From assembly GCA_945889495.1 (NCBI GenBank), contig CAMDBU010000053.1, forward strand, positions 1-34,511: a stretch of 34,511 bases of DNA, in the 5' to 3' direction. The position numbers and the translations under genes were made by a program. The notes under the pieces are model-generated. The model saw only the letters and a program-made list of their open reading frames with translations. It made no database searches and had not been told where the DNA came from. The stretch comes from Syntrophobacter sp. SbD2. Its GTDB lineage: Bacteria; Desulfobacterota; Binatia; UBA9968. Positions 1 to 34,511 of the stretch are shown in pieces (position 1 is the stretch's first letter; every line of letters starts with the position of its first letter).

Positions 1-3
1 GTT

Positions 4-148
4 CGTCCAGAAGTTGACGCAACGCGTGTGGGGATTCGCAATAACTCCAAAACTTTGCCGTTCGCACATGAAAACACGAAACCCGCGTGTTGCGCTCAAA
101 AATTAGCAGGCCGGGTTCTAAAAAAACGGGGTTTTCTGTCAGGCACTA
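4..148 (+). repeat. Left copy of 145-bp terminal inverted repeat
   Basis: Bases 4-148 match the reverse complement of 34367-34511 over 145 bp with one mismatch (G at base 38, where the other copy reads A). The identity stops sharply after GGCACTA; beyond it the two flanks are unrelated. The inner part has an A7 run followed by CGGGG, close to the edge. The inner edge falls inside a CD-NTase reading frame, so the repeat looks inserted into that gene. It is probably the end of an insertion sequence or similar element that broke the assembly; the element's body is not in the window, so its family cannot be named. Confidence 0.93.
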
Positions 149-432
149 AATATGCTCGTGGCGAATCATCAATCGTATACGATATCGACATAAAACGAAT
201 CCTTCGGCAGCTAGCCGATGCGCAACTGGCTGACATGCAAGATCCGATGGGGGTGTCGGGCTATATTCCCGCTTGTAAGAGTGACGCGCAGTTTAAAGAT
301 GCGATTTCAAAAATTGAGACCGCGGCCGTACGGGCTGAGAAAGCACGAGACGCAGCTTCTAACGGAAAAATATCCGACGCTTTTGAATGGTGGCGCTTAC
401 TCTATAACAACGGGTTTCCCACCTATTATTAA
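28..432 (+). CDS. CBASS CD-NTase (SMODS-type), C-terminal fragment fused to repeat sequence
   Basis: Only the C-terminal part of a CBASS nucleotide cyclase remains. Full-length members make cyclic oligonucleotide signals after phage infection. The frame is open from base 1, but codons before about base 149 come from the terminal repeat, so residues 1-40 of this reading are not enzyme. From residue 41 the protein reads like a SMODS C-terminal region: an ADMQDPMG stretch, a helix with AEKARDAA, and the closing AFEWWRLLYNNGFPTYY, which fits the conserved 'AF..W..lF...FP' tail. The nucleotidyltransferase core (GS motif and catalytic Asp residues) is missing, so this copy cannot be active. It ends 2 nt before the S-4TM effector gene, the usual cyclase-effector arrangement. 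The family call rests on the tail motif and the neighbour. The missing 5' part should lie beyond the repeat, either in another contig or lost. Confidence 0.72.
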   Translation: MGIRNNSKTLPFAHENTKPACCAQKLAGRVLKKRGFLSGTKYARGESSIVYDIDIKRILRQLADAQLADMQDPMGVSGYIPACKSDAQFKDAISKIETAAVRAEKARDAASNGKISDAFEWWRLLYNNGFPTYY

Positions 433-434
433 TC

Positions 435-1352
435 GTGAATAATATTCACTTACTTCAAAACGAGCCGAAGCAGCTTGATCGGTTGGCCGCTCATCGTCAG
501 CTCTATTCCACAGCGAAGCGAGTATTAGCTGCGCAGGCGATTTTGGGTGGCCCGATAGCTGTCGCGTCGGTTCTTGCAATCACAGCGATGCCTGATTTGA
601 AGGGATATGCCGCTTTTTGGGGCTTGATCGTGTCATTAGGTGATATGTTGTGGCTTAATCCGTGGCAGAAGAGACTCCGAGAAAACGCAGCTAAAATCCA
701 GGAATCTTTTGATTGTGAGGTGCTTCAAATACCTTGGAATAATATTAAGACGGGAAATTGGCCCGATGCTGAACTTGTAAAGGAGCAGTCTGACAAACAT
801 AGAAAAAGGGCTCCAGAGATGCCGCCGCTTGAAAACTGGTATGCTCCCGTCGTTGGAGAACTCTCCTGGGACTTAGCCCGTATTGTATGTCAGCGGTCGA
901 ACTGCTGGTGGGAGTCAAAGCAGCGCCGCCGGTATACCGTTTGGATTGTGGGTGGGCTAGTTGCTGTCGGTGTAGCAGCTCTTGGCCTCGGATTGGTCGG
1001 CGGATTGACGGTCGAAAAACTGTTTCTCGCGATTATTGCGCCGTTGATGCCGGCTGTTATCCTTGGTGTCCGGCAGTGGACCGAACACTCTGAGGCTGCG
1101 ACCAGACTCGATAAACTCAAGGAGCATGCGGAACGGCTGTGGGCTGACGCCTTTAATCACCTTAACAGCACCGAACTTCTCTCCAAGTCTCGTGCTCTTC
1201 AGGACGAGATTTTCGAGAGCCGAAAGCGAAGTCCCCTGGTTTTCGACTGGATCTTTCGTCGTCTACGAAACGAGTACGAAGCTCAAATGAACCATGGGGC
1301 ACAGGAACTCGTCGATGATGCGAAACGGCGACTCGGCGTGGACAAAAGTTGA
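435..1352 (+). CDS. S-4TM family CBASS membrane effector
   Basis: This 305-aa protein fits the SMODS-associated four-TM effector family (S-4TM), predicted to open or disrupt the inner membrane when it senses the cyclase's nucleotide product. Four hydrophobic segments are visible in two pairs, at about residues 31-52, 56-74, 167-190 and 194-213. A soluble segment between the pairs carries the family-like FDCEVLQIPWN (residues 92-102), and a charged helical C-terminal tail follows. The GTG start lies 2 nt after the cyclase stop with no clear Shine-Dalgarno, which suggests translational coupling. Base composition is visibly more AT-rich than in the metabolic genes further right, consistent with acquisition by transfer. 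The gene appears intact, but its partner cyclase is truncated in this contig. The family assignment is from remembered features and context, not from a search. Confidence 0.78.
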   Translation: MNNIHLLQNEPKQLDRLAAHRQLYSTAKRVLAAQAILGGPIAVASVLAITAMPDLKGYAAFWGLIVSLGDMLWLNPWQKRLRENAAKIQESFDCEVLQIPWNNIKTGNWPDAELVKEQSDKHRKRAPEMPPLENWYAPVVGELSWDLARIVCQRSNCWWESKQRRRYTVWIVGGLVAVGVAALGLGLVGGLTVEKLFLAIIAPLMPAVILGVRQWTEHSEAATRLDKLKEHAERLWADAFNHLNSTELLSKSRALQDEIFESRKRSPLVFDWIFRRLRNEYEAQMNHGAQELVDDAKRRLGVDKS

Positions 1353-1364
1353 TAATCCGTAGTT

Positions 1365-4300
1365 ATGAGCCCAAGCGACTACACCGAAGAGTATCTTGTC
1401 GAACAGCCCGCCATTGAACTCTTCGCGGAGCTGGGTTGGCAGACGGTGTCGGCTTTGGAAGAAACATTCGGCTCCGCCGAACCCTCAGCCCAGCCCTTTC
1501 CCGGTGGGCGAGGGGGTTGGTTAGGGCGCGAGACCAAGTCGGAAGTTGTTCTCATCCCAAAACTCCGCGCGGCACTGGAGCGGTTGAATCCGGACCTACC
1601 CATTGACGCGATCAATTCCGCAATCGATGAGCTGGCACGCGACCGCTCCGCGATGGGTCTCGCTGGTGCGAATCGGGAAATTTGGGAGTTAATGCGAGAC
1701 GGCGTGAAGGTTTCGATTGTCGATCGCGAACGTGGAGGGATTAAAACCGAGCGAGCGCGGGTCGTCGATTGGGACAATCCACAGGCGAATGACTTTCTGC
1801 TCGTGAGCCAGATGACGATCACGGGCGAGCTTTATACTTGCCGGCCTGATCTGATCGGATTCGTCAACGGTCTGCCGCTCGTCATCATTGAACTCAAGAA
1901 GCCTGGCGTTCCCGCCAAGCAGGCGTTCGACGATAATCTCACCAGCTATAAACATCTGCAAAACGGCATCCCCGCGCTGTTTTGGTACAACGCACTCTTG
2001 ATCGCTTCCAACGGCGCCGATAGCCGCGTCGGTTCGCTGACGGCGGAGTGGGATCGCTTCACCGAGTGGAAACGCATCGAACGCGAGGACGAGCCACGGC
2101 GAGTGTCGCTCGAAGTAATGCTGCGCGGCCTGTGCGAGCCGACAAGGCTCTTGGACTTCGTCGAGAACTTCACGCTTTTCTCCGAGCACAAGAGCGGACT
2201 CGTCAAAGCCATTGCTCAAAATCATCAGTATCTTGGAGTGAACAACGCGATCCGCGCGACGCTGGCGGCGCGCGAAGCGGGCCATGGGCGGGGCGGTGTC
2301 TTTTGGCAGACTCAAGGTTCAGGCAAAAGCTTCGCCATGGTGTTCTTCGCGCAAAAGATTCTGCGCAAGGTGCCGGGCAACTGGACCTTCGTGATCGTGA
2401 CCGACCGGGTCGAGCTGGACGAGCAGATCGCCAAAACCTTCGCCGCCTGCGGCGCGGTGAGCGATGCCAACATCAGTCATGCCGAAACCGGCGCCGAGCT
2501 ACGCGAGCTACTAACGGGCAACAACCGCTACGTCTTCACGCTGATTCACAAGTTTCAGACGCCGGAATCGCTCTGCGACCGGCGCGACGTGATCGTGCTC
2601 ACCGACGAGGCGCACCGCACGCAGTACGACACCCTGGCGCTCAACATGCGCGCGGCATTGCCCAACGCGCTTTTCCTCGCGTTCACCGGGACGCCGTTGA
2701 TCGCAGGCGAGGAACGCACGCGCGAAGTGTTCGGCGATTACGTGTCGATCTACGACTTCCAGCAATCGGTGGAAGACGGCGCGACGGTGCCGCTGTTTTA
2801 CGAGAACCGCACGCCGGAGTTGCATCTCGATAATCCCAATCTCAACGACGACATCTACGAGCTGATCGAACAGGCCGACTTGTCCGAAGAAGCGGAGAAG
2901 CGGCTGGAGCGCGAACTTGGCCGGCAGTACCATCTGATCACGCGCGACGACCGGCTGGAGACCGTCGCCAAGGATATAGTTCGCCATTTTCTCGGCCGCG
3001 GCTTTCAAGGCAAGGCGATGGTGGTGTCCATCGATAAGCCGACCGCCTATCGCATGTACGATAAGGTTCGGAAGTACTGGAAGGAAGAGTACGAGCGGGT
3101 GGAGATGGCGCTCAGGCGTGAACGGCCGTCGGATGAATTTCGAGCTGAACTTGAGGAGCGGTTGGAGGTTCTCAAAACCACCGACATGGCTGTGGTGGTG
3201 TCGCCGGGTCAGAACGAAGTCGAAGATCTTAAGGCCATCGGCATTGACGTGGTGCCGCATCGCAAGCGTATGATCGCTGAAAAGCTCGACGAAAAATTCA
3301 AAGACCCGGCCGATCCGTTTCGTTTGGTGTTTGTCTGCGCCATGTGGCTCACCGGTTTCGACGCGCCGAGCTGCTCGACGATCTATCTCGACAAGCCGAT
3401 GCGCAATCACACGCTGATGCAAACCATCGCCCGCGCCAACCGCGTCTATCCCGGCAAGCAGAGCGGCTTGATCGTCGACTACGCCAACGTGTTTGCGTCG
3501 CTAGAAAAAGCGTTGGCGATCTACGGCAAAGGGCAGGGCGGTGAAACGCCGCTGCGCGATAAGAAGGAGCTGGCGGAGCAGTTGCGTTTGGCGGTCAACG
3601 ACACGACGGCGTTCTGCCGGCTAAATGGCATCGAACTGGCGCGGATCGAGGCGATCTCGACCGCCAACTTCGCCCGCGTGGGGGCGATCCAGGAGGCGGC
3701 GGATAAACTCATGGCGCCGGAAAACTTGCGCCGCGACTTTTTGAGCAAGGCCGGTTTGGTCGGCGCGCTCTATCGCGCGGTCAAGCCGGACGTCGCGGCG
3801 ATCGAACTCGCGCCACGCTGCGGCTGTATCCTGGCGATCGCCGAGCGTATCCGTGCCATCGTGGACCCGCCGGATATATCGTATGTGCTGCAAGGCATTC
3901 AGGAGCTGCTTGACGAATCGATTGCCGCGGTGCCGTTTACCATCAGCGAGAAGAAGGGCGGCTACTTCGATCTTTCAAAGATCGACTTTGCCGCGCTGCG
4001 AAAAAAATTCGCCAAGGACAAACCGACCAACACCGATCTGGAGCGTTTAAAAGCCGCCGTGCGCGCGCAGTTGGAGCGCCTGGTGCGGCTTAATCGGACG
4101 CGCGCCGATTACCTGACTAAATTTCAGGACCTGATCGACAGCTACAACGCCGGTAGCCGCAACATCGACGATATATTCCGAGAACTGCTCGACCTCTCCG
4201 GCATCCTCACCGAAGAGCAGACCCGCCATGTGCGCGAGAACTTGAGCGAAGAAGAGTTGACGATTTTCGATATCCTGACGCGCCCCGGCCCCGACCTGAC

Positions 4301-4556
4301 CACCGAAGAACATGACGAGGTCAAAAAAGTCGCCCGCCAGTTGTTGGAGCGGTTGAACGAGCTGCTAGTGATTGGCTGGCGGCAAAGAGTTGGCAGCCGA
4401 GCGCGGGTGCGGTTAGCCATTGAAGATGCGCTGGACGAAGGTCTACCGCGCGCTTACTCGAAAGACGTCTATCAAACCAAGTGCACGGCGGTCTTCGAGC
4501 ATGTCTACGAGAGTTACCAGGGGGAGGGGAAAAGCGTGTACGCGGAAAGTCGGTGA
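1365..4556 (+). CDS. hsdR: Type I restriction endonuclease, R subunit
   Basis: This is the 1063-aa motor and nuclease subunit of a type I restriction-modification enzyme, which translocates unmethylated DNA and cuts it. The N-terminal nuclease has the PD-(D/E)xK pattern (D162, then E176 and K178 in IIELKKP). The SF2 helicase motor shows Walker A TQGSGKS (316-322), DEAH (414-417), TGTP (441-444) and motif [10 protein letters not shown] near residue 685. The length is normal for the family. The ATG lies 12 nt after the S-4TM stop with no strong ribosome-binding site, so it is probably in the same operon as the CBASS genes. No hsdM or hsdS is present; they may lie left of the contig edge, since CBASS genes are often embedded in hsd loci. 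Residues about 37-53 are encoded by a palindromic repeat that is absent from the usual alignment at this point. Confidence 0.95.
1481..1530 (+). repeat. Palindromic intergenic-type repeat inside hsdR
   Basis: The sequence runs CCCTCAGCCCAGCCC ... GGGGGTTGGTTAGGG, an imperfect inverted repeat around a GGT centre. It resembles the CCCTCACCC/GGGTTAGGG palindromes usually found between genes, and resembles the element at 5571-5620 in this window. It is read in frame and adds a Pro/Gly-rich patch (PFPGGRGG) to HsdR without breaking the frame. Confidence 0.6.
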
Positions 4557-4592
4557 TCTTCGCGTCGATTTACTTTAGCCAAGTAAGCCTTC

Positions 4593-5642
4593 TCACCGGT
4601 TTTTCTGAAACAATCCTTCCTTCTCCAACTCTTGCACGAGACTAGCATCAACAAAGCTTGCCGGATTTGTGCCGCTGGCATCTTTGCCTAGCGTGCGCAG
4701 CAATTGTTTGACGCCTTCGAGGTCGACGTTGATGGTTTTTTGCAAATGTTTTTGGCCGTAGATGCGGTAGGACTCGGCTAAGATTTCCGGTTCTTCGACG
4801 CGGGTGTATTTGGCAAGTATCTTGATCGCGCCGTCGCGGTCGTTGTGGGTTTCTTGGACGCCTTGATAATAGGCGCGCAGCACGCGGAGCACGGTGTCGC
4901 GGTTGGACTTGATATAGGCGCGCCGGGTGCTGAGCGGCGAGTTCATGTAGGGGACGCCCAGGTCGGCGGAGTCGATGAGTTCGCGCAGGCCCAACTTCAT
5001 GCCGCGCAGGTTACTCGGCGCCGAGATCATGGCGCCGTCGACGAACGCCTTACTGACCGCAAGGATCATGTCTGGCATGCCGCCGCGGATCGCCATCACC
5101 GTGACATCGCGGCCGCGCTGCAGGTTATATTTATCCAAGATCATGCTCAGCACCAGGTCGGGCGAATCGCCCAGGCTGGTGACGCCGATCTTCTTGCCCT
5201 TTAAATCTTCCGGCCGTTTCAAATCGCCACGGGTCATGAGCGAAAACACCGGCACGTTGATGGTGTTGGCGATCACCGCGAGGTCGGCGCCGCGCAGAGT
5301 GGCGCCGATGACCGTGGGCGGCGAGGCGCGGGTGAATTGCACTTCACCGGCGATCAGCGCTTCGATGGCGATGCCGCGGATGTAGGTCAGTTCGACGTCG
5401 ACGCCCTGTTTGTCGAAGAGCTTTTTGTCCTTGGCGACAAACAGCGGCAGCATGGCGGCGCTGATCGAGCTGTAGGCGATGCGCACTGGGGCGGCGTGGG
5501 CGATCGTTGGGAAGATAACAAAAGCGGCCAGAATGAGTAGTGCTATTTCGCAGCTTCGAATGGCGCTTGCACCCCTATCCCAGCCTTTCCCCGTCGAGGG
5601 GAAAGGGGTAAGAGAGGGCGACCCGTTTGAATTTCGCATCAC
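4593..5642 (-). CDS. ABC transporter substrate-binding protein (SsuA/THI5/NMT1-like)
   Basis: This is a periplasmic type-II binding protein of about 330-349 aa from the NMT1/THI5/SsuA group, which binds small organic ligands such as sulfonates or pyrimidine precursors. The mature part starts around APVRIAYSS and keeps the family landmarks KKLFDKQGVDVEL, LKGKKIGV and a ligand-pocket GGMPD. The C-terminus ('FVDASLVQELEKEGLF') closely matches the binding protein at 18432-19433, so the two are paralogues. The N-terminus is odd. The frame is open from GTG 5642 or ATG 5639, but the first ~25 codons come from a palindromic repeat, after which a normal hydrophobic signal segment ending IAHA follows. 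The true start may be a non-ATG codon nearer that segment; no convincing Shine-Dalgarno was found. There is no permease or ATPase next to it. The ligand is unknown. Confidence 0.85.
   Translation of the reverse strand: MMRNSNGSPSLTPFPSTGKGWDRGASAIRSCEIALLILAAFVIFPTIAHAAPVRIAYSSISAAMLPLFVAKDKKLFDKQGVDVELTYIRGIAIEALIAGEVQFTRASPPTVIGATLRGADLAVIANTINVPVFSLMTRGDLKRPEDLKGKKIGVTSLGDSPDLVLSMILDKYNLQRGRDVTVMAIRGGMPDMILAVSKAFVDGAMISAPSNLRGMKLGLRELIDSADLGVPYMNSPLSTRRAYIKSNRDTVLRVLRAYYQGVQETHNDRDGAIKILAKYTRVEEPEILAESYRIYGQKHLQKTINVDLEGVKQLLRTLGKDASGTNPASFVDASLVQELEKEGLFQKNR
5571..5620. repeat. Palindromic repeat at the start of a binding-protein gene
   Basis: A perfect 9-bp stem, CCTTTCCCC (5584-5592) and GGGGAAAGG (5598-5606), surrounds a GTCGA loop, flanked by CCCCTATCCCAG and GGTAAGAGAGGG. 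It belongs to the same loose family as the element inside hsdR. It overlaps the apparent N-terminus of the binding protein on the minus strand, encoding the PSLTPFPSTGKGW stretch. Confidence 0.65.
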
Positions 5643-5675
5643 CGGCGTTAGTCGTATGCCGTTTCGCCTATCAAA

Positions 5676-6425
5676 CTAAGCCGCGGCTGCCGCGCTGCCG
5701 TTCAACTTCACGGCGCGGACGACGTATTCCATGTAGATCACATCGGCCATCACCCAGCGCATGCTGTTTTTCATCAGCTGGGCGTTGATGCAGGCTTCTT
5801 GGAGCTCTTTGGTGTCGGCGTATTTTTTTAAAATTTCCTTGCGCAAGAGGCCATGTTCTTGATCGACTTCGGCGTGCAGTTTGTAAAACGTCAGGGCGTC
5901 ATCGGGCACCCAGCTGTAGTGCTTGCGAAAAACCTCTAAGTCGCGGCTCATCGCCTTGGCGGTGTCGTCGCCTTCGGAGACCGCCACGCCCAACAGCCAG
6001 GAAGTTTTAAACGCCGCGTTGGCGAAGGCGTCGACGGCAAACTTGACGCCGTAGTGCGGTTCGGAGTTTTTTACGAACTCACGATCCATGCTCATGCCGA
6101 CGCAGACATCGAGCCAATACTCGGGATGGGGCTTGCCGGATTTGCCGATCAGGTCTTCGCCTTCCTCTTCGATCGCCTTGGGCAGCCACAGGCGGCGCAC
6201 GTCGGTGTGCGGGCAGTTGTAGAGGATCGAGTATTCCTTCACCGGCACTTGTTTGGTGAAGTAGTAGCGCTCTTTGCCCCAGCCTTGGAGTTGATCCTTG
6301 GTGCACCTGCCGTTGCGAAAGAGTTCTTCCCAAGGGTGGGCCGGCCGCTGGTGGTCTTGGCGATTGACCTCGAAAAAGGTCTTGATGAAATCATCGGGGT
6401 TGAGTTTTTGTGGGAGCGTGAACAT
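5676..6425 (-). CDS. PqqC/TENA-like, heme-oxygenase-fold diiron protein
   Basis: This 249-aa all-helical protein belongs to the heme-oxygenase-like superfamily that includes PqqC, TenA and diiron oxidases of the CADD type. Visible landmarks are HPWEELFRNG (30-39), a helix with EEEGED (87-91), H100, and the paired motif HAEVDQEHG (184-192). E88, H100, D188 and H191 fit metal-ligand positions of the diiron members, which suggests an oxygen-using redox enzyme rather than a thiaminase. No other pqq genes are nearby, so PQQ synthesis is not supported. The ATG at 6425 is preceded by AAGGAGA at a good distance. The stop is followed by the Ala-rich tail codons GSAAAAA. It lies 84 nt downstream of the bicupin gene on the same strand, so the two may be co-transcribed. 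The substrate is unknown. Confidence 0.8.
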   Translation of the reverse strand: MFTLPQKLNPDDFIKTFFEVNRQDHQRPAHPWEELFRNGRCTKDQLQGWGKERYYFTKQVPVKEYSILYNCPHTDVRRLWLPKAIEEEGEDLIGKSGKPHPEYWLDVCVGMSMDREFVKNSEPHYGVKFAVDAFANAAFKTSWLLGVAVSEGDDTAKAMSRDLEVFRKHYSWVPDDALTFYKLHAEVDQEHGLLRKEILKKYADTKELQEACINAQLMKNSMRWVMADVIYMEYVVRAVKLNGSAAAAA

Positions 6426-6509
6426 GGCCTGGGTCTCCTTGGGATGCGGTCACTGATAAAGGAAGGGCGCAGCATGCTGCGCCCCAATGACAAATTTATC
6501 GCCGAGAAA

Positions 6510-7523
6510 TTATCCCGCGGCTTCTTCGCGATAGTGGCCGATGGCGTCCATCAGCGGCTTGTCGTTCATGACGAAGAAGACCGCCGGGTCCTTGGAAGTG
6601 TTTTCATGGCGGTGGCTTTGCCAGAGCGGCACGACGAAAGAGTCGCCTTGCTCCCATTCGTAGCGCTTGTCGCCTATGTAGCTGACGCCGCTGCCGCGCC
6701 AGACATGATAGATATCCGAGCTGGTGTGGCGGTGGCTCTGGGTTTTTTCGCCGCCGCGCAGCATGTGGATCTGGCAGTTCATGGTCGGCAGCGTCGGCCC
6801 GCCGTTCAATGGATTGGCGTAGTCGAGGACGATGCCGTTGAACGGGTCGCCGGGATGCTCGCCGACTTTATTCAAGGCGCTTTCGGTGTCGGCCCATTTG
6901 TAGCAAAAGGCCGGCGGCTGGATCGAATTCGACTTAATCCAGGCTGGGCGCAGCGGGCCGGTGGTGGCCAGCGTGTAGCCCTCGGGGCGGGTGACCGTCT
7001 GTTTCTTGCGCGGATCGGGTTCGTGAAAATCGGTTTCCAGCAAGCGTACCAGGGGCGCGTCGAGGCCGTCTAGCCACATCATGTTCTCGCCGCGGTTTTC
7101 ATGATCATGCCAGGTCCAGCTCGGCGTGGTGACGAAATCGCCTTCGCCGATCTCGAACGATTCCCCTTCGACGATCAGCCTGGTGCCATGGCCTTTCAAA
7201 ATAAATCGAATCGCGCCGGCGATATGGCGGTGCGAGCCGGCGTTCTCGCCGGGCTTGAGGAGTTGGAGATTCAAAACGAGTGTCCGCGAGGTGCCGTTTT
7301 TCAAGGCTGGATTCCACATCTGAATCACCCGGCGGAACGACACGTCGAGGCCGACCACGTCGCCGGCTTTTTCCATGGCGGCGAACAGGTCCTTGCCTTT
7401 CCACAGGCAGGCGTCGAAGGACGGCACCGGTGTGCGCGCCATATCGCCCTGTTGGTTTTGCCAGTAGCCTTTGAAGTTTTTGCTCTGCAGCTCTTCTTCG
7501 AATTGTTTCAGCGCTTCGGACAT
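6510..7523 (-). CDS. Bicupin dioxygenase-like protein (gentisate 1,2-dioxygenase family)
   Basis: This 337-aa protein has two cupin barrels and resembles gentisate or 1-hydroxy-2-naphthoate dioxygenases, Fe(II) enzymes that cleave aromatic rings without a catechol. The first cupin has PGENAGSHRH (H98, H100) and WTWHDHE (H139, H141). The second has GGEKTQSHRH (H264, H266) and WQSHRHE (H304, H306). Unusually, both barrels appear to keep a full set of metal-binding His residues. The start at 7523 is chosen over an upstream in-frame ATG because GGAGGTGACACG directly precedes it. The gene lies immediately upstream of the PqqC-like gene on the same strand, so an operon is likely. The ring-cleavage substrate is not determinable from sequence alone. 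Confidence 0.85.
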   Translation of the reverse strand: MSEALKQFEEELQSKNFKGYWQNQQGDMARTPVPSFDACLWKGKDLFAAMEKAGDVVGLDVSFRRVIQMWNPALKNGTSRTLVLNLQLLKPGENAGSHRHIAGAIRFILKGHGTRLIVEGESFEIGEGDFVTTPSWTWHDHENRGENMMWLDGLDAPLVRLLETDFHEPDPRKKQTVTRPEGYTLATTGPLRPAWIKSNSIQPPAFCYKWADTESALNKVGEHPGDPFNGIVLDYANPLNGGPTLPTMNCQIHMLRGGEKTQSHRHTSSDIYHVWRGSGVSYIGDKRYEWEQGDSFVVPLWQSHRHENTSKDPAVFFVMNDKPLMDAIGHYREEAAG

Positions 7524-7733
7524 CGTGTCACCTCCAGATCGATTCTGTTCTTTTCTAGCGCGATTCGCGCCGCGGTTGCAAGGCGAGTGGCTTGGTTGCA
7601 ATAGGCGGACAACATATCGCCCAGGGCCGCCAGGTGACGGACTATGTGCAGGGGAATGCTCTTACGCCGCTGGAGTACTGGATTGTTGCCGCGGATGGGC
7701 TGGGTTAGCGGTTAGCGAGAAATAATCCGACAA

Positions 7734-9137
7734 TCAGTCGATCACCTTTGCGGTGATCATGTTGGTGGTGCCGGCTTGGTGCAGCGGTAGACCGGCGGTG
7801 ATCACCACCAGGTCACCGCGTTTGACGATGCCGGATTCGAGCGCTTTGCGCTGCAGCACTTGGACCATCTCGTCGGTGTTCTTGAAACCGCGGGTCGACT
7901 GCGGGTAGACGCCCCAAACCAAACAGAGCATTTTGACCGTCTGGGGATCCGGACTGATGGCGATGATCGGCTGGGTCGGCCGGTAGCGCGCGATCAAGCG
8001 CGCCGTGCTGCCGGACGTGGTCGGAATCAAAAACGCTTTGACATCGAGATCGCGGGCTAGTGAGATCGCGCCGACGCTGATCGCTTCGGGCACGGTTTTA
8101 GGCAGGCCCGCGAAGCGCTGGCGCGGTTCGAGGATGGTCTCGGTCTCTTCGGCCACCTGGGCCATGATCCGCACCGCTTCCAACGGATAGTCGCCGGCGG
8201 CGGTTTCTTCCGACAACATGAGCGCGTCGGTGCCGTCGAGAATCGCGTTGGCGATGTCGGCGACCTCGGCGCGGGTTGGCCGTGGGTTCCATACCATGGA
8301 GCGCAGCATCTGGGTGGCGGTGATCACCGGCTTGCCCAAGTGATTGGCTTCGCGGATCATGCGCTTTTGCATGGCCGGGATGCGCGCCTGGGCGATTTCC
8401 AATCCCAAATCACCACGCGCCACCATCAGGCCGTCGACGTTTTGCAAAATGCTGTCGAGGTTGTCCAAGGCTTTATGCTTTTCGATCTTGGCGATGAGCG
8501 GAATGTTGGCGCCCAACTTGTGCATCTCGCGGCGCGCGTAGGTGATATCCTGGCTATTGCGCACAAAGGACAGCGCCACCAAATCGACATTGTTCTCGAT
8601 GCCGAAGGCCAAATCCTTTTTGTCTTCCGCGGTGAGCGCGCGGATGTTGAGCGAGCTGCGCGGAAAGTGAATGCCTTTGTGCGAGCCCAGAATGCCGCCG
8701 ACGACGATGCGGCAGCGCACTTCCTGCTTGCTCACTTGCAGAGCTTCGAGCTCGATCTCGCCGTCGCCCAACAAGATCGGGTCGCCTTTTTTTACCGCGT
8801 GAGTCAGGCCGGGGAAGCTTACCGATACCGCGAGCTCGGTGCCGGTGACTTTGCGGGTGGTTAGCACCAGCCGGCCGCGGGTTTGCAAACGCACCCGGTC
8901 GCCGGCCATGGCGCCGATGCGGATCTTTGGACCGGGCAAGTCCTGCAAGATCGCCACCGGCATGCCGAGTTTGCGCTCGAGCTTGCGAATGGTGCGAATC
9001 ACCCGGCGGTGCGAGGCGTAGTCGCCATGGCTGAAGTTTAACCGTGCGACGTTCATGCCGGCGCGGATCAAACCTTCGATCATTTTCTCGGACGAACTGA
9101 CGGGGCCGATGGTGCAAACGATTTTGGTGCGGCGCAT
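7734..9137 (-). CDS. pyk: Pyruvate kinase
   Basis: This 467-aa cytoplasmic glycolytic enzyme transfers phosphate from phosphoenolpyruvate to ADP. The family motifs are in order: MNVARLNFSHG near the N-terminus, DLPGPKIRIG, the catalytic-lysine segment IAKIEKHKALDNLD, the metal-binding GLMVARGDLGLEI, and the ATQML and DGTDALMLSEETAAGDYP segments, followed by the C-terminal alpha/beta domain ending AGTTNMITAKVID. The ATG at 9137 (MRRTKIVCTIGP) matches the usual N-terminus of the family; an in-frame TTG three codons upstream is less likely. It stands alone between repeats and transporter genes and appears complete. No other glycolysis gene is adjacent. Confidence 0.97.
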   Translation of the reverse strand: MRRTKIVCTIGPVSSSEKMIEGLIRAGMNVARLNFSHGDYASHRRVIRTIRKLERKLGMPVAILQDLPGPKIRIGAMAGDRVRLQTRGRLVLTTRKVTGTELAVSVSFPGLTHAVKKGDPILLGDGEIELEALQVSKQEVRCRIVVGGILGSHKGIHFPRSSLNIRALTAEDKKDLAFGIENNVDLVALSFVRNSQDITYARREMHKLGANIPLIAKIEKHKALDNLDSILQNVDGLMVARGDLGLEIAQARIPAMQKRMIREANHLGKPVITATQMLRSMVWNPRPTRAEVADIANAILDGTDALMLSEETAAGDYPLEAVRIMAQVAEETETILEPRQRFAGLPKTVPEAISVGAISLARDLDVKAFLIPTTSGSTARLIARYRPTQPIIAISPDPQTVKMLCLVWGVYPQSTRGFKNTDEMVQVLQRKALESGIVKRGDLVVITAGLPLHQAGTTNMITAKVID

Positions 9138-9194
9138 TCCGAACAATTTACACTAGCTGGTGGGGGAATCAACGCGCGCGCGCAGCGCGGCGCC

Positions 9195-9276
9195 AGTTAT
9201 CAGTTGCTAGTGGTCAGTTGTCAGTTGGGAAAATTCCGAATCTTAACTGCCAACTGAGAACTGGCAACTGACAACT
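9195..9276. repeat. Inverted CAGTTG-rich intergenic repeat
   Basis: TCAGTTGTCAGTTGGG on one arm faces CAACTG...CAACTGACAACT on the other, forming a long imperfect hairpin between the pyruvate kinase start and the dppC stop. Such CAGTT(G/A)TCAGTT repeats are common dispersed intergenic elements. The hairpin could also act as a weak bidirectional transcription barrier, but there is no T-run. Confidence 0.75.
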
Positions 9277-9277
9277 A

Positions 9278-10183
9278 TTACAGTCCGCTGCCGGTTCGTT
9301 TTAGCCGTGGGTCGAGGATGTCGCGCAGGGCGTCGCCCAACAGGTTGATGCCGAGGACAGTGATAAAGATGCAGGCGCCGGGGAATAGCGGCAGCCACCA
9401 GGCGGTGCTGATATAAATGCGCGCGTCGGCGAGCATGGTGCCCCAGGTGGGAATATGCGGCGGCACGCCGACGCCCAAAAAGCTCAAGCTCGCCTCGGCG
9501 ATGATCGACGACGCCATGGCAAAGGTGCCGATGACCAGTGAGGTCTGGATCAGATTGGGGATGATATGGCGTAAAATAATTTTGCCGTGAGTCGATCCCA
9601 ACGACTGCGCCGCGGTGACAAAGTCGCGCGAGCGTAGCGACAGCGCCTGGCCGCGCACCACCCGGCAGTAGGGAATCCAACGCTGCGCCACCAGGGCGAG
9701 GATCAAATTAAATAACCCCTGGCCCAAAAACGCCATGATCGTGATGCCGAGTAAGAGCGGCGGAAAGGCCCAGATGACCTCGACCAATTTTTGAATCAGA
9801 AAATCGGCCTTGCCGCCGAAGTATCCCGACACCGCGCCGAGCGTTATGCCGATCAGTCCCGAGACGAACACCACCGCGAAGGCGACCAGGAGCGACACCC
9901 GCGTGCCATGGATCACCCGGCTGAAAATATCCCGGCCCAAGTTGTCGGTGCCGAGCACATGGACGGCGCCGATGCCCTGGGGCGGTTTCATCATGGCGGT
10001 GAGTTGCTGTTTGTTGGGATCATGGGGTGCCAGGTAGGGGCCGAAGACGCCGACCAAGACAAACGTCAAGACGATCAGCCCGCCGGTGAACGCCTTGGCG
10101 TGGAGCCGCGGCAGTAGACGAGCCAAGGCGCCGGGCGCTTTTTCAGTAGCGGATTCGAGGGTCAACGACTGCATAAAGTCCAT
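9278..10183 (-). CDS. dppC: Peptide/nickel-type ABC transporter permease, DppC-like
   Basis: This 301-aa inner-membrane permease belongs to the DppC/OppC group. It has a hydrophobic segment near residues 35-55 (LIVLTFVLVGVFG), the conserved HPLGTD-like motif in the form VHVLGTDNLGRDIFSRVIHGTRVSL, and the cytoplasmic EAA loop (AAQSLGSTHGKIILRHIIPNL) that docks the ATPase. The typical C-terminus NLLGDALRDILDPRL is intact. The start at 10183 overlaps the end of dppB by about 40 nt (32 nt if the Met at 10174 is used), so the two are translationally coupled. No DppD/DppF ATPase follows: the next gene is pyruvate kinase. The transporter must borrow ATPases from elsewhere or be incomplete here. Confidence 0.92.
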   Translation of the reverse strand: MDFMQSLTLESATEKAPGALARLLPRLHAKAFTGGLIVLTFVLVGVFGPYLAPHDPNKQQLTAMMKPPQGIGAVHVLGTDNLGRDIFSRVIHGTRVSLLVAFAVVFVSGLIGITLGAVSGYFGGKADFLIQKLVEVIWAFPPLLLGITIMAFLGQGLFNLILALVAQRWIPYCRVVRGQALSLRSRDFVTAAQSLGSTHGKIILRHIIPNLIQTSLVIGTFAMASSIIAEASLSFLGVGVPPHIPTWGTMLADARIYISTAWWLPLFPGACIFITVLGINLLGDALRDILDPRLKRTGSGL

Positions 10184-11144
10184 CGATAATTAAATTAATG
10201 CCGACAAACGCCGTGGTGTAGGTGAGCACCAGGCCGGTGACCAGCGGATAATCGCGGGCGTTGAGCGCGGTGATTAGTAAACTGCCGCCGCCGGGCCAGG
10301 CGAACACGGTTTCGACGATGATCGAGCCGCTCAGCAAGGTGCCCAACTCCAAGCCGACCACGGTGATCACCGGGATCAAGGCGTTGCTGCTGACATGGCG
10401 CCAGACGACTTTCTTTTCGCGCAACCCTTTGGCGCGCGCAGTGCGCACATAGTCTTCGTTCATCACTTCCAGGATCGACGAGCGGGTGACGCGCATGAGG
10501 ATGCCGAGCATGTTCACACCCAATGCCAGAGCCGGCAAAAATAAATGGCTGAGCGCGTCCCACACCGCGCGCCAGTTTTTCTGCATGACGCTGTCGAGAA
10601 TATAAAAGCCGGTCTGTTCCGGCCCGGCGATGCCGTAGGTGCTGCGGCCGGAAGTCGGCAGAATGTTGAGCACGCCGGCGAGCAAGAGGATCAACATGAT
10701 CGCCAGCCAGAAGCTCGGCATGCTGATGCCGAACAGGCCGCAGGTGGTGCCGAGGTTGTCGATCCACGAGTTGGGCCGAGCGCCGGCCCAAACGCCCAAC
10801 GGGATCGCCAGCACCGTGGCGATGACGATGGCGAAGAACGCCAGTTCGATGGTCGCCGGTAGCCGGGAGCGAATCACGCTGGTGACCGGCTCGGCGTATT
10901 TGAAAGACTTGCCGAAATCGCCGGCCGCCACCGTGGTTAAAAATTTCCAATACTGAACGTAGAGCGGTTGATCCAAGCCCCAGCGCGCTTTTGCCTTGGC
11001 AATCTCGGCCGCGTTGGTCTCCTCGCCGAGCAGCATCAGCGTCGGGTCGCCGGGGGCGGCGTGGATCAGCAGGAAGACCAATAAGCTGATCAGCACCAGC
11101 ACTGGGACGGTGCCGGCGAGGCGGCGCAGGAGATAACCGGTCAT
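10143..11144 (-). CDS. dppB: Peptide/nickel-type ABC transporter permease, DppB-like
   Basis: This 333-aa inner-membrane permease of the DppB/OppB group starts MTGYLLRRLAGTVPVLVLISLLVFLL, the typical first transmembrane helix, followed by the family motif PGDP. It has the EAA-type coupling loop (RTARAKGLREKKVVWRHVSSNALIPV) and the usual C-terminus NLIIDGLYAVVDPRIRY. I chose ATG 11144 over an upstream in-frame ATG because the family begins here; the ribosome-binding site is weak. It overlaps dppC and lies on the same strand as the alpha/beta hydrolase and the family-5 binding protein upstream, together forming a probable transporter cluster. Confidence 0.93.
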   Translation of the reverse strand: MTGYLLRRLAGTVPVLVLISLLVFLLIHAAPGDPTLMLLGEETNAAEIAKAKARWGLDQPLYVQYWKFLTTVAAGDFGKSFKYAEPVTSVIRSRLPATIELAFFAIVIATVLAIPLGVWAGARPNSWIDNLGTTCGLFGISMPSFWLAIMLILLLAGVLNILPTSGRSTYGIAGPEQTGFYILDSVMQKNWRAVWDALSHLFLPALALGVNMLGILMRVTRSSILEVMNEDYVRTARAKGLREKKVVWRHVSSNALIPVITVVGLELGTLLSGSIIVETVFAWPGGGSLLITALNARDYPLVTGLVLTYTTAFVGINLIIDGLYAVVDPRIRY

Positions 11145-11181
11145 GTTGGAATGACCCAGCGCGGCGAAGCCGCAACCGACA

Positions 11182-11312
11182 TTCGGAAATGGCTCTCGCC
11201 AAGACGCCAAGACGCCAAGTTCGGAAAAGAACGGCTCAAACAACGACCCATCATTTTCATTCCTATATTCCGACCTTTGCGATCTTGGCGTCTTTGCGAG
11301 AGATATTCCGAA
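11182..11312. repeat. Inverted GACGCCAAGA intergenic repeat pair
   Basis: Two 45-nt arms (11182-11226 and 11268-11312) are imperfect reverse complements, sharing TTCGGAA at the ends and CTCTCGC(C/A)AAGACGCCAAGA inside. It fills most of the 203-nt gap between dppB and the hydrolase gene and belongs to a widespread class of 'AAGACGCCAAG' dispersed repeats. Nothing else was seen in this gap. Confidence 0.8.
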
Positions 11313-11347
11313 ACTCGGTAGTCCATGGTGATTCGCAGCAGTGCGCG

Positions 11348-12223
11348 CTAAGCCACCCGCTGGATAAAGCTTCTCAGCATTTCGTTGAACTCAGCCGGGT
11401 GCTCGCGGTAGGAGAAATGGCCGGCACGGTTGTAAATATACATGCGCGAGTCCGGCGTGTTGCGGGTGATCAAGTCGAACAGCGCGTAGCCCTGATCGAT
11501 GGTCGCGGTGGGATCTTGATAGGACCAGGCGAGCAGCGTCGGCTTACCCAGGCCACGGTCGCGAATGATCCCGAGTGTTTCGTCCTTCTGCCGCGCTAAG
11601 TGCGGCAGAAAGCGGGTGGTGCGCAGGCCGACATCTTCCATTTTGCGCACCGCTTCCTGATATTTCGCGGTGGCGGCGACGCGCATCATCACGTCCAACC
11701 ATTCCTCAGTGATATGCTCATGGCCATAAGAGTACCGTTGGACGATCCAGCGCTGGCTTTCGCGGCTTAGCCGCGGCTGGGGCGGATTGGCCATGACGGT
11801 TTCGTTCTTGCTGATGCCCGGCGCCAAAGTGTTGGTGTCGACCAGGATGCAAGTGGTGAAAAGTTCGGGATGCTCGATGACCAGTCGCCCGACCAGATAG
11901 GCGCCGCGCGAATGGCCCACGGGATGGACATCGCGCAGGCCGAGAGTTTTCATAAAATGATAGGCGTGCTGCACCACGGCGGCCATGGTGTAGTCTTCAT
12001 CTTTTTTCGGATTGTCGGTGAAACCCTGGCCGATCTTGTCGACGGCGACGACGTGAAACCACTGCGCCAACTGGTCGAAGTTCAAACTCCAATCTTCGGC
12101 GCAATCGGCGGCGTCATGGGAACCGAAGTGGCCGCCGTGGAACAACACGACATTGGGCCCGCTGCCGGCTTCGAAGTAGCGGGTGCGGATGCCGTCGACG
12201 TCAACGAATTTTTCCCCTTGCAT
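11348..12223 (-). CDS. Alpha/beta hydrolase (MhpC/BphD-like)
   Basis: This 291-aa cytoplasmic alpha/beta-fold hydrolase resembles meta-cleavage-product hydrolases and related esterases. The oxyanion-hole region is LFHGGHFGS (28-35). The nucleophile S105 lies in GHSRG, the acid is likely D237 (WSYQDPT) and the general base H269 (RAGHFSY), so the triad is complete. GGAGG lies about 6 nt before the ATG at 12223. It sits between a family-5 binding protein (67 nt upstream) and dppB on the same strand, so it may act on the imported compound. The substrate is unknown. Confidence 0.88.
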   Translation of the reverse strand: MQGEKFVDVDGIRTRYFEAGSGPNVVLFHGGHFGSHDAADCAEDWSLNFDQLAQWFHVVAVDKIGQGFTDNPKKDEDYTMAAVVQHAYHFMKTLGLRDVHPVGHSRGAYLVGRLVIEHPELFTTCILVDTNTLAPGISKNETVMANPPQPRLSRESQRWIVQRYSYGHEHITEEWLDVMMRVAATAKYQEAVRKMEDVGLRTTRFLPHLARQKDETLGIIRDRGLGKPTLLAWSYQDPTATIDQGYALFDLITRNTPDSRMYIYNRAGHFSYREHPAEFNEMLRSFIQRVA

Positions 12224-12290
12224 ATGGCCTCCGGATCGATGGGATATTCTAGATTACAGATTCCAAATTCCTGAGTCGGTACGCTCGTGA

Positions 12291-13820
12291 CTATTTCTTC
12301 ACCGCCATATCGATGGCGTAGATGCGCGAGTCGGGCAACGGTTTGTAATCGACCCGGTTATGCAAACCCCAAAGCAGTTTGTGGCGCCACATGAAGCAGG
12401 CGGGCGCGTCTTCGGTGATCAGGCTCATGGCCTGGGACAAATATTGCCGCCGTTTCTTCGGGTCGAATTCCTGTTGCTCTTTGTCGAGTAGCTCGTCGAC
12501 TTTGGCATTGGAATAACCGATGCGCGGGGTTTCGCCGGTGTGGAAGTATTGGTGCAGCGCGGCGCTCGGATCTTGGATCGAGCCGCGGCCCATGTAGTAG
12601 AAAGGCACCGTGCCTTTCTGCACATTGGCCCACATCGTCGCCCATTCGGGAGTGGCCAGTTTGGCGCGGATGCCGGCGGCGTTGAGCATCGGGATCATCG
12701 CTTCGCTGAGCTGCTTGTCGAGCGTGTATCGGCCCACCGGAGCTTGCAGCTCGGCATCGATGCCGTTGGGGAAACCGGCCTGGGCCAGGAGCTTCTTGGC
12801 TTTCTCCGGATCGTAGCTGAGCTTGGGCTTCAGTGCCGGATCGTAGCCGTATTGCCCCGGCCCCAACGGGCCGTCTAGGCGGCTGGCAAAACTTTCCAAC
12901 AGGGTGGCGATGATCTGGTCGCGGTTGATCGCGTGGCACACCGCCTGGCGCACTTCTTTTTTGTCGAAGGGCGGTTTGGGCTGCATGGCCAGGAACATGA
13001 TCTCGACGGAATCCACCGGCAGGATGCGCAGACTCTTGTTGGTCTCGACGCGGCCGCGCATATGCGGCGGCACGAACTGGCCGATTTGAATCTCGTCATT
13101 CAAGAGCGCGGTTACCCGCTGTTCCGGTTCGCGCATGATGCGGTAGACCACTTCGTCGGGGGCGCGCGGATTGCGTTTGGCTTCGGGGTGATTGGGATTT
13201 TTCGCCAGGACTAAACGCTGGCCGGGGATCAATTCTTTTAGCCGGTAGGGGCCGGCGCCGATCATATGTTCCTTGTCGGCGACATCGCGGCCATGTTTGT
13301 CGAACATCGCCTTGCTGGTGATGATCAAACGGTCGCAGAAAAACGACAGCAGCGGCGCCGTCGGTTTGTCGGTGGTGACTTTGACCGTGAGCTTGTCGAT
13401 GGCTTCGGCGTTGACCACCGAGGGCGCCACCGAGGCTTTCTGTTTGGACTGCGGGTCCTTGATCACCCGGTTCATGATTGAATGGACCACATCGTCGGCG
13501 GTCACCGGCGAGCCGTCGTTGAATTTGTAATTTTTATTCAAGGAAAAAATCCACGTGGTGGGATTTTCCACTTTCCATTTTTCGGCGAGCCGCCCTTCGA
13601 AGTCGCCCTTAGCGTAACTGTAGGTGCAGAAGGGGCCGGTGATCTCGCTCCAGATGCCGTACATGAGCGAGACGCTGTCGCCGTAGGGGTTATGGGTGTC
13701 GATGGTTTCGGTGACGCCGACGGTGATGCGGCTCTGGGCGTTGGCGAAGTTCAGGCTGGTCAGATTTAACGCTAATGCCAAATAAATAATCAGCGCCAAT
13801 TTTGTCTTCAAGGTAAGCAT
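12291..13820 (-). CDS. Peptide-type ABC transporter substrate-binding protein (family 5)
   Basis: This 509-aa periplasmic binding protein of the DppA/OppA family has a Sec signal peptide (hydrophobic residues 9-24, cleavage after FANA near residue 28). The mature protein keeps the family pattern: DTHNPYG, LAEKWKVENPTTWIFSLN, FNDGSPVTADDVVHS, and a C-terminal segment with PKKRRQYLSQAMSLITEDAPACFMW. The start at 13820 is fixed by GGGAGG 5 nt upstream. It heads the run hydrolase-dppB-dppC on the same strand, so it is likely the ligand receptor for those permeases. The ligand could be a peptide or another organic compound. It is a paralogue of the Tat-type binding protein at 28297-29829. Confidence 0.93.
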   Translation of the reverse strand: MLTLKTKLALIIYLALALNLTSLNFANAQSRITVGVTETIDTHNPYGDSVSLMYGIWSEITGPFCTYSYAKGDFEGRLAEKWKVENPTTWIFSLNKNYKFNDGSPVTADDVVHSIMNRVIKDPQSKQKASVAPSVVNAEAIDKLTVKVTTDKPTAPLLSFFCDRLIITSKAMFDKHGRDVADKEHMIGAGPYRLKELIPGQRLVLAKNPNHPEAKRNPRAPDEVVYRIMREPEQRVTALLNDEIQIGQFVPPHMRGRVETNKSLRILPVDSVEIMFLAMQPKPPFDKKEVRQAVCHAINRDQIIATLLESFASRLDGPLGPGQYGYDPALKPKLSYDPEKAKKLLAQAGFPNGIDAELQAPVGRYTLDKQLSEAMIPMLNAAGIRAKLATPEWATMWANVQKGTVPFYYMGRGSIQDPSAALHQYFHTGETPRIGYSNAKVDELLDKEQQEFDPKKRRQYLSQAMSLITEDAPACFMWRHKLLWGLHNRVDYKPLPDSRIYAIDMAVKK

Positions 13821-13867
13821 GAGGACCTCCCGAAAAATAATTCCGTAACGGTGATGCGCTGCGGAAT

Positions 13868-13895
13868 CATTTACAGCTCCAGTGATTGTTGTCAA
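13868..13895 (-). promoter_or_regulatory. Candidate sigma-70-like promoter for the binding-protein gene
   Basis: On the minus strand a perfect TTGACA (13890-13895) is followed after 16 nt by TAAATG (13868-13873), 48 nt upstream of the ATG at 13820. The -35 box is good and the -10 box poor. It lies in the 146-nt divergent gap with the TctC-like gene. Confidence 0.3.
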
Positions 13896-13966
13896 GGTGA
13901 AATCCGTAGCTATCGGCCTTTGCGTAGCGGGACTTTTTCGTTTGACAGCGCACTGGCTGGATACTA

Positions 13967-15034
13967 GTGATGGGCCAAGTTATGCAGCGCTATTTTCATC
14001 GCTCGGTTTGGTTGTTCGCCATCGCCTTCTTGAGTTCACAGGCCGGCGTGGCGTCGGCGCAGGCGCCTTTCTACCAAGGCAAGACGATCAAGTTGATTGT
14101 CGGCACATCGGCCGGCGATCTGTACGATCAATGGGCGCGTGTGTTGACGCCGGCGCTGGCGAAGAACCTGCCGGGAAATCCCGACGCCTTGGTGCAGAAC
14201 ATGCCCGGCGCCGGCCATAGAGTTGCGGCCAATTATTTATTCACCATCGCCAAGCCCGACGGCTTGACCCTGGCGGCGACGATCTTGCCGTCGCTTTACT
14301 TCGATCAACTGGTGGGCCGCAAGGAAGTGCAGTTCGATTGGTCACGCTTTTCGTGGATCGGCTCGCCGGTGCAGGAGGAACATGTCTTTTTCGTCCGCAC
14401 CGACACGCCGTACAAAACCCTCGACGACATCAAACGCGCCGCCGAGCCGCCCAAGTGCGGCGCCACCGGTCTCGGTTCCACCGGCTATTACTTGCCGCGT
14501 TTATTCGAAGAGGCTTTGGGGTTGAAGTTCAACATCGTCACCGGCTATCCCGGCGGCGCCGAACTCAACCTCGCCATCGAGCGCGGCGAGCTGCAATGCC
14601 GGGCGTTCACGATTACCGCCTATGTCGCCGATCGCGAGCCGTTCAACTCCTGGCGCAAAAGCGGCACGATCCGCGCGCTGATCCAGACCTCATCGCAGCG
14701 CGACCCGCGCTTGGCCGACGTGCCGACGATTTATGAGCTGATGGACAAGGAGAAGACGCCGGCGGCGCTGCGCCGCGTCGCTGAAGTGATTCTCGCGCCC
14801 GGCGCCTTTGGCCGGCCGATGATCGGTCCGCCCGGGTTGCCGGCGGACCGCGTCAAGCAGTTGCGCGAGGCGTACCTCAGGGCGTTGAAGGATCCGGCGA
14901 TTATCGCCTACGCGAAAAAACTCGATTGGCACCTCGAAGCCAAGAGCGGCGACGAGCTCCAAGGCCATTCCAAGAAAGTTATCGACCAGCCCAGCGATGT
15001 GATTGTGCGGATGAAGAAGATTCTCGGCGATTGA
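13967..15034 (+). CDS. Bug/TctC-family tricarboxylate-type substrate-binding receptor
   Basis: This is a periplasmic receptor of about 350 aa from the Bug family, the binding protein of tripartite tricarboxylate transporters. After a signal peptide (hydrophobic WLFAIAFLSS, cleavage near ASAQA), the mature part begins with FYQGKTIKLIVGTSAGDLYDQWAR, the usual first strand and ligand loop. NMPGAGHRVAANYLF and PPGLPADRVKQLREAY are further family signatures. The start is uncertain: GTG 13967, ATG 13970 and ATG 13982 are all in frame and none has a clear ribosome-binding site. No TctA or TctB membrane genes are nearby, as is common for these orphan receptors. It is followed 17 nt later by an amidohydrolase, so the two probably form an operon and may handle a related organic acid. 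Confidence 0.88.
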   Translation: MMGQVMQRYFHRSVWLFAIAFLSSQAGVASAQAPFYQGKTIKLIVGTSAGDLYDQWARVLTPALAKNLPGNPDALVQNMPGAGHRVAANYLFTIAKPDGLTLAATILPSLYFDQLVGRKEVQFDWSRFSWIGSPVQEEHVFFVRTDTPYKTLDDIKRAAEPPKCGATGLGSTGYYLPRLFEEALGLKFNIVTGYPGGAELNLAIERGELQCRAFTITAYVADREPFNSWRKSGTIRALIQTSSQRDPRLADVPTIYELMDKEKTPAALRRVAEVILAPGAFGRPMIGPPGLPADRVKQLREAYLRALKDPAIIAYAKKLDWHLEAKSGDELQGHSKKVIDQPSDVIVRMKKILGD

Positions 15035-15051
15035 AACAAAGGAGTAACGCC

Positions 15052-16203
15052 ATGGCGCGCGACGGCTACAAGATCCTCGACAGCGATATGCATGTGTTCG
15101 AACCCTATGACCTCTACGAGAAATACATGGACCCTAAATGGGGCGAGCGCATTCCGCGCGGCAAGCCGCGCACCAAGCATGGGCAGATCAAATTCACTTA
15201 CTCCGATGGCCGGCCGCTGCGGCCGTCGGGCACCCAGGCGTTGGCCGCGACGACGCCGAAACCCAACAGCGGCGAAAGCTCGCCGGGCGAATCGCAAGTC
15301 GCGCATCGTTACGCCAAGCCCTTAGCGCGCGGTTACGATGCTGTCTCGCAGTTGGCGGCGATGGACGACGAGGGCTTGGACGTCGCGGTGTTGTTCCGCA
15401 CCTTCCCGCTGCATTGCGATGACAGTCTGGAACCCGAGTACGCCAACGCGCTGTGCCGGGCGTGGAACGATTGGATGGCGGATTTCTGTAAAGCCGATGC
15501 CAAGCGGCTACGGCCGTCGGCGCTGATCACGCTGCACGATGTCGACCTGGCGGTGGACGAGACCCGGCGGGCGATTACCGATCTGGGCGCCATCGGTTTA
15601 TGTCTCGTGCCCGAGCCGAGCAACGGCAAACATATTCATGACCGCTACTACGATCCGGTGTGGCGCGAAGCGGAAAAGTTGGGCGTGCCGGTGTGTTTCC
15701 ATCCGGCGGCGAGCCCCAATCAAGACCAGGCGGTGCACCGCTTCCGCGGCCAGTCCAACGAGGCGGTGCTGATCAACGCCTTTCGTAATCCCATCGAGCT
15801 CATGTTCGCCGTCGGCAGCTTCTGCGCCGGCGGCGTGCTCGAAAGATTTCCCAAGCTGCGCGTGGCGTTTCTCGAAGGCAACTGTAGCTGGTTACCCTGG
15901 GCGCTGTACCGCTTGGATGAGCGCTGGGAGATGCGCAAGGATTACTGCAACGAGTCCATGAGCATGAAGCCGAGCGATTATTTCCTGCGCCAATGTTTCA
16001 TCTCGGTGGACGTCGAAGAGGATTTGCTCGGCGACGTGGTGAAGAGAATCGGCGCCGACAACCTGGTGATCTCGACGGATTATCCCCACGCCGACTCGCA
16101 CTGGCCCGACGCCGTCAACCATTTCATGGCGATGGAAATGCCCAGCGGCGCGCGCAAGAAAATCCTCTGGGACAACTGCGCGCGGTTGTACGGCGTGGAT
16201 TAG
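15052..16203 (+). CDS. Amidohydrolase family 2 protein (decarboxylase/hydrolase-like)
   Basis: This 383-aa TIM-barrel metal enzyme belongs to the amidohydrolase-2 group (ACMSD/gamma-resorcylate decarboxylase relatives). The N-terminal metal motif is DSDMHVFEP (D12, H14), a strand-end His lies in VCFHPAASP, and the final Asp lies in ISTDYPHADSHWP. The C-terminus KKILWDNCARLYGV is the standard family ending. AAAGGAG precedes the ATG at 15052, which fixes the start. The gene follows the Bug receptor closely on the same strand. Its reaction could be decarboxylation or hydrolysis of an aromatic or cyclic acid; the sequence does not decide. Confidence 0.9.
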   Translation: MARDGYKILDSDMHVFEPYDLYEKYMDPKWGERIPRGKPRTKHGQIKFTYSDGRPLRPSGTQALAATTPKPNSGESSPGESQVAHRYAKPLARGYDAVSQLAAMDDEGLDVAVLFRTFPLHCDDSLEPEYANALCRAWNDWMADFCKADAKRLRPSALITLHDVDLAVDETRRAITDLGAIGLCLVPEPSNGKHIHDRYYDPVWREAEKLGVPVCFHPAASPNQDQAVHRFRGQSNEAVLINAFRNPIELMFAVGSFCAGGVLERFPKLRVAFLEGNCSWLPWALYRLDERWEMRKDYCNESMSMKPSDYFLRQCFISVDVEEDLLGDVVKRIGADNLVISTDYPHADSHWPDAVNHFMAMEMPSGARKKILWDNCARLYGVD

Positions 16204-16212
16204 CGAATAAAT

Positions 16213-16296
16213 TTAACCACAAAGAGCACAAAGGTCACAAAGTTAAGACTAGGAAATTAAATTTTGCTATGTGAACTTTGTGCTCTTTGTGGTTAA
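16213..16296. repeat. Inverted repeat with perfect 21-bp arms (ACCACAAAGAGCACAAAG type)
   Basis: Arm 16213-16233 and arm 16276-16296 are exact reverse complements of 21 bp, separated by 42 nt that also contain a shorter complementary pair (CACAAAGTT / AACTTTGTG). It lies between the amidohydrolase and oxidoreductase genes. It is one of the widespread 'cacaaag' dispersed intergenic repeats. Confidence 0.88.
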
Positions 16297-16322
16297 CAAA
16301 TCCGCGAAGGAGACACTACATC

Positions 16323-17252
16323 ATGGCAAATCACACTCCCTGCGGCATCGAACTGCCGCAGGTATTTTTCGACGGGCCGACGGACATGGAGCATATCCGC
16401 AAGTTCGCCACGCGGGCGGAGGCGTTAGGCTTTGACAGTTTGTGGCTGCAAGAACGGGTGATCGGCGATTTCACAATGCTCGAACCGGTGACGCTGCTCA
16501 GTTACGTCGCGGCGATCACCAGCAAATTGAAATTGGGCACGTCGGTGATTCTCCTGCCGCTGCGCAATCCGGTGCAGCTGGCCAAGGCTTACTCGACCCT
16601 CGACGTCATGAGCGGTGGGCGGGCGGTGATCGGCGTTGGACTTGGCGGCGGCCATTTGGGTTCCCACGAAGAGGTCTTCGGCTATACCCGCGAGGGGCGG
16701 GTGACGCGCTTCACCGAGGCGGTGCAGATTATGAAGCTACTGTGGAGCGAACCCAAGGCGAGTTTTCACGGCCGCTATTGGAACTTCGACGACATTTCCA
16801 TGGAACCCAAGCCGGTGCAGAAGCCGAACCTGCCGATCATCTTCGGCGGCCACCATGAAAACGCCCTGCGCCGCGCCGTGAAGTACGCCGACGGCTGGAT
16901 GGGCGCGGGCTCGTCGTCGGCCGGTTCGTTCATCCGCGAGTCGGCGCGGATTCGCGACATGCTCGGCGAGGCCAAGCGCGATCCGGCGACCTTTCATTTC
17001 GCCAAGCGGGTCTACATGGCGGTGGACAACGACGAAGCGCGCGGCGAACGGCGCATCCGCGAGTGGTTCGGCCGGCGCTACAAAAACGCCGACCTGGGTC
17101 CCAAAGTTTCCATCTGGGGTAGCGCTGCCAAGTGCACTGAGCAAATTCAAGCCATCGTCAAAGCCGGCGCCCAGCAGATCGTCTTCAACCCGATGTTCGA
17201 CGAGACCGAGCACTTGGAAATCTGCGCCAAGGAAATTATGCCGCATCTTTAA
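16323..17252 (+). CDS. Luciferase-like (LLM) flavin/F420-dependent oxidoreductase
   Basis: This 309-aa TIM-barrel oxidoreductase belongs to the bacterial-luciferase-like monooxygenase superfamily. The pattern EPVTLLSYVAAIT (54-66), LKLGTSVILLPLRNPVQLAK and TLDVMSGGRAVIGVGLGGG is characteristic. The later GGHHENALRRAVKYADGW is the usual cofactor-phosphate and substrate region. The start at 16323 has GGAG about 10 nt upstream; earlier in-frame codons run into the repeat. It follows the amidohydrolase on the same strand, separated by a dispersed repeat. Whether it uses FMN with a monooxygenase reaction or coenzyme F420 cannot be told from sequence. Confidence 0.9.
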   Translation: MANHTPCGIELPQVFFDGPTDMEHIRKFATRAEALGFDSLWLQERVIGDFTMLEPVTLLSYVAAITSKLKLGTSVILLPLRNPVQLAKAYSTLDVMSGGRAVIGVGLGGGHLGSHEEVFGYTREGRVTRFTEAVQIMKLLWSEPKASFHGRYWNFDDISMEPKPVQKPNLPIIFGGHHENALRRAVKYADGWMGAGSSSAGSFIRESARIRDMLGEAKRDPATFHFAKRVYMAVDNDEARGERRIREWFGRRYKNADLGPKVSIWGSAAKCTEQIQAIVKAGAQQIVFNPMFDETEHLEICAKEIMPHL

Positions 17253-17289
17253 GAGCGGGATTCACCGCCGAGGGCGCAAAGAAGAAATC

Positions 17290-17380
17290 AGAATATCTCG
17301 CGCAAAGTACGCCAAGGGCGCAAAGGAAGAATAGCTTTCCCGCCGAATTTGCTTGGCGGCCTTGGCGCGAGATTTCTTCG
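17290..17380. repeat. Imperfect inverted repeat, CTCGCGCAAAG type
   Basis: ATCTCGCGCAAAG...CGCCAAGG near 17294-17318 faces CTTGGCGGCCTTGGCGCGAGAT near 17352-17373. It lies between two convergent genes (oxidoreductase and lipoprotein), so it might also help termination. It is of the same general class as the 11182-11312 pair. Confidence 0.65.
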
Positions 17381-17394
17381 TCGTTTTCAGGCGC

Positions 17395-18027
17395 TTACTG
17401 GATCACCACCAGCTCGCTCGGATTGATTTGCAGCTGGCGGATTTTGTTGGGCAGGTCGAAGGGCTTTTCGATGTCGACGCCTTCCGGGTTGCGGCGGGTT
17501 TTGCTGTGGGTGGCGAGCAGTTCCAAGGCCAGGGCGCGCGGCAGCGGGATGCCGTTCACTTCAACCGATTGCAGCTTCAATTGCCCCTTGCCGTCGCCGG
17601 TGATGAGATCGCCGCGCACCAACGCCGGCATTTTGCCGGTGAAAAAATTGAGCGGGCCGGCGCTGCGCTGGCGCTCGCGGCGGCGCTTGAACTCATCGAC
17701 ATCGACGATGGCGCGCAGAGTGAACCGCTGGTTGCCGAGTAGCCGCACCTGCGGTTCGCTGATGCCGCTAGGGATCCAATCGACCATCTGGCCGTTGAGA
17801 ATTTGATTGAGCTCCGCTTCGCTGAAGCGGGTGGTTTTCGCCGGCACCGGATCGAGTTCGCCGTTAGCGATGAACTGGTCGACTTTTTCTTTGAGTGCTT
17901 GGCGTTGGTCGGTGCTGGGCGGCTTGGTGTCGACGCCGGTGCAGGCGAGGTTGAAACAGAGCGCGGTGCCGATGGCGATGATGCCGAGCAGCTTGTCAAA
18001 GACTTGGCGTTTGGGCGACTGGGTCAT
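17395..18027 (-). CDS. Putative envelope lipoprotein of unknown function
   Basis: I do not recognise the family. From ATG 18027 the protein is 210 aa: a short basic start, a hydrophobic segment (LLGIIAIGTALCFNLAC), and a Cys at residue 29 that could be lipidated, although the box NLAC is imperfect. The rest looks like one soluble domain with RFSEAELNQILNGQ, a pattern seen in periplasmic YceB/DUF-type lipid-binding-like lipoproteins, then alternating strands. An alternative start at 18087 (ATGGTGCAAAAA) has AAAGGGA upstream but would give an unusually long leader. It converges with the oxidoreductase gene. The function is not inferable. Confidence 0.7.
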   Translation of the reverse strand: MTQSPKRQVFDKLLGIIAIGTALCFNLACTGVDTKPPSTDQRQALKEKVDQFIANGELDPVPAKTTRFSEAELNQILNGQMVDWIPSGISEPQVRLLGNQRFTLRAIVDVDEFKRRRERQRSAGPLNFFTGKMPALVRGDLITGDGKGQLKLQSVEVNGIPLPRALALELLATHSKTRRNPEGVDIEKPFDLPNKIRQLQINPSELVVIQ

Positions 18028-18234
18028 GGAGTCTGACGCTCCCGAAACTGCCAACCCGGCACGCCGTTGCGCTGATTTTTGCACCATGATCCCTTTAGCA
18101 TTGCGCAAAATTTACGCATGTCGGGCCAGCAGCCAAGTCAAATTGCTAACAATCCGAATGCTTAGCTCGACAGTTCCGCTGGCTTGGGAATTGCTCTCCT
18201 AAGCCCCCGAACCGGCCATGATTCAGGAGGCAAC

Positions 18235-18381
18235 ATGTTTTTCGATCTGTTAACCTATGCCATATTGGCGAGCATCTTTGTCATCAACACGCTGCGCATG
18301 TTTGTCGAAAAGCCGAAAAGCGCCGTGCAATCGAACCCGTTGCCTTGGCAGCGCTTGCTCAAGCGGCGCCGCGACTCCTAG
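18235..18381 (+). CDS. Small single-TM membrane protein (48 aa)
   Basis: A 48-codon gene has a strong ribosome-binding site (CAGGAGG, 6 nt before ATG). The peptide is a single hydrophobic helix at residues 2-22 (FFDLLTYAILASIFVIN) followed by a basic C-terminal tail (KRRRDS). It stands alone between a divergent lipoprotein gene and a convergent binding-protein gene. The family is unknown; the good ribosome-binding site and clean TM segment are the main reasons to call it real. Confidence 0.55.
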   Translation: MFFDLLTYAILASIFVINTLRMFVEKPKSAVQSNPLPWQRLLKRRRDS

Positions 18382-18431
18382 TTAACCCAATCTCCATCCG
18401 GCTGCGCCTATCGTTGCCCGGCGATTTCGCA

Positions 18432-19433
18432 TTAGCTCTTCTTTTGAAACTGCTTGAAGAAGCCTTCCTTCTCTAGCTCCTTGACAAATCTAGTATCGAC
18501 AAAGTCCTCGGGTTTCTTGGACTTCACCGCCGGCAACCGGGCGGCGACTTCGTCCATGGCGTTGCGCACGCCTTCCATATTCGGCAGCGCGCTATAGTCG
18601 GTGACTTGGATGAAGCTCTTGTGCGTCGCTTCGAGGATTTCCGGATCGTTGGTCTTCAAATATTTCGTGATGGTTTTCTTGGTTTCTTCCTTCTGCGCGG
18701 CGGCGTAGTGCAGGGCTTCGATGAAGCCCTTCAAGAAATTCTTGACCATCAGCGGCTGTTCGCGGTTGAAGCGTTCCGAGGTTTCGATCACTAGCTGCGG
18801 ATAGGGAATACCAAGCTCGGCGATGTTGACCAGGATCGATAGCCCCTGCTTTTTCGCCGTCAGGTCGAGGGGCGGTGAGACCAAGGTTGCGTCGAGGGAA
18901 CCGGCCGTGACCGCTTGCAGCCGGCTCGGCTGGGTGCCGCCTTGGAGGATCACCAGATCCTTCATTGGATCGAGGCCGTAACGTCGCACCACCAGCCGCA
19001 TGGCGGTGTCGGTGCCTGAACCGAAGCGGCTGACGCCGACTCTCTTACCCTTGAGCTGGTTCCACGTAGTGATGTTTTTGGCGGCGATGACGCTGTAGGG
19101 CAGCGTGTTAACCATGGCCGCGATCATGATCGTATCGGCGCCCTGGGTGCGAGAAGCGATGGTGGCTGGACCGGAATTGATCGCGAAGCTCAATTCGCCG
19201 GCGCGGGCGACTTGGGCCAGGGTGGAGCCCGATTCGAACAGGATCACCCGCGCGTCGACGCCATACTTGCGCCACAGACCCGCATCCTGCGCCAGGTAGG
19301 CATAAATCAAGTTCACCGCCGGGCCGGCGACGCCGATCATCACCGGCTTGTCGGCGTTGGCGGGTAGCGGCGCGGTAAACGTGAGCACCGCCAGGATCGC
19401 GGCGAAGACAGTTTTCTTGATCGGGTTTTTCAC
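18432..19433 (-). CDS. ABC transporter substrate-binding protein (SsuA/THI5/NMT1-like)
   Basis: This 333-aa periplasmic binding protein has a signal peptide (KKTVFAAILAVLTFTAPLPANA). It keeps LKGKRVGVSRFGSGTDTAMR, the ligand-loop pattern of the group, and a GGTQPSRLQAV pocket segment. The C-terminal FVDTRFVKELEKEGFF shows it is a paralogue of the protein at 4593-5642. The start is GTG 19433 with AAAGGGAG upstream. No permease or ATPase is adjacent, so it is an orphan receptor; the ligand is unknown. Confidence 0.9.
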   Translation of the reverse strand: MKNPIKKTVFAAILAVLTFTAPLPANADKPVMIGVAGPAVNLIYAYLAQDAGLWRKYGVDARVILFESGSTLAQVARAGELSFAINSGPATIASRTQGADTIMIAAMVNTLPYSVIAAKNITTWNQLKGKRVGVSRFGSGTDTAMRLVVRRYGLDPMKDLVILQGGTQPSRLQAVTAGSLDATLVSPPLDLTAKKQGLSILVNIAELGIPYPQLVIETSERFNREQPLMVKNFLKGFIEALHYAAAQKEETKKTITKYLKTNDPEILEATHKSFIQVTDYSALPNMEGVRNAMDEVAARLPAVKSKKPEDFVDTRFVKELEKEGFFKQFQKKS

Positions 19434-19584
19434 AATTTCTCCCTTTAAGCTTTGATGCCAGCCGCTCCTGGCTGTTGGTACTGAGATGACCGAGTCATAG
19501 GATCGGATGCACCGCCAGCTGGCAAATTCATAACAGTCTAACGAAAACCGTCGGTTTCTTAAAGAACCTGGGCGATATCTGTCG

Positions 19585-20009
19585 TTAGGTAGGATTGCCT
19601 AGGGGTTCGCCGGCGTGCAAGGTCCAAGCGCTGCCATGCTGGCTGAAGCCAATGTTTGGATAATAGTCCATTGCTTTGGGGGCGGCGACCAGCACCAGCA
19701 TGGAGCTCGGTCCCATGCGCGCGCGGGTTTGGCGGATCAGCTCGACGCCGATACCGCGCCGCTGGTAGGACGCGCGCACGGCTAGGCGGCGAGATAGCCG
19801 ACGTAGGAAAAATCGGTGAGCGTCCGCGCGATGCCGACCAGCAGCTCACCGTCCCAGGCGGTGACTACCAGGTTGGCATGCTCGATCATGTTCTCCATGG
19901 TCGCCCGGTTGTCCACTAGGCGGCGCTCGCCCAAGGTCGAGGCGCGATAGAGCTCGATGACTTGGTCGAGATCGAGCCGGTTGCCGTAGCGGTAGATGAT
20001 TTTCTCCAT
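19585..20009 (-). pseudogene. GNAT N-acetyltransferase, single-base frameshift
   Basis: Two adjoining minus-strand reading frames together make one normal GNAT enzyme of about 141 aa. The first (ATG 20009, AAGGGA upstream) runs MEKIIYRYGNRLDLDQVIELY to SYVGYLA and then hits TAG. The second continues LAVRASYQRRGIGVELIRQTR, the acetyl-CoA-binding motif (RRGIGVEL), and ends with NIGFSQHGSAWTL. The join needs one extra base near 19789-19792: CTCGCCGCCTAG should read CTCGCCGaCCTAG. Either a real single-base deletion or a sequencing error. All the sequence expected of the family is present apart from that base. Confidence 0.85.
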
Positions 20010-20123
20010 ATTCGGTCCCTTCGCCGTGCTTCGTTTCGCTATGGACGTCGAGTCAGACCCTGCTTGCAAATCATAGACTGCCATAGTTAATTGAATGACT
20101 CACTATTTCTCAAGGAGAGTTCC

Positions 20124-21797
20124 ATGGCAGACAGTTTGAAGCCGCGTAGCGCGGCGATTACCGATGGTCCGGACCGGGCACCGACCCGGGCGATGCTCAA
20201 GGCGGCGGGTTTTTCCGACGAGGATTTGCGCCGGCCGATCATCGGCGTGGCCAACACCTGGATCGAAATCGGTCCGTGCAACCTCCATTTGCGCCGATTA
20301 GCGGCGAAGGTCAAAGAGGGCATCCGCGCCGCCGGCGGCACGCCGATGGAGTTCAACACCGTGTCGATCTCCGACGGCATCAGCATGGGCGTCGAAGGTA
20401 TGAAGTGCTCGCTGATCAGCCGAGAGGTGATCGCGGATTCCATTGAGCTGGTCGCCCGCGGCAACCATTTCGACGGCCTGGTATGTCTCTCCGGTTGCGA
20501 CAAGACCAACCCCGGCGTGGTCATGGCGCTGGCGCGTCTCGACATTCCCGGCCTGGCGCTCTACGGCGGCTCCATCGCGCCGGGCCGCTTGGGCGACAAG
20601 GATTTGACCATTCAAGATGTTTTCGAAGCGGTCGGCGCCTTCGCCAGTAAGCGCATCGATGAAAAACAATTTCTCGCCGTCGAAAACGCCGCCTGCCCCG
20701 GCGCCGGCGCCTGCGGCGGGCAGTTCACCGCCAACACCATGTCGACGGTGATGGAATTCTTGGGTATCTCGCCCATGGGCAGCAACGGCATCCCGGCAAC
20801 GGTGGCGGAGAAAGACCAAGCGGCGTTCGATGCCGGCGTGTTGGTCATGGACTTGCTCAAGCGCGATCTGCGGCCGTCGAAAATTCTCACCCGCAAATCG
20901 ATTGAAAACGCCATCGCGTCGGTGGCCGCCACCGGCGGCTCGACCAACGCGGTGCTGCATTTGCTAGCGATTGCGCAGGAAGCCGGCGTGGAATTGAACA
21001 TCGACGACTTCGACACCATCAGCAACCGCACGCCGCTGATCGCCGACTTGAAACCGGGCGGCCGGTTTGTCGCCAGCGATCTCTATCATGCCGGCGGCAT
21101 TCAACTAGTCGCGCAGCGTTTGATCAAAGCCGGCTTGATTCACGGCGACACCATTACGGTGACCGGCAAGACCATCGCCGAGGCTGCCGAGATGACCAAG
21201 GAAACCGCCGGCCAGGAAGTGGTCCGTGCGGTCAACAATCCGCTCAAGGCCACCGGTGGATTAGTTATACTTAAAGGCAATCTCGCACCCGAAGGCTGCG
21301 TGGTCAAAGTCGCCGGCCACGAGCGCATGATCCACCGCGGCCCGGCGCGGGTCTATGACCGCGAAGAAGACGCTTTCGCCGCCGTGCAAGCGGGCCAGAT
21401 CAAGGACAACGACGTCGTGGTGATCCGTTACGAAGGGCCGAAAGGCGGGCCGGGCATGCGCGAAATGTTGGGCGTCACCGCGGCACTGGTCGGCGCCGGC
21501 TTGGGCGATTCCGTGGCGCTGATCACCGACGGCAGATTTTCCGGCGCGACCCACGGCTTGATGGCCGGCCATGTGGCGCCGGAAGCGGCGCACGGCGGAC
21601 CCATCGCCGCGCTGCGCGACGGCGATTCGATCCTCTTCGATATCAAAGCGCGCCGTCTCGACGTCGAGATCTCCGACGCGGAATTGACAGCGCGTCTGGC
21701 GACTTGGAAAGCGCCCGAGCCGCGCTACAAGACTGGCGTCATGGCGAAGTATGCCAAGCTGGTATCGTCAGCTTCGGAGGGGGCGATTACGCGATAG
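20124..21797 (+). CDS. ilvD: Dihydroxy-acid dehydratase
   Basis: This 557-aa enzyme of valine, leucine and isoleucine synthesis dehydrates 2,3-dihydroxy acids to 2-keto acids using an Fe-S cluster. Cluster cysteines fit C52 (IGPCNLH), C125 (GCDKTNPG) and C197 (CPGAGACGG); K127 fits the Mg-coordinating lysine. The C-terminal domain has [12 protein letters not shown] and the active-site [11 protein letters not shown]. The start at 20124 is set by AAGGAG 8 nt upstream. A strong intrinsic terminator follows at 21823-21852, so it is likely monocistronic. No other ilv genes are nearby. Confidence 0.97.
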
Positions 21798-21822
21798 CCG
21801 TCGCTCATTTTTGCGAACTCAG

Positions 21823-21852
21823 AAAAGGGAGGCTACGTGCCTCCCTTTTTTT
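21823..21852 (+). terminator. Rho-independent terminator after ilvD
   Basis: AAAAGGGAGGC (21823-21833), loop TACGT, GCCTCCCTTTT, then three more T: an 11-bp stem with a T-run, 26 nt after the ilvD stop. The A-run on the left arm means it could also work for the opposite strand. Confidence 0.9.
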
Positions 21853-21932
21853 CGTCAATGCCTTTGACAGCTCGCCACGCGGTTAGATAGTCTCGGGCGC
21901 AGTTTACAATTTGCTCTCAAGGAGATTTCGTT

Positions 21933-23015
21933 ATGGCTAATGCTCTTGAATATGTCAGCAACCAGGAAATCATTCAGGCGGCGCGGCGCAACATGAACCA
22001 GGATGTATGGGATTATCTCACCGGCGGCGCCGAGTCGGAGACCACCATGCGGCGCAACCGTTTGGGTTTTGACTGCTTGGGCCTGCGACCGCGCGTGCTG
22101 GTGGACGTCTCCAAGATCGATACCTCGACGACTTTTCTCGGTCAGAAACTAAGAATTCCCGTCATGCTCGCGCCCATGGGTTCGCTGCAAACCATGACGC
22201 CGGAAGGCGGCGTGGCGGTGGGCAAGGCGGCGGCGGAATTCGGCTCGATCAATTTCGTCAGCTCGGTGACCCAGCCAAGTCTCGAAGAGATCGCCGAGGC
22301 GACCACCACGCCGAAAATCTTTCAGCTCTACATCCGCGGCGATATCGACTGGTGCGCCGGCATGATCGAGCGCGCCAAGAAGGCCGGCTACATGGCGCTC
22401 TGCATCACCGTCGACACGGCGCACTACAGCCGGCGCGAACGGCCGCTGCTCAACCGCTGGCAGCCGCCCAGCCGCCACCGCGAGCAGGGACGGATATTCC
22501 AAGCGATGCTCACCTGGGACATGTGCGTGCAGATGAAAAAAATTGCCGGCATGCCGCTGATCGTCAAAGGCATCGCCACGGCGGAAGACGCCAAGCTCGC
22601 CGTCGACCATGGCGTCGACGTGATCTATGTTTCCAACCACGGCGGCCGCCAGCTCGATCACGGTCTCGGCACCATCGACACCTTGCCGGAGATCGCCGCC
22701 GCGGTGAACGGCAAAGCATCCATCGTTCTCGACGGCGGCATTACCCGCGGCACCGATGTCGTCAAAGCGCTGGCGCTCGGCGCCGACGCGGTCAACATCG
22801 GCAAACTCCAAGGCTGGGGCCTGGGCGCCGCCGGCAAGGACGGCGTGGTCAAAGTGCTCGAACTCCTGGAAGAAGAAATCACCATCGACATGGCGCTACT
22901 TGGTGTCAAGAACGTCGGCGAGCTTAACGCCAACTACGTTTGCAAAGCGCAGCCCGTGACCTTCGCGCATGAGATGAGTGCGTTCACACATATTCTCGGC
23001 GGGCAGCTGCGATGA
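21933..23015 (+). CDS. FMN-dependent alpha-hydroxy-acid oxidase/dehydrogenase, divergent
   Basis: This 360-aa TIM-barrel flavoprotein belongs to the family of lactate dehydrogenase LldD, glycolate oxidase and mandelate dehydrogenase. The FMN/active-site landmarks are YLTGGAESE (28-36), K212 in LIVKGI, the catalytic base H236 and R239 in SNHGGRQLD, and the phosphate loop DGGITRGTDVVKALALGADAVNIG (267-290). Where most members read GRP after the last Gly, this one reads GKLQGWGL, so the phosphate-contacting Arg is replaced by Lys. The N-terminal half is also compact. AAGGAG precedes ATG 21933. It follows ilvD after a terminator, so it has its own transcript. The substrate is uncertain. Confidence 0.9.
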   Translation: MANALEYVSNQEIIQAARRNMNQDVWDYLTGGAESETTMRRNRLGFDCLGLRPRVLVDVSKIDTSTTFLGQKLRIPVMLAPMGSLQTMTPEGGVAVGKAAAEFGSINFVSSVTQPSLEEIAEATTTPKIFQLYIRGDIDWCAGMIERAKKAGYMALCITVDTAHYSRRERPLLNRWQPPSRHREQGRIFQAMLTWDMCVQMKKIAGMPLIVKGIATAEDAKLAVDHGVDVIYVSNHGGRQLDHGLGTIDTLPEIAAAVNGKASIVLDGGITRGTDVVKALALGADAVNIGKLQGWGLGAAGKDGVVKVLELLEEEITIDMALLGVKNVGELNANYVCKAQPVTFAHEMSAFTHILGGQLR

Positions 23016-23232
23016 GGCGGCGGCAGTTGGTTTAGCAGGCTAGTAGCACGAATCCCGTGCTGGGCAAGAGGACTGTTTGCTGCTCAAGTTGAAGAAAAAC
23101 AGTTGCGTAGAGCAAGCCACTACCTCAAACCCCGTCGGCCTTCCGATACCATGAAGGCCGCGCTGGATTTTGTCGCGGAGAAGGCGGCCCACGAACGGGT
23201 CGTGCGCAAACATAGCGGTGTTGGACAGGTAA
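23016..23232. other. Gap before PIN pseudogene; possible antitoxin remnant
   Basis: There is no intact gene here. A short + strand frame from ATG 23151 encodes MKAALDFVAEKAAHERVVRK, which looks like the C-terminal helix of a VapB-type antitoxin and is placed where one would be expected, directly before the PIN-toxin remnant. It does not end before the toxin start in this frame, so it is also probably decayed. The call is weak. Confidence 0.3.
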
Positions 23233-23655
23233 ATGCCTTCGAGAACAGTCGATCTCGCGGTAACAGATACTTCGGTTTATATCGAAAACGTTCGTCGCGG
23301 CCGCTTCAACCAAGGTATCGCGGAAAGTCGCTTCTTGTTTCGTGGCGTCTCGGTCGTCATTCATGAACTGCTAAGGGGGAGCTAACTGTTCGGCGGAGCG
23401 AGAGCTTGCTCTCGATTTAGCGGCGAATCTTTGGCTCTACACGCTGACAGAACGAATTTGGCAAGACGTGGGGATATCGTCGCTCGGATCGCGGCCGCCA
23501 AACACTATGAGAAGCGCAAAATCCAAGAACTATCTTTCGATGTTTTGATCGCGCATACGGCATGATCGGTCGGTGCTACGGTGATGACACTCAATGGTCA
23601 AGACTTCGAAGAGATCAGGCAGTATCGACGGTTCCGCCTGGTCTCATGGGAGTAA
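23233..23655 (+). pseudogene. VapC-like PIN-domain toxin pseudogene
   Basis: The region has the length of a complete PIN toxin (141 codons) but is broken. ATG 23233 gives VTDTSVYIENVRRGRF and SVVIHELLRG, the first acidic PIN residues. The sense then continues in the next frame (CSAERELALDLAANLWLYTLTERIWQDVG) and returns to the first frame (RIAAAKHYEKRKIQELSFDVLIAHTA), ending in TLNGQDFEEIRQY and LVSWE. The two shifts map to G runs at about 23375-23379 (one G too many) and 23469-23473 (one too few). A TGA at 23563 sits inside the otherwise conserved LIAHTA*SVGATV. The acidic PIN positions D, E, D and D are all still readable. PIN toxins are RNases that cut tRNA or rRNA; this one is presumably dead. 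Confidence 0.78.
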
Positions 23656-23932
23656 CGCGCAGAGCGCGGCCGGGCCATTGACATAATGATTCCCATGTTG
23701 ACCGCGAGGAAGCGGCGGTTGGTCGTTAGTTCGCAAAATTGCGTGGCGCAGCGCAGCCGGATTCTTAACAGCCGCTCGGAGTTCTCTTGTTGACCGATTC
23801 CAGTGTTAAACTCCCAATCGATAATGCTGATATGAATCGATTCATGCCGAGCCCGTCGACGGTTGTTCGATGTTTTTCAATTGACGGAAAGGTCTGAAGA
23901 TTAACGCCGAAGTAAACCTTGTCGAGGGATTT
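23656..23932. other. Intergenic region, no gene seen
   Basis: No coding frame with support. A fragment near 23846-23860 (GCCGAGCCCGTCGACGG) resembles part of the dispersed CTGAGCCCGTCGA repeat seen at 24580-24607. The end of the region supplies GAGGGA as the ribosome-binding site for the DinB-family gene. Confidence 0.4.
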
Positions 23933-24466
23933 ATGGAAGCAGCAGCACTGGTTCTTGACGCCTTGAGCCGGGTGCGCGATATGGTGCGCGAGGCGCTGAA
24001 GGATTTGACACCGGAGGAGTTGCTAGCGCCGCCCAAGCCGCATATCGCCTGGCTGGCCTGGCATATCGCGCGGGTGCAGGACGCCAACTTTTCCGGCTTG
24101 CTCGACCGGCCGCAGCTGTGGATCGCCGACGGCTGGCACCGGCGCTTCGACATGCCGGCCGATGCGCGCGACTACGGCACCGGCCACCGGCAAACCCGCG
24201 AGCAGGTGGACGCGTTTACATGCACCGACAAGCCGCTCTTGCTCGCTTACCATGACGCGGTGTTCGCGCAGACCAGAGATTATCTATCGACCGTGACCAA
24301 CGCCGACCTGAATCGTGTCCTCAACGAACCGCAATACTCGCCGCTGCCGACCCTCAGCATCCGCCTGGCCAGCGTGATCAACTGCAACACGCGCCACGCC
24401 GGCCAGATCGAATATCTGCGCGGGCTGGTGAAGTACAAGGGTTGGTTCCCAGCGGCGGAGCAGTGA
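23933..24466 (+). CDS. DinB/YfiT-superfamily protein
   Basis: This 177-aa four-helix-bundle protein belongs to the DinB superfamily of putative metal-dependent enzymes. Candidate metal ligands are H44 (WLAWHIARVQD) and H155 (NTRHAGQIEYLRG); the latter motif is typical of the last helix. It starts at ATG 23933 with GAGGGA upstream. Many members act in thiol-dependent transfer or isomerisation reactions, but this one cannot be assigned. Two partial copies of the same family lie at 25580-25651 and 26961-27041, including a 28-nt stretch identical to bases within this gene (around 24314-24341). The gene itself seems complete. Confidence 0.85.
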   Translation: MEAAALVLDALSRVRDMVREALKDLTPEELLAPPKPHIAWLAWHIARVQDANFSGLLDRPQLWIADGWHRRFDMPADARDYGTGHRQTREQVDAFTCTDKPLLLAYHDAVFAQTRDYLSTVTNADLNRVLNEPQYSPLPTLSIRLASVINCNTRHAGQIEYLRGLVKYKGWFPAAEQ

Positions 24467-24522
24467 CTGTAACCGCTTGTGAATGGTTGGCGCGTCGTCG
24501 AACAAATTGCTGACTAACCCAT

Positions 24523-24607
24523 CGGAGTCCTTCGACGGGCTCAGGACGAACGGATCCTAGATTGAAACCATTGAGTAAAGTTCGTCGATGCTGAGCCCGT
24601 CGAAACC
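24523..24607. repeat. Dispersed repeat, TCCTTCGACGGGCTCAGGACGAAC type, inverted pair
   Basis: Arm 24523-24554 and arm 24580-24607 are imperfect reverse complements centred on TTCGACGGGCTCAG. The first arm matches 31802-31833 with one mismatch in 32 nt. It lies between convergent genes. Confidence 0.88.
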
Positions 24608-24636
24608 TGTTCCGCTTATCTCAGCGACCGCTCGGT

Positions 24637-25470
24637 TCATTCATGAATCTCGAAATAAAGCAGCGAGTGATCGGAGAACTTGCCGATCCAGGCGTCTTTG
24701 CTGGCGTTGGTGGTCTCGTTGACCCAGCCGCGCACTTCGACCTCGACTTGAGTGCCGTTGGTTGGGTGAGGAAATTTTTTGAACTGGAGGTTGCTCGACG
24801 CGTAGACATGATCGAGATTGGACGGCGGGAGCGATGACGTGCTGCCGTTGAAGAAGGTCGCGTCGTGCGACTTGGGCAGGCGGCGCATGGCGATCTTGGC
24901 GCGCGCCGCGTACTTGTCCCACTTCTTGAGCTCGAACTCCGGCTCGATCGCCTGGTCGAAGGGATAGTCCATGCCCATGGTGTTGAGATCGCCGAGAAAT
25001 AAATAACGCGCCTTGCCGGCGCCGCCCGCGGCGCTATCGAGTGAGCGGCGAAACTCAAACGCCCGCTCGAGCATGTCGTCGCGCAATCCCATGCCGCGCG
25101 GATCGGTGCCGCTCGACAAGTGCAGAAACAGCAGCGCGTAGTTCTTGCCGTCCTTGACGACGGTGACCAGCTGGCCGGGGCGCATGTGGGTGGTGCCTGA
25201 GCGAAATTCGGTCTTCTGGGTGATGAAGGCGGTGAGCGGCTTCTTGATGCCGACGAGGATTTCCTGGGTCTGCACGCCCTCGGTGATCTGGAAGGTGTAG
25301 TTGGGCATCTTGGCGACCAACGCGTTGAACACGGTGGCGCCTTCGACTTCGTACAAACCGAAGACATCGGGGTTTTGCGCCTTGACGAGATCGACGACGC
25401 GGTTCACCCGAGTCGGGTCATCCTTGAAGTGCTCGACGTTCCACGACGCAACGGAAAAGACTTTGGCCAT
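24637..25470 (-). CDS. Endonuclease/exonuclease/phosphatase-fold hydrolase
   Basis: This 277-aa protein has the EEP fold (DNase I, exonuclease III, phosphodiesterases). Landmarks in order are SWNVEHF (9-15; N11 metal-site region), LYEVEG (39-44; catalytic Glu), FLGDLNTM near residue 160 (Asp/Asn pair), the NLDHVYAS segment, and the final FSDHSLLYFEI (D267, H268). No signal peptide is visible, so it should be cytoplasmic. The start at 25470 is preferred over an upstream ATG because AAAGGA lies about 9 nt before it and the fold begins here. The substrate could be DNA, a phospholipid or a phosphodiester; nothing nearby decides. Confidence 0.85.
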   Translation of the reverse strand: MAKVFSVASWNVEHFKDDPTRVNRVVDLVKAQNPDVFGLYEVEGATVFNALVAKMPNYTFQITEGVQTQEILVGIKKPLTAFITQKTEFRSGTTHMRPGQLVTVVKDGKNYALLFLHLSSGTDPRGMGLRDDMLERAFEFRRSLDSAAGGAGKARYLFLGDLNTMGMDYPFDQAIEPEFELKKWDKYAARAKIAMRRLPKSHDATFFNGSTSSLPPSNLDHVYASSNLQFKKFPHPTNGTQVEVEVRGWVNETTNASKDAWIGKFSDHSLLYFEIHE

Positions 25471-25579
25471 GAGGGTTATTCCTTTCGACGGGTTGGGATA
25501 AGGCACTCTAGCATATTTCGGCGAGAGCATGACGATGAAACCGTCCAATCACAGCGCCGCCGGAGAGCGGGTTGGCGGG

Positions 25580-25651
25580 AGCATCAACGTCCACGGTTGC
25601 ACCACCCGTCATGCCGGCCAGATCAAATTTCTGGGTGGGTTGGTGAAATAA
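25580..25651 (+). pseudogene. DinB-family C-terminal remnant
   Basis: The frame SINVHGCTTRHAGQIKFLGG then LVK and a stop parallels SVINCNTRHAGQIEYLRGLVK of the intact DinB gene at 23933-24466. No start or N-terminal part is attached. It is a decayed second copy of that family, on the same strand. Confidence 0.75.
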
Positions 25652-25744
25652 ATTGGCTGGTTTGCGGGGCGGGAGAGAATTGACGCAGGATCGAAGCGAA
25701 ATGAAATGTCTGTAAATCGCAGTGGGGTGTGATAAAATTCACCC

Positions 25745-25933
25745 ATGATCGAGAAGGTCGTCAAGAAAGTCGGTTTACGAGAGTCCGATAGCAGTCAGGC
25801 CGACTTGGCCTATTGGCTAAAGAAAACGCCCCAGGAGCGCGTCTCCGCCGTAGATTATTTGCGCTGTCAAGTTCATGGAACTACAGACAGACTTCAAAGA
25901 GTTGCTCGGGTTATTCAACGATCATCCCGTTAG
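25745..25933 (+). CDS. Small protein paired with a nucleotidyltransferase (TA-like)
   Basis: This 62-aa basic protein has the pattern LAYWLKKTPQERVSAVDYLR then TTDRLQRVARVIQR. It matches my memory of a common small protein family encoded just before, and overlapping, a DUF6036-type nucleotidyltransferase; such pairs are thought to be toxin-antitoxin-like. Here the partner gene begins at 25875 within this gene, on the same strand, but is cut short. The protein itself looks complete, although an ATG at 25745 without a strong ribosome-binding site leaves the start uncertain. The function is not established. Confidence 0.6.
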   Translation: MIEKVVKKVGLRESDSSQADLAYWLKKTPQERVSAVDYLRCQVHGTTDRLQRVARVIQRSSR

Positions 25934-25994
25934 TTACGCGATGGGCATTCACTTGACCCCTATCATGCTAACCTGGTATGTCAGGGGCGAATGA
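25875..25994 (+). pseudogene. Truncated nucleotidyltransferase (DUF6036-like) N-terminus
   Basis: ATG 25875 begins MELQTDFKELLGLFNDHPVSY, matching the usual start of the nucleotidyltransferase that follows the small 'ERV..V..LR' protein. The expected next residues (the GGYA.. nucleotide-binding turn) are absent. The frame instead runs 17 unrelated residues to TGA, so all but the first helix has been deleted. It overlaps the upstream gene by 59 nt. Confidence 0.6.
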
Positions 25995-26023
25995 GTATTG
26001 AGAGCACCAAATAGGTGGCAGTT

Positions 26024-26515
26024 ATGGCGCTAGTTCCGGACAAGCTCAAAAATCTGATTCTATTAATCGGATCTCACTGCAAGGTGTCGCAGCTAGGTCT
26101 GACCAAACTTTATAAGTTGATCTATTTATCGGACGTCCTTGCACTACGGGAACTAGGCCAATCTATTACCGGCTCTGACTACATCAAATATGAACATGGC
26201 CCGGTTCCGAGCCGAGGTGAAAAATCCATCAAGAAACTAAAGGCGGATGGTGCGATTGACTCGCAATTAGTCGAGTTGGATAGTTCGATGAAAATGAATC
26301 GCATTACTTCGCTCAAGGCGGCGGATCGGCGACATTTCTCTTCGGGCGAGCTGGCTGTGATCGAGCGAGTCTGCGTGACTTACGGGAGTTGGACCGCCAC
26401 GGCGCTTTCCGAATTGTCCCACAAGGAGCCTGCCTGGGTTGCGGCGGTGATGCTGGACAAGATGTCGCACAGCCTCATGCATTACGGATTAGAGGAAGAC
26501 TCCGAGGGGTTGTAG
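26024..26515 (+). CDS. Panacea-domain (SocA-like, DUF4065) antitoxin
   Basis: This 163-aa protein has a Panacea domain, found in SocA-like antitoxins that neutralise many unrelated toxins. The signature LGLTKLYKLIYLSDV (residues ~24-38), GSDYIKYEHGPVP (~48-60) and the C-terminal segment with a TATALSELSHKEPAW stretch are typical. I prefer ATG 26024 (AGGTGG 6 nt upstream) over the in-frame GTG at 26015. It ends in TAG directly followed by the toxin's TTG start, so the two are translationally coupled. Base composition is more AT-rich than in the metabolic genes, as in the CBASS genes. The domain call is from memory of the family pattern and the neighbour. Confidence 0.8.
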   Translation: MALVPDKLKNLILLIGSHCKVSQLGLTKLYKLIYLSDVLALRELGQSITGSDYIKYEHGPVPSRGEKSIKKLKADGAIDSQLVELDSSMKMNRITSLKAADRRHFSSGELAVIERVCVTYGSWTATALSELSHKEPAWVAAVMLDKMSHSLMHYGLEEDSEGL

Positions 26516-26899
26516 TTGGATGCCAAATTCCATCTTACGAGCAGGTTCCAAGCAAGCCTGAAACGCTCGAAGCACTCGGTTGACCGGTGTTTAGGAGACC
26601 TGAAAACGGTATTAGCCGTCAATCCCGAGTTCGGCGTTCCGATCCCAAAATATTCAAAACTCAGGAAAATGCGAGTTCGGGTGCCGCACCTGAATTTAGG
26701 CAAGAGTGGCGGCTACCGCCTCATCTATCGCCGCAGTATCATTGACGAGATTCAATATATCGTGTTTCTAGAGATCTATTTCAAAGGCGACAAAGAGGAT
26801 TTGTCGGCTAGTGAGTACCAACGCATCGTTGCCGAATCCGAGAAAATAGTAACCAAAATCCTCGATTACGATTGGGTCGATGCGCCGCGATTTGGATAA
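26516..26899 (+). CDS. RelE/ParE-superfamily toxin partner of Panacea
   Basis: This 127-aa protein shows the small RelE-like fold pattern: a helical N-terminus, then KLRKMRVRVPHLNLGKSGGYRLIYRR (about 43-68) and IQYIVFLEIYFKGDKEDL (about 74-91), the strand region in which RelE/HigB-type mRNA interferases or gyrase-type ParE toxins carry basic residues. TTG 26516 abuts the antitoxin stop, with GAGGGG 6 nt upstream; no in-frame ATG lies near it. The arrangement antitoxin then toxin matches Panacea-toxin (PanAT) operons. Whether it cuts mRNA or inhibits gyrase cannot be told here. It appears intact. Confidence 0.75.
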   Translation: MDAKFHLTSRFQASLKRSKHSVDRCLGDLKTVLAVNPEFGVPIPKYSKLRKMRVRVPHLNLGKSGGYRLIYRRSIIDEIQYIVFLEIYFKGDKEDLSASEYQRIVAESEKIVTKILDYDWVDAPRFG

Positions 26900-26960
26900 G
26901 ATCGGTTACCTCCCCTTATGGGTTTCGAGCCAGTCGCCAATGGGACTTTCGGATCTCTTA

Positions 26961-27041
26961 GCGGCGACCAATCCCGACCCGAATTGAATCCTTGACGAAC
27001 CGCAATACTCGCCGCTGCCGACGTTCTCTCGCCTGGTGATT
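26961..27041 (+). pseudogene. DinB-family internal remnant
   Basis: AATNPDPN*ILDEPQYSPLPTFSRLVI parallels TNADLNRVLNEPQYSPLPTLSIRLASVI of the intact DinB gene. The stretch starting ACGAACCGCAATACTCGCCG is identical to the intact gene. An in-frame TGA and small deletions show it is dead. It lies at the far side of the toxin-antitoxin cluster from the other remnant, and overlaps the stop codon region of the VOC gene. Confidence 0.75.
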
Positions 27042-28123
27042 TACTTGGACTGTGGATCGACCGTGCTCGCGCGCCAATCGCTGTTGCTGACGCCGGCTTG
27101 GTTCTTCTTCAACGACTCTGCCAGCTCGCGCAGGTATTCATCCTGCTCCTTGGGCGTGTAGAGCGCCAGTGAACCGTCGGCGTTTTTCGGCAGGCCGCCG
27201 ATGAAATGGAAGGCGTGGCCGTCCCAGTCGTAGAATTCATCGCCGCGCTGGTAGATTTCTTTCCACTTGTAGCCGACTGGGCTGCGGTGCAGGCCGGTGC
27301 GGGCTGGGAAGTTGTCTTCTTTGTCGCGGGAGTCGTTGAGATGCTCTTTAGCGCCGGCTTCTTCAGGCAGGCCGTCCCACATGCGCCGGTAGTTGGGGAA
27401 AAATTCTTCGTCGCGCAAGGTGAACGCTGTGTGCATGTCCCACCACGGGCTGTGGCCGGCGATGCGTTCGTCGAGTTGGTCGACTAACTTGTAAACCAAG
27501 CGGGCACCGGCGTGCATTCTCAACACCAAGGTACCTTCGCCGGTCTGGGCGTTGCGCTCGGATTCCATGCCGCAATATTTTTCGAAGAACGCCGCGGTTC
27601 TGGCCAGATCGCGGGAGCCGTAGACGCAATGGCTGATGCGGCCGACGTTTTCCGTCGTGTGTACTTCCATGGCGCCTTTGGGCAGGTTCACCGGCGCCCA
27701 GAATTCATACTGGTTGCCGTCGGGATCGGCAAAGCAGACCACCTTGCCTTCCTCGCCGTTTTCCACGCTCTTGACCGAATCGGTGTGGGGAATTTTATGT
27801 TGGTCGAGGCGGCGCAGGTGTTTGTCCATGTCTTCGGCCCGGACGTAGAAACCGCAGCGCGGCATATCTTTGCCGAGTTCTTTCGCCTTGGGATAATTTT
27901 CCGGCTGCAAGAAGGCGCCGATGCGGCAGGACTCGTCGTCCCACCACATGAAGCAGAAGATCGGCGTGTTTTTCTTGCGCATGTTGGTGGTGAGTCCATT
28001 GATCGGACGGATCGGCAGGCCGGTGGCGTGGAGCGCCCAGTAGCTCCAACCCGGAAGATCGTTGGTGCCGACGACATAATGATCGATCCAGTGAACGGTG
28101 CCTTTGGGTTCGACGGTGGTCAT
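27041..28123 (-). CDS. Two-domain VOC-family protein (extradiol dioxygenase-like)
   Basis: This 360-aa protein has two vicinal-oxygen-chelate modules, as in extradiol ring-cleavage dioxygenases. Module 1 begins VHWIDHYVVGTNDL, with FADPDGNQYEFWAP near residue 140. Module 2 begins GRISHCVYGSRDLARTAAFFEKYCG near residue 165, with FYDWDGHAFHFIGG near 315. Candidate metal ligands are H14, E142, H171 and the DGHAFHF His, but the exact set is unclear. GGAGG lies 9 nt before ATG 28123. It stands alone on the minus strand and could belong to an aromatic degradation route with the other dioxygenase-like genes. The substrate is unknown. Confidence 0.82.
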   Translation of the reverse strand: MTTVEPKGTVHWIDHYVVGTNDLPGWSYWALHATGLPIRPINGLTTNMRKKNTPIFCFMWWDDESCRIGAFLQPENYPKAKELGKDMPRCGFYVRAEDMDKHLRRLDQHKIPHTDSVKSVENGEEGKVVCFADPDGNQYEFWAPVNLPKGAMEVHTTENVGRISHCVYGSRDLARTAAFFEKYCGMESERNAQTGEGTLVLRMHAGARLVYKLVDQLDERIAGHSPWWDMHTAFTLRDEEFFPNYRRMWDGLPEEAGAKEHLNDSRDKEDNFPARTGLHRSPVGYKWKEIYQRGDEFYDWDGHAFHFIGGLPKNADGSLALYTPKEQDEYLRELAESLKKNQAGVSNSDWRASTVDPQSK

Positions 28124-28202
28124 AAATAATCCTCCAAATGAGCAAAGGTGATAACGGCTAGATGGTGCTTGGGGTAACAGACCGCGACTGAACCGTCAAG
28201 GG

Positions 28203-28270
28203 GTTCCAGGCGCTGTGTTCCAGGCGCTGCGCGCCGTTCCAATCGTTCCAACGGTTCCAACTGTTTCGGA
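28203..28270. repeat. Short GTTCCA direct repeats
   Basis: GTTCCAGGCGCTG occurs twice (28203-28215 and 28217-28229), followed by three more GTTCCA units spaced 8-9 nt. It lies in the 173-nt gap between two minus-strand genes. It resembles common dispersed GTTCCAA repeats; nothing suggests a CRISPR. Confidence 0.7.
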
Positions 28271-28296
28271 TTTTGCCTCCTGGTCCTTGTGGGAGA

Positions 28297-29829
28297 TCAG
28301 GCGATCTTCATGTCCCAGCCTAGGACTTTTTCGTCGGGGCGCATTTTCCATTGCAGATTTTTCGCCGCGCCGTAGATGGTCGCCAGGTTGTAGAGCGGCA
28401 CGTAGGGCGCGTCGTCGATCAGGATTTTGCCGGCCTGTTGTAGGATGGCGATGCGCTTTTTATTGTCCGGGGTTTGCTGCTCTTCGTCGATCAGTTTGTC
28501 GAAGGCTGGGTTACTGTAGTTGCAGCGCTTGGTGGTGCCGGTGCGGAAGTATTGATCGTACAAAGTGTCGGCGTCGGTGAGCGAGCCGCGGTTGTTATAA
28601 TAAAAGGGCAGCTTGCCGCCGTTGACGCCGTCGGGTCCCCAGAATAGCGCCCATTCCTGCGAGATCAGTTCGACGCGAAAGCCGCCTTTGACCATCTGTG
28701 CCGCCACCACTTGGCAGACTTCCTTGTCTTTCGGATAGCGGCCGGCGGAGTAATAAAGCTGCACGTCGCAGCCGTTGGCGTAGCCGGCTTGGGCGAGGAG
28801 CTGCTTGGCCTTCGCAGGATCGTAGGGATAGCGTTTGTGGCGCGCATCGGCGCCGACGACATTGGCGCCCACCGGGCCGGGCGTCGGATAGCCCAAGCCG
28901 TCGAAAATATTTTTCACGATGGCCGCGGCGTCGACGCTGTAGTTGACCGCCTGGCGCACCAGCTTGTTGTCGAAGGGCTTGTAGGCCAAGTTCATCATCA
29001 AGAAATACATCTCCAAGCCTTCGATGCGGTCGACGCGAACGCGCGGATGGCGCTCCAGACGCACCACTTCATGCACCGGCACGTCGTTGATGAAATCGGC
29101 CTGGCCCGACTCCAAGGCGGCCAGGCGCGCGCCGTCTTCGGTGACTTTGCGAAAGATGATTTCGCGGATCTGCGCCTTGCCGTTCCAGTAATCTTCATTG
29201 CGGGTGAAGACCAAATTGCCGCCGCGCTGGAAGCTCGTGAACTTATACAAGGGGCCGGTGCCGATGGGATTTTCAAACCACTGGTCGCCGTACTTGTCGC
29301 CGGCGACTTTGCTGACAATGAAGCGGTTACGCAGCCGGTCGAGAAAAATCGCTAGCGGCTGCTTGGTGACGAATACCACGGTTTGATCGTCGGGAGTTTG
29401 GATTTCCGCGACATCCTTGAAGTTCGAGCCTTGCAGGCTGCCGCCCTTTTCGTCGCGCATTCTGTCGACCGAATAAGCGACGTCCTTCGAGGTCAGCGGT
29501 GCGCCGTTGTGAAATTTGATGCCCATCTTCAGTTTGAACAGCCAACGGTTGCCTTGGAACTGCCAGGACTCGGCCAAGACGCCAACCCAATCTTTTTTCT
29601 TGTAGTCGAGCTCCACTAGCGGCTCGAAGACATGCTGCCAGTTGCCGTAGATCGAACCGGAGCTCTGTTTGTAGAGATGGATCGAGTCGGCGACAGTGTT
29701 GTGGTAGATGGTCACGCGGTCGCGCGAAGCCGCGCTCGATATTTTTGGCGCGATGAGCGCGCCGGCGCCGAGCGCGGCGGTGTGCTTGAGAAATTCGCGA
29801 CGGCTTAACTTTAGGGATTTCTTAACCAC
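28297..29829 (-). CDS. Tat-exported peptide-type ABC substrate-binding protein (family 5)
   Basis: This 510-aa periplasmic binding protein of the DppA/OppA family starts with a twin-arginine signal (SRREFLK, residues 9-15, then AALGAGALIAPKISSA). The mature part keeps VFEPLVELDYKKKDWVGVLAESW, IKFHNGAPLTSKDVAYSVDRM and the C-terminal NKKRIAILQQAGKILIDDAPYVPLYN. GTG 29829 has GGAGG 5 nt upstream. Export through Tat suggests the protein folds in the cytoplasm first. No permease or ATPase is adjacent. It is paralogous to the Sec-type protein at 12291-13820. The ligand is unknown. Confidence 0.93.
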   Translation of the reverse strand: MVKKSLKLSRREFLKHTAALGAGALIAPKISSAASRDRVTIYHNTVADSIHLYKQSSGSIYGNWQHVFEPLVELDYKKKDWVGVLAESWQFQGNRWLFKLKMGIKFHNGAPLTSKDVAYSVDRMRDEKGGSLQGSNFKDVAEIQTPDDQTVVFVTKQPLAIFLDRLRNRFIVSKVAGDKYGDQWFENPIGTGPLYKFTSFQRGGNLVFTRNEDYWNGKAQIREIIFRKVTEDGARLAALESGQADFINDVPVHEVVRLERHPRVRVDRIEGLEMYFLMMNLAYKPFDNKLVRQAVNYSVDAAAIVKNIFDGLGYPTPGPVGANVVGADARHKRYPYDPAKAKQLLAQAGYANGCDVQLYYSAGRYPKDKEVCQVVAAQMVKGGFRVELISQEWALFWGPDGVNGGKLPFYYNNRGSLTDADTLYDQYFRTGTTKRCNYSNPAFDKLIDEEQQTPDNKKRIAILQQAGKILIDDAPYVPLYNLATIYGAAKNLQWKMRPDEKVLGWDMKIA

Positions 29830-29937
29830 GAAGCCTCCAGTTATGTTTTAAGAAAAATTCTTTTCACCACGAAGTGTTCCATGTCCTGGCGCACACCTTG
29901 AGAGAACGAAAATGGATAATGCGCCCCTGTCATCAAT

Positions 29938-30017
29938 CCGTCATTCCCGCGCAGGCGGGAATCCAGGTTTATACCCTGCTCAATTAACCTGGATACCCGC
30001 CTTCGCGGGTATGACGG
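29938..30017. repeat. dRS3-like inverted repeat (GTCATTCCCGCG type)
   Basis: Arm 29938-29967 and arm 29988-30017 are 30-nt reverse complements with 3 mismatches, each itself containing a small palindrome (ATTCCCGCGCAGGCGGGAAT). This is the widespread bacterial CGTCATTCCCGCG repeat. It lies in the 328-nt gap between the binding protein and amidase genes. Confidence 0.93.
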
Positions 30018-30052
30018 AAACAGGCCCCCCTCGACCTTGCGCAGTTAATCTC

Positions 30053-30142
30053 CACCACGTTATTTCGAAGGAGGACACGAAGGACGCGAAATTCGGAAAA
30101 ATAATTGTCCGAAACCTTCGTGTCCTTCGTGCCTTCGTGGTG
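30053..30142. repeat. Inverted ACCACGAAGGACACGAAGG-type repeat
   Basis: The left arm (30053-30097, CACCACG...GGACACGAAGGAC) faces the right arm (30108-30142, CCTTCGTGTCCTTCGTG), an imperfect hairpin just downstream of the amidase stop. It fills the rest of the gap together with the dRS3-like element. Confidence 0.82.
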
Positions 30143-30157
30143 AGTCCTAATCTTTCT

Positions 30158-31573
30158 TCATCCCACTAATGCCGGTTTGCGATTATGCCAGTCCGTCGCG
30201 CTCTGAAAAGCCGCGGCGGCGTTGAGCACGGTTTGATCGGCGAAGGACGCGCCGATGAGCTGCATACCGATGGGCAGGCCGTCGGGATTCAGGCCGATGG
30301 GTAGCGAGCAGCCCGGCAGGCCGAGCATGCTCGGGAAGCGCAAGAGGTTGGACTGGTTGTAGCTCACGTGACGCGAGTCGTCGCCGTTGCCCTGGACACC
30401 GTTGGCCAGTGGCGGCGCCACTCGCGCGGTGGTCGGCGCGGCGATGATTTCGAGGTTCTCATAGGCGGCTTTGACCGCTTCTCTGATGCGGTGGCGGGCG
30501 CGCTGGGCGGTCAGATATTCCGACGCGGTGATCGCCATGCCGACGGCGATGCCGCGGGCGACATGGGGGACGTAATCATGGGCGTGCTGGCGAAACCAAA
30601 TGCGGTTAATGCCGGCGCTCTCCGCCGAGCTGGTGAGCGCGGAAGTCATCGCCGCATAGCTCAGTTCGGGCACGTCGATGTCGACGATCTTGCAACCAGC
30701 GTCGGTGAAGACTTTCAACGCCGCGAGAAACGCTTCCCGCACGGCTGGGTCGACGCCGTCGAGAAATTTGCGCAGCACGCCGACGCGCAACCCTTTGACG
30801 TTCTCATTCAAGCGCTCGGCGTAGGCCGGCGCGCTTTGCTGCACGCTGGCGGGATCGCGGGCGTCATAGCCGGCCACCGGATCGAGGGCCAAGGCGATGT
30901 CTTTGACCGTGCGCGCGAACACTCCGGCGTGGTCTTGGCTCCAGGCGCCGCGGAACGAACCATGGCGGCTGATGATGCCGAAGGTCGGCTTGAAACCGAC
31001 GACGCCGCAGTAGGACGCCGGCCGGCGCACCGACGAGCCGGTTTCCGTCCCATAGGACAGTGGGCCGATGCGCGCGGCCACCGCGGCGGCGGAACCGCCG
31101 CTGGAGCCGCCGGCGATGCGCTCCAAGTTCCACGGATTATGCACCGGGCCGTAGTGCGACAAAGTCGACGTGCCGCCATGGCCGAACTCGTCCAAGTTGG
31201 TCTTGCCGAAGATCACCGCGCCGGCGGCGCGGAGTTTTTCCGCCAGCGCCGAATCACGTTCGGGGCGCCAGTCTTTAAAAATTTTCGAACCGCCGGTGGT
31301 GAGCACGCCGGCGGTTTCAAACAAATCTTTGATGCTCACCGGGATGCCATGGAGCGGGCCGCGGTAGTTGCCGGCGGCGATCTCCTGATCGGCGCGCTTG
31401 GCGTCGGCGCGCGCTTCATCCTCGCATAGCGTGATGAAGGCGTTGAGCTTGTCGTCGAGGGCGCGCACCCGCCCGAGCACCGCTTCGAGAGCTTCCAGCG
31501 CCGATACCTTGCGCGCGGCGATGAGCCAGGAGAGATCGGTGAGGTTATTTTCGAGAATCGTTGCGTCAGCCAT
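30158..31573 (-). CDS. Amidase (GatA/AtzE-like, amidase signature family)
   Basis: This 471-aa amidase-signature enzyme has the Ser-cisSer-Lys triad: K82 (IPVSIKDLF), S157 (IAGGSSGGSA) and nucleophile S181 (GTETGSSVRRPA). The family's usual GTDTGGS is changed to GTETGSS, but the Ser is kept. The C-terminal GCSLPIGLNPDGLPIGMQLIG and ending are intact. The start at 31573 follows the small upstream gene by 2 nt (TAG CT ATG), so it is translationally coupled to it. A small GatC/AtzG-like partner upstream suggests an amidase complex rather than a tRNA amidotransferase, because no gatB is present. The substrate is unknown. Confidence 0.92.
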   Translation of the reverse strand: MADATILENNLTDLSWLIAARKVSALEALEAVLGRVRALDDKLNAFITLCEDEARADAKRADQEIAAGNYRGPLHGIPVSIKDLFETAGVLTTGGSKIFKDWRPERDSALAEKLRAAGAVIFGKTNLDEFGHGGTSTLSHYGPVHNPWNLERIAGGSSGGSAAAVAARIGPLSYGTETGSSVRRPASYCGVVGFKPTFGIISRHGSFRGAWSQDHAGVFARTVKDIALALDPVAGYDARDPASVQQSAPAYAERLNENVKGLRVGVLRKFLDGVDPAVREAFLAALKVFTDAGCKIVDIDVPELSYAAMTSALTSSAESAGINRIWFRQHAHDYVPHVARGIAVGMAITASEYLTAQRARHRIREAVKAAYENLEIIAAPTTARVAPPLANGVQGNGDDSRHVSYNQSNLLRFPSMLGLPGCSLPIGLNPDGLPIGMQLIGASFADQTVLNAAAAFQSATDWHNRKPALVG

Positions 31574-31575
31574 AG

Positions 31576-31764
31576 CTATGCTCGCTTCCCGGCGGGTTGC
31601 GCCTGATGGGAAATCCATGCGGTGTCTTTGGCGAATTCTTCGAGCTCGGCGACCACCCGCAGGTTGTCGACAATTTCGTGGCCGATCGCTTCAAGATCGG
31701 CGGGCGAGAATTCGACGCCCTGGAGGAGCGTCAGGCGGTGGGCGAGTTCGTCTTGGTCATTCAT
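31576..31764 (-). CDS. GatC/AtzG-like small amidase subunit
   Basis: This 62-aa acidic helical protein has the pattern VEFSPADLEAIGHEIVDNLR followed by ELEEFA. It resembles GatC or the AtzG-type subunits that accompany AtzE-like amidases and stabilise them. It is too divergent for a firm family call. AAGAGGATC precedes ATG 31764, and the stop lies 2 nt before the amidase start, so the pair is translationally coupled. Partnership with the amidase is inferred from position and size. Confidence 0.65.
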   Translation of the reverse strand: MNDQDELAHRLTLLQGVEFSPADLEAIGHEIVDNLRVVAELEEFAKDTAWISHQAQPAGKRA

Positions 31765-31801
31765 AGTTGATCCTCTTTAACAGTTTTTACGGCAACGTTC
31801 T

Positions 31802-31833
31802 CGGAGTCCTTCGACAGGCTCAGGACGAACGGA
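31802..31833. repeat. Dispersed repeat, TCCTTCGAC(A/G)GGCTCAGGACGAAC type
   Basis: This is identical to 24523-24554 except one base. It lies in the 141-nt gap between the amidase small subunit and the next binding protein. Confidence 0.9.
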
Positions 31834-31905
31834 GAATGAAAGAAATTAGTCAAAAACATTTCCCTTCATGTCCAAGCATTCACCGCTCGTGTCAATCCGT
31901 TCCCG

Positions 31906-32901
31906 TCATTTGATTTTCTTGGACAGCGAATAGGCGCCGGCGTCGAAGGCGCTTTCCGGCGGGTCTTTTTTTATCCCGCCTTCGACTTTGACGATCTCAT
32001 GCATGCGTTTGAGCGAGCTGATGTCCTGGGGCTCGAAGGTCGCCATGTAGGCGCCGTCCCATTGGTCGGCGTAGGCGCGCGCATCGGTGCTGTTCATGTT
32101 GGCGACCTTTTGCAGAAGCTCCGCGACCCGCGCTTTGTTCTTTGAGCCGTATTCCACCACTTTACGCGTGGCGGCGATGAATTTCGCCACCGCTTGGGCG
32201 TTTTTCGCCAGGTAGTCGTTATGCACGATGGTCACCGCCAGGATTGGCGCGGCGTTGCCTTTGGTGAGCTTTTTCCATTCGTCGACCACCGGCGCCAGGT
32301 AGCGCAGTTTGACTTCGTCCATCTGGGCGATGGTCACCGAGCGGATCACCGCCGCGTCGATTTCCCGCTGGCTCAAGAACTGCGCCAGCCGCGCTTCATT
32401 GCCCGGCACCACGGTGAAGTCGCTGGGCTTGATGTTGAAGTTCTGATCGAAGATCGCCGTGGCGAGCGCGTGGGTGGCGCTGCCGGCGGGCGACATGCCG
32501 ATCTTTTTGCCTTTCAACTCGGCGACGCTTTTGATCGGCGAATTGTCAAGGACGACGACCTGGGCTTCGGCGATCTGGGTCGCCAGGACGATCTTTACCG
32601 GCACGCCGTCGGCGGCGATCGCCATGGAGTTGGTCGATGGCGCGGCGAAAGCCAGGTCGATGGAGTTTGTGACGATGGCGCGGGTTGGCCCGTTAACCTC
32701 GGCGAACTTCACCCACTCGACGTCGAGGCCTTCTTTCTCGGCGAATTTCTGTTGCTCCATCACCGCGCCGAAACCCAGGCTAAAGCCGCTGGTCCAGTAA
32801 CCGACTTTGATTTTTTGCGCGTGGAGGGTGGCTGGTAGGGCGCTGGCAAACAGCAAGAAGGAAACGGCGATGGCGTGCACAGTTAGTTTTTTGGCGATCA
32901 C
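31906..32901 (-). CDS. Nitrate/taurine-type ABC substrate-binding protein (SsuA/TauA-like)
   Basis: This 331-aa periplasmic binding protein follows a signal peptide (hydrophobic LTVHAIAVSFLLFASALPATLHAQ). The mature part opens KIKVGYWTSGFSLGFGAVMEQQ, with IDLAFAAPSTNSMAIA, LKGKKIGMSPAGSATHALA and a VPGNEARLAQFLSQ pocket segment, all typical of the aliphatic-sulfonate/nitrate/taurine group. GTG 32901 has GGAGG 5 nt upstream; an in-frame TTG four codons earlier overlaps that site and is less likely. It precedes an ATPase and permease on the same strand, so it is their receptor. The ligand is unknown. Confidence 0.93.
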   Translation of the reverse strand: MIAKKLTVHAIAVSFLLFASALPATLHAQKIKVGYWTSGFSLGFGAVMEQQKFAEKEGLDVEWVKFAEVNGPTRAIVTNSIDLAFAAPSTNSMAIAADGVPVKIVLATQIAEAQVVVLDNSPIKSVAELKGKKIGMSPAGSATHALATAIFDQNFNIKPSDFTVVPGNEARLAQFLSQREIDAAVIRSVTIAQMDEVKLRYLAPVVDEWKKLTKGNAAPILAVTIVHNDYLAKNAQAVAKFIAATRKVVEYGSKNKARVAELLQKVANMNSTDARAYADQWDGAYMATFEPQDISSLKRMHEIVKVEGGIKKDPPESAFDAGAYSLSKKIK

Positions 32902-32972
32902 GAGAACCTCCAAGAATTTCTTCCGCGCATGGTATCAAAGCGCGCGGCGAGCGCAATCGCTATCTTGGACGG

Positions 32973-33743
32973 TCAGATCAAATCGCGCAGCCGTTGAATG
33001 TAACGCGTCACCTCGGCCTGGGTCGGGTCGCGCGGACGGGCGAGCTCGATGTTGATGGTGGCGCGGATGGTCGCCGGCCTTGGCGAGACCACGGCGACCT
33101 GGTCGGCCAAGACCACCGCTTCTTCGACATCATGGGTGACGAACAGAATCGTCAGCGGCTTGGCCCGGTGAATGCGCAGGATTTCATCGTGCATCTGCGC
33201 GCGGGTTAGCGCATCGAGACGGGAGAACGGTTCGTCCATTAACAAGATCGCCGGCTCGGTCACCAGGCTGCGCGCCAGCGCGACCCGGCTGCGCATGCCG
33301 CCGGAGAGTTGGTAGGGGAAGGCTTTTTCGAAAGCGCCGAGATCGACCAGCTGCAAGACTTCGCGGGCGCGCCGGCGCCGCTCGGCATTCGCCATGGATC
33401 CGGCTTCCAAGGCGAACTCAATATTCCGCAACGTGCTGCGCCAGGGCAGCAGGCGGTCTTCTTGAAACATGTAGCTGAGGCGCTGCCAGTCGTTGAACTC
33501 ACTGCTGGCGGCGCCTTGCAGACAAACCTCGCCACGGTCGGCTTGGATCAGGCCGGCGACGATGTTGAGGAGCGTGCTCTTGCCCGAGCCCGAGGCGCCG
33601 AGCAGGGCGACGATGGCGCCTTGCGCCACGGTCAAGTCGATGCCGCCCAGGACGGCGAGGGGCTCACCGGCATTTGAAAAACTCTTGTCAATGCCAGTGA
33701 GACGAATCGCCGCATTGCCGCTGGTGTGATTTCCCCCGGTCAT
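32973..33743 (-). CDS. ABC transporter ATP-binding protein (SsuB/TauB-like)
   Basis: This 256-aa cytoplasmic ATPase drives the nitrate/taurine-type importer. Walker A GASGSGKST (49-57), Q-loop Q94 (MFQEDRLLPW), signature LSGGM (146-150), Walker B ILLMDEP (166-172) and switch H204 (VTHD) are all present. The start overlaps the permease stop as ATGA (33740-33743), so permease and ATPase are translationally coupled. It lies 71 nt upstream of the binding protein. It is the only complete transporter ATPase in the window. Confidence 0.96.
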   Translation of the reverse strand: MTGGNHTSGNAAIRLTGIDKSFSNAGEPLAVLGGIDLTVAQGAIVALLGASGSGKSTLLNIVAGLIQADRGEVCLQGAASSEFNDWQRLSYMFQEDRLLPWRSTLRNIEFALEAGSMANAERRRRAREVLQLVDLGAFEKAFPYQLSGGMRSRVALARSLVTEPAILLMDEPFSRLDALTRAQMHDEILRIHRAKPLTILFVTHDVEEAVVLADQVAVVSPRPATIRATINIELARPRDPTQAEVTRYIQRLRDLI

Positions 33744-34366
33744 GTCTGCGGCGCCTCTTTTTGCCAGCGAAATAGATGATTCTCCAGCGGCGTCAGCAGG
33801 CCCATTTCTAACGTCGCCATGAGCACGACCAGCGTCAATGTCCAGGCGAATACTTGATCGGTCTGAATCAAATCGGCGGCCTGGCGCAGCCGGTAGCCGA
33901 CGCCGCTCGACGCACCGATGGTCTCGGCCACCAGCGAGACCCGCCAGCCGAAGCCGAAGGCCAAGCGCGCGCCGGAAAAAAAGTGCGGCAGGATGGTCGG
34001 GAAATAGATTTTCACCATCACTTTCCAGCTAGGCATGCGCAGCACCCTGGACAGTTCAATAAAATCGGCGTTGACCGTGCGCGTGCCCTGCCAGACGTTG
34101 GTGACGATCAGCGGCATGGCGGTCATGAAGACGACGAAGATGGTGGTCGCGTTGGAGATGCCGAACCAGATGATCGCGAAGATCGCCCAGATCGCCGAGG
34201 AGACGGTGTTCAACACCGGGATCACCGGCGCGAAGAAATCGCCTACTCTACGACTGGCGCCGAGCAAGATACCAAAGGGCAGGCCAACCAGCGCGGCGAC
34301 GACAAAGCCGGCGGCGACGCGCCATAGCGTGATGGCGACGTTGTTCCACAGATCGCCGTTGCTAAC
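33740..34366 (-). CDS. ABC permease (SsuC/TauC-like), 5' end cut by terminal repeat
   Basis: This is the inner-membrane permease of the same importer; 208 residues remain of about 250-260. The frame is in sense from bases 34366 down: LVSNGDLWNNVAITLWRVAA, then the membrane segments AGFVVAALVGLPFGILLG, PVLNTVSSAIWAIFAIIWFGIS and TTIFVVFMTAMPLIVTNV, and the EAA coupling loop FIELSRVLRMPSWKVMVKIYFPTILPHFF. The first ~50 residues are replaced by the terminal repeat, in which the frame meets a TAA. No start is left before the repeat except a TTG at 34267 inside a membrane segment, which is not a real start. The gene overlaps the ATPase by 4 nt. Confidence 0.9.
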   Translation of the reverse strand, partial: VSNGDLWNNVAITLWRVAAGFVVAALVGLPFGILLGASRRVGDFFAPVIPVLNTVSSAIWAIFAIIWFGISNATTIFVVFMTAMPLIVTNVWQGTRTVNADFIELSRVLRMPSWKVMVKIYFPTILPHFFSGARLAFGFGWRVSLVAETIGASSGVGYRLRQAADLIQTDQVFAWTLTLVVLMATLEMGLLTPLENHLFRWQKEAPQT

Positions 34367-34511
34367 TAGTGCCTGACAGAAAACCCCGTTTTTTTAGAAC
34401 CCGGCCTGCTAATTTTTGAGCGCAACACGCGGGTTTCGTGTTTTCATGTGCGAACGGCAAAGTTTTGGAGTTATTGTGAATCCCCACACGCGTTGCGTCA
34501 ACTTCTGGACG
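34367..34511 (-). repeat. Right copy of 145-bp terminal inverted repeat
   Basis: This is the reverse complement of 4-148 with one mismatch (A at the position that is G in the left copy). Reading outward (to the right), the one-base difference makes GTG out of GCG: GGAG is followed by ATTGTGAATCCCC, so a GTG-started frame facing off the contig exists only in this copy. It could be the start of a transposase, but the contig ends after 12 codons and no family can be recognised. The inner edge replaces the permease's N-terminus. Confidence 0.93.

Follow-up and report, generated by a model that had tools for sequence, protein, structure and literature searches.

The window analysed here, the whole 34,511-nt stretch of contig C53 of the source genome (G000), carries a type I restriction gene, hsdR, with a short palindromic repeat inside its reading frame. 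The features needed for the argument are the following.

435-1352, plus strand: S_4TM family gene (SMODS-associating 4TM effector; PF18159, E 2e-93), directly upstream of hsdR
1365-4556, plus strand: hsdR, type I restriction subunit, an uninterrupted ORF of 1063 aa with Pfam domains HSDR_N, SWI2_SNF2, T1R_D3-like and T1RH-like_C
1467-1481, plus strand: small perfect hairpin TTCGGC-TCC-GCCGAA abutting the repeat (from sequence and folding), 4 nt of which are missing in the orthologue of genome G307
1482-1514, plus strand: BoxC/PIT/TM repeat, 33 nt, HsdR residues 40-50 (from sequence, genomic copies and the E. coli copies in Table 1, within the available part of PMC4666352)
1482-1490, plus strand: arm 1, CCCTCAGCC, one mismatch to CCCTCACCC, equal to the third TM-motif arm on the other strand
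1494-1502, plus strand: arm 2, CCCTTTCCC, preceded by the 3-nt spacer CAG, one mismatch to CCCTCTCCC
1506-1514, plus strand: arm 3, GGGCGAGGG, preceded by the 3-nt loop GGT
1521-1526, plus strand: TTAGGG, the Leu-Gly codons of the conserved LGRET, outside the repeat (from HsdR alignments)

The restriction subunit matches the HsdR of EcoR124I, both as a sequence match in the PDB and as a predicted-fold match (residues 1-320). S_4TM effectors are associated with CBASS, and since such a gene stands beside hsdR, this region of the window may be a defence island. Elsewhere in the window, a triplex-type palindrome, CCCTCTCTTACCCCTTTCCCC TCGAC GGGGAAAGGCTGGGATAGGGG, occupies 5573-5618 in the N-terminus of ORF 4593-5642 (minus strand), which by eye resembles a substrate-binding protein; the palindrome perhaps lies upstream of the true start, and its BoxC-type score of 21-21.5 is inside the range of the Markov control described below.

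A BoxC/PIT/TM unit in a predicted loop of HsdR

The original prediction placed a palindromic repeat in frame within hsdR, and CCCTCAGCCCAGCCCTTTCCCGGTGGGCGAGGG indeed lies there in the uninterrupted ORF 1365-4556. The element is laid out as 9+3+9+3+9 nt (CCCTCAGCC-CAG-CCCTTTCCC-GGT-GGGCGAGGG), and the opposite strand reads CCCTCNCCC-loop-GGGAGAGGG-NNN-GGGTGAGGG, which is the BoxC/PIT/TM arrangement with its arms, short loop and 3-nt spacer. Under a scoring scheme in which one arm position may be A, C or T, it matches 25 of 27 arm positions, with two arms deviating from the consensus. This is the maximum for the window, against 21.5 for the best among 100 same-length order-1 Markov sequences, so chance does not account for it. 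The plus strand folds into a hairpin, the only type of fold computed, at -10.3 kcal/mol (z -3.4), and the ends of this copy (left flank CCGAA, right flank GGTTGG) lack the GTAG/CGTC tag of REP elements. The element was also predicted to be a dispersed one with further copies in the genome, and this proved correct: the consensus pattern with at most 3 mismatches gives 31 genomic matches, against 3 for the reversed control, and a strict pattern gives 13 copies including that in hsdR, against 0 for its reversed version.

The borders of the unit differ from those first proposed. The element ends with GAGGG at 1514, and since other genomic copies stop at GGGNGAGGG and have divergent right flanks, TTAGGG is excluded from the repeat. 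A palindrome with the right arm GGTTAGGG, as originally drawn, is thus rejected: TTAGGG at 1521-1526 represents host codons of the conserved LGRET, at which the G307 orthologue has TTGGGG. The predicted gain of about 16 residues holds as the distance between EETFG and LGRET, which is 16 residues in this HsdR, but the nearest relatives have 4, giving a net gain of 12, and the element itself contributes 11 residues (40-50) rather than 16.

Most homologues have no element at this site, as predicted for relatives: it is missing from 41 of 42, namely 29 of 29 site-covering homologues and 12 of 12 further site-covering homologues from IMG/VR, but the closest orthologue, in G307, has it. The 30 loci taken first were the best-scoring ones, and L024, L047 and L048 fall short of the site; the IMG/VR set comprises 26 loci, 23 of them aligned (L265, L267 and L269 omitted) and 12 spanning the site. 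Loci L073-L076 and L080-L086 entered the BoxC scan without a site alignment, and L242-L245 entered neither. Within the HsdR loci scanned, G000 and G307 alone show a copy inside hsdR; a single match in L031 (score 21) is at chance level, and the matches in L076 lie beyond the matched stretch.

The position of the insert in the protein was modelled with AF2 on HsdR residues 1-320. With 26 sequences the model has a mean pLDDT of 85.3 and a pTM of 0.86, and it places residues 40-50 in a long coil that leads from the strand at 26-29 to the helix at 64-74; pLDDT falls below 50 at only two stretches, 42-48 and the C-terminal 315-320. A run with 3 sequences was dropped (mean pLDDT 34.9). According to the model, the eleven added residues probably occupy a floppy loop of the nuclease domain. 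In addition, the repeat is rarely interrupted by stops on one of its strands: among 122 copies from four genomes, the three frames are open in 122, 121 and 99 copies on the C-rich strand and in 104, 89 and 30 on the other. Because the unit of 33 nt equals 11 codons and the C-rich strand is mostly open, an insertion into a loop would often be translatable without damage. A further test of frame by length modulo three gave multiples of three in 36 of 41 copies within ORFs and in 49 of 81 others. It was set aside and is not counted as evidence, since G327 alone supplies 65 of the 122 copies, every one of those found there being 33 nt long, and many ORFs that span them seem spurious.

The same hsdR site in G307, in another frame

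G307 belongs to another genus of the same family, and among the orthologues found its HsdR is the closest (81% identity across 312 aa, residues 1-312). It carries a repeat at the same site (CCCTCACCCCGGCCCTCTCCCAAAGGGTGAGGG, 33 nt), with a score of 27. Translation of this repeat is shifted by one frame (...RSDPHPGPLPKGEGVCLGRET), and because the reading frames differ the peptides differ as well: PHPGPLPKGE is unlike the peptide of G000, and the insert peptide is not conserved between the two. At position 4 of arm 3, G000 has a C that keeps its frame open (CGA), where the G307 orthologue has TGA. The flanks are offset by 4 nt ahead of the repeat and by 1 nt behind it. Without its 33 nt, the G307 gene is exactly as long as its nearest relatives with an empty site and thus shows no target duplication; the G000 gene has 3 nt more. 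Since the closest orthologue found has the element at the same site, the insertion either predates the split of G000 and G307 or arose twice, and its earlier description as a live, recent event is wrong or unshown.

One may argue that the segment is a chance Pro/Gly-rich loop, or an artefact of assembly or binning, given that both genomes are drafts (239 contigs for G000, about 430 for G307) and that G307 is listed at 9% contamination and has frameshifts in its hsdR and hsdM. This is very improbable: the score of 25, where 100 simulations did not exceed 21.5, and the genome-wide copies of the family speak against chance, and the shared site in two separate genomes, with hsdR and hsdM of G000 uninterrupted, speaks against an artefact. 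The frameshifts in both genes do suggest that the restriction system of G307 may be decaying. In line with an insertion, a second, fragmentary hsdR N-terminus upstream of hsdR on contig C255 of G307 (L077) is without the repeat (EEVFGPKGTLKRETK).

Strong purifying selection acts on the gene around the repeat. In the comparison of G000 with G307, dN/dS (NG86) is 0.070 for hsdR over 782 codons upstream of G307's frameshift, and 0.112 for hsdM over 466 codons, about 20 of them badly aligned beside G307's frameshift; the synonymous distance is large, about 1.5. The likeliest history, which we favour with moderate confidence, is a single BoxC insertion in an ancestral hsdR followed by a switch of frame, the peptide being neutral filler. 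A 33-nt unit (11 codons) would have entered the nuclease domain at a permissive loop that joins its first beta strand to the helix following LGRET. Its survival would be owed to a length divisible by three, to the scarcity of stops on its C-rich strand and to the tolerance of the loop, and hsdR would thus have kept an open frame under purifying selection. After the split, compensating indels (4 nt before, 1 nt after) would have shifted the frame of the repeat in one lineage. Since nothing but the repeat lies between these two small indels, the frame could be changed at little cost, and the peptide, most likely neutral filler, would then diverge while the DNA repeat stays recognisable. That there was one insertion rather than two, that the loop is tolerant and that the peptide is neutral are the parts of this history that we infer.

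A weaker but appreciable possibility is that BoxC units entered the same favoured loop separately in each lineage. Both the different frames and the sharpness of the repeats would then be accounted for. The flank offsets of 4 nt and 1 nt and the TGA of G307 in the frame used by G000 fit such a course, but the insertion points at the right flank are no more than 1 nt apart and the count of events favours one.

The degree of conservation bears on both histories. Between G000 and G307 the repeat at this hsdR site shows 7 differences in 33 positions, with 3 in the 27 arm positions, whereas third codon positions of hsdR differ at a rate of 0.487 (binomial P 0.0011 for 33 positions, 4e-5 for 27 arm positions). 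No other result weighs as much against plain neutral decay, although the repeat is better kept than third positions only and not than the whole gene, its difference being about equal to that at all positions, 0.227. Neutral filler read in different frames would be expected to decay further, so the sharpness of the repeat favours either upkeep at the DNA level or two insertions; arms closer to each other than third positions count for the latter too. Upkeep would mean that selection, or gene conversion between copies, retains the hsdR repeat as a DNA or mRNA structure, for instance in pausing, regulation or as a recombination site. We regard this as improbable: arms that exceed third codon positions in conservation despite differing frames argue for it, as does the instability reported for E. 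coli TM loci in the available part of PMC4666352, but the G000 copy is off consensus in two arms (25/27), and the same part of that source did not find a stable triplex supported in vivo and refers to promoter or terminator activity as absent.

Copies in hsdM and across the order

The probable partner gene of hsdR lies on another contig.

C84:2301-3998, minus strand: hsdM, probable partner of hsdR, on the same contig as hsdS

That this hsdM pairs with the hsdR of C53 is probable, judged across contigs; in G244 a single contig carries the counterparts of both genes. The G000 hsdM also contains a BoxC copy of its own, 33 nt long, oppositely oriented and in frame, at a site we call M3. At M3 the G307 hsdM has an insertion with the same flank (CAGAATTTAC) and in the same frame, 12 nt shorter and with one arm gone, and the two M3 repeats differ at 3 of 36 nt. 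On the same contig C84 (L211), a BoxC-like copy at 1195-1227, with a score of 24, adjoins hsdS, and a RhuM-family gene (PF13310; 1267-2367, minus strand) lies between hsdM and hsdS.

Further copies emerge from a fuzzy scan of 58,925 bases (L210, L211 and the window), in which some sites were scored on both strands. At a score of at least 22 it gives 12 matches against 2 in the reversed control, and at 23 or above 10 against 1. The G307 hsdM has four copies, of which one measures 38 nt, one 32 nt, one is what is left at M3 and one is degenerate (38 nt); its hsdR has two, each of 33 nt, which gives a total of six with two decayed; because reversed-control matches occur at such scores, the weakest two hsdM copies (22.5 and 23) lean also on the hsdM alignment. 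Among the best loci for hsdM, 3 of 29 other homologues have an in-frame BoxC copy (G145, G248 and G173), and L225 and L229 have one beyond the matched hsdM stretch. At a further site, M4, in the loop ahead of a DVPGLC-like motif, G248 and G173 have their BoxC copy and G307 its degenerate one. In two other hsdM genes (L239 and L236, from G157 and G111), other in-frame palindromic stretches, one encoding LPAGRQ and one of a GGGGCAACC/GGTTGCCCC type, sit in loops that elsewhere hold BoxC.

The hsdM copies bear on the history of hsdR in several ways. The little-changed M3 repeat likewise counts against neutral decay, and the loss of one M3 arm in G307 counts against upkeep. For separate insertions, the occupation of M4 in three genomes indicates that repeated hits at one loop seem to occur, whereas the frame, flank and repeat common to both genomes at M3 look like common descent.

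A broader and rather doubtful proposal is that type I restriction-modification genes are favoured targets of BoxC and other small palindromes, that HsdM and HsdR loops are hit repeatedly in unrelated lineages, and that the repeats may, through frame changes and recombination, contribute to switching or diversification of the system. Clustering of copies in hsdM plus hsdR has P values of 3e-4 for G000 (2 copies) and 2e-13 for G307 (6 copies), both post hoc, computed for these two genes only and based on rounded copy numbers (28 and 40). If the proposal is true, hsd genes would supply both occupied and empty sites, and the mechanism of BoxC mobility could be read from them.

Across the order, exact copies occur in 23 of 35 genomes, up to 106 per genome, with all controls at 0. 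G000 has four inverted pairs whose starts are separated by 38 nt (contigs C37, C38, C79 and C144). Copy number varies widely within genera: G305 has 106 and G327 has 98 exact copies, and other listed genomes of the same genera have 0-5. Mobilisation by a RAYT was considered and rejected, as no BoxC pattern occurs in the 2.9-3.3 kb loci around the three PF01797 (Y1_Tnp) matches in the genome.

Relation to known repeats

The element shares with the BoxC/PIT/TM family of intrastrand-triplex repeats (Holder et al. 2015, PMC4666352, as far as its text is available) the three 9-nt arms, the 3-nt spacer, the short loop, the dispersal and the occurrence of some inverted pairs, those of G000 resembling the type A/type B pairs of E. 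coli. Copies are 34-37 nt in E. coli and mostly 33-38 nt here. The same portion of that source reports 23 TM copies in E. coli MG1655, always intergenic, in agreement with the original view of the element as normally intergenic, whereas here copies are translated in hsdR and hsdM; intergenic location is a property reported for E. coli and stands outside the sequence definition of BoxC. Among the literature matches listed, from full-text searching with thin coverage of subscription journals, there was no BoxC inside hsdR or hsdM, and likewise no BoxC coding insertion, no recurrence in hsdM and hsdR and no single orthologous site read in two frames.

Copies in conserved genes have alignable borders, which intergenic copies offer less readily, and thus help to date insertions and define the unit. 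Orthologues that read one repeat in two frames also offer a natural test of the importance of repeat-encoded peptides. In annotation, bacterial Pro/Gly-rich peptides of the SPLPxGEGxGVRG type become recognisable as possible repeat read-through.

In-frame palindromic repeats as such are already established, as RPE, intragenic REPs, RU elements and Cod-2 (sources as far as available). The Rickettsia RPE (PMC10969869) is likewise a palindromic repeat in frame in unrelated genes, the protein being presumed functional, but it measures about 150 bp with a conserved peptide, and the 33-nt unit described here is unrelated in sequence and falls outside that family. The GTAG/CGTC REPs (PMC3733652) are also short, lie inside ORFs, several per gene and many in DNA-repair genes, and occupy about the same recB site in two Xanthomonas species; they are of another sequence class and linked to a tyrosine transposase, a link not found here. 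Enterobacterial RU elements (PMC2759123) are small repeats in coding sequences too, with units of 103-168 bp. Cod-2 (PMC2267715) is a small repeat within coding sequences that yields frame-dependent peptides; it is spread over various coding sequences, whereas here one orthologous site is read in two frames.
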